From Clostridium sp. (GTDB lineage Bacteria; Bacillota; Clostridia; Clostridiales; Clostridiaceae): a stretch of 35,331 nt of DNA. Positions 1-35,331 of this stretch are shown piece after piece. A model generated the notes under the pieces. The model had not been told where the DNA came from. It saw only the letters and a list, made by a program, of their open reading frames with translations, and did not search any database. Position numbers and translations under genes: made by a program. How positions within the stretch are numbered: position 1 is the first letter of the stretch; each line of letters opens with the position of its first letter. Location of the stretch: assembly GCA_031292145.1 (NCBI GenBank), contig JARLHR010000015.1, forward strand, positions 1-35,331. Direction: 5' to 3'.

Positions 1-264
1 ATCTGTAGGGTTTGTAAATAAAAATAAGGTTTTAAAGCTGTCAAATTTAGGATTATTATATGCTTCAATTGCTTTTGCTATTGGAAGCACATATGCTTTT
101 ATTCCTGGTGGCGATACTTGAATTACTAATTGTTTTCTTAAATCATCTGCTGCGACCTCATCACTGCAGGCAAATATTCTATTGCACCCACTCTCCTTTG
201 TCCAAACTGTTGCTACTTGTCCATGTATTAATCTGTCATCTATTCTTACAAAGCTAATTTCCAT
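1..264 (-). CDS. PTS mannose/fructose/sorbose-family EIIB subunit (partial)
   Basis: Cytoplasmic phosphocarrier that passes phosphate from EIIA to the incoming sugar. The visible 88 codons begin MEISFVRIDDRLIHGQVATV; the DDRLIHGQV motif holds the phosphorylated histidine (His14) of mannose-family EIIB. The C-terminal half lies beyond the left edge of the window. The ATG at 264 is preceded by a TGAGGA-type ribosome binding site. It sits 76 bp downstream of the EIIA gene on the same strand, and in this family the EIIC and EIID membrane genes usually follow, so they are expected off the left end. The substrate cannot be told from this fragment. Family call is firm; sugar specificity is open. Confidence 0.9.
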   Translation of the reverse strand, partial: MEISFVRIDDRLIHGQVATVWTKESGCNRIFACSDEVAADDLRKQLVIQVSPPGIKAYVLPIAKAIEAYNNPKFDSFKTLFLFTNPTD

Positions 265-340
265 TTTTTATTCCTCACTTTTTAATATTTGTATTTGATT
301 TATATTAATTTACATATAATTTTTTATAAGACTAAAGCCC

Positions 341-763
341 TTAAATGATTTCTTCTTCGGCATCAATATTAATATTTTTAGTTAAAACTTTTACAGCTTC
401 TTTTCCAGCGTTCTCTGCTATTGTTAACAATTCTTTTATACTTGAAAAATCTCTACTTCCTAGAACTTCTAAAATCATTGGAAGATTAACGCCAGTTACT
501 ATTTCCATATTTTCATGTTGCATTGCAATTATACTTGCTGCATTAAATGGACTCCCCCCAAAAAGGTCTACCATAAATAGTACGCCATCTTTCGAATCTA
601 ATTTTTCTATAAGCTGGTTATATTTTTCTACCAAATCTTCTATACCTTCACCTGGTTTAAATGTAACGGCACTAATATTCTCCTGAGTTCCAAAAATCAT
701 TTCTGTTGACTTAAGAATCTCTTGTGAAAACATTCCATGGGTACCTATAATTACTGAGATCAT
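341..763 (-). CDS. PTS mannose-family EIIA subunit
   Basis: A 140-aa cytoplasmic EIIA of the mannose/fructose/sorbose PTS; it takes phosphate from HPr and hands it to EIIB. The N-terminus MISVIIGTHGMFSQEIL carries the phosphorylatable His9, and LFMVDLFGGSPFNAA is the family's second signature. The open frame extends up to 835, but I place the start at 763. An AAAGGA site lies about 10 nt before this ATG, and codons of the longer frame overlap a sigma-54 promoter at 815-830, which cannot be translated from its own transcript. It is the first gene of an operon with the EIIB gene and lies downstream of the LevR-like activator, its likely controller. Confidence 0.92.
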   Translation of the reverse strand: MISVIIGTHGMFSQEILKSTEMIFGTQENISAVTFKPGEGIEDLVEKYNQLIEKLDSKDGVLFMVDLFGGSPFNAASIIAMQHENMEIVTGVNLPMILEVLGSRDFSSIKELLTIAENAGKEAVKVLTKNINIDAEEEII

Positions 764-814
764 TATTCCATCATCCTTTCTTGCTACATATATTATTTTT
801 ATACCTTTATACAT

Positions 815-830
815 AGCAATTCCTATGCCA
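815..830 (-). promoter_or_regulatory. Sigma-54 (-24/-12) promoter of the mannose-family PTS operon
   Basis: The minus strand reads TGGCATAGGAATTGCT, differing from the TGGCAC-N5-TTGCW consensus only at the sixth base. Transcription would start near 803, giving a leader of about 40 nt before the EIIA ATG at 763. The gene immediately upstream encodes a sigma-54 activator of the LevR type, which fits. Confidence 0.85.
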
Positions 831-914
831 ACCAAGGGTGTAAATTAAAAAATATATCTAGAACTAAGACTATTACTGCCTCTTCTCATACTTAAATATC
901 TTTAATTACACTAT

Positions 915-1026
915 TAATTGAAGATTTACATACTTTCAATCACATTTAACACAGTTTGATAAATAACTTAGAAGAATTAACACACATTTATCTAAAAGTT
1001 AACTGCCACTAACACACAATCTTTTT
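915..1026. promoter_or_regulatory. Candidate upstream activator sites for the PTS promoter
   Basis: The stretch between the -24 element and the end of the activator gene contains an ATTGAA...TTCAAT inverted repeat (about 915-938). It also has several ACACA-type motifs (TTTACATACTTTC near 926, TTAACACACATTTATC near 977, CTAACACACAATC near 1009). They lie about 90-200 bp upstream of the promoter, a usual distance for sigma-54 enhancer sites. Similar motifs occur on the far side of the activator gene. This is inference from position and recurrence only. Confidence 0.35.
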
Positions 1027-1060
1027 TAGATCTATGTATTAGTGGCAGTTAACTTTTAGA
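991..1060. terminator. Perfect 22-bp inverted repeat, likely terminator of the LevR-like gene
   Basis: Arms at 991-1012 and 1039-1060 are perfectly complementary (22 bp, core AGTTAACTGCCACTAA) with a 26-nt spacer. It lies 68 bp past the activator's stop codon. A T-run follows on the plus strand (TTTTTATT), but the minus-strand exit has only a weak one, so it is not a classic intrinsic terminator for the minus-strand gene. Confidence 0.55.
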
Positions 1061-1127
1061 TTTTTATTCCGTATTTTTAAATTATAATTCCATCAATTCA
1101 ACAACGATTTAGATAAAGCTCCCTATA

Positions 1128-3932
1128 TTAACCCAAGCTTCCCCCAATGATGTCAGCAATATAATAAATTTCATCATCTGTTAAATTTATTGATAATGCA
1201 TTTTTAAAAATTAAGCTTGCTTCTTTTAGTGCTTCTATGGTTTTTTTACTAAAGCTCAAATTCTCCTCGTCATATTTTAAGCCACTATTTAACACCATTC
1301 TTTCTAACGCACATGAAACATGAAACATAATTCTTAATTTTACTGTATTTTCAAAATCTACATTTAATAACTCCTCAATTGAATTTAGGAACTCATCTAA
1401 TAAAGAATAAATCTTTTTAGGATTAAGGAAAGTTATAAACTCATCAATAGTTTGCGTACAAAGATTTTTAAATATTATCTGATTATCTTTTTTATTGTTA
1501 GTAGGTATACTCTTTTTACCTTTTATAATTCCTACTAAAATATTCTCTCCTGTACCATCAATTAATTGTTCAATTGATATAAATGGAATTCCAATGTTAG
1601 GATTTGTTATCCCTATTATAGCCAAGATATCACTTTGTTCTGAAATCTGCTGAATAATTTTTGTTAAATTCTTTAAGCCAAGTGAAATAATATTAATATT
1701 CTTAGCATCAATATTATTTGTAACAGTCTCAACTAATTCTTTAAGCTTAATTGCAGCTCCTTTTCCTGTAGAGCATATGGTAATTACAACTTTTTCCTTT
1801 TTCATGCTTTTTTGATAAGATTGTGTAGTAATATTATTGGTGTATCCTCTAAAATCAGTAAGTAGATATGAATGTACAGAATTTAAATCTGCATCACAAA
1901 CAGAACATTTTCTAACTGCTTCTAGAACTAACGGTGTAGAGACCATATCAATACTTTTTATATTTATACCTGTTTTTTCTGTAATAACATCAGCAAAACT
2001 ATTTAAAGACCCCATATCCACTAAAAGTAATACGCCCTTTCCCTCATCCACTTGCTTAACTTTTTCTATAACATTATCCAAAACATCTGATGGTGCTCTT
2101 TCAAGAGGCATATCAACAGCTAGTATATTATCTGCTTCAAATAATTTTTTAGCCACACTAACCATACTAGTTGCAATATTAACTCCATGTGAAGCTACTA
2201 CAATACCTACTCTTTCTTGACGAGAAGATTCCTGTATTGAGTTTAAAAGTAATGCCAGATACTCAATCTCTACATTAGGTATAATGATATTGAAGTTTTT
2301 CTCTATAAGTGTATGAATTTCTTTGGCAACCTCGTATTCTTTGCTTTCAATTGATATTGATAAATCAATATTTGATTCAAAAGAAACTGTATTTTTCTTA
2401 ATGCGGTTAAATAATGCACTAAAGTGAAGGCTTGTTGCATAAATAAATCTTTCATTAAGTTTTTTATTCAATTTCTTTTCAGCTAATATTTTGATTTCTT
2501 CTGAAAAATCCACTATATTTTTATCAACAATCTTTAATAATCCTTCTCTACGATTTACATCATTTTTAAATCTATCATAAAATTGTTTTAAATGTATATT
2601 TATATCTGTTGTTATAAAACTTTTTATTTCTTCATCATTCATACCTTCTTCCTGAAGCATGGATGTTTTCCCCTCTATTATTCTATAAATATTAAATGGT
2701 GTTTCATAATCTTTTGTTTCCAAAAATCTCCTATTACCATCTGGCTGAATAGTAATACTGTTAGGCATCATATTCCACATAGCTGTTTTATCTTTGGTTT
2801 GATTTCCAAACGCCAATATTCCACTTTTTATATTTGGAGGTAATGCACTTAAATTTATTTCAATATCCTTATTTGTGTTGATGCAATTAAAAAATCCCTT
2901 TGCACAAACCAATTGTATATTAGATTTTAATTGCCCAACATTTCCATAGGTCGCACTACCTATCAATGCTTTTATGGCTTCTGATGAAATCTTAATAGTT
3001 TTATTTACCCTCTGAGCTTCTTTTGAAAGTAAATATTGTACCAATTCTATTTTTTCATTGATTGGTCTTTCTCCAAAAGATGGAATAGCTATTGTTATAG
3101 GAATTCTTCTAATAAAAGTATTCAGTAATGTAGAATTTGGATCTTCAGTTGTAGCTCCAATTAACAACACATTTGCTTTACGCTGTCTATCTGTTTCTCC
3201 AAGCTTGTTATAAGTTCCTGTGTCCATGAAATAAAAGACCATTTCTTGCCCTTCTGGTGGTAATCTATGTATCTCGTCCAGAAATAATATACCTCCATCA
3301 GCTTTTTCAACTATACCCTCCTTGTCTTTCTCAGCGCCTGTAAATGCACCTTTGGCATGTCCAAATATATAAGATAAAAGAAGTTGAGGATTATTAGAAT
3401 AATCAGCACAGTTAAATATAATAAACGGGGGATCTTCAGATAACTTTTTTATAGTTTTATAATATTTGTACATCATATTAGCAAACAGACTTTTACCAAC
3501 ACCAGTGCTACCTATTATTAAGGTATGTAATCCATTAGGCGGATATAATAAAGCAGCCTTTGCTTGCTCTATTTGATTTTTCAAACTTGTATTAAAGCCT
3601 ATTAACGAGTCGAAAGATGATTTATCTTCTTTGTCATCCAAATTAATAAAATCATTAATTTCTATGCCTTCTTCAGACTCATCATTTAAAGATACATTTA
3701 ATATTTTAATAAATTGTTCTCTATCAAAATACAGAACAGGTCTATTTTTAATTTTAATTATTTTCTTTTCCCTGCAAAGAGTATTAAGTTCTCTAGAGGC
3801 ATTACTTCTTAATATTCCTAAATATTCTGCAACTTGTTGAGCACTAAATCCTTTAATCTCAAATAATTTTTCTTTAGTAAATTCTTTAGAATTTGATAAT
3901 ATATACTTATAAATCTTATCAATTTGTTTCAT
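1128..3932 (-). CDS. LevR/ManR-type sigma-54 activator with PRD, EIIA and EIIB-like domains
   Basis: A 934-aa transcriptional activator that opens sigma-54 promoters and is tuned by PTS phosphorylation. Domains in order: N-terminal winged helix (about 1-75); AAA+ module with Walker A GSTGVGKS (141-148), the sigma-54 contact loop GAFTGA (195-200) and Walker B ILFLDE (215-220); PRD1 (about 440-560); a mannose-type EIIA domain with VVASHG (His582); a galactitol-type EIIB-like domain with ICSTGKG (Cys720); and PRD2 with RIMFHVS (His871). Residues 582 and 871 correspond to the regulatory histidines known in Bacillus LevR (about 585 and 869). It is transcribed toward the mannose-family PTS genes, whose sigma-54 promoter it probably drives. 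An AGGCAGG site precedes the ATG. Length and architecture are normal and nothing appears broken. Confidence 0.93.
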   Translation of the reverse strand: MKQIDKIYKYILSNSKEFTKEKLFEIKGFSAQQVAEYLGILRSNASRELNTLCREKKIIKIKNRPVLYFDREQFIKILNVSLNDESEEGIEINDFINLDDKEDKSSFDSLIGFNTSLKNQIEQAKAALLYPPNGLHTLIIGSTGVGKSLFANMMYKYYKTIKKLSEDPPFIIFNCADYSNNPQLLLSYIFGHAKGAFTGAEKDKEGIVEKADGGILFLDEIHRLPPEGQEMVFYFMDTGTYNKLGETDRQRKANVLLIGATTEDPNSTLLNTFIRRIPITIAIPSFGERPINEKIELVQYLLSKEAQRVNKTIKISSEAIKALIGSATYGNVGQLKSNIQLVCAKGFFNCINTNKDIEINLSALPPNIKSGILAFGNQTKDKTAMWNMMPNSITIQPDGNRRFLETKDYETPFNIYRIIEGKTSMLQEEGMNDEEIKSFITTDINIHLKQFYDRFKNDVNRREGLLKIVDKNIVDFSEEIKILAEKKLNKKLNERFIYATSLHFSALFNRIKKNTVSFESNIDLSISIESKEYEVAKEIHTLIEKNFNIIIPNVEIEYLALLLNSIQESSRQERVGIVVASHGVNIATSMVSVAKKLFEADNILAVDMPLERAPSDVLDNVIEKVKQVDEGKGVLLLVDMGSLNSFADVITEKTGINIKSIDMVSTPLVLEAVRKCSVCDADLNSVHSYLLTDFRGYTNNITTQSYQKSMKKEKVVITICSTGKGAAIKLKELVETVTNNIDAKNINIISLGLKNLTKIIQQISEQSDILAIIGITNPNIGIPFISIEQLIDGTGENILVGIIKGKKSIPTNNKKDNQIIFKNLCTQTIDEFITFLNPKKIYSLLDEFLNSIEELLNVDFENTVKLRIMFHVSCALERMVLNSGLKYDEENLSFSKKTIEALKEASLIFKNALSINLTDDEIYYIADIIGGSLG

Positions 3933-4106
3933 ATGATTATTACCTGCCTTTAATTTTGTAGTTTTAATATATAATGTTTCTAATCCTAAATCCTAAACCT
4001 AAAGTAAACCATCTTTTTATTTAAATTAGTTAAAAGATTTCGCTATATGCTTTTATAATTATAAAAATTAATACAGATTACTTATATACTAATTATTATT
4101 TTAAAC

Positions 4107-4219
4107 AGCAATAAGTGTGTAAATAGAACTGTATTATACTAACTTGAATTTTTCACATACTTATTAATATAAACTTGTTTCTATTTCACACACTTTTTTC
4201 TTAAATTACACACTAATAA
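4107..4219. promoter_or_regulatory. Cluster of TTNACACACTTATT-like motifs in the 3933-4313 gap
   Basis: The 381-bp gap between the activator gene and the fructokinase gene holds four related motifs: TTTACACACTTATT on the minus strand (about 4109-4122) and, on the plus strand, TTTCACATACTTATT (4151), TTTCACACACTTTTT (4185) and ATTACACACTAAT (4205). The first and third form an inverted repeat (4113-4128 with 4179-4195, one-base difference). They look like protein-binding sites, and the binder is unknown. No gene is visible in the gap and no hairpin terminator for the fructokinase gene was found. Confidence 0.4.
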
Positions 4220-4313
4220 TTTCTTTTAATATAACTTTCCCATAATTCCCTAATAATTAATACTCTTTTATAATGTTAATTTACCACATTTTCATATCCA
4301 TAATATATTAGCA

Positions 4314-5261
4314 TTAATATATTCCCCTTATGTCACTTAAAGTAGGTATTGATGCTATTGCTCCATAGTTTGTACATGTAATTGCTCCTACTTTATTTGC
4401 AAATGCAATTATATTCTTCCATTCTTCAAAGCTTATATTTTGTTTATCTTCAATATCAGATACTTGTTTTAATACAGCCCCAACAAATGCATCTCCAGCA
4501 CCAGTCGAATCTACTTGTTTAATTTTAATAGATGGAATTATTTCATTTTTCCCATTAACACTTAGATATGTTCCTTTAGAGCCTAAAGTAATAGTTACAA
4601 CTTTAACACCTAATTCATGTAACTTATTAACTCCATCTGTAATATCTTTTTCTTTAGTTATTAAATATAATTCCTCATCACTTAATTTGGTGAAATCACA
4701 ATCTTTCAAAAATTTAATACAATCATCAGTAAATTGCTTTAATTTATCTGGAGTAATAAGTGCATCACGGTAGTTTGGATCAAAAGATATATAGATATTA
4801 TTTGCTTTTGCATACTCTAATAATTTAAAATATGTATTTTTCAATTCTCCTTCAAGAAATCCTGTAGCCGATCCAAAATGAATTATATCTGATTTAGCTA
4901 TTTTAGATAAATCAATATTTTCAAAAGTATACTCCCCATCACTGCCTCTTAAGAAATCAAAATTACGTTCTCCATTTTTATCGATTCCAACTAACGCAAT
5001 TGTTGTACTTCCTTTTTCTACAGTCATTTCAGTATTTATATTTAAATCTTTTAATAGTTCTATTAAATGCTTACCAAAGAAATCATTTCCCACTTGCCCT
5101 AAAAAATAAGCATTTCCTCCAAGCTTAGAGATACTTGCGGCCACATTTGCAGGTGCTCCACCTGCTTTTTTCTCAAATTTCTCTCCATCCTTTAAACCTT
5201 TATTATCAACACAAACCATATCAATTAAAAGTTCTCCTATACAAAAGACATTTTTATTCAT
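4314..5261 (-). CDS. scrK: Fructokinase, PfkB family
   Basis: Cytoplasmic sugar kinase that phosphorylates the free fructose released by the neighbouring sucrose-6-P hydrolase. The 315-aa protein has the PfkB N-terminal signature GGAPANVAASISKLGG and the C-terminal signature DSTGAGDAF (251-259), with Asp257 as the catalytic base. The longest frame starts 15 bp earlier, but its first codons are themselves the ribosome binding site (GGAGGAG), so the ATG at 5261 is the start. It is the last gene of the sugar operon, 28 bp after the hydrolase. Substrate is inferred from context; PfkB kinases are hard to assign by sequence alone. Confidence 0.88.
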   Translation of the reverse strand: MNKNVFCIGELLIDMVCVDNKGLKDGEKFEKKAGGAPANVAASISKLGGNAYFLGQVGNDFFGKHLIELLKDLNINTEMTVEKGSTTIALVGIDKNGERNFDFLRGSDGEYTFENIDLSKIAKSDIIHFGSATGFLEGELKNTYFKLLEYAKANNIYISFDPNYRDALITPDKLKQFTDDCIKFLKDCDFTKLSDEELYLITKEKDITDGVNKLHELGVKVVTITLGSKGTYLSVNGKNEIIPSIKIKQVDSTGAGDAFVGAVLKQVSDIEDKQNISFEEWKNIIAFANKVGAITCTNYGAIASIPTLSDIRGIY

Positions 5262-5289
5262 TTTAAACTCCTCCATTTAAAAGTCCATT

Positions 5290-6777
5290 TTATTCCACAA
5301 CAATATCATGTTTTTCAATGCTTACGGTTGCATTTCCTTTTGCATAAAAAGAAATACCAGTCGCCTCTAGCTCTGTATAAAAAGTCGATGTCATAACTTG
5401 CTCACCATCATTAACAAAAATCTCTACAGAATATTTATCTATTATTAATCTTAATTTAATCTTTCCATTTTGATTTCTTACTTTCATTTCTCTCTTATGC
5501 AATAAATCGCCAATCTTTGAAGAATAACTTCTATCAAATGAAATCAATTTTTTTCTTGGATCAAAAGTAATTAATGTTTCATATTCCTCATTTTTAGCAA
5601 TTTTAATTGTAAACTCTTCATAGCCTGCATCTTTAATTTCAATCGACATATCTAATTCTCTTCCTGATATTCCTGGTAATTCCACATTATCATTAACTAA
5701 TATATTCTGATATTTAACAGTATTTCTATAGTAATTTTCAATTTCTCTAATTGGATTTTGTATTAAATGACCGTCCTTCATCGTAAGTTCTCTTGGGATA
5801 GTCATCATTCCACACCATTTAAAAAAGCTCGGAACAATATTATTTTCCCAAGATTGCATCCAGCCAATCATAATTCTTCTTCCATCTTCAGTTTCAAGGG
5901 TTTGAGGTGCATAAAAATCTAATCCAAAGTCTATAGGTTCATAAGACTCTCTATTAAATTTGTAATTTTCTTTATCATATTTTCCGATTAAGTATGCTGT
6001 ATTGTGCCCGTTGTGGAACTTTAGTCCTTTTGCCTTTACCTCTTGTGGTGAAATTATCATAATATCACTTCCATCAAGCTTAAAGAAATCTGGACATTCC
6101 CACATTCGGCCCAGCTTATTTTCGCTTCTATCAAGAACAGAAACAAAACTCCAATTTCTTAAATCTTTTGATTTATATAAAAGAATTTGTCCACTTTCAT
6201 CAGCATGTCTACTTCCAACTACTACATAGAAGTCTTCTCCTTCCTTCCATATCTTAGGATCTCTAAAATCTTCTAAATTACTATCTTCTGGTAGCAAAAA
6301 GCTATCAATAACTGGATTACAATCTAATTTCTCGTAGTCTATACCATCTCCAATTGCAACACATTGAGTTTGTCTAATAAAATGCGAACCATCGTCTTCC
6401 ACCTTATCTACTACTCCAGTATAAATAAGTACATGTTTACCATCTAATTCTATAGCACTTCCTGAAAAGCAACCTTCCAAGTCATATTCTTCATCAGGTG
6501 CAAGAGCTACAGGCAACTGCTCCCATTTTATAAAATCTTTTGTTTTGCTATGCCCCCAATGCATAGGTCCCCATTTAATATCGTAAGGATGATATTGATA
6601 AAATAAATGATACTCTCCGTTAAACATTGAAAACCCATTAGGATCATTTATCCAGCCTATTGGTGCAGATAAATGAAATAATGGTCTCTCTTTTTCAGAA
6701 ATATTATTTACTGCCTCTTCTTCAAAAACTCTTGCTTTATTTAAAATTTCACTATTACCTCTTATTATATTGCCCAT
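5290..6777 (-). CDS. scrB: Sucrose-6-phosphate hydrolase / beta-fructofuranosidase, GH32
   Basis: A 495-aa glycoside hydrolase family 32 enzyme that splits sucrose-6-phosphate, or imported sucrose and fructo-oligosaccharides, to glucose (6-phosphate) and fructose. The five-bladed propeller shows WINDPNG with nucleophile Asp45, FRDP with Asp173 (transition-state stabiliser) and WECPD with Glu227 (acid/base); a beta-sandwich follows. There is no signal peptide, so it acts inside the cell on imported sugar. Of two adjacent ATGs, the second (6777) has the better spacing, 8 nt from AAAGGA. It follows the ABC permease genes and precedes the fructokinase gene. Both a PTS (phosphorylated sucrose) and an ABC importer (free sugar) could feed it. 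Confidence 0.93.
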   Translation of the reverse strand: MGNIIRGNSEILNKARVFEEEAVNNISEKERPLFHLSAPIGWINDPNGFSMFNGEYHLFYQYHPYDIKWGPMHWGHSKTKDFIKWEQLPVALAPDEEYDLEGCFSGSAIELDGKHVLIYTGVVDKVEDDGSHFIRQTQCVAIGDGIDYEKLDCNPVIDSFLLPEDSNLEDFRDPKIWKEGEDFYVVVGSRHADESGQILLYKSKDLRNWSFVSVLDRSENKLGRMWECPDFFKLDGSDIMIISPQEVKAKGLKFHNGHNTAYLIGKYDKENYKFNRESYEPIDFGLDFYAPQTLETEDGRRIMIGWMQSWENNIVPSFFKWCGMMTIPRELTMKDGHLIQNPIREIENYYRNTVKYQNILVNDNVELPGISGRELDMSIEIKDAGYEEFTIKIAKNEEYETLITFDPRKKLISFDRSYSSKIGDLLHKREMKVRNQNGKIKLRLIIDKYSVEIFVNDGEQVMTSTFYTELEATGISFYAKGNATVSIEKHDIVVE

Positions 6778-6859
6778 AATCATTTCCTTTCATATTATAT
6801 TAAATATTTCTAAATTTCATTAAATCTCTAATGTCATTTACTATTTTTCTATTTCTAAA

Positions 6860-7705
6860 CTAATTTTTTGAACCTGAACCAACAATACCTTGAACATAAT
6901 ATTTTTGCATTGTTAAGAAAATTATTAATACTGGTATAGTTACAAAAGTTAATCCAGCCATTACTCTTCCATAATTTATTGGTTGTATACTAAATAATGA
7001 GCTTAATGCCATTTGAATTGTTTGTTTTGACGGATCTGATATTACCATTACTGGCCATACAAAATCATTCCAGCTTGCAACAAAAATCATTATAGCTACT
7101 GTTGCATATATTGGTTTTGCGAGTGGCATTATAAGTTTCACAAATATTGTATATTGATTAGCTCCATCAAGCTTAGCTGCTTCTTCAATTTCTTTTGGTA
7201 AACCTAAGAAGGTTTGTCTAAATAAAAATATATAAAATGGGTTTGCTATAGCAGGAACTATTAATCCTAAATAACTATTAATCCACCCTAATTTGTACAC
7301 TATTGAAAATAGAGGTAACATTACTGTTTGAGCTGGTATTATCATTAAAGATAATAATATTGTAAAAAGTATCTTTTTACCTGGAAAATCTAATCTTGCA
7401 AATCCATACCCGGCTAAAGAATTTACTATTAAGCTGAACACAATAATAACTCCTATATAGAAGAATGAATTAAGCATCGAATTAAGTATTGGTAATTGCT
7501 TTAAACAATCAAAATAATTATAAAAATAATTGTTATTAAAAACTGGTAATATAAAAGCCTTAACGCTTGAAATATCTGAAAATATTTGAGAATCATTCTT
7601 GAATGATGAAACTATCATCCAAATAAGCGGAAACATAAAAAACACTGCTAATAACAATAAAATAATATACTCAACAAACTTATTGTTTTGTTTTTTTATC
7701 GACAT
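6860..7705 (-). CDS. ABC sugar importer permease, MalG type
   Basis: Inner-membrane permease of a carbohydrate-uptake ABC transporter (CUT1), 281 aa with six predicted membrane spans. The ATPase-contact EAA loop is visible as EEAAKLDGANQYTIFVKLIM. The longest frame begins 15 bp upstream, but GGAGAG sits inside those codons, so the ATG at 7705 is preferred. It lies 22 bp after the partner permease gene. No ATPase gene is present in this cluster, so a shared MsmK/UgpC-like ATPase elsewhere must energise it. The sugar is probably sucrose or fructo-oligosaccharides, from the GH32 neighbour. Confidence 0.9.
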   Translation of the reverse strand: MSIKKQNNKFVEYIILLLLAVFFMFPLIWMIVSSFKNDSQIFSDISSVKAFILPVFNNNYFYNYFDCLKQLPILNSMLNSFFYIGVIIVFSLIVNSLAGYGFARLDFPGKKILFTILLSLMIIPAQTVMLPLFSIVYKLGWINSYLGLIVPAIANPFYIFLFRQTFLGLPKEIEEAAKLDGANQYTIFVKLIMPLAKPIYATVAIMIFVASWNDFVWPVMVISDPSKQTIQMALSSLFSIQPINYGRVMAGLTFVTIPVLIIFLTMQKYYVQGIVGSGSKN

Positions 7706-7727
7706 ATTCTTTCTCTCCATTCTTTGT

Positions 7728-8618
7728 TTAATCTTCTTTACTAACCATCAATTTATTTTGTATCAAGACTATAACTAACACTATAGCTGTAAATACAACT
7801 GCCATTGCTGAACCATATCCCATATTTCTATACTTATATCCAGTTTGATAAATTTCATATACTATAGTCACAGTAGAGTTAAGTGGTCCACCTTGAGTCA
7901 TCATCATAGGTTGTATAAGAAGTTGAACGGCTCCTATTGTTATAGTTAAAAATAAGAGTACAGATATATTTTTAAGTCCTGGTAAAGTGATGTTTAAAAA
8001 TTGCTGATATTTACTTGCTCCGTCCATATCTGCTGCTTCATATAGATAAGGAGGTATATCTTGCAGACCTGCTAGAAATATCATCATTTGAAATCCTGCG
8101 CCTTGCCATGCTGAAAGAAAAATTATACAATACATTGCTTGAGTTGGATCTGATAAAAATGGCTGACTAGCTATTCCTACTGAATTTAATATTGAATTTA
8201 GCAAGCCGTTATTAGGGTTATAAATAAAAGTCCATAATATTGAAATTACTACTAGAGACAAAACTGTTGGAGCGAAAAATGCTAATCTAAAGAATTTAAT
8301 TCCCTTAAGTTTTTTATTAACCAATAGAGCTAATCCTAGTGCTACTGCTAGCTGCAAAGGTACTACAAAAATAGTGAATCTAAAAGTATTATATATACTT
8401 TTTATAAAGACTGTATCGGTAAATACCTTTTTAAAATTATCTAATCCTACAAAACTCATAGCCTTGGGTTTTAAAATATTGTAATCCATAAAACTATAAT
8501 AAAATGATAACGCAAATGGAATAATAACAAACATAAATACTAATATTAGTGCAGGTAATACAAATGACATCGATACAGCATTTTTCTTTATTTTATTCTT
8601 TTTCATAATGCTAATCAT
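7728..8618 (-). CDS. ABC sugar importer permease, MalF type
   Basis: A 296-aa partner permease of the CUT1 sugar ABC importer, with hydrophobic segments consistent with six spans and the EAA loop LYEAADMDGASKYQQFLNIT. The frame is open to 8657, but GAGAGGTGG ends 3 nt before the ATG at 8618, which is taken as the start, although this spacing is short. It follows the binding-protein gene after a 153-bp spacer with no clear terminator, so the two are probably co-transcribed. It forms the heterodimeric channel with the MalG-type protein encoded next. Confidence 0.9.
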   Translation of the reverse strand: MISIMKKNKIKKNAVSMSFVLPALILVFMFVIIPFALSFYYSFMDYNILKPKAMSFVGLDNFKKVFTDTVFIKSIYNTFRFTIFVVPLQLAVALGLALLVNKKLKGIKFFRLAFFAPTVLSLVVISILWTFIYNPNNGLLNSILNSVGIASQPFLSDPTQAMYCIIFLSAWQGAGFQMMIFLAGLQDIPPYLYEAADMDGASKYQQFLNITLPGLKNISVLLFLTITIGAVQLLIQPMMMTQGGPLNSTVTIVYEIYQTGYKYRNMGYGSAMAVVFTAIVLVIVLIQNKLMVSKED

Positions 8619-8771
8619 AATCCACCTCTCTTTTAAAGCAGCTATTACAAAATACATTTATCACATAATATATATTGTAACTTCACTAAATATAAAATTT
8701 ACAATGTATATTAAAACTTTTATTTTGCAATAGCTCCTTAAGTATTAATTTTTATATATTCTTCTTTAAAT

Positions 8772-10070
8772 CTATTTAACTTGAACCCCAATTTGTTTTA
8801 CTGCTTCATCTAACGCTTGTTTTGTATCCATTCCATGAATTGTATTTGTTATTGCTTTAGAAAATTGATCAGATATTACTGGATAATTTGGAGTTAATGG
8901 TCTTACTTTAGCTGTACTTTGTAATTGTTCTGCTATTATGTTAAATGGTTCCTTTTTAAATTCATCTATTTTATTAAATGCTGTAGCTCTTGCTGGTGGC
9001 ATTCCATTAGCTTTATTCATTGCTATACATGCATCTGTATTAGTTAAGAATTTAATTAATTCAGCTGCTGCTTTTTGCTTTTCTGTTCCACAATCTTTTG
9101 TCATATAGAATCCCCATGATCCACATGGGGATGCTGCTGCTCCCTTTGTAGCTACTGGATATGGCATTATCCCCCACTTTAAATCTGGATATTTATCTAA
9201 AGTTCCTTTTTCCCAAGGTCCACTTAAAAGCATAGCTGCTTTTCCATTTTCAAAACTATTGTCTATTGGAGTAGGATTTACTACTTTATCATCAACTAAT
9301 TTTTTAATATACGATAATGCTTGAACTGATTTGTCACTATTTATTGACCCATCTACTGTCTTTCCATCATCTGCAACTATTTGCCCACCAAAAGATTGTA
9401 CTAATGGTAAAAATGCAAATGTGTTCCATTCCCCACCAGATTTAAGATTCATATCTATCCCATATACATCATCTTTAGTCAATTTTTTAGCATTTTCGTA
9501 TAATTGATCTAGTGTCCATGCATCTTTTACAGATGTTGGAGCTGTAATACCAGCTTTTGCAAGCATATCTTTGTTATAATAGATTACTACGGAAGCATCC
9601 ATTGCGCCTAAACCATAAAGTTTTCCTTTATATGTTCCTTGGTCAATTATATCTTTATTAAAATCTTTTAGATCTTCTTTATCTACAAAATCATCTATAG
9701 GCACTATTACCCCTGCCTCAGCTTGAGCTGCTACATTTGGACCGTCTACTGTTAATACATCTGGTAGCGAATCTGTTGTTACAGCTGCATTAACCTTATC
9801 ATCATATCCTGAAGCATCTCCAGTACGAGCTATTTGTGTTAAATTAACTTTTATTTTTCCTTCATTGGCCTTATTAAAATCCTCAACTTCTTTTTTGTAA
9901 AGTTGTCCTTCTGGTGAATCTGTTTCATGTACCCATAAATTAAGAGTTACACTTCCATCAGCATTTTTAGCTGTTTTACTACTATCACCTTGACTTCCAC
10001 ATCCCACCATTGAAAACATTAATAATGTTGCCATTGATACAACTGCTATTGTTTTTTTACTAAATTTCAT
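8772..10070 (-). CDS. ABC sugar-binding lipoprotein
   Basis: A 432-aa extracellular solute-binding protein of the CUT1 family (SBP_bac_1/MalE fold). It has a lysine-rich N-terminus, a hydrophobic segment and a lipobox ending MVGC (Cys24), so it is lipid-anchored outside the membrane. It delivers sugar to the two permeases encoded downstream. A strong GAGGGGG site precedes the ATG. The 90-bp upstream spacer contains an operator identical to that of the sucrose PTS gene, so both uptake routes should respond to the same repressor. Substrate is inferred as sucrose or a fructo-oligosaccharide. Confidence 0.92.
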   Translation of the reverse strand: MKFSKKTIAVVSMATLLMFSMVGCGSQGDSSKTAKNADGSVTLNLWVHETDSPEGQLYKKEVEDFNKANEGKIKVNLTQIARTGDASGYDDKVNAAVTTDSLPDVLTVDGPNVAAQAEAGVIVPIDDFVDKEDLKDFNKDIIDQGTYKGKLYGLGAMDASVVIYYNKDMLAKAGITAPTSVKDAWTLDQLYENAKKLTKDDVYGIDMNLKSGGEWNTFAFLPLVQSFGGQIVADDGKTVDGSINSDKSVQALSYIKKLVDDKVVNPTPIDNSFENGKAAMLLSGPWEKGTLDKYPDLKWGIMPYPVATKGAAASPCGSWGFYMTKDCGTEKQKAAAELIKFLTNTDACIAMNKANGMPPARATAFNKIDEFKKEPFNIIAEQLQSTAKVRPLTPNYPVISDQFSKAITNTIHGMDTKQALDEAVKQIGVQVK

Positions 10071-10130
10071 TTTTGAATCCCCCTCATTTTTGTTAATATT
10101 TATAATTAATAATATATAAAACGTTATTTT

Positions 10131-10142
10131 TGAAACGTTTCA
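10131..10142. promoter_or_regulatory. LacI-family operator upstream of the ABC sugar operon
   Basis: Perfect 12-bp palindrome TGAAACGTTTCA, identical to the one before the PTS gene at 11619-11630. A weaker look-alike (AAAACGTTAT) lies 10-15 bp away toward the gene. The central CG is typical of LacI-family operators. At 12 bp it is shorter than the usual 14-bp CcpA cre, so the local repressor is the better candidate. Confidence 0.8.
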
Positions 10143-10160
10143 TTTTTTATTTAAAAGAAA

Positions 10161-11597
10161 TTAAGCTTTTTTGCTCCATTTCTTTCCTAAAAGTATCGTC
10201 ATTATAAAAGTAACTCCAAAGGATATAATGAGTGATACTAGGTATTGAACCATTGATTGTGGTCTTATTACTATTATGCCTGGTAGCCCTGCTGGCCCTT
10301 GTGAAAGAGATAAGACTTTCATAGATGTAGCATAAGCTGATCCAACTGCAGATCCTATTAATGCTCCTATAAATGGATATTTTAATTTTAGGTTAATTCC
10401 AAACATTGCCGGTTCTGTAATTCCAAGCAATGCTGATATTCCTGAAGCCGAAGCTATACTTTTAATTTTAGTATCTTTCTTCACTGTTATGAGTACTGCT
10501 AAAGCTGCTGCGCCTTGAGCTACATTAGAAGCTGCTACAACTGCGAATGTAGGCGATCCGCCTAAAGTGGATATATTAGCAAGTATTTGAGTTTCAGCTG
10601 CAATAAGACTATGATGCATTCCTGTTATAACTAATAAAGGATACACAACTCCATAAATTGCACCGCCTATTGGACCCAAATCAAAAAATAACCACATAAC
10701 CCCTGCTGTTAAGAAATTTCCTACAGTTCTCATTACAGGACCTATAATAATAAATGTTAATGCTGCAGTTACTAATACTGAAGCTAATGGTGTTATTATA
10801 TTATCAAGAATAGGTGTAACTATTTTATGTAGTTTACCTTCAAGTTTTGCTAATACAAATGATGATACTATTATTGGTAAAACTGTACCTTGATACCCAA
10901 CCTTAGCAATACTCAACCCAAATATGTTCCAATATGGAACTGTTCCATCAATCAACGCTTTACCATATCCATAACCATTTAATAAGTCTGGATGAATCAT
11001 GATTGCACCTATTACCGCACCTAACACTGGTGTTCCACCAAATCTCTTCGCAGCAGAAAAGCCTATAAATATCGGTAAAAATGTAAATGCAGCATTTGAA
11101 AACAAGTTCAACATTTCTGCTAACTGACTAAATTGTGGATAAACTTCTACTAAAGATATGTTTGAAATAAATAAACCTTTAGCTGTTAATACATTATTTA
11201 GTCCCATTAATAACCCTGATGCAACCAATGCTGGTAATATTGGCACAAAAACATCTGCTAATGCTGATAAAGTTCTTTGAATAATATTCAATTTAGCAGT
11301 AGAAGTTTTTTTTAGTTCTTGTATGCTAACTTCAGATATAGAAGAAAGCTTAACAAATTCCTTATATACTGCATCTACAATTCCTGTTCCTAAAATAATC
11401 TGAAATTGTGCCCCATTATTAAAGCACCCTTTCACTAAATTAATTTCTTCTAATTTTTCTAAATTTATTTTTTTGTCATCATGAAGAACAAGTCTTAATC
11501 TTGTAGCACAATGTGCTGCACTGGTTACGTTTTCTTTTCCTCCAACACATGCCAAGATATCTTTGGCTGTATTGTTGAAACTTTTTTTACTTGTCAT
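10161..11597 (-). CDS. scrA: Sucrose-type PTS EIIBC permease
   Basis: A 478-aa membrane PTS transporter of the glucose-sucrose superfamily that imports sucrose as sucrose-6-phosphate. The N-terminal EIIB domain carries the phosphorylation cysteine in SAAHCATRLRL (Cys30). The EIIC domain (about 110-475) has many membrane spans and the GITEPAMFGI signature. There is no C-terminal EIIA domain, so phosphate must come from a separate glucose-type EIIA. An AGGAGG site precedes the ATG. It has its own promoter and an operator in its leader, and a 90-bp gap separates it from the ABC operon downstream. Sucrose specificity is supported by the GH32, fructokinase and LacI neighbours; trehalose or beta-glucoside EIIBC relatives are less likely here. 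Confidence 0.88.
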   Translation of the reverse strand: MTSKKSFNNTAKDILACVGGKENVTSAAHCATRLRLVLHDDKKINLEKLEEINLVKGCFNNGAQFQIILGTGIVDAVYKEFVKLSSISEVSIQELKKTSTAKLNIIQRTLSALADVFVPILPALVASGLLMGLNNVLTAKGLFISNISLVEVYPQFSQLAEMLNLFSNAAFTFLPIFIGFSAAKRFGGTPVLGAVIGAIMIHPDLLNGYGYGKALIDGTVPYWNIFGLSIAKVGYQGTVLPIIVSSFVLAKLEGKLHKIVTPILDNIITPLASVLVTAALTFIIIGPVMRTVGNFLTAGVMWLFFDLGPIGGAIYGVVYPLLVITGMHHSLIAAETQILANISTLGGSPTFAVVAASNVAQGAAALAVLITVKKDTKIKSIASASGISALLGITEPAMFGINLKLKYPFIGALIGSAVGSAYATSMKVLSLSQGPAGLPGIIVIRPQSMVQYLVSLIISFGVTFIMTILLGKKWSKKA

Positions 11598-11618
11598 TCT
11601 GAAATCCTCCTATGAAAT

Positions 11619-11630
11619 TGAAACGTTTCA
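11619..11630. promoter_or_regulatory. LacI-family operator in the leader of the sucrose PTS gene
   Basis: TGAAACGTTTCA, a perfect palindrome, starts about 17 bp downstream of the -10 element and lies before the ribosome binding site. Bound repressor would block transcription initiation or early elongation. It is identical to the site at 10131-10142. Confidence 0.82.
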
Positions 11631-11646
11631 TTTATCTCATGTATTA

Positions 11647-11675
11647 AATATATTACGAAATCTAATTATAGTCAA
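11647..11675 (-). promoter_or_regulatory. Housekeeping promoter of the sucrose PTS gene
   Basis: On the minus strand TTGACT (11675-11670) and TATATT (11652-11647) are separated by exactly 17 bp, a near-consensus sigma-A promoter. The transcript would start near 11640, with the operator just downstream. Confidence 0.75.
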
Positions 11676-11681
11676 GAATTT

Positions 11682-11695
11682 TTTTATCGTTTACA
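11682..11695. promoter_or_regulatory. Possible CcpA cre box upstream of the sucrose PTS promoter
   Basis: The minus strand reads TGTAAACGATAAAA, one mismatch from the TGWNANCGNTNWCA cre pattern, a few bases upstream of the -35 element. Catabolite control of a sucrose PTS is expected in clostridia, but the site is degenerate. Confidence 0.4.
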
Positions 11696-11894
11696 AAATG
11701 TAAGTTTTTCCAATAAGTTTATAATCCCCACCTCCTCCTATTATTCAGTTTATAATGACCCTAAAGTCAAATTTTCAATTACACTTTTAAGCTAAAAATT
11801 ATATGATTTTTTTAATTCTAAAATTTAACTCAATGCATTCTCTTGCTATTTTAAATATAAAAACATAATTTATATGATAATTATAAAAACAATA

Positions 11895-11940
11895 TATACA
11901 ACTAAATAATAACCTACTTTGCTTATTATTTAGTTGTATA
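11895..11940 (-). terminator. Terminator of the LacI-type repressor gene
   Basis: Perfect 18-bp arms (11895-11912 and 11923-11940) around a 10-nt loop, overlapping the last codons and stop of the repressor gene. The minus-strand exit is U-rich (TTGTTTTTATAA). It separates the repressor transcript from the sucrose PTS gene. Confidence 0.75.
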
Positions 11941-12903
11941 TCCCTTTATAAATTTTACCGGTAAGCTAATTTCTTTATCTATATCTTTATTATCAATAAT
12001 ATTTATAAGAGCCTTAACAGCTTCTTTTGCTATGTTTTCAACTGGCTGCCTTATAGTTGATATTTTAATTGAGTCTTTCTTGTTAGCTCTAATTCCATCA
12101 TATCCTATTATTTGCACATCATTTGGTACATTAATATTAAACTTTTTAAGTTTTTCAATTACATCAAAAGCATGATCATCTGTTACTGTAAATATTCCAT
12201 CAATTTTCTTTTTCCCATTAAAATTTTCATATAAAAATTCATCTAAGATCTTTGCAAACTTTTGTGTTCCCTCTGTTGAATAACACACAGTATATGATAT
12301 ATTATTTTCTTCGCAATAATTAACAAACCCTTTCTTCCTATTTCTTGTGGCATTATCTATTTTAGAACCTAAACCTGCAAAAGCTATATTTTTGCAGCCA
12401 CTTTTTATTAATTCATTAGCCGCCATTCTTCCGCCTTCAAAATTGTCACTAGTTACATAGGTTATGTTTTCCGAAAAATATCTATCGATACTTATTATTG
12501 GCATATTAGAATGCACATATTTATCCACATCACTATATGTTATTGCTATAATTCCATCTACTTTATTTTGTTTTGCCATTGTTATATATTGCAGTTCAAT
12601 CTCATAATTATCCTCGGAATTGCATAATATCATCTTAATCCCAAAGTCTCTTAAGCTTTTTTCTATATTAAATGCTAATTCTGCAAAAAACGAATTCCAC
12701 ACTGTTGGAATTATTAGAGCTACTGTATTAGTTCTGTTAACCTTAAATCCTCTTGCATATACATTAGGTTCATAATTAAGTTCCTTTATAGCGTCTTCTA
12801 TTGCAGCCTTAGTTTTAGGTTTAACTTCAAAATTATTAATATACCTTGATACAGATCCAACAGACACTCCTGCTTTTTTTGCAACATCTTTAATAGTAGC
12901 CAT
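11926..12903 (-). CDS. scrR: LacI-family transcriptional repressor (ScrR-like)
   Basis: A 325-aa repressor with an N-terminal helix-turn-helix TIKDVAKKAGVSVGSVSRYI (3-22), a hinge region and a periplasmic-binding-protein-like sugar-sensing core. The frame continues 18 bp upstream, but AAGGAGA lies within those codons, so the ATG at 12903 is used. It is encoded directly upstream of the sucrose PTS and ABC genes. The two identical palindromes before those units are its obvious targets, and it likely responds to sucrose, sucrose-6-P or fructose. No such operator was seen before its own gene. The CcpA paralogue is a possible alternative identity, but linkage argues for a local regulator. Confidence 0.88.
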   Translation of the reverse strand: MATIKDVAKKAGVSVGSVSRYINNFEVKPKTKAAIEDAIKELNYEPNVYARGFKVNRTNTVALIIPTVWNSFFAELAFNIEKSLRDFGIKMILCNSEDNYEIELQYITMAKQNKVDGIIAITYSDVDKYVHSNMPIISIDRYFSENITYVTSDNFEGGRMAANELIKSGCKNIAFAGLGSKIDNATRNRKKGFVNYCEENNISYTVCYSTEGTQKFAKILDEFLYENFNGKKKIDGIFTVTDDHAFDVIEKLKKFNINVPNDVQIIGYDGIRANKKDSIKISTIRQPVENIAKEAVKALINIIDNKDIDKEISLPVKFIKGYTTK

Positions 12904-13385
12904 TTCTCTTTCTCCTTGCATTTTTAATATACTTTGATTAAATTATACAACATAATATTAAGTTTAGGATAATTTCTTAATGAATTAAACACTTATTTAT
13001 AAATTTGGATATTTTACTTCAAATTCCTTATACCCATTACAAGTAGCGATTATTGTATCTTAATATGCTATTTGATAACCATTTAAAAGTCACTATTCAT
13101 CAATTTATCTGGGCTATAGACGACTAAACGCATGATGAAGCGTTTTATATATATATCACTTTAAATTATAGCTATAAGGAAACGAATCTATAGAAACTGT
13201 TTTTAACAACCTTTGTTCAATCCTGGAACCAGTTGGAGATTCAACTAAAATTTAATGTTATATCTAAATATTCTATAATAAACTAACGCTAACTCGATTA
13301 ATTTCATTTAAATTATGCTTCTCACTCTTTTATAAGTGTATATTTTTAACGACTACAGAAATGTAGTCGTTAAAACAGTACTTAT
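12904..13385. other. Gene-free spacer with three hairpins
   Basis: 482 bp without a credible gene. It holds AAACGC...GCGTTT (13126-13145), a more GC-rich folded stretch around GGAACCAG (13217-13247), and a perfect 14-bp stem with a GAAA plus-strand loop (13344-13375, core AACGACTACA) ending 10 bp past the ROK kinase stop. The last is probably its terminator, though it lacks a U-tract on either strand. The repressor promoter must lie in the left part; I could not define it. Confidence 0.55.
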
Positions 13386-14288
13386 TTATTTGTATACGTA
13401 ATTATGTGTCAAAAAATTGTATAATGCACCTATTAGATTTGCATCATTTCTAAATTCACATCTAACCACTTTAGGCTTTGGAGTATAAAACTTAAAACTT
13501 TCGCAATATTTATCTATATTTTTTTGAATATACTCTATTAATATATCTTGAGCACTTATTCCTCCACCAATTGCAAATATTTCTGGATCCAAAACACATT
13601 GTAAATTAAAAATTTGAACTGCTAATTTGTACGTAAAATCATCTAATATTTTAAGAACATCTTCATCATTATTATTTGCATACTCAAATACTTTGTATCC
13701 ATCTAATTCTTCTGATAGTATGTCTTTGGCCTTCGCAGCAGCATTTATTAATGCGTTAGAACCACTTGAAAATCCCCATAAATTTTCGATATTTTGAGCA
13801 TTATTAACATCGGTCCCTATATAGCTAAATTCACCTGCAAAAAAATTTTTGCCCTTATGTAGTTTTCTATCTCTTACGATACCTCCACCTACGCCAGTTC
13901 CAAGTACAATAACCACTCCATCATTATAATTTTTCAAACTGCCTTTCCAAACTTCTGCAAGTGCTGCACACTTCCCATCATTTTCTATTGTTATCTTTGT
14001 TGGACATCTTTCTTGTAAAATCTTCATAATCTCTTTTCCACTATTATAAGATAAAAAACCACCTGAATAAGCATAGCCTTTTTCACTGTCCAAGACTCCT
14101 GGCATACTTACAGCCATACCTTCTATTTCATTCTTATATTTATCATATATATTGCCAACTACCTCTACAAAGCTTTCAATGCTATCAAGAGGCGTTGGTA
14201 TCTTTCCTTTTTCAATAAATTCTACTTCTTGTGTCATAAGTGCATATTTAATAGCACTTCCTCCAATATCTAAAACTAAATACTTCAT
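13386..14288 (-). CDS. ROK-family sugar kinase (beta-glucoside-kinase-like)
   Basis: A 300-aa ROK kinase that transfers phosphate from ATP to a hexose or hexoside in the cytoplasm. The phosphate-binding motif LDIGGSAIKYAL opens the protein. ENDGKCAALAEVW supplies the catalytic Asp, and GVVIVLGTGVGGGIV is the second phosphate loop. The usual ROK zinc motif (CxCGxxGC) is absent. That is typical of the BglK-like branch rather than glucokinases, so beta-glucosides are possible substrates. AAGGAG precedes the ATG. A 239-bp gap separates it from the CocE-type gene upstream. The exact sugar cannot be read from sequence. Confidence 0.8.
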   Translation of the reverse strand: MKYLVLDIGGSAIKYALMTQEVEFIEKGKIPTPLDSIESFVEVVGNIYDKYKNEIEGMAVSMPGVLDSEKGYAYSGGFLSYNSGKEIMKILQERCPTKITIENDGKCAALAEVWKGSLKNYNDGVVIVLGTGVGGGIVRDRKLHKGKNFFAGEFSYIGTDVNNAQNIENLWGFSSGSNALINAAAKAKDILSEELDGYKVFEYANNNDEDVLKILDDFTYKLAVQIFNLQCVLDPEIFAIGGGISAQDILIEYIQKNIDKYCESFKFYTPKPKVVRCEFRNDANLIGALYNFLTHNYVYK

Positions 14289-14527
14289 CTTTCTACTCCT
14301 TAACTTATAATTTCTCTAAATCAATTTTATCTTTATTCATTCAACTTAATATTTTATATAAGGCTTATATTTCTACAGTTCAATAAAACACATAATACAA
14401 GAGTTGTCCTAAAATATAATTAAGAACAATAATCCGAGATACTAATCAAAATTAATCCTCCTATATTGTACCGCTCTTAATTCTAAAACAACGCCTGTAC
14501 TATATTATTGTTTTTACACAAACATCT

Positions 14528-16252
14528 CTATTTTATTATTGGAAGTTCAATAGATGATGAATTGATATTTCCTGTATATACTGTTTGATTTGCTATAAAA
14601 ATGTCTTTTTGCTTTGCCCAATTTCCTACTATATTAGTGTGATTATTGTATGCCGGAAAATTTGATGATGAAATGTCAACGCGTATTTTCGATTCCTTAC
14701 TAATGCACCAGCTTACAGGCCATGCTTCAATTTCAACTTCTACTATTTCATTTGGAACATATTTAAGTGCATGATCCGTTTTATTTCTATACGCCAAGCT
14801 ACTGATTCCATCACATATATTAAATGAACGTCCATCAGGAAGTACAACCATAATTTTAGCTGCAAAAGCTGTATCCTCTGCATCTGTGCTAACTCTTAGC
14901 TTAACTTTTATATTCCCAACAATTTTTGTATCTTCAGAAAATTCTTCTGATATAAAAGTTAATACATCCTCTCTATATCCTGGTTCTTCCTGCAATCTAG
15001 CTCCATGTTTAGTATCACCATATCCTGGTGTAATCCATGCAAGCAATGCTGTACCACCATTTGTCATAATATATTTATCTGGATCATATTTATATTCTAA
15101 CTTTTCTTCATTGCATGGCTTATTTTCTGTTAAAATTCCACCTTTATATTTCTCTTCTGACTTTTCTAAATACATAGTTTGAATTTCTGCTTTTGGAGGC
15201 CAAGTTTCAAGGGTTTCCCATTGACCTTTTCCCACAATATATGCATCAATGCTTCCTACTTTATGTTCATAAGGCTTTCCTTTTAGCATATAGTCAAACC
15301 ATTCTAATCCTGCTTTTACCTTTAAAAATCCTATTGTTTCATTATTAGGATACTCTAATTCTCCCGGACTATTACCCATATGATCCCATGGTCCAATTAC
15401 TAAACGGCTCTTACTTTTTACTTCTTCACTTAAATTTAAATATCCCTTAACCAATCCATCTAAGTGATGATCAAACCATCCATCAATTAAAAGCATTGGT
15501 ACATTAATTTTTGAAGGAATTTCTTTAAGCTGAGCCCATACGCCATTTGTCCAATATTCATCTGAACTCTCTACATTTGATACATATTCTCTATAAAAAG
15601 GAATTTCACTTCCAAATAGCTCTTTATCTGCATCAATATGAGGTCTCATAAAAATACCCTTTTGATATAATTCTCCAGGATGAACATCCGTATTTAATCC
15701 TGAATTACCATAAGCCCAAGATGTATAAATATCATGCCTAAACATACCGTTCATATAAATCTGTTCATAACGTTCAGTTCCAAAACAGTCTATAACCAAA
15801 GTCTTTACTTCACTTGGAAGTGAATCTGAAAGCATCCACTGACAAAAGGATAAATAAGAGCTTCCAAACATGCCTATGTTTCCATTCTGCCATTTTTGCT
15901 TAACAAGCCAGTTAACAGTATCTATACCATCATCTCTTTCATTAAAGAAAGGCTCCCATTTTCCTTCAGATTCTCCTGTCCCCCGAGCTGACTGCATTAT
16001 AAGTACATATCCATGCTCAACAAAATGGCTGTATGCTGCATAGTATATTGGTTCATTATTAGGATACGGATATCTTATTAATATAGCTGGCCATGGTCCA
16101 TAACCATTCGGGAAATATACCTTAGTAACCAATGATACATCATCTCTCATTTTAACTTTAATCAGTTCACTTTTAGCAACCTCATGAGTTGCTTCAGGTA
16201 ATTCTTCAAGAATTTTATCATTGATTTCTTTTATAAATTCTTTTACATCCAT
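14528..16252 (-). CDS. CocE/NonD-family (X-Pro dipeptidyl-peptidase-like) hydrolase
   Basis: A 574-aa cytoplasmic serine hydrolase. The alpha/beta-hydrolase core (about 25-300) has the nucleophile in MFGSSYLS (Ser132; family pattern GxSYxG, with Ser in place of the last Gly). The acid is in DGWFDHH (Asp261) and the histidine in GPWDHMG (His291). The C-terminal half (about 350-560) is the X-Pro-dipeptidyl-peptidase C-terminal beta-sandwich. Members cleave esters, amides or Xaa-Pro peptides, and the substrate here is unknown. AGGTGG precedes the start. It follows an MFS carrier and an esterase on the same strand, which suggests uptake and intracellular hydrolysis of an acylated compound (inference). 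Confidence 0.85.
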   Translation of the reverse strand: MDVKEFIKEINDKILEELPEATHEVAKSELIKVKMRDDVSLVTKVYFPNGYGPWPAILIRYPYPNNEPIYYAAYSHFVEHGYVLIMQSARGTGESEGKWEPFFNERDDGIDTVNWLVKQKWQNGNIGMFGSSYLSFCQWMLSDSLPSEVKTLVIDCFGTERYEQIYMNGMFRHDIYTSWAYGNSGLNTDVHPGELYQKGIFMRPHIDADKELFGSEIPFYREYVSNVESSDEYWTNGVWAQLKEIPSKINVPMLLIDGWFDHHLDGLVKGYLNLSEEVKSKSRLVIGPWDHMGNSPGELEYPNNETIGFLKVKAGLEWFDYMLKGKPYEHKVGSIDAYIVGKGQWETLETWPPKAEIQTMYLEKSEEKYKGGILTENKPCNEEKLEYKYDPDKYIMTNGGTALLAWITPGYGDTKHGARLQEEPGYREDVLTFISEEFSEDTKIVGNIKVKLRVSTDAEDTAFAAKIMVVLPDGRSFNICDGISSLAYRNKTDHALKYVPNEIVEVEIEAWPVSWCISKESKIRVDISSSNFPAYNNHTNIVGNWAKQKDIFIANQTVYTGNINSSSIELPIIK

Positions 16253-16322
16253 AACATTACCACCTATCTAATTAACATTTTGATAATTTATATAAGTTAA
16301 TTTTCTACATTACATCAGGAAG

Positions 16323-16375
16323 ACTTCAGCAGTAAGGCACAATCAATACTAATTTAGACTTTTTCTGCTGAAGTA
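16323..16375. terminator. Inverted repeat between MFS and CocE genes
   Basis: Arms ACTTCAGCAG (16323-16332) and CTGCTGAAGT (16366-16375) flank a 33-nt loop that contains TAAGGCACAATCAA, resembling the end of the TTAGGCAC repeat family found further right. No U-tract follows on the minus strand, so termination is doubtful; it may instead be a decayed repeat. Confidence 0.4.
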
Positions 16376-16398
16376 ACCATAATGTAAATATTAAATTC

Positions 16399-17655
16399 CT
16401 AACCTAGCTGCTCATTTAAAACTTTAGCCTGGCTTTTTTTCTTACTTGAAGTTGCAATTATAATCGTAATTAATGCAACTACAAAATATGCTGAATTTAA
16501 AGAAAGTGGAATCCTATATGATTTAGTTGCATCAAAGAAGGCTCCTCCGATGTATACTGAAGCTGCTGAAGCTAAGGCAGCTAATAAGCTCACTGTTGAA
16601 AAAATAGCACTGTATTCTTTTGTTCCAAATACTCTCTTAATGTAAAATGGTAATGCTACAAGTACTAATGCTTGAGCTAATCCAATTACAAAACCTGATG
16701 CCACCATTAATTGTTGATTTAATGCCAAGTTTAATCCTAACCAGCCAATAAATCCAAGAGTTGCATATATACAAGTTACAAGTTTTGATGACCATTTATC
16801 TAATAAGAATCCAATTATAAATTTCCCTGCTGCTGCTCCAAGCATTATTCCTGATATAACTGTTGCTCCAACAGTTAACGGATATCCAAGATTAACAACA
16901 TGCGCTGATACGTGTTGCACAAGACCTGCAACCATTTGTAATACAACTGCTGCTATACAGAATAAGTAAAATGCTGGTGTTCTATAAGCTTCTTTTGCAG
17001 TTAATCCGCTTTGCCCTACCTGCTCTTCAGATTTAACTTGTGCTGGATCTACTCCATATGCATATAACCCTTTATCTGATGGTTTGAATACCATTACAAA
17101 CAATGTAAATGGTAAAACAAGAACTAACGCTACAACTCCAATGAATATATAGGCATTTCTCCATCCATGGTTTACAATAATATTACTTACTATTGGATTA
17201 AATATAGTACCACCTAAACCTGAAACCGCTGCTGCTATACCTAAAGCAAAACCTAATTTCTTTTCAAACCAATTTCCAAGAAATATTGGTAATACTAAGC
17301 TTACACAAAATGGTTGAACTGCTCCCATTGCAACTCCTGCTGCATAGAACATATATAAGTTATTAAATGTAGAACATGCTATTATGGCACATGCAAATAC
17401 TACAAAACTTCCAGTTAATAAAAATTTCGCATTATATTTAGGGAACATTTTACCTGCAAAAGGCATTGTTATCATTTGTGTTATATTTTGAATCGTTAAC
17501 ATTAACGCTATTTGTGTACGTGTAAATCCTAACTCATTACCTACCGGTGTAAAAAATAAACCTTGTGTATTTATAATTAATCCTAATCCTACAAATGACA
17601 TTACGCAACACCCTGCAAATATAAACCAAGAGTAATGTAATTTTGATTTTTCCAT
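16399..17655 (-). CDS. MFS transporter, oxalate/formate antiporter (OFA) type
   Basis: A 418-aa integral membrane carrier with about 12 hydrophobic spans and a short cytosolic centre between the halves. The N-terminus FAGCCVMSFVGLGLIINTQG and the ending with a Lys-rich tail fit the OFA/monocarboxylate branch of MFS. Such proteins move small carboxylates by antiport or symport. AAGGAG lies 11 nt before the ATG. It lies 52 bp downstream of an esterase gene and 146 bp upstream of a CocE-type hydrolase gene, on the same strand. The three may handle one substrate. Specificity is not determinable. Confidence 0.85.
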   Translation of the reverse strand: MEKSKLHYSWFIFAGCCVMSFVGLGLIINTQGLFFTPVGNELGFTRTQIALMLTIQNITQMITMPFAGKMFPKYNAKFLLTGSFVVFACAIIACSTFNNLYMFYAAGVAMGAVQPFCVSLVLPIFLGNWFEKKLGFALGIAAAVSGLGGTIFNPIVSNIIVNHGWRNAYIFIGVVALVLVLPFTLFVMVFKPSDKGLYAYGVDPAQVKSEEQVGQSGLTAKEAYRTPAFYLFCIAAVVLQMVAGLVQHVSAHVVNLGYPLTVGATVISGIMLGAAAGKFIIGFLLDKWSSKLVTCIYATLGFIGWLGLNLALNQQLMVASGFVIGLAQALVLVALPFYIKRVFGTKEYSAIFSTVSLLAALASAASVYIGGAFFDATKSYRIPLSLNSAYFVVALITIIIATSSKKKSQAKVLNEQLG

Positions 17656-17707
17656 AATACTTCAAACTCCTTTTAATTTAATTTTTACTAATTTACTAAA
17701 ATTCATT

Positions 17708-18487
17708 TTATTGATTATTTTTTATTTCGAAAAATTCTAAAGCTCTTTGTATGCATTTATCCCAGTAACCCCATTCATGAGTTCCTTTACTTTCTTCGTA
17801 ATTAACGTTAATTCCTAATTCTTCTGCATACTCTTTAAATTCTATATTCATTTTATATAAAAAGTCTTCTGTGCCACAGCTTTGATATAATCTTGGTAAA
17901 TCAACTTTTTCATTCACAGCTTTTTGTGCTAAATATCTTAAATCATTTTCTGAATCTTTAATTGCATCTAATGAACCAAAAATCTCTTTAAACTCTTTTT
18001 CTCTGTGTGGAACATAATTTATCATATCATCCATACAAAGAGTTCCTGAAAAACTTGCTGCTGCATTAAACATCTCTGGCTTTCTTAAAGCCATTTTAAA
18101 GCTTCCATATCCCCCCATTGATAATCCTGCAACAAAATTGTCTTCTCTTTTTTCTGATAGTGGGAAATGAGCTCTTACAAAATCAGGCACTTCCTCACTT
18201 ATGAAGGTCCAGTACTTTCTTCCTTGAACCATATCTGTGTAATAGCTCAAATCAGCATCTGGCATTACTACTGCAATTTTATATTCCTTCGCATATCTTT
18301 CTATTGCTGATTGTCTCATCCACGCAGAATAATCATCTGTTCCTCCATGTAATAAATACAAGGTAGGATGTTTTATAGTTCTGTCTATAGGAGCATATTC
18401 TCTGCTATCACTTTCTGGTATTATTACACTTAACATTGTTGCTTTTCCTAATACTTTTGAAAAAAAACTTACTTGAAATAATGACAT
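17708..18487 (-). CDS. Esterase, tributyrin-esterase/S-formylglutathione-hydrolase type
   Basis: A 259-aa alpha/beta hydrolase (esterase D family, PF00756). The nucleophile elbow is VAGLSMGGYG (Ser123), LYLLHGGTDDYSAW forms the oxyanion region, GTEDF carries the acid and GTHEWGYW the catalytic histidine (His237). There is no signal peptide, so it is cytoplasmic. Relatives such as EstA hydrolyse short-chain esters, and some act as feruloyl or acetyl-xylan esterases. GCGAGGG precedes the ATG. It is the first gene of a probable run with an MFS carrier and a second hydrolase. Confidence 0.87.
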   Translation of the reverse strand: MSLFQVSFFSKVLGKATMLSVIIPESDSREYAPIDRTIKHPTLYLLHGGTDDYSAWMRQSAIERYAKEYKIAVVMPDADLSYYTDMVQGRKYWTFISEEVPDFVRAHFPLSEKREDNFVAGLSMGGYGSFKMALRKPEMFNAAASFSGTLCMDDMINYVPHREKEFKEIFGSLDAIKDSENDLRYLAQKAVNEKVDLPRLYQSCGTEDFLYKMNIEFKEYAEELGINVNYEESKGTHEWGYWDKCIQRALEFFEIKNNQ

Positions 18488-18515
18488 TTAAAATCCCTCG
18501 CTTCTTAAATAAATT

Positions 18516-18555
18516 TTAGGCATATGAAAATAAATAACAAATTCAAAATTGCCAT
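18516..18555 (+). repeat. Degenerate left end of the TTAGGCAC repeat family
   Basis: TTAGGCATATGAAAATAAAT followed by AACAA resembles the first ~35 bp of the repeat copies at 27-35 kb; no right end was found. It lies in the spacer upstream of the esterase gene. Confidence 0.4.
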
Positions 18556-18578
18556 TAGTAAATCGTATTATTTCGATC

Positions 18579-18606
18579 AACTGTTTAACTAAAACGTTAA
18601 ACAGTT
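18579..18606. terminator. 11-bp perfect inverted repeat after the CoA-transferase operon
   Basis: AACTGTTTAAC and GTTAAACAGTT flank a 6-nt loop, 32 bp past the beta-subunit stop. It probably ends the AtuA/CoA-transferase transcript. The minus-strand exit lacks a clear U-run, so efficiency is uncertain. Confidence 0.5.
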
Positions 18607-18637
18607 TTACCTGATATAATTAATAATTTTATCCAAA

Positions 18638-19294
18638 TTATAATTCCATAACTTTTAAATCTTTTGATATTATCAGATTACTTTTTGTTGCCTTTTGTAT
18701 TTCTTCTAGGGTTACATTTGGAGCAATTTCTTTTAAGATTATCCCCTTTTCTCTATCAATATCCATAACTCCCATATCTGTTATAATCGTATTCACTTGT
18801 TTAGCAGCAGTTAACGGAAGGTTGCACCTTTTAATTATTTTACATTCTCCATTTTTATTTAGATGTTCCATCGCCACAATAACTCTCTTAGCTCCCACTA
18901 CTAGATCCATTGCTCCCCCCATACCAGAAACTTTTTTACCTGGAACCATCCAATTTGCTAGATTACCTTCTTCGTCAACTTCTAGTGCTCCAAGAACTGT
19001 TATATCTATATGTCCTCCTCTTATTAGAGAAAAAGAATATGCACTGTCAAAAAATGAAGCTCCTTTTGCTGTTGATATGTGCTTTCCACCAGCATCTAAA
19101 ACATTATCATCTCTTTCATTCTCATTTGGTACTGGTCCAAGTCCTAAAATTCCATTTTCAGATTGTAAATGTACATTAAGCTCACTTGGAATATAATTTG
19201 CAACTAAAGTTGGTATTCCTATGCCAAGGTTTACAACATCACCATCTTTAAATTCCTTTGCAACTCTTCTAGCTATAATTTCTCTTTTATCCAA
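18638..19294 (-). CDS. 3-oxoacid/acetate CoA-transferase, beta subunit
   Basis: A 218-aa subunit B of a family I CoA-transferase (AtoA/CtfB/ScoB type). The catalytic glutamate, which forms the glutamyl-CoA thioester, lies in HLQSENGILGLGP (Glu46). GGAMDLVVGAKRVIVAM is the conserved C-terminal segment. It moves CoA between acyl-CoA donors and a carboxylate acceptor together with subunit A, encoded immediately upstream with only 2 bp between. It is the last gene of an operon with a split AtuA, under a sigma-54 promoter at 21.66 kb. No acetoacetate decarboxylase or aldehyde dehydrogenase is linked, so it is not the solvent-operon ctfAB arrangement. Acceptor acid unknown. Confidence 0.92.
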   Translation of the reverse strand: MDKREIIARRVAKEFKDGDVVNLGIGIPTLVANYIPSELNVHLQSENGILGLGPVPNENERDDNVLDAGGKHISTAKGASFFDSAYSFSLIRGGHIDITVLGALEVDEEGNLANWMVPGKKVSGMGGAMDLVVGAKRVIVAMEHLNKNGECKIIKRCNLPLTAAKQVNTIITDMGVMDIDREKGIILKEIAPNVTLEEIQKATKSNLIISKDLKVMEL

Positions 19295-19296
19295 GT

Positions 19297-19950
19297 TTAT
19301 TCACCTACCTTTACAATTTTATCTATCAGTATTCCTGGTACATCAACATCGTTAGGATCTATTTCACCTATCGGAACAATTTCTTCAACTTCTGCAATAA
19401 CATGCTCTGCTGCCAATGGCATGATAGCATTAAAATTACGAGAAGATCCTTTGAATACAAGATTTCCATTTTCATCTGCCTTGGCCGCTTTTATGATCGC
19501 AACATCAGCCTTTAATGGCAATTCTAATATATATTCTTTTTCATCTATAGTAATTTTTTGTTTTCCTTCTTCAACTATAGTTCCTACTCCAACTGGAGTT
19601 AAGAAACCTCCAAGACCTGCTCCTCCAGATCTAATTTTTTCTGCTAAAGTCCCTTGAGGCAAAAGTTCAACCTCAATTTCTCCAGTTATTAGACCCTTCC
19701 CCGTCTCAGGATTTGCACCAATATAAGATGCTATAACCTTTTTAACCTGCTTATTTTTTATTACATTATATAATGAACATTCTACAGTTCCTGTATCATT
19801 AGAAATAACGGTAAGATTGTTGACATTTCTTTTAGACAGTTCTTTTACCAAAGTTTCAGGATGCCCTCCTTTAAGAAAGCCTCCAACCATTAATACATTT
19901 CCACTTTCAATAATTTCAATTGCTTTTTGCGGTGTTGTTATTTTCGACAT
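19297..19950 (-). CDS. 3-oxoacid/acetate CoA-transferase, alpha subunit
   Basis: A 217-aa subunit A of a family I CoA-transferase (AtoD/CtfA/ScoA type). It shows the N-terminal glycine loop VLMVGGFLKGGHPETLV and the CoA-binding stretch PQGTLAEKIRSGGAGLGGF. The frame is open five codons further through a TTG, but those codons are the GGAGGAGG ribosome binding site, so the ATG at 19950 is the start. It is encoded 17 bp after the small AtuA-like protein and pairs with the beta subunit downstream. Co-transcription with the AtuA genes suggests the pathway substrate is first activated by CoA transfer. Confidence 0.92.
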   Translation of the reverse strand: MSKITTPQKAIEIIESGNVLMVGGFLKGGHPETLVKELSKRNVNNLTVISNDTGTVECSLYNVIKNKQVKKVIASYIGANPETGKGLITGEIEVELLPQGTLAEKIRSGGAGLGGFLTPVGVGTIVEEGKQKITIDEKEYILELPLKADVAIIKAAKADENGNLVFKGSSRNFNAIMPLAAEHVIAEVEEIVPIGEIDPNDVDVPGILIDKIVKVGE

Positions 19951-19967
19951 AATAACCTCCTCCAATT

Positions 19968-20273
19968 TTATTTATCTATAACTATCTCTAATAACAAAGA
20001 GCTTAAGGATTTACCATGAGGATCTATTGATAAAGAACGAGTGACTCCTCCACCAAGTGCATTTTCCATAACAAAATTTAGTGCACCTAGGCTTTCTATT
20101 TCATATCTAGTTATCTTACCTTTTACGATATGTTCGAATTGTTTTTTTACTTTTTCTACGGTAACTTCTTCTTTAAGCTTTTGATAATCCTTTTCATCAT
20201 AAGCAATAACTGAAATAACTGAAATATTTCCCTTATCGCCTGTTCTTGAATGAGCAATTTCTCTTAATTTCAT
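19968..20273 (-). CDS. AtuA C-terminal-domain-like small protein
   Basis: A 101-aa protein matching the C-terminal ferredoxin-like domain of AtuA-type proteins; the motif AHSRTGDKGNISVISVIAYD is the hallmark. In many bacteria this domain is fused to the C-terminus of a longer AtuA, whereas here it is a separate gene starting 2 bp after the AtuA stop codon. The ribosome binding site (GAGGAGG) lies inside the last AtuA codons, so translation is probably coupled and the two chains likely form one complex. Function is unknown; AtuA was named for acyclic terpene (citronellol/geranyl) use in Pseudomonas, but a terpene substrate here is not supported. Confidence 0.85.
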   Translation of the reverse strand: MKLREIAHSRTGDKGNISVISVIAYDEKDYQKLKEEVTVEKVKKQFEHIVKGKITRYEIESLGALNFVMENALGGGVTRSLSIDPHGKSLSSLLLEIVIDK

Positions 20274-20275
20274 CT

Positions 20276-21613
20276 TTATACCTCCTCATATTGAACAGAT
20301 ATTTTTATATCCTCTGCTGGAATTAAAATTGATGCAATGGAAACTATTTCCCTGACATATTTTCTTGCACCACCGCCTCCAGCTGGTCCATTTGTATAAA
20401 GTGCTTCTACTTCATTTCCAATAACATTTGCATCTTCCTTAGTTAAAGTTCTAGCTGCAACTCTAAGTCTTACTTCATCATAGGAATCTTTTTCTTTCAA
20501 GCTAGAACCATATAAAGAATTTACGCCAATATAATCTATTCTTAATTCTTCAATGGGCAGCTTTATATATTCAAGTCTCTTTCTTATTATTTCTCCTGCA
20601 ATCTTTGCTCTTTCATAAGCTCCAGTACCTCCATAGCTTATTTCACCTTCACCAATGAAACAATCCTTATAGCCTACACTTGTCTTAAATAGCCCAGTTG
20701 CTGCTTTTCCGCTTGCACCTTCTATTAAAACTTTATCTTTTTCTATTTGTTTAACTGTGACCTTTGAAAAATCTGCAACTACATCTGGAGTAAAATAATT
20801 TTCAGGATCTTGAATTTCATATAATATTTGTTCTTTACAGGTATCAACTGTAACTTCTCCACCAGCTTGTTCTAATTTTGAAATCACTATACGTCCCTCT
20901 TCATTTATCTCTCCAATTGGGAAACCTAAATTCCATAAATCTCTTATTTCCTTATAAGGTGGATCTACAAAGTATCCTCCCATAACTTGAGCTGCACATT
21001 CTAACAGATGTCCTGCCAAAGTCCCTTTACCTAATAGATCATTATCAGCAAAATTCCATTTAAATTCATATATAAGTGGTCCAAGAACTAAAGAAGGATC
21101 AGCAACTCTTCCTGTCACTACAATATCTGCCCCATTTTCTAAGGCTTCAACTATACCTTTGCAGCCTATGTACGCATTTGCAGAAATGATATTTGTAATT
21201 TCACTTAATTTATCACCTGTTTCAATTACAGTATTATCTAGATACTTTTCAATATTATTACTAATATCATCACCTAATACTGCCGCTATTTTTAAATTGC
21301 TAATATTCATAGATTTTGCTATTTCTTTTATCACGTTCATTGCTGAGATTGGATTAGCACTGCCCATGTTGGTTATAACTTTAATGTTTTTTTCCTTGAT
21401 TAAAGGTAGAACTTTTTCCATTCTATATTCTAAAAGCTCATTATAACCTTTAGTATTATCAGAAAGCTTTTGCAATTGCCCAAGAGCTATCGTTCTTTCT
21501 GCTAAACATTCAAATATGATATAATCAAGATTTCCATACTTAATTAAATCAACTGCAGGCTCAATTCTATCTCCCCCATATCCAGCTCCGCCGCCTATTC
21601 TAATACTTTTCAT
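20276..21613 (-). CDS. AtuA-family protein (DUF1446)
   Basis: A 445-aa AtuA main domain. The N-terminus IRIGGGAGYGGDRIEPAVDL, ITNMGSANP, the VVTGRVADPSL segment and NGPAGGGGARKYVRE at the C-terminus are all family signatures. The biochemical reaction of AtuA is not established. The family travels with acyl-CoA metabolism genes, and here with a CoA-transferase. The longest frame starts at 21658, but its first codons overlap the -12 element of a sigma-54 promoter. AAAAGGAG lies just before the ATG at 21613, which is taken as the start. It is the first gene of a four-gene operon. Confidence 0.87.
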   Translation of the reverse strand: MKSIRIGGGAGYGGDRIEPAVDLIKYGNLDYIIFECLAERTIALGQLQKLSDNTKGYNELLEYRMEKVLPLIKEKNIKVITNMGSANPISAMNVIKEIAKSMNISNLKIAAVLGDDISNNIEKYLDNTVIETGDKLSEITNIISANAYIGCKGIVEALENGADIVVTGRVADPSLVLGPLIYEFKWNFADNDLLGKGTLAGHLLECAAQVMGGYFVDPPYKEIRDLWNLGFPIGEINEEGRIVISKLEQAGGEVTVDTCKEQILYEIQDPENYFTPDVVADFSKVTVKQIEKDKVLIEGASGKAATGLFKTSVGYKDCFIGEGEISYGGTGAYERAKIAGEIIRKRLEYIKLPIEELRIDYIGVNSLYGSSLKEKDSYDEVRLRVAARTLTKEDANVIGNEVEALYTNGPAGGGGARKYVREIVSIASILIPAEDIKISVQYEEV

Positions 21614-21653
21614 TGTTATTATCTCCTTTTTAAGTTTCTCACTTTTATTATTA

Positions 21654-21669
21654 AGCAATTACCGTGCCA
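21654..21669 (-). promoter_or_regulatory. Consensus sigma-54 promoter of the AtuA/CoA-transferase operon
   Basis: The minus strand reads TGGCACGGTAATTGCT, an exact match to TGGCAC-N5-TTGCW. The start site should be near 21642, giving a leader of about 30 nt to the ATG at 21613. A sigma-54 activator gene lies 640 bp upstream in the same orientation. Confidence 0.93.
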
Positions 21670-21761
21670 TCTTTTATTTTTTTCTACATTTATTTTCAAA
21701 CCCAGTTATATAGATGGTTTACATCGAATAATTCATAGAATACAATTTTCAACTTGCAAAT

Positions 21762-21789
21762 ATATAATTCTAAAATTTTAGAATTATAT
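21762..21789. promoter_or_regulatory. Enhancer site 1 for the AtuA operon (28-bp perfect palindrome)
   Basis: Centre TTCTAAAATTTTAGAA (21768-21783), with symmetry running through the flanking ATAT/ATAT and further imperfect symmetry to TTGCAAAT on both sides. It lies about 95-120 bp upstream of the -24 element. The 16-bp core TTCTAAANNTTTAGAA recurs twice more nearby. Confidence 0.8.
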
Positions 21790-21840
21790 TTGCAAACAAA
21801 CATAAAATATATGTTTAAATGTTTACATTTTCTAAAAAAC

Positions 21841-21898
21841 AAGCAATTCTAAAAATTTAGAATTGCACGATTTAATTTCTAAATTTTTAGAATTGCTT
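21841..21898. promoter_or_regulatory. Enhancer sites 2 and 3 for the AtuA operon
   Basis: Two further cores, TTCTAAAAATTTAGAA (21847-21862) and TTCTAAATTTTTAGAA (21877-21892), have starts 30 bp apart (about three helical turns). Together their flanks form a perfect 22-bp inverted repeat (21841-21862 with 21877-21898, outer bases AAGCAATTC). Each is itself a near-palindrome, as expected for a dimeric Fis-type DNA-binding domain. They are the predicted sites of the activator encoded at 22307-23656. Confidence 0.8.
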
Positions 21899-21984
21899 AT
21901 TTAGACCTCAACCCGTTATATAGATATCCAAATCATATATTGGAATATTAATGCATATTTACTGCATTTAAGTTCATAACTACA

Positions 21985-22250
21985 CTAGAAATAAATAACA
22001 TGTTGTGTGCAGTGTTTCATTAGGAATTTAGCTGGTTATGATTCTTGAATAGAAGTTGTTCCAAAAGGCTTGTTCAGAATTTATTTCTGAGGCAAGCCTT
22101 TTGGGTACAACTTCTGTTCTTAAGTGAGAGTCCAAATCTTGTATTTGGTTCCTCGAACTTACTCAGCGAACGAATGTGAGTCGAGTTTCCTTTCTCATCC
22201 AGCTAAATTCCTTAGAAACCGAAACACAATATGTTACTTATTTCGGCTAG
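21985..22250. repeat. 266-bp foldback element with long inverted ends
   Basis: Ends start CTAG and are inverted repeats of about 50 bp: GAAATAAATAACATGTTGTG and AGGAATTTAGCTGG on the left match, in reverse complement, the sequence at 22199-22250. Inside are a nested hairpin AGAAGTTGT...ACAACTTCT (22051-22115) with inner stem CCAAAAGGCTTG/CAAGCCTTTTGG and a loop stem TTCAGAA/TTCTGA, a CCAAAT/ATTTGG hairpin, and a CTCG...CGAG hairpin around AGCGAACGAATG. It is unlike ordinary spacer, is much richer in G+C than its flanks, and has no open frame. MITE-like or a structured RNA; I do not recognise the family. Only one copy is in this window. Confidence 0.6.
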
Positions 22251-22306
22251 CTATCACATAATTCTAGGTTTTAATTTGCATATCTATATTAAAATTTTTT
22301 AGTGAA

Positions 22307-23656
22307 TTACTCTTTATTCAAGGTTTTATTATATAAAGAAGCAAGAGAAATTCCTAAAGCTTTTGCTGATTTTTTCTTTCCTTCTAATGTATTTCCATAA
22401 ATCTCTATGACCTTATTTATTTCTTTTTCTTCGAACTCTTTTACTGCATCTTTTAATGGCTTTATATTTACTACACTTTCTTTTATGCCCTCTATCTGAA
22501 GCTTTTTAGGCAGATGTTCTACTCTTATCATTACCTCATCAGTCATCATAACTCCAAATTCAATTGTATTTTTTAATTCTCTTACATTTCCTTCCCATTT
22601 ATAATTATAAAGAACATTTAAAGCCTCTTCTGAAATTTCAACTCTCTTACCGAACTTATACTCTGACTCCTGTAAAAAATAATTAATAAGTGGTTCAATA
22701 TCCCCTTTTCTTTCTCTTAAAGGAACTGTATCTATTGTAAAAACCGCTATTCTATAATATAAATCTGCTCTAAACTCTTTATTTCCTATCATATTTTCAA
22801 GACTTCTGTTTGTCGCAGCAATAATTCTAACATCTATAGGTATTTCATTAACAGCACCAATAGGTCTTATTATATTTTCCTGAAGTACCCTAAGCAGCCT
22901 TGCTTGAAGATTATAATCCATTTCTGAAATTTCATCCAAGAAAATAGTTCCCCCTTCTGCTTTTTGGAAAAGTCCTATCTTTCCTCCTTTTTTAGCTCCA
23001 GTAAAGGCACCTTCCTCATATCCAAAAAGCTCGCTTTCCAAAAAATTAGCTTCGAAAGTTGCACAATTTATAGCTATAAAAGGTTCATCTCTTCTATCAC
23101 TTTCATTATGTATAGCTTGAGCCAAAAGTTCCTTTCCAGTTCCACTCTCCCCCGTAATAAGTATGTTTACTTTCTTCTCAGCTATTTTTCTTCCAAAATC
23201 TTTTAATTCTTTTGTTTTCAAATCGTCTCCAATAATGCAATCAAAAGTATATTTAGCCTTATCATTTGCTTTTATCTTCTTCTTCAAATCCTTTATAATC
23301 TTTTTGGAATTATTTAATTCCTCCATTAACTTATAAATATCATTTATTTCATTTAATATGGATATGCCCGCTACTACTTCTCCATTTTCAAAAACAGGAA
23401 CCATATTTACAAAATACTCTATTTCATTAACCTTTCTTTTTATTCCCAAGAGCTTCTTTCCGTTACTTATCACCTCTGGCAATCTGCTTCCTACTCTTAC
23501 CTCTCCTATTTTCCTCCCTATAATTTCCTTTGCTTCTACTTTTGTTATTCTTGTGTATGCTGGATTTACATATACAACCTTGTTATCCTTATCCGCAATC
23601 AATACTCCATCATATAAAGAATCAAAAATTGAACTATTTAATTCTCCAAATTTCAT
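22307..23656 (-). CDS. PAS-domain sigma-54-dependent activator of the AtuA/CoA-transferase operon
   Basis: A 449-aa enhancer-binding protein. Domains: PAS sensor (about 8-105, with VYVNPAYTRITKVEAKEIIG), a short Lys-rich coiled linker (about 108-132), an AAA+ domain with Walker A GESGTGKE (169-176), sigma-54 contact loop GAFTGA (216-221) and Walker B TIFLDE, and a C-terminal Fis-type helix-turn-helix KKSAKALGISLASLYNK. There is no receiver domain, so it senses a ligand or redox state directly rather than a kinase. Of two nearby ATGs, the one at 23656 has correct spacing to AAGGAG. It is encoded upstream of the AtuA operon, whose consensus sigma-54 promoter and TTCTAAANNTTTAGAA sites it should control. 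Confidence 0.93.
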   Translation of the reverse strand: MKFGELNSSIFDSLYDGVLIADKDNKVVYVNPAYTRITKVEAKEIIGRKIGEVRVGSRLPEVISNGKKLLGIKRKVNEIEYFVNMVPVFENGEVVAGISILNEINDIYKLMEELNNSKKIIKDLKKKIKANDKAKYTFDCIIGDDLKTKELKDFGRKIAEKKVNILITGESGTGKELLAQAIHNESDRRDEPFIAINCATFEANFLESELFGYEEGAFTGAKKGGKIGLFQKAEGGTIFLDEISEMDYNLQARLLRVLQENIIRPIGAVNEIPIDVRIIAATNRSLENMIGNKEFRADLYYRIAVFTIDTVPLRERKGDIEPLINYFLQESEYKFGKRVEISEEALNVLYNYKWEGNVRELKNTIEFGVMMTDEVMIRVEHLPKKLQIEGIKESVVNIKPLKDAVKEFEEKEINKVIEIYGNTLEGKKKSAKALGISLASLYNKTLNKE

Positions 23657-23904
23657 AGACATTCTCCTTGTACTTATTAGTAGATAATTCTCTCACTCTG
23701 TTATTCTTTACACATTAATTATTTACCATAGTAGCTATCCTGCTCTTATAAATTTATCAGGTCTAATATTTAATTCATTATATCTGTAGAACAAAGGATT
23801 AACCCATATTCATATCTTAATTCTATCATCTAAGAAGACCAATCCTTTCAATTATATCATAAAAAAACTGCTCATTATTTTACTGCAACTAAAGTAGATT
23901 TAAA
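23657..23904. other. Spacer upstream of the sigma-54 activator
   Basis: AT-rich 248 bp with no gene seen; it must contain the activator's own promoter, which I could not assign with confidence. Confidence 0.4.
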
Positions 23905-23936
23905 ATATAACCAAGTGAAAATTCACTTGGTTATAT
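23905..23936 (-). terminator. 32-bp perfect palindrome, terminator of the Usp gene
   Basis: ATATAACCAAGTGAAA followed directly by its exact complement, 44 bp past the universal stress protein stop. It is AT-rich on both sides, so it could act in both directions. Confidence 0.7.
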
Positions 23937-23979
23937 AAAATATCAATTCATTATAGTGATATTAGAATGCTAATAAAAA

Positions 23980-24390
23980 TTATTGAGGGAGAACTGTTAC
24001 GGGTATTTTAACATTTTTAATAACCTTACTTGTTACAGATCCAATCATTCTCACTAATCCTTTTTTAGTAGACTTTGTCATTATTATCATATCAAAGCTA
24101 CCTTCTTCAGCTTTTTTTAGTATTTCATCTGGAACATATCCAACAGTAAAAAACTTTTCAACTTCATATTCTTCTAATTCCATTGCTGCTTCATCTAAAA
24201 CCAGGTCGCTTCCTGCTTCTGTATATCCTGGGTAAGCTGGAATTATTATATCCTCTGCTACAATCATCTCTCTTACATTCATTAGTGTAATTTCGATATC
24301 ACTCTTATCAAAGTATTTTTTTATCCAATTAATAGAATGCGTACTTCTTTCTGATGCATCTAATGGAATTAGAATTTTTGTTTTTTTCAT
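23980..24390 (-). CDS. Universal stress protein, UspA family
   Basis: A 136-aa cytoplasmic protein of the UspA fold. The N-terminus KILIPLDASERSTHSINW and the ending MIGSVTSKVIKNVKIPVTVL (nucleotide-loop GSVTS and IPVTVLP strand) are characteristic. Such proteins bind ATP or other nucleotides and help survival under stress; the exact role is unknown. The frame is open to a GTG at 24399, but the ATG at 24390, 11 nt after GGA of AAAGGATG, is the more natural start. It is monocistronic, with a palindromic terminator downstream, and divergent from the yaaA gene. Confidence 0.85.
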   Translation of the reverse strand: MKKTKILIPLDASERSTHSINWIKKYFDKSDIEITLMNVREMIVAEDIIIPAYPGYTEAGSDLVLDEAAMELEEYEVEKFFTVGYVPDEILKKAEEGSFDMIIMTKSTKKGLVRMIGSVTSKVIKNVKIPVTVLPQ

Positions 24391-24523
24391 ATAAAACACA
24401 TCCTTTCATAATTATGATATATTTTATATATTCTACGTCACTACAACGTTTTCCTGCTTTTTTATTTTCATTTACAAAATTCAACATTTATATAAATTAC
24501 GTTTTCTACTTTAACTCTTCGAA

Positions 24524-24551
24524 TTGAAAATTAAGCATGATATAATATAAT
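24524..24551 (+). promoter_or_regulatory. Promoter of yaaA
   Basis: TTGAAA (24524-24529) and TATAAT (24546-24551) are separated by 16 bp. The leader to the TTG start is about 107 nt. No peroxide-regulator box was recognised. Confidence 0.65.
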
Positions 24552-24665
24552 AGTAATCAATTAATTTATAGATATCAGTTCTAATGAAATAAGAGATCAA
24601 TCAAATGTAAAATAATACTTGCTGAACTGTATGTATAAACTAATTTATCATATGGAGGAATTATA

Positions 24666-25403
24666 TTGAAGGTTATTATATCACCTGCGAAAAAAATGAA
24701 TGTAGATACAGAATTTGAGAGACATAATATGCCATGTTTTTTAGATAAAACTAAATTTTTAATGAAATATCTTCAAGGCCTAAGCTATGAGGAAGCTAAA
24801 AATTTATGGAAATGCAATGATAAAATCGCTAAGATAAGCTTTGAATACTTTTCTAATATGAGCCTTACAGAAAGACTCACTCCGGCATTATTGGCGTATG
24901 AAGGAATTCAATATAAGTATATGTCTCCAAATGCATTTGATATAGATCAATGGGACTATATTGAAAATCATTTATGTATTATGTCTGGCTTTTATGGTAT
25001 TCTTAAACCACTTGATGGTATCGTGCCCTACCGGCTTGAAATGCAGTCTGTAATCAAGCTTTCAGGATTTAAAGATTTATATGATTATTGGGGCGATAGC
25101 TTATTTAAGAAATTATACAAGGATACAGATATAGTATTAAATCTTGCATCTAAAGAGTATAGTAAATGCATTGAAAATTATCTTAATGATCAAGTGCAAT
25201 TTATCTCGTGTACCTTTGGTGAATATAAGGAAGGCAAAATTATAACCAAAGGAACCTTAGCAAAAATGGCTAGAGGCGAAATGGTTCGTTATATGGCTGA
25301 GGAAAAGATTGAGAAAATATCAGAAATAAAAAACTTTAATAGACTTGGTTATAAATATAGTCAAGAAAATTCAAACGATAATAACATCGTTTTTATCCAA
25401 TAG
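24666..25403 (+). CDS. yaaA: YaaA-family peroxide stress protein
   Basis: A 245-aa cytoplasmic protein of the YaaA (DUF328/UPF0246) family, known in E. coli to limit free intracellular iron during peroxide stress; it is a DNA-binding-fold protein of unclear mechanism. Family signatures ISPAKKMN at the start and LDGIVPYRLEM in the middle are present. It starts with TTG, confirmed by GGAGG 8 nt upstream and by the family N-terminus MKVIISPAKKM. A thiol peroxidase gene follows 104 bp later on the same strand, forming a small oxidative-stress pair. Confidence 0.9.
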   Translation: MKVIISPAKKMNVDTEFERHNMPCFLDKTKFLMKYLQGLSYEEAKNLWKCNDKIAKISFEYFSNMSLTERLTPALLAYEGIQYKYMSPNAFDIDQWDYIENHLCIMSGFYGILKPLDGIVPYRLEMQSVIKLSGFKDLYDYWGDSLFKKLYKDTDIVLNLASKEYSKCIENYLNDQVQFISCTFGEYKEGKIITKGTLAKMARGEMVRYMAEEKIEKISEIKNFNRLGYKYSQENSNDNNIVFIQ

Positions 25404-25410
25404 CTAGCAT

Positions 25411-25447
25411 CCGTAATACTCCACCTTATACAAGGTAGAGATAACGG
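25411..25447 (+). promoter_or_regulatory. Folded leader upstream of the peroxiredoxin gene
   Basis: CCGT...ACGG encloses CTCCACCTT-ATAC-AAGGTAGAG, a two-part hairpin that is far more GC-rich than its flanks. CTCC at 25419-25422, and again at 25455-25458 (GCTCCTGGAT), can pair with the AGGAGG ribosome binding site of the next gene at about 25491. An RNA-level control is possible but unproven. Confidence 0.4.
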
Positions 25448-25506
25448 CTGCACGCTCCTGGATAAGTTCAGATTCACTTGATAAAGGTATAGGAGGAATG
25501 ACAATT

Positions 25507-25959
25507 ATGCTAGAAGTAGGAACAAAAGCACCACAATTTAATTTATTAAATCAAGACGGAAAGGCAGTATCGCTCTTAGATTTTAAAGGAAAAAAAGTTG
25601 TATTATATTTTTATTCAAAAGATAATACCGCTGGATGCACCAAGCAAGCCTGTGGATTTGCAGAAAGATATCCGGATTTTCTAGAAAAGGGTGCAGAAGT
25701 TATCGGAGTAAGTAAAGATTCTGTAGAATCCCACAGAAAGTTTGCAGATAAATATAACTTAACATTTACACTGCTCTCAGATACGGATAAAACAGTTATT
25801 GAAGCCTATGATGTGTGGAAAGAAAAGAATATGTATGGAAAGAAAACTATGGGGGTGGTGAGAACTACATATTTGATTGATGAGCAAGGAATAATTACAA
25901 AAGCCTTTACTAAGGTAAATGCTGCAAAAAATCCAGCAGACATGTTAGAAAATATGTAA
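25507..25959 (+). CDS. bcp: Thioredoxin-dependent thiol peroxidase (Bcp/PrxQ peroxiredoxin)
   Basis: A 150-aa cytoplasmic peroxiredoxin that reduces hydrogen peroxide and organic peroxides using thioredoxin. The active site KDNTAGCTKQACGFAERY has the peroxidatic Cys44 and, five residues on, the resolving Cys49 of the atypical 2-Cys PrxQ class. The frame begins three codons earlier at 25498, but that ATG is only 2 nt from AGGAGG, so the ATG at 25507 is preferred. It follows yaaA and is probably co-expressed. A copy of a short inverted repeat just after the stop may serve as its terminator. Confidence 0.93.
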   Translation: MLEVGTKAPQFNLLNQDGKAVSLLDFKGKKVVLYFYSKDNTAGCTKQACGFAERYPDFLEKGAEVIGVSKDSVESHRKFADKYNLTFTLLSDTDKTVIEAYDVWKEKNMYGKKTMGVVRTTYLIDEQGIITKAFTKVNAAKNPADMLENM

Positions 25960-25968
25960 ACCAAAAAT

Positions 25969-26028
25969 CTTTAGGCACATAAAAGAAGCGTATCTTTGAC
26001 CTATTATTTTCTTTCATGTGCCCTAAAG
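25969..26028. repeat. Deleted copy (E) of the TTAGGCAC repeat; likely terminator of bcp
   Basis: CTTTAGGCACAT and ATGTGCCCTAAAG form the inverted ends of a 60-bp element. On the minus strand its first ~40 bp (TTAGGGCACATGAAAGAAAA then TAATAG) match the left end of the long copy at 34713, and the core is missing. It lies 9 bp past the bcp stop codon and folds as a hairpin. Confidence 0.7.
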
Positions 26029-26073
26029 TACTTAGAATATTTATGGCAAAGTATATTAAATATATTCTGTAAG

Positions 26074-26107
26074 AAGAACTCCACTAGATGCATTTAGTGG
26101 AGTTCTT
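26074..26107. terminator. Bidirectional terminator between convergent bcp and hydrolase genes
   Basis: 13-bp perfect stem AAGAACTCCACTA/TAGTGGAGTTCTT with an 8-nt loop, 6 bp from the hydrolase stop codon. Confidence 0.75.
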
Positions 26108-26112
26108 GCATT

Positions 26113-26949
26113 TCAAATCTTTATAGCATTTACCCAATTAAGTATATTTATAAATATATCCCTATTTGATATTTCATTATGAAGAGAATGATATAGTCCT
26201 TTCCATAATTTAAAAGTAGTCAGATTAGAAGGCGCTTTCTTTATAAATGCCTCACTTGCAATATGTGAAGTGATTTTATCTGAATCCCCATGAAAAAGCA
26301 GCAGTGGAATGCCAAGATTTGAAGCATTGTCTATAGCCCATTCACCAGCTTTGTATGCATTGGTAAAAAGTGATGCAGACACGAAATTGTGCACTAGAGG
26401 ATCCTTCTCCTGATTTATTGCAATATCTGGATTATGAGATAAATTAGCTCCTTCAACTACATTATCCACAATAAATGATGGTTTAATCTTACTCATTAAG
26501 AAAGTGAAATATAATTTTATTTTTGATGGATTAGAATATAAGCTTAGCCATGGAGCACTTACAATAATTCCATTTATATCTGGGTGATATCGAAGAGCAT
26601 AATTTAACACTTGATTTCCTCCAAAACTATGTCCATATAAAAATAAATGAACTCCATCAAAGTTTTTCTTAGCTATATTTAAAAGCAAGTCTATATCTTT
26701 CATTAAAGCTTCATAAGAAAGAATATGGCCTCTTTTCCCATCTGATTTACCGTGACCTCTTAAATCAAAAGTTAAAATAGCAAAGTTGTTACTAACAAAG
26801 AAATCGAATAGATTATTAAACCATCCGCTATGATCTCCCAATCCATGAACTAAGCATATTACAGCTTTTACCTGACCTTCAGGTATAATTTCTCTAAAAA
26901 ATAAATTAATTTTATCATCCGATTTATAAAAAAATTCTCGTTCTGTCAT
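26113..26949 (-). CDS. Alpha/beta hydrolase, monoacylglycerol-lipase/lysophospholipase type
   Basis: A 278-aa serine hydrolase (Hydrolase_4 family). The oxyanion-hole motif VHGLGDHSGW, nucleophile elbow LYGHSFGGNQ (Ser108), acid in FHGDSDKI (Asp224) and histidine in GLYHSLHNE (His254) complete the triad; FDLRGHGKSDGKRGHI is the typical strand-4 region. There is no signal peptide. Relatives release fatty acids from monoglycerides or lysophospholipids, and substrate is not settled. AAGGGAG precedes the ATG. It is a single gene with its terminator at the 3' side. Confidence 0.87.
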   Translation of the reverse strand: MTEREFFYKSDDKINLFFREIIPEGQVKAVICLVHGLGDHSGWFNNLFDFFVSNNFAILTFDLRGHGKSDGKRGHILSYEALMKDIDLLLNIAKKNFDGVHLFLYGHSFGGNQVLNYALRYHPDINGIIVSAPWLSLYSNPSKIKLYFTFLMSKIKPSFIVDNVVEGANLSHNPDIAINQEKDPLVHNFVSASLFTNAYKAGEWAIDNASNLGIPLLLFHGDSDKITSHIASEAFIKKAPSNLTTFKLWKGLYHSLHNEISNRDIFINILNWVNAIKI

Positions 26950-27044
26950 TTAAATTCTCCCTTATAACGAAACTTATTTCACAGTATTCCCATATGTATT
27001 GTTATTATAATAACATCTAAATTTCTTAATGTCTATAATTTAAT

Positions 27045-27127
27045 TTAGGCATACGAAAGAAAATAACAAGTCAAAGATGTGGAATATGCACGCATACTAG
27101 CCTATTATTTTTTTTGATTGTGCCTTA
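27045..27127. repeat. Deleted copy (D) of the TTAGGCAC repeat
   Basis: An 83-bp element with ends TTAGGCATACGAAAGAAAAT and TTTTTTGATTGTGCCTTA. It keeps the outer ~35 bp of each end of the long copies (CAAAGATG on the left, GCATACTAG on the right) but lacks the folded core. It lies 34 bp upstream of the promoter of the DUF2325 gene. Confidence 0.8.
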
Positions 27128-27160
27128 TTAAATCTTATAATAAATAATCACTTGTCATAG

Positions 27161-27189
27161 TTGACAAAATGGACAAACGACATTATATT
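27161..27189 (+). promoter_or_regulatory. Promoter of the DUF2325 gene
   Basis: TTGACA (27161-27166), a 17-bp spacer and TATATT (27184-27189). Transcription would start near 27196, leaving a leader of about 150 nt with no recognised structure. Confidence 0.8.
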
Positions 27190-27345
27190 TAATGTATAGT
27201 ATATTTATCGGATTTATACGGATAAAAAAATTAAACAAAAAATCTTTATACATCATTACAATACTAAAATCTCTCGGATTAAAAATTATATATATCCCAG
27301 CAAATAAGCTTCAAAAAATAATTAATAAGGAGGTAAAAGAGTGCT

Positions 27346-27615
27346 ATGAGAATTATGATAGTTGGTGGAGATAATATCAATATGATAAATTTCCATCTTT
27401 ACGAAAAAGGTTTCAATATTGTTAAACATATAAGTGGGAGGAAAAATAATCATAAATGTGCAGAGATACCTATAAATATTGATATAGTAATAATTCTTAT
27501 TGATTATGTTAACCATAAATTATCCGAACATATAAAGAAAGAAGCAAAAAAACTTGGGATAAAAACCGTGTATTCAAAAAGAGCCTGGTCTAATGTAGAA
27601 CGCGTATTAATGTAA
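27346..27615 (+). CDS. DUF2325 family protein
   Basis: An 89-aa small cytoplasmic protein. MIVGGDNINMINFHLYEKGF, HISGRKNNHK, the IDIVIILIDYVNHKLSEHIK stretch and KKLGIKTVYSKRAWSNVE match DUF2325, a family of unknown function with a Rossmann-like pattern. AAGGAGG lies 12 nt before the ATG, somewhat far. It has its own promoter at 27161 and a terminator at 27748, so it is monocistronic. Confidence 0.82.
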   Translation: MRIMIVGGDNINMINFHLYEKGFNIVKHISGRKNNHKCAEIPINIDIVIILIDYVNHKLSEHIKKEAKKLGIKTVYSKRAWSNVERVLM

Positions 27616-27747
27616 CAGTTGACTATAAAGTTTGCAACCTGTTCCACTAATTATTATCAAAAGCTTAATAGAATTTTGAAATTTAAAACCTATAAATGTG
27701 GTCTCTACCTAATAACTTTTTCACTGCCTCAAATACAGATTTTTTTT

Positions 27748-27790
27748 AAAAAAGAAGACCTCCCCTAGATACATCTAGCGGAGTTTTTTG
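27748..27790 (+). terminator. Terminator of the DUF2325 gene
   Basis: CTCCCCTAGA/TCTAGCGGAG stem with one internal C-C mismatch, preceded by an A-run and followed by TTTTTT on the plus strand. The 130 bp before it hold nothing recognisable. Confidence 0.8.
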
Positions 27791-27823
27791 TGCTTGAAAT
27801 ATTTCCATAACATTATTATCACA

Positions 27824-27988
27824 TTAGGCACATGAAATAAAATAACAAGTCCAAATCTGACATGAATATTTTTCATTAGGCAAGGAGGCAAAATGCCATC
27901 ATAGCGGGCCTATTATGGTATTTTGCCGACGCAGGACAATGGAAAATATTCTGACAGATGGACTTGTTATTTTTTTGAATGTGCCTTA
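27824..27988. repeat. Long copy (B) of the TTAGGCAC MITE-like repeat
   Basis: 165 bp from TTAGGCACATGAAATAAAAT to TTTTTTGAATGTGCCTTA. Nested helices: outer AATAACAAGTCC/GGACTTGTTATT plus AAATCTG/CAGA; middle AATATTTTTCATT (27865-27877) with AATGGAAAATATT (27938-27950); inner GGCAAAATGCCA with TGGTATTTTGCC. Loop CATAGCGGGCCTATTA (27900-27915), plus AAGGA and GACGCAG between middle and inner helices. It starts 8 bp after the helicase stop codon and may also terminate that transcript. No open frame. Confidence 0.9.
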
Positions 27989-27995
27989 TATACAA

Positions 27996-30900
27996 TTATG
28001 AAAATAACTCCATAAGTTCCTCTTTAGAAAGGGATGAAAGCATATTTTCACTTTGATAATCACTATCAAGAACATCACTTATGAGTTTCTTTTTATTTTC
28101 CTGTAAATTTATGATTTTCTCTTCTATTGTTCCTTCTGAAATCAATTTAATTACTCGAACTACATTCTTTTGACCAATTCTATGAGCTCTATCTGTTGCT
28201 TGATCTTGAACTGCTGGATTCCACCATGGATCAAAATGTATTATAACATCAGCAGAGGTTAAATTAAGCCCAGTACCGCCTGCTTTTAATGAAATTAGAA
28301 ATACCTTTTTTTCATTGCTATTATTAAATTCATCTACAAGTTGCAATCTTTCACTTGCTTTTGTACTTCCGTCTAAATACATATGCTCTATTTTATTTCT
28401 TAATAATTCTTGAGATATATTATTAAGAACAGATGTAAACTGTGAAAATAGAAGGATTTTATGACTATTTCCTATATTCTCTTCAATAAGATTCAATGTT
28501 TCTTTTATTTTTCCACTTCCGCCTTTATAATCATCTACTACTATAGATGGATCTAAACATAACTGTCTAAGTTTCGTTAAATAAGAAAATATCGTTATCT
28601 TATTTCCTTCAAAATTTTCATCGTCCATTTTCTCTTTAATATCTTTTACATATGCAGAATATACTTTCTTTTGATTTTTCGTAAGTTCAACATAATAGTT
28701 TTTTTCAATTTTATCAGGTAATTCTTTAATAACCTCTTTCTTTAAACGCCTAAGCATAAAAGGCCTTATATATTTTTGAAGTTCAATTGTGGTTTCATTG
28801 TTACTTATAAACTTCTTCTTAAATGTAGCTCCATTATATAAATAATTCGGCATAATAAAGTCAAAAATACTCCATAGTTCAATCAAGTTATTTTCAATAG
28901 GAGTTCCTGTTAATACAAATTTACTTTTTGCATTGATATTTTTAACACTCTTTGTACTTTGAGCTAATGGATTTTTTATATTTTGACCTTCATCAAGTAT
29001 ACAATAATCAAAATTTAATTTTTCATAGCTTTCTTCGTCATTTCTAAAAGTACCATAAGTAGTTAATATAACATCATATTCAGCTATATTTTCTATGATT
29101 TTATCCCTATCATTTTTATTTCCATGAATAACACATACCTTCATAGATGGAGCAAATTTAAAAAATTCATTTTTCCAATTGTACACTAATGATGTAGGGG
29201 CAATTATTATAGACTTTTTATCCTTCTCAGAAAGTAAAAATGCAATAGTTTGAACTGTTTTTCCAAGCCCCATTTCATCGGCTAACACTCCACCAAAACC
29301 TAAATAACTTAAATTTTTAAACCATTTAAAACCAGTGATTTGATAATCTCTTAATTGAGTTTTTAAATCATCAGGCAGAGTGTATTCAAAATTATTAAGA
29401 TCTAAAATCTTATTTGAAATATCTTCAACAATATTTTTACCTTTTACAAAAGCCATATTATTATTTTCAAAATAGTCATTTAAAACAAAAGCTTTATTTT
29501 TGTGAAATTTTATTTTTCCTTCTTTACTACTGCCAGCAATGCTGTCAATTAAAGTAAGCAAATCTTTAATTTCTTCCCCTTCAAGATTTATAAAACTATT
29601 ATCTTTAAGCTTATAATATTTTCTTTTATTATTAAATGCTTCTAAGATATCCTTATATTCTTTAGGAGATATATCATCAATTTCAAAGGAAAAATCTAAA
29701 AATCCATCGTCATTATCTTTGATGTCTGCTTGAATTCTAGGAGTATAGTAAACTTTTCTATCTTTAAATCTATCTGAATAATAAACATCCCCTATTGATT
29801 CAAGTTCCTTATATTTATTGGCAAGAAACAAATATAAGACATATTCATCGCCATTAAATTCAAATATATTATTTCCATAAGAAAAATTAAGATCAGTTAA
29901 AATATTTAAAATTTTTTCTTCTTTATTAGTATCACGAATTATAATTTTATTTTTATTCTCTGTATTAGAAAAATATTTTAATTTCTCTTCACCATATATT
30001 AAGTTTACATCTAGTATTACTTTGTTCTTTCTTATATCTAAAAAGAATTCAGCTTTTAGGTCATTTTTTACTATATTATCAATCTTATCATCTATTTTAA
30101 TATTAGAACTTATATTTTCTAATTTAGGCATTACTTCATTAAACATATCTAAAGCTGATTCTTTTTTAAATTCCAACCTTTTAAATTCTTCAAAATATTT
30201 ATAAAATAACTTAAGACTCTGTATTTGTGATTTTGAAGGTAAGTAAATATTATTATCAAAGAGAAAAACATCGTATCTGTTGCTAATTGGCTTAAAAGAC
30301 TCACCAATTATTTTTACAATATATTTTTCATTCTTTTCACTAATATCAATTTCAAAAGGAATATCGTCTTCTATAATTTTCACTTTTTGTGAATTATATA
30401 TTATCCTTTTTTCTTTTAACATATGTAAAAATCGTCTAAGAGATAAATCATTAATATTTAAATACTTCCCATCAACTAAACCACTACTATACCTTTGTAT
30501 TTCATCATTAGCCGCAAATTCTTCAATAAAATCAATTATATTTTCATCTATTTCATTGAATATATGTTCCTTGGGGCAATATGTAAAATCTTTTCCATAT
30601 TCAATATTATTATTTTCAGCCCTTGCTTTTATAAAATCTTTTATATTTTTTAATACATACATTTTTTTATTTCCAATTTTAAATTCTGCTTGAAAACACT
30701 TATCAAATCTTTTAGGACTTAAACTTACATCTAAGTTGACTTTTTCCTTTGGAGATTTTAGGGCTGCAAGTTTACTTAATATATCAGCTCCCATATTTTC
30801 AACTTTCTTTTTACTTTCTTCATTTTTGGCTATTCTTAATGATATGTATTTAGACAAAGCTGCAGCTATATGCTTACACATATACTTATTACTTTGAGTT

Positions 30901-31166
30901 GAATGATTTTTATAATCTAAACATTCACAATAGGTTTCTTCTATTGTACTTGTATTTCCATCTACTAATATATGAACTTCATAATAATCGCAATTTCTTT
31001 GTGATAATACAATAGAACCAATATCTATTAAATCATACTCCCTATCTACCTCTTCTTTTAAACTCTTTATTTTCCCTAATCTAATTAATTCATTTCCCTT
31101 CTGCTTTGTATAAAATTGAATTTTATTTTCAAAGTCCTCAGATAATTTTTTTATATTAAAATTCAT
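27996..31166 (-). CDS. SNF2-family helicase with SWIM zinc finger
   Basis: A 1056-aa DNA-dependent ATPase. The N-terminus bears a SWIM zinc finger (CEC...MCKHIAAAL: Cys80, Cys82, Cys97, His99). A long SNF2-associated region follows (about 130-600), then the two RecA lobes. Lobe 1 has LADEMGLGKTVQT (about 622-635), the DEGQ box (about 725) and LTGTPIEN. Lobe 2 has LLFSQFTSVLNN and DPWWNPAVQDQATDRAHRIG (about 975-995). Proteins of this build are widespread in Firmicutes and probably remodel DNA-protein or RNA polymerase complexes; the exact role is unknown. AAAGGA is 13 nt before the ATG, a weak site. It is monocistronic, with a MITE-like repeat directly at the 3' end. Confidence 0.93.
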   Translation of the reverse strand: MNFNIKKLSEDFENKIQFYTKQKGNELIRLGKIKSLKEEVDREYDLIDIGSIVLSQRNCDYYEVHILVDGNTSTIEETYCECLDYKNHSTQSNKYMCKHIAAALSKYISLRIAKNEESKKKVENMGADILSKLAALKSPKEKVNLDVSLSPKRFDKCFQAEFKIGNKKMYVLKNIKDFIKARAENNNIEYGKDFTYCPKEHIFNEIDENIIDFIEEFAANDEIQRYSSGLVDGKYLNINDLSLRRFLHMLKEKRIIYNSQKVKIIEDDIPFEIDISEKNEKYIVKIIGESFKPISNRYDVFLFDNNIYLPSKSQIQSLKLFYKYFEEFKRLEFKKESALDMFNEVMPKLENISSNIKIDDKIDNIVKNDLKAEFFLDIRKNKVILDVNLIYGEEKLKYFSNTENKNKIIIRDTNKEEKILNILTDLNFSYGNNIFEFNGDEYVLYLFLANKYKELESIGDVYYSDRFKDRKVYYTPRIQADIKDNDDGFLDFSFEIDDISPKEYKDILEAFNNKRKYYKLKDNSFINLEGEEIKDLLTLIDSIAGSSKEGKIKFHKNKAFVLNDYFENNNMAFVKGKNIVEDISNKILDLNNFEYTLPDDLKTQLRDYQITGFKWFKNLSYLGFGGVLADEMGLGKTVQTIAFLLSEKDKKSIIIAPTSLVYNWKNEFFKFAPSMKVCVIHGNKNDRDKIIENIAEYDVILTTYGTFRNDEESYEKLNFDYCILDEGQNIKNPLAQSTKSVKNINAKSKFVLTGTPIENNLIELWSIFDFIMPNYLYNGATFKKKFISNNETTIELQKYIRPFMLRRLKKEVIKELPDKIEKNYYVELTKNQKKVYSAYVKDIKEKMDDENFEGNKITIFSYLTKLRQLCLDPSIVVDDYKGGSGKIKETLNLIEENIGNSHKILLFSQFTSVLNNISQELLRNKIEHMYLDGSTKASERLQLVDEFNNSNEKKVFLISLKAGGTGLNLTSADVIIHFDPWWNPAVQDQATDRAHRIGQKNVVRVIKLISEGTIEEKIINLQENKKKLISDVLDSDYQSENMLSSLSKEELMELFS

Positions 31167-31205
31167 ACTTTAATTCAATTCCTTTATCATTTTTCTTTCA
31201 ATATG

Positions 31206-31280
31206 TTGCAATTATCAATTGATAGTTAAATTCTCAAATAATTTCATCCTTCATTGTGAATTACCAATTGTTAATTACAA
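31206..31280. repeat. Inverted repeat upstream of the helicase gene
   Basis: TTGCAATTATCAATTGATAG on the left and GGTAATTAACAATTGG-like sequence on the right (read as complement of 31258-31280) form imperfect 23-bp arms around AAATTATTT. It may be a small dispersed repeat or part of the helicase leader. Nothing else gene-like occurs in 31167-31572 apart from two hairpins. Confidence 0.45.
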
Positions 31281-31385
31281 TATATATTATTGACCATTTA
31301 ATAGTAATAATTGCATTTTGAGCACAATCAAAAAAACAATACACAACATACTAATCTATTAATTTCTTAATTATTAGTATAGCAT

Positions 31386-31432
31386 AAATAAAGCTGAAAT
31401 TTTTACAATAATCAAAACTCCAGCTTTATTTT
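31386..31432. terminator. Hairpin AAATAAAGCTG/CAGCTTTATTTT
   Basis: Eleven-bp stem with a 24-nt loop, between the small gene and the helicase gene. It is a second terminator-like structure in tandem with 31472-31513. Confidence 0.5.
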
Positions 31433-31471
31433 AAAACTATATTTTTCAATCTTTTATATGGTAAGTAAATC

Positions 31472-31513
31472 AAGAAAAGACTAGTTACTTAAATTTTGTA
31501 ACTAATCTTTCTT
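31472..31513 (-). terminator. Terminator after the 51-aa gene
   Basis: AAGAAAAGACTAGTTAC pairs with GTAACTAATCTTTCTT (one mismatch or bulge). On the minus strand it ends in TTTTCTT. It lies 60 bp beyond the stop codon of the small gene. Confidence 0.6.
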
Positions 31514-31572
31514 AAATATTAATAAGTATAATTTATTATTTAATTTTAGTATTTTGAATTTTTCATATTCTT

Positions 31573-31728
31573 TTATCCTTTTCCAACTACTCCACCTTTT
31601 TTCCCCTTGCCTTTATCTTTATTATTAGGATAACCAATTTCTGAAATATTCTCAGTTGCTCCACCGCTTGTGTCTTTTCTTTTTCCAGACACTAAATTTC
31701 TGTTAGATTCACTATGATTTAAAGACAT
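31573..31728 (-). CDS. Small hydrophilic protein, 51 aa, unknown function
   Basis: An unannotated-size gene encoding a 51-aa peptide that begins MSLNHSESNRNLVSGKRKDT and ends in a Lys/Gly-rich tail (DKGKGKKGGVVGKG). It is supported by a strong GGAGGTG ribosome binding site 7-8 nt before the ATG, a terminator 60 bp downstream and a gene-free setting. It has no hydrophobic segment, no signal peptide and no cysteine. The charged, Gly-rich, low-complexity composition suggests a disordered nucleic-acid- or spore-associated protein, but that is a guess. I do not recognise a family. Confidence 0.7.
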   Translation of the reverse strand: MSLNHSESNRNLVSGKRKDTSGGATENISEIGYPNNKDKGKGKKGGVVGKG

Positions 31729-31952
31729 ATTGATCTACACCTCCATTTATTATAATTTTGTTTGCAGTAATATATTAACCATTATCATAAATTATAATCT
31801 CAAGAAATGTTATGATAAATTAATGCGAATTATTTCTCAAATTATTTACTAGTTTATATACCTTACAAACATCGCTTATTTCATTAAAGATATCTTAATT
31901 ACAATAACGTTCGTGTTTATTTAAAAATAATACTAACAATTTAATTTTTTTA

Positions 31953-31981
31953 TTGATTTTTTATTATATTTAAGCTAAAAT
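31953..31981 (+). promoter_or_regulatory. Promoter of the riboswitch-FAD dehydrogenase unit
   Basis: TTGATT (31953-31958), 17 bp, TAAAAT (31976-31981). The transcript would start near 31988 and run through the riboswitch. The rest of 31729-32025 is AT-rich with no gene seen. Confidence 0.6.
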
Positions 31982-32025
31982 TACTTAGTAATCAGAACTA
32001 TTAATAAAAAAAAACAAATATTATT

Positions 32026-32099
32026 CACTTGTATAAATTCAACGATATGGGTTGAATGTTTCTACCAAGCTGCCGTAAATTGCTATAGGACTATAAGTG
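32026..32099 (+). promoter_or_regulatory. Purine (guanine-type) riboswitch aptamer
   Basis: All core parts of the purine riboswitch are present: P1 CACTTGTA (32026-32033) with TATAAGTG (32092-32099), J1/2 TAA, P2 ATTCAAC/GTTGAAT closing loop L2 GATATGG, J2/3 GTTTCTAC, L3 CCGTAAA, and J3/1 AC. The specificity base is C (32091), which selects guanine/hypoxanthine rather than adenine. P3 is unusual: CCAAGC pairs with GCTATAGG only if two adenines bulge out. The ATG of the FAD dehydrogenase is just 42 nt after P1, and no terminator stem is visible between them, so control may be translational. Confidence 0.92.
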
Positions 32100-32140
32100 T
32101 CTGCTAACTAAATTATATTTAATATCAAGGAGAGATAAGA

Positions 32141-33535
32141 ATGAATTATGATGTAATAATAGTAGGTGCTGGTCCCGCAGGAATATTTACTGCATATGAA
32201 CTAAAGAAACAGAAACCCCAATCTAAAATTCTATTAATTGAATCAGGAAAAAGTATTGATAAAAGGCATTGTCCAAAAGATAAAACTAAAAAGTGTGTAT
32301 CTTGTAAGCCTTATTGCCATATTACTACTGGATTTTCTGGTGCAGGGGCATTTTCAGACGGAAAGTTGTCACTAAGCTATGAAGTCGGTGGAGACTTACC
32401 TGAACTTGCAGGTGCTGATTTTGTACAAGAATACATAGATTATACAGATTCAATTTATTTAGGTTTTGGTGCAGATACCAAAGTTGAAGGTATAGGACAT
32501 AATGAAGCAGTTAAAGAAATAAGAAGAAAAGCTATTCAAGGTGGATTAAAATTAGTAGATTGTCCAATCAGACATTTAGGAACTGAAAAGGCACAAGAAA
32601 TATATTTAAAAATTCAAAATCATTTATTAAATAATGGTGTTGAAATTAAATTTGATACAACAGTAAAAAATCTTTTAATTAAAAATGATGAAATATATGG
32701 AGTACTAATAACAGATTCATTAACTAGAAGTAATGATGAAGAAATGCTTTCAAACAAAGTAGTTGTTGCAACGGGCAGAAAAGGTGCGGATTGGTTAAAA
32801 GAAATGTGCATTAAACATAATATAAAACATAGCGCTGGCCCAGTTGACATTGGAGTTCGAGTAGAACTTAGAAATGAAGTAATGGATAGTGTAAATAATG
32901 TACTTTATGAATCTAAGCTTATAGGTCATCCGGCTCCATTTAAAGATAAAGTTAGAACTTTCTGTCAAAATCCTGGTGGTTTTGTAAGTCAAGAAAATTA
33001 TGATAATAATTTAGCAATAGTTAATGGACATTCGTACAAAGATAAAAAATCAGAAAATACTAATTTAGCAATATTAAGTTCTCATAATTTTTCAGAGCCT
33101 TTTAATGAACCTATTGAATATGGTCAAAAGGTTGCAGAACTAGTGAATATGCTTGGAAATGGTAAAATATTAGTTCAAAGATATGGTGATATCTTAGATG
33201 GTAAAAGGACATGGGAACATGAATTATATGAATCTAATGTAAGACATACGCTGCCAGATGCAGAAGCAGGAGATTTAACATCTGCAATTCCGTATAGAAC
33301 AATGACAAATATATTAAACTTTATTCAGGCAATGGATACTGTAGTTCCAGGTTTTGCAAGTACAGAAACATTGTTATATGGTCCGGAAATTAAGTTTTAC
33401 AGTAATAGAATTAATTTAGATAAAAACTTTGAAACAAATATTAAAGGCTTACATTGTTTAGGCGATTCAAGCGGTTGGACTAGAGGATTGATGATGGCAT
33501 CAGCAATGGGTGTAATCATGGGAAGAAAACTTTAA
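32141..33535 (+). CDS. COG2509 FAD-dependent dehydrogenase
   Basis: A 464-aa flavoprotein of unknown reaction. The Rossmann dinucleotide motif VGAGPAGIFTAYEL (8-21) binds FAD, with the acidic residue of strand 2 in LLIESGK. The FAD-end motif GLHCLGDSSGWTRGLMMASA is near the C-terminus. A four-cysteine cluster RHCPKDKTKKCVSCKPYC (Cys44, 52, 55, 59), typical of this group, could hold metal or a redox disulfide. AAGGAGAG precedes the ATG. Expression is predicted to follow guanine or hypoxanthine through the upstream riboswitch, which points to a link with purine, flavin or nucleotide metabolism. A strong terminator follows. Confidence 0.88.
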   Translation: MNYDVIIVGAGPAGIFTAYELKKQKPQSKILLIESGKSIDKRHCPKDKTKKCVSCKPYCHITTGFSGAGAFSDGKLSLSYEVGGDLPELAGADFVQEYIDYTDSIYLGFGADTKVEGIGHNEAVKEIRRKAIQGGLKLVDCPIRHLGTEKAQEIYLKIQNHLLNNGVEIKFDTTVKNLLIKNDEIYGVLITDSLTRSNDEEMLSNKVVVATGRKGADWLKEMCIKHNIKHSAGPVDIGVRVELRNEVMDSVNNVLYESKLIGHPAPFKDKVRTFCQNPGGFVSQENYDNNLAIVNGHSYKDKKSENTNLAILSSHNFSEPFNEPIEYGQKVAELVNMLGNGKILVQRYGDILDGKRTWEHELYESNVRHTLPDAEAGDLTSAIPYRTMTNILNFIQAMDTVVPGFASTETLLYGPEIKFYSNRINLDKNFETNIKGLHCLGDSSGWTRGLMMASAMGVIMGRKL

Positions 33536-33545
33536 TATATATTAC

Positions 33546-33593
33546 AAGTAGAGAAAGAGGCTGTTGCAAATTGAACAGCCTTTTTCTCTACTT
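33546..33593 (+). terminator. Terminator of the FAD dehydrogenase gene
   Basis: AAGTAGAGAAAGAGGCTGTT pairs with AACAGCCTTTTTCTCTACTT, a 20-bp stem with one mismatch and an 8-nt loop, 11 bp after the stop codon. The facing binding-protein gene ends 44 bp further, so it may serve both. Confidence 0.85.
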
Positions 33594-33636
33594 ATTAACT
33601 TTTGATTTAAGATCCACCCTGGTATAAGGCACAAAT

Positions 33637-34677
33637 CTAGTCATATAAATTATTCAGTATTGCTTGTTGATAAACTGATAAATCAGGAGAAGATTTTATT
33701 ACATTATTACTTGCCAAATAATCCCCAGTATCTTTTAATATTTTAGCCAATTCTCCTGGATTGTTTTTGGTTCCAATATATTTTGGATTAGTTTGATCCT
33801 TTGCATCTAGTACAGTTACTTCATACATAAGTCTAAGAGTTTCATCTGTTGGTAAACCAAGCTCTTTGGAAAGTGCTGCTGCTGATTCTTGTCGGTTATT
33901 TCTATATTGGTGAACAGAATCATTTAACACTGAAATATAAGCTTTAAGAAAATTCGGATATTTACTTGCAAAATCATTTTGAACAATTCCAACTTCCCCT
34001 GTAATAGCTCCTTGTTTAGCTAAATCAGCAGATGTAATAAGAACTTTTCCGCCTTCTGACACTAACCTTGATTTAGTTGGTTCCCATGCATAAGCTCCAT
34101 CAATTTCATACCTTTCCCATGCTGTACTTATATCAGGCATTTTCATATCAATGATAGTTACATCATTGGGATTAATTTTATTTAATTTTAATGCATTTAT
34201 TAAACTAAAGTGAGAAGTTGAATTAAAAGTAGTTGCTATCTTTTTACCTTTCAAATCACTAATTGAATTTATTCCTGAATCTTTTTTAACTACAAGTGCC
34301 TCGCTATCTCCTATAATATCATCAATATAATATACTTTATAAGGTAAGTTATTGGCTATTCCTAATGCAGCAGGAGGAGTGCCAATGGTTCCCATATCTA
34401 TTAAACCCTCAGATAAAGCTTCAATTATTTCCTGTCCACTATTGAATTCTTCCCAGTAAACCTTAGTATTGGCGAATTTCTTTTCAACAGCTCCATTAGC
34501 TTTTGCCAATAATTCACCATTGGGTGAGACTATATATCCAATTCTAACTTGGTTTGGTAAACTATTATTATTCTTTTGCCAGGCTTCTATACTTTCATTG
34601 CTTTTAGGGTTAAATACTGTCATAAATACCATTATCCCTAATATAATAAAACTTATAAAAAAAATTTTTTTTCTCAT
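33637..34677 (-). CDS. ABC transporter substrate-binding protein, TauA/SsuA (NitT/TauT) family
   Basis: A 346-aa extracellular binding protein of the nitrate/sulfonate/taurine class. After a basic start and one hydrophobic segment (5-20) there is no lipobox cysteine, so it is either cleaved and released or kept by an uncleaved anchor. VRIGYIVSPNGELLAKANG, GLIDMGTIGTPPAALGIAN and IDGAYAWEPTKSRLVSEGGK are family hallmarks; the YAWEPT stretch is closest to TauA-like proteins. Taurine or another sulfonate is a likely ligand. No permease or ATPase gene adjoins it in the window. The ribosome binding site (ACGGGT) is weak, and a MITE-like repeat ends 36 bp before the ATG. Confidence 0.85.
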   Translation of the reverse strand: MRKKIFFISFIILGIMVFMTVFNPKSNESIEAWQKNNNSLPNQVRIGYIVSPNGELLAKANGAVEKKFANTKVYWEEFNSGQEIIEALSEGLIDMGTIGTPPAALGIANNLPYKVYYIDDIIGDSEALVVKKDSGINSISDLKGKKIATTFNSTSHFSLINALKLNKINPNDVTIIDMKMPDISTAWERYEIDGAYAWEPTKSRLVSEGGKVLITSADLAKQGAITGEVGIVQNDFASKYPNFLKAYISVLNDSVHQYRNNRQESAAALSKELGLPTDETLRLMYEVTVLDAKDQTNPKYIGTKNNPGELAKILKDTGDYLASNNVIKSSPDLSVYQQAILNNLYD

Positions 34678-34712
34678 TATTTACCCGTTATATAAATCTA
34701 CCAAAGGCAAAT

Positions 34713-34875
34713 TTAGGCACATGAAAGAAAATAATAGACCAAAGATGCGACGTATATTTCGTGTCAGACAAGGAAGTAAATTCAGCTCATAGCGGGCCTA
34801 TTAGCCGAATTTACTGACGCAGTATGACGCGAAATAGATGAGCATACTGATCTATTATTTTTTGAATGTGCCTTA
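34713..34875. repeat. Long copy (A) of the TTAGGCAC MITE-like repeat
   Basis: 163 bp from TTAGGCACATGAAAGAAAAT to TTTTTTGAATGTGCCTTA. Outer helix AATAATAGA/TCTATTATT; middle helix TATTTCGTGTCA (34755-34766) with TGACGCGAAATA (34825-34836); inner helix AGTAAATTC with GAATTTACT. Invariant loop CATAGCGGGCCTATTA (34788-34803), AAGGA (34770-34774) and CTGACGCAG (34814-34822). It sits in the leader region of the binding-protein gene. Read on the minus strand, an AAGGAAGGTGAG ribosome-binding-like sequence lies just before it. Confidence 0.92.
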
Positions 34876-35134
34876 TAACGTTCTCACCTTCCTTTATATG
34901 AAAATTGTCATCTATTTCTCATTTTTCTAATTTTTAAGCACTTTATACATAGCTTCAATAAAACTACTATACTTATTACATAAATTTTTCGTAGTTTGAT
35001 ATACAATCCGTAATGGTCTGCATTTATATAAATAGAATGTTCTTTTAAGACTACTTTTATGCAGACGATTCTCCATTTCCAATATTCACCAGCTTTTTAT
35101 GTGTATTACAGCATGAATTTGCATAAAATAATTA
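34876..35134. other. Gene-free spacer with a hairpin
   Basis: No gene seen. GTCTGCAT (35016-35023) and ATGCAGAC (35059-35066) form an inverted repeat with a small inner TCTTTTAAGA stem. Any promoter for the binding-protein gene should lie here; none could be assigned firmly. Confidence 0.45.
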
Positions 35135-35170
35135 AAGCCGAGATTTTCTAAATATAGAAAATCTCAGCTT
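35135..35170 (-). terminator. Terminator of a gene beyond the right edge
   Basis: AAGCCGAGATTTTCTA pairs with TAGAAAATCTCAGCTT (one mismatch, 4-nt loop). On the minus strand a T-rich exit (CTTTAATTATTTT) follows, which suggests it ends a minus-strand gene lying to the right of the window. Confidence 0.65.
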
Positions 35171-35191
35171 ATAAAATTATGCCCATTACCT

Positions 35192-35331
35192 TAGGCACAT
35201 GAAAGAAAATAACAAGTCCAAAATGCCATGATTATTTTTCATCATACAAGGAAACAGATTGATCTCATAGCGGGCCTATTAGGACAATCTGCTGACGCAG
35301 TATGATGGAAAATAGGCACATTAGAAAAGAG
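35192..35331. repeat. Long copy (C) of the TTAGGCAC MITE-like repeat, cut by the window end
   Basis: Starts TTAGGCACATGAAAGAAAAT. Middle helix TATTTTTCATCATAC (35233-35247) with GTATGATGGAAAATA (35300-35314); inner helix CAGATTG with CAATCTG (35255-35261, 35285-35291). Loop CATAGCGGGCCTATTA at 35266-35281, with AAGGA and CTGACGCAG conserved. The right terminus is not reached before the window ends. Confidence 0.88.

Follow-up and report, generated by a model that had tools for sequence, protein, structure and literature searches.

Transposons of the IS5 and PIF-Harbinger-like groups prefer TWA (or YTAR) targets, CTAG being a related one. In Streptococcus pneumoniae, BOX elements carry optional inner modules, and the omega RNAs of IS200/IS605 and IStron elements are conserved RNA folds carried by mobile elements that make no target duplication and lack terminal inverted repeats. 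No ordinary MITE is known to us in which elements with different ends share an RNA-like core. In the Bacillus cereus group, bcr1 is entered at 167 bp and 31 copies in a table of PMC2267715, a table in which BOX also appears. PMC6542083 gives up to 130 integral copies of BCR repeats per genome, ties bcr mobility to TTTAT motifs and describes the family as confined to the B. cereus group.

The element analysed here resembles the bcr1/BCR repeats in being a dispersed structured repeat of similar size and mobile behaviour. Going by the published descriptions, it is set apart from them by its duplication of TWA, its flanks being TWA triplets rather than TTTAT, and by its occurrence across Clostridiaceae and further families within the phylum. 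It shares with MITEs of IS5 / PIF-Harbinger-like transposons a short, non-coding sequence (165 bp with flanks), terminal inverted repeats and TWA target sites, seen as TWA duplications; unlike them, it had no autonomous element with these ends among the end matches listed. BOX elements are likewise dispersed structured repeats, differing, by description only, in host, sequence and ends. The element is comparable to IS200/IS605 and IStrons in having a conserved RNA-like fold aboard a mobile element, but it has both a target duplication and terminal inverted repeats, and its core is central. A Rfam 15 search of the whole window (the complete stretch of DNA analysed, 35,331 nucleotides) gave a purine riboswitch elsewhere as its sole match and nothing on the element, and permissive searches (one window stretch, 8 and 16 loci) gave none on the element at gathering score. 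The comparison proposed in the initial annotation thus matched the element to no Rfam family. No description of it was found in the literature searched, which is weak evidence, as subscription journals were mostly outside the scope of the search.

A 165-bp inverted-repeat element flanked by a duplicated TWA occurs four times in the window, as three long copies and a short one that lacks the core:

27045-27127, plus strand: short core-less copy with inverted ends, a short middle and TTA on either side (from sequence and repeat families D2, D6 and D9)
27824-27988, plus strand: full copy 1, including the TTA duplication at 27824-27826 and 27986-27988 (from sequence and inverted arms)
27865-27949, plus strand: structured core of copy 1 (covariance model R1, 94.3 bits)
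34713-34875, plus strand: full copy 2, including the TTA duplication at 34713-34715 and 34873-34875 (from sequence)
34753-34837, plus strand: structured core of copy 2 (covariance model R1, 104.5 bits)
35191-35331, plus strand: copy 3, starting with TTA and truncated by the contig end (from sequence)
35231-35315, plus strand: structured core of copy 3 (covariance model R1, 99.9 bits)

The initial annotation had placed the copies correctly, with the TTA flanks of copies 1 and 2 inside their ranges; it gave 35192 for the start of copy 3, whose TTA begins at 35191. The cores of all three long copies were recovered by the covariance model; the short core-less copy comes as a fourth in addition to them. 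The 31-nt arms of copy 1 are 87% complementary, and the loop CATAGCGGGCCTATTA occurs 3 times in the window, compared with a mean of 0.16 in shuffles. By sequence, copy 3 enters an extra hairpin module (CACATTAGAAAAGAG...) near 35317, and its sequence runs on through this module at two other loci (L013 and L015).

In the core (approximately 85 nt), a lower helix is followed by an asymmetric internal loop (CAAGGA / GACGCAG), and beyond this come an inner helix and a short hairpin at the apex. Alignments were made of 40 full-length copies (A1), of 38 out of 39 distinct cores (A2; L043 was omitted because part of the element is missing) and of 88 core sequences (A4) from 84 loci, the latter restricted to matches at E 5e-10 or better, where E-values are rough. 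From a listing of 108 matches, the first 78 minus one duplicate were used (77); the remaining 30 were weaker and hit the opposite strand at the same places. Among the 38 core sequences, 96.7% of the cells were paired and 16 of the 31 pairs were altered on both sides; these both-side changes amounted to 100 cells, compared with 25 in shuffles and 2-11 when the fold was slid. Among the 88 sequences, 29 of the 31 pairs were altered on both sides. A test against a tree-aware null gave 8 significant column pairs, all of them within the fold. The helices proposed in the initial annotation therefore exist and covary, pairs being kept while bases change to an extent that exceeds the shuffled, slid and tree-aware controls, as is not expected of a merely passive repeat. 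Its further claim that single-stranded nucleotides are frozen holds for the internal loop and adjacent positions, where 10 of 11 unpaired columns were 86-99% identical and one 60% identical (88 sequences), but not for the apical loop. The latter is invariant in the host species cluster, where it also served to pick the copies, and different in other genera. Averaged over 85 columns, conservation was equal in unpaired and paired positions (1.01 and 1.03 bits respectively).

The host genome has 166 matches to the loop pattern (0 for the reversed control pattern) and at least 150 cores scored by the covariance model. Copy counts are lower bounds throughout: at least 150 in the host, 66 in the genus search, 20 in the order search and 11 in the class and phylum searches. 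From a listing of 145 host matches, 92 at 54 bits or more were kept, and 53 below 41 bits were dropped, mostly opposite-strand matches with a few perhaps decayed copies. Identical 3-bp flanks were present in 74 of 90 delimited host copies (2 of the 92 were not delimited), whereas 37.8 of 90 were expected from triplet frequencies; the triplets were TTA (41), TAA (32) and CTA (1). In a set of 62 copies drawn from several species (41 of the copies compact), flanking triplets were also identical in 56; here the end pattern required TWA with one mismatch allowed and the informative part is the agreement of TTA with TTA and of TAA with TAA. No convincing empty orthologous site was seen in a flank comparison among the matches listed, whose loci were mostly chosen for carrying a copy. 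With dispersed copies, inverted repeats and matching 3-bp flanks, the description as a MITE-like family was borne out. Core-less copies with TWA flanks also exist, and since this subfamily seems to have transposed, the core is probably dispensable for jumping. The earlier suggestion that the whole element is recognised as a folded strand for transposition found no support: the ends act as DNA inverted repeats that are strand-symmetric and flanked by TWA duplications, and the core-less subfamily apparently moved too.

The core was found well beyond the host. In the genus, 23 of 68 genomes carry it. Across the order, model R1 detected it in 60 of 225 genomes, representing 18 of 56 genera, and across the class in 32 of 391 genomes; at the level of the phylum, model R2 matched 12 of 398 genomes, and 10 of these lie outside the class. 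Several classes of the phylum have this core in elements whose ends are unrelated, the end types being GGCAY/TWA, GGGACT, CTAG and others. Elements of the CTAG type have CTAG at their boundaries; a span of 164-165 bp was found for 12 of 15 CTAG-ended pairs, and wherever checked their core begins 41 bases in, the same as in the window. Plasmids and phages gave no match to the element, and viral contigs gave one exact loop match only, with the surrounding element absent.

Next, we analysed G-U and A-C combinations at paired columns, taken for core and outer helices alike from RNA folds in which G-U is allowed and A-C is not. The core contained 92 G-U vs. 19 A-C, while the outer stems together showed hardly any excess (21 vs. 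16; 13 vs. 5 in the terminal helix and 8 vs. 11 in the subterminal helix). Core and outer helices differed (Fisher p 0.003, rows not independent), and 22 core pairs leaned toward G-U, 5 the opposite way and 4 neither way. With the excess confined largely to the core, selection seems to act on the core as a single folded strand, probably RNA, and on the ends as DNA. The wobble excess alone is no proof of RNA, since single-stranded DNA likewise tolerates G-T better than A-C.

Template switching inside a hairpin can correct an imperfect palindrome, and pairing might be kept in this way with no selection at all. The small strand asymmetry at the ends is in line with this, but strand-symmetric correction would not yield the ratio in the core, nor would it explain why many genera retain a recognisable internal loop that is unpaired; wobble asymmetry and conserved loop together largely refute this explanation, which we regard as extremely improbable. 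It is unlikely, to a clearly lesser degree, that the strand folds as single-stranded DNA, with a core hairpin extruded in replication and recognised by a transposase or replication factor. Here the asymmetry indicates single-strand selection that fits DNA as well as RNA, and two orientation biases point the same way. In four complete genomes, 43 of 62 listed copies are oriented against replication (p 0.003), with one genome driving the result (24 of 32); the first ORF was read as dnaA and the terminus assumed half-way, two of the six genomes taken (G029 and G004) having been dropped because dnaA was not visible at the start of their contigs. On the G-rich strand lay 35 of 92 host copies (p 0.03), but other Clostridiaceae showed no such bias (38 of 76), and among named 8-kb loci it fell short of significance (11 of 32, p 0.11). 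Moreover, the inverted repeats and duplications resemble those of a double-stranded DNA transposon, and copies of the core-less subfamily have apparently moved.

An element that terminates transcription both ways or insulates, its fold kept since copies terminating stray transcription would do the host no harm, is a slightly less likely alternative. Six full copies folded as RNA gave long predicted hairpins (-66.7 to -81.5 kcal/mol), a T run follows the stem at copy ends, divergent promoter regions are avoided (4 of 86 copies vs. 24 of 106 background gaps, p 0.0004; 6 of the 92 copies had no gene on one side) and none of 86 host copies was spanned by an ORF of 80 aa or more. However, a terminator does not need a fixed internal loop such as the one conserved here, and the terminator-like stem is the terminal repeat, present in core-less copies too. 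The regulatory cassette considered in the initial annotation, if read in a single fixed direction, found no support, as 26 copies were sense and 39 antisense to neighbouring genes. Selection on the host for a useful regulatory RNA spread by MITEs, for instance a small RNA sequestering a protein, would fit the high copy number in many genera and a core that stays while ends differ. We consider it very unlikely: the distribution within the order is patchy, orientation relative to genes is not significant, and recurrent neighbours are weak evidence, since the ORF clusters (the biggest spanning 21 loci) are unannotated.

Our reading is that the element is a non-autonomous DNA transposon (MITE) of approximately 159 bp plus a 3-bp TWA duplication, with an undescribed structured putative RNA. 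That it is a mobile terminal-inverted-repeat element whose core is selected as a putative folded RNA is, on balance, the probable explanation, and among the options first proposed a mobile non-coding RNA, the RNA being putative, remains the best. Movement of the element would depend on a transposase that is provided in trans and acts on the inverted repeats; we take the target sites to resemble those of IS5/PIF-Harbinger-like enzymes. The core may then work as a folded RNA in transcripts passing through the element or beginning in it. A protein-binding role of the core is possible but doubtful; such a protein would most likely be bound at the internal loop, and its binding might favour the spread of the element or host tolerance of it. 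More speculatively still, an old, undescribed RNA fold may ride small DNA transposons across the phylum, kept while the ends and presumably the transposases changed, and act as a folded RNA in the life cycle of an RNA-assisted, non-autonomous element. MITEs are usually seen as ends plus filler, and in this element no part is shared as widely as the middle, which recurs in many families of the phylum with differing ends. Should the fold act as RNA, the success of a DNA transposon would be linked to a structured RNA, and one could test directly why certain MITEs become so numerous with no transposase in sight. Such repeats in other clostridial genomes can be annotated with the covariance model.

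An autonomous element with the same ends, sought as the initial annotation had advised, did not emerge as an IS-sized convergent pair among the end matches listed. In GGCAY-type genomes, these matches (22 in G018, 59 in G023, 27 in G033, 28 in G110, 4 in G139, the best 10 of 12 in G151 and none in G797, with the 4 of G931 outside the count) formed 24 pairs of up to 330 bp and five of 6.5-9.5 kb, and no convergent pair of 331-6,400 bp. The 68 matches in five CTAG-type genomes formed 16 pairs of up to 330 bp, one of them a 4-bp overlap, and no convergent pair of 331-10,000 bp. PF01609 was the one transposase family searched, in the host, and none of its six loci had a convincing own pair of element ends. 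The PF01609 locus flanked by element ends proved to be an IS4-family element sitting within a short copy, with an 8-bp repeat read on both sides. Its transposase was rejected as the mover because the protein is present in 3 of the 68 genus genomes, compared with 23 for the core. A similar end was also found in a copy at another locus (L081).

Three long copies of the inverted-repeat element lie in the window, together with a short copy that does not have the central 85-nt core, as read from the sequence:

27824-27988, + strand: copy 1, complete long element with TTA at both sides
34713-34875, + strand: copy 2, complete long element with TTA at both sides
from 35191, + strand: copy 3, long element that opens with TTA and is truncated by the contig end
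27045-27127: short copy of the element

The 16-mer apical loop of the core occurred three times in the window, compared to a mean of 0.16 in shuffled sequence. Judging by their translations, from which both ORFs were named, a putative helicase ORF (- strand) has its 3' end 8 bases from the end of copy 1, and a putative substrate-binding-protein ORF (- strand) starts 36 bases from copy 2, which begins upstream of it. A purine riboswitch (32009-32113, 74.4 bits) was found upstream of a FAD-dependent-oxidoreductase-like ORF (32141-33535), to our knowledge an unusual target.

A single long hairpin was predicted for six full copies. In the core, an asymmetric internal loop (CAAGGA / GACGCAG), with the potential for tandem G·A pairs, separates the lower from the inner helix, and an apical hairpin caps the fold. 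In 38 distinct cores, 96.7% of the cells were paired and 16 of 31 pairs had changed on both sides; cells with both-sided changes numbered 100, against a mean of 25 after shuffling and 2-11 when the structure was slid. This excess over both controls bears out the initial annotation, which had claimed that pairing is maintained while the bases change. In 88 cores, in an alignment fitted to the model and biased towards it, 93.9% of the cells were paired and both-sided changes affected 29 of 31 pairs (554 cells vs. 161 in shuffles). A tree-aware test on 77 sequences (our own procedure, which imitates R-scape but is not R-scape, reassigns inferred substitutions along the tree and does not preserve column rates in its null) gave eight significant column pairs, all eight within the fold, with 23 of the 31 fold pairs below significance. 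The conserved fold is well supported. No Rfam 15 family matched the core at the gathering score; the family is a MITE with a conserved RNA-like core.

Wobble pairs bear on which strand folds. G·U exceeded A·C by 86 to 19 in the 38 cores, whose orientation was set by the loop and not by wobbles (59 to 19 after removing one common wobble pair), and by 241 to 49 in the 88 cores; the sequences are related, so that these counts are not independent. Pair by pair, 22 leaned to G·U, five to A·C and four were equal. Counted by region in 40 full-length elements, G·U and A·C stood at 92 to 19 for the core, 13 to 5 for the terminal helix and 8 to 11 for the subterminal one. The most economical interpretation is that selection acts on the core as a single folded strand and on the ends as double-stranded DNA. 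The folded strand is likely RNA, and we infer a role for the core in that form.

With up to two mismatches allowed, the loop recurs at 166 sites in the host genome (6.34 Mb, 282 contigs) and the reversed control pattern at none; R1, the covariance model of the core, gave at least 150 matches. The loop also lies within such elements in C. beijerinckii, C. chromiireducens, C. uliginosum, C. puniceum and C. neonatale, among others, while several other exact matches (e.g. Halorubrum, Polaromonas) had no surrounding element. Matching triplets (TTA/TTA or TAA/TAA) flanked 56 of 62 delimited copies. Of 92 host copies in the genome stretches retrieved, the ends could be set for 90; 74 of these 90 had identical flanking triplets (37.8 expected from triplet frequencies). 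The host copies are akin and mostly non-identical: the 90 include no identical pair, and a same-length neighbour existed at 98% identity or more for four and at 95% or more for 34. Near-identical copies were located at contig ends (copy 3, L013, L015) and are probably under-represented in this set. The mobile nature of the family is well supported.

The core is probably not always needed for movement. Bounds agreed on both sides in nine of ten short elements read (the exception being L343), with identical TWA triplets in eight and CTAG at L351; as the selecting patterns demanded TWA or CTAG, only TTA/TAA agreement is informative. Deletion of the core after insertion would also leave the duplications, and core fragments remain in L345 and L351. 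However, L342, L344 and L347, from two species, resemble a single subfamily that has moved without a core. This apparent movement weakens the suggestion of the initial annotation that a transposase recognises the element as a folded strand. No partner transposase was found at host PF01609 loci or in convergent end pairs among the matches listed; the TWA and CTAG targets fit IS5/PIF-Harbinger-like enzymes. At L192 (987-2691), an IS4-family element is inserted within a short copy, and a similar IS end lies near position 130 of L081, at nearly the same place in the element copy, which may point to preferred insertion into the hairpin.

Host copies with genes on both sides (86, from simple ORF calls) were sense to both neighbours in 26 cases, antisense in 39 (p 0.14), in convergent gaps in 17 and in divergent gaps in four, compared to 24 divergent among 106 other gaps of at least 60 bp at the same loci (p 0.0004). 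None of the 86 lay within an ORF of at least 80 aa. Presuming that the contig start is the origin and the terminus lies half-way, 43 of 62 copies listed in four genomes (G012, G022, G013, G002) oppose replication, mainly in G012 (24/32).

R1 matched 23 of 68 genomes at genus level, 60 of 225 at order level (18 of 56 genera; all 60 within one family) and 32 of 391 at class level (20 of 222 genera; 25 of the 32 outside that family). R2, the later model from 88 cores, matched 12 of 398 genomes at phylum level (11 of 267 genera); 10 of these 12 lie beyond the class. Other genera of the family retain the ends and internal loop, and their apical loop is often GATAG...CTATC. More distant elements have other ends (ACTAATCC..., GGCAATACCGCA..., GGGACT..., CTAGTACYNTGTAAC...). 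Window-type ends in G638, a genome outside the class (L307, L319, L328), may reflect recent transfer or contamination. Elements bounded by CTAG have a longer internal loop (CAAGGCGGAGG.../...ACAACGCAG); 12 of 15 CTAG-ended pairs span 164-165 bp, and in those checked the core starts 41 bases from the left end, the same offset as in the window. Two cores in inverted orientation occupy a longer element in distant loci L288, L290, L291, L296 and L297; L302 and L306, from two distant genomes, carry closely spaced tandem cores. In distant L288, L290, L295, L303 and L304, a terminal hairpin with a TTCGACT-like loop adjoins a short terminal stem, resembling the T arm and acceptor stem of tRNA. At L290 (~1960-2240), a tRNA-like sequence seems to enclose the element, with a CAT anticodon on one side and the 5' half on the other.

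Among published repeats known to us, those nearest in kind, likened by description, are the bcr repeats of Bacillus cereus. Some copies carry an inserted hairpin module (CACATTAGAAAAGAGCAGCTATGCTGC...CTTTTCT) close to where the outer and lower helices meet, either on the 3' side or in inverted form on the 5' side, and at times self-nested (L001, L003, L005, L017 and, among L206-L283, the host copies exceeding 170 nt); its GCAGC...GCTGC signature matched 19 of the 90 delimited host copies. Two further cassettes (ACCCAAATC..GATTTGG.. and GTCCAAATCTTGTATTTGG..) add to or take the place of the 3' strand in the internal loop or inner helix (L008, L018, L019, L020, L025, L038, L055, L061, L066).
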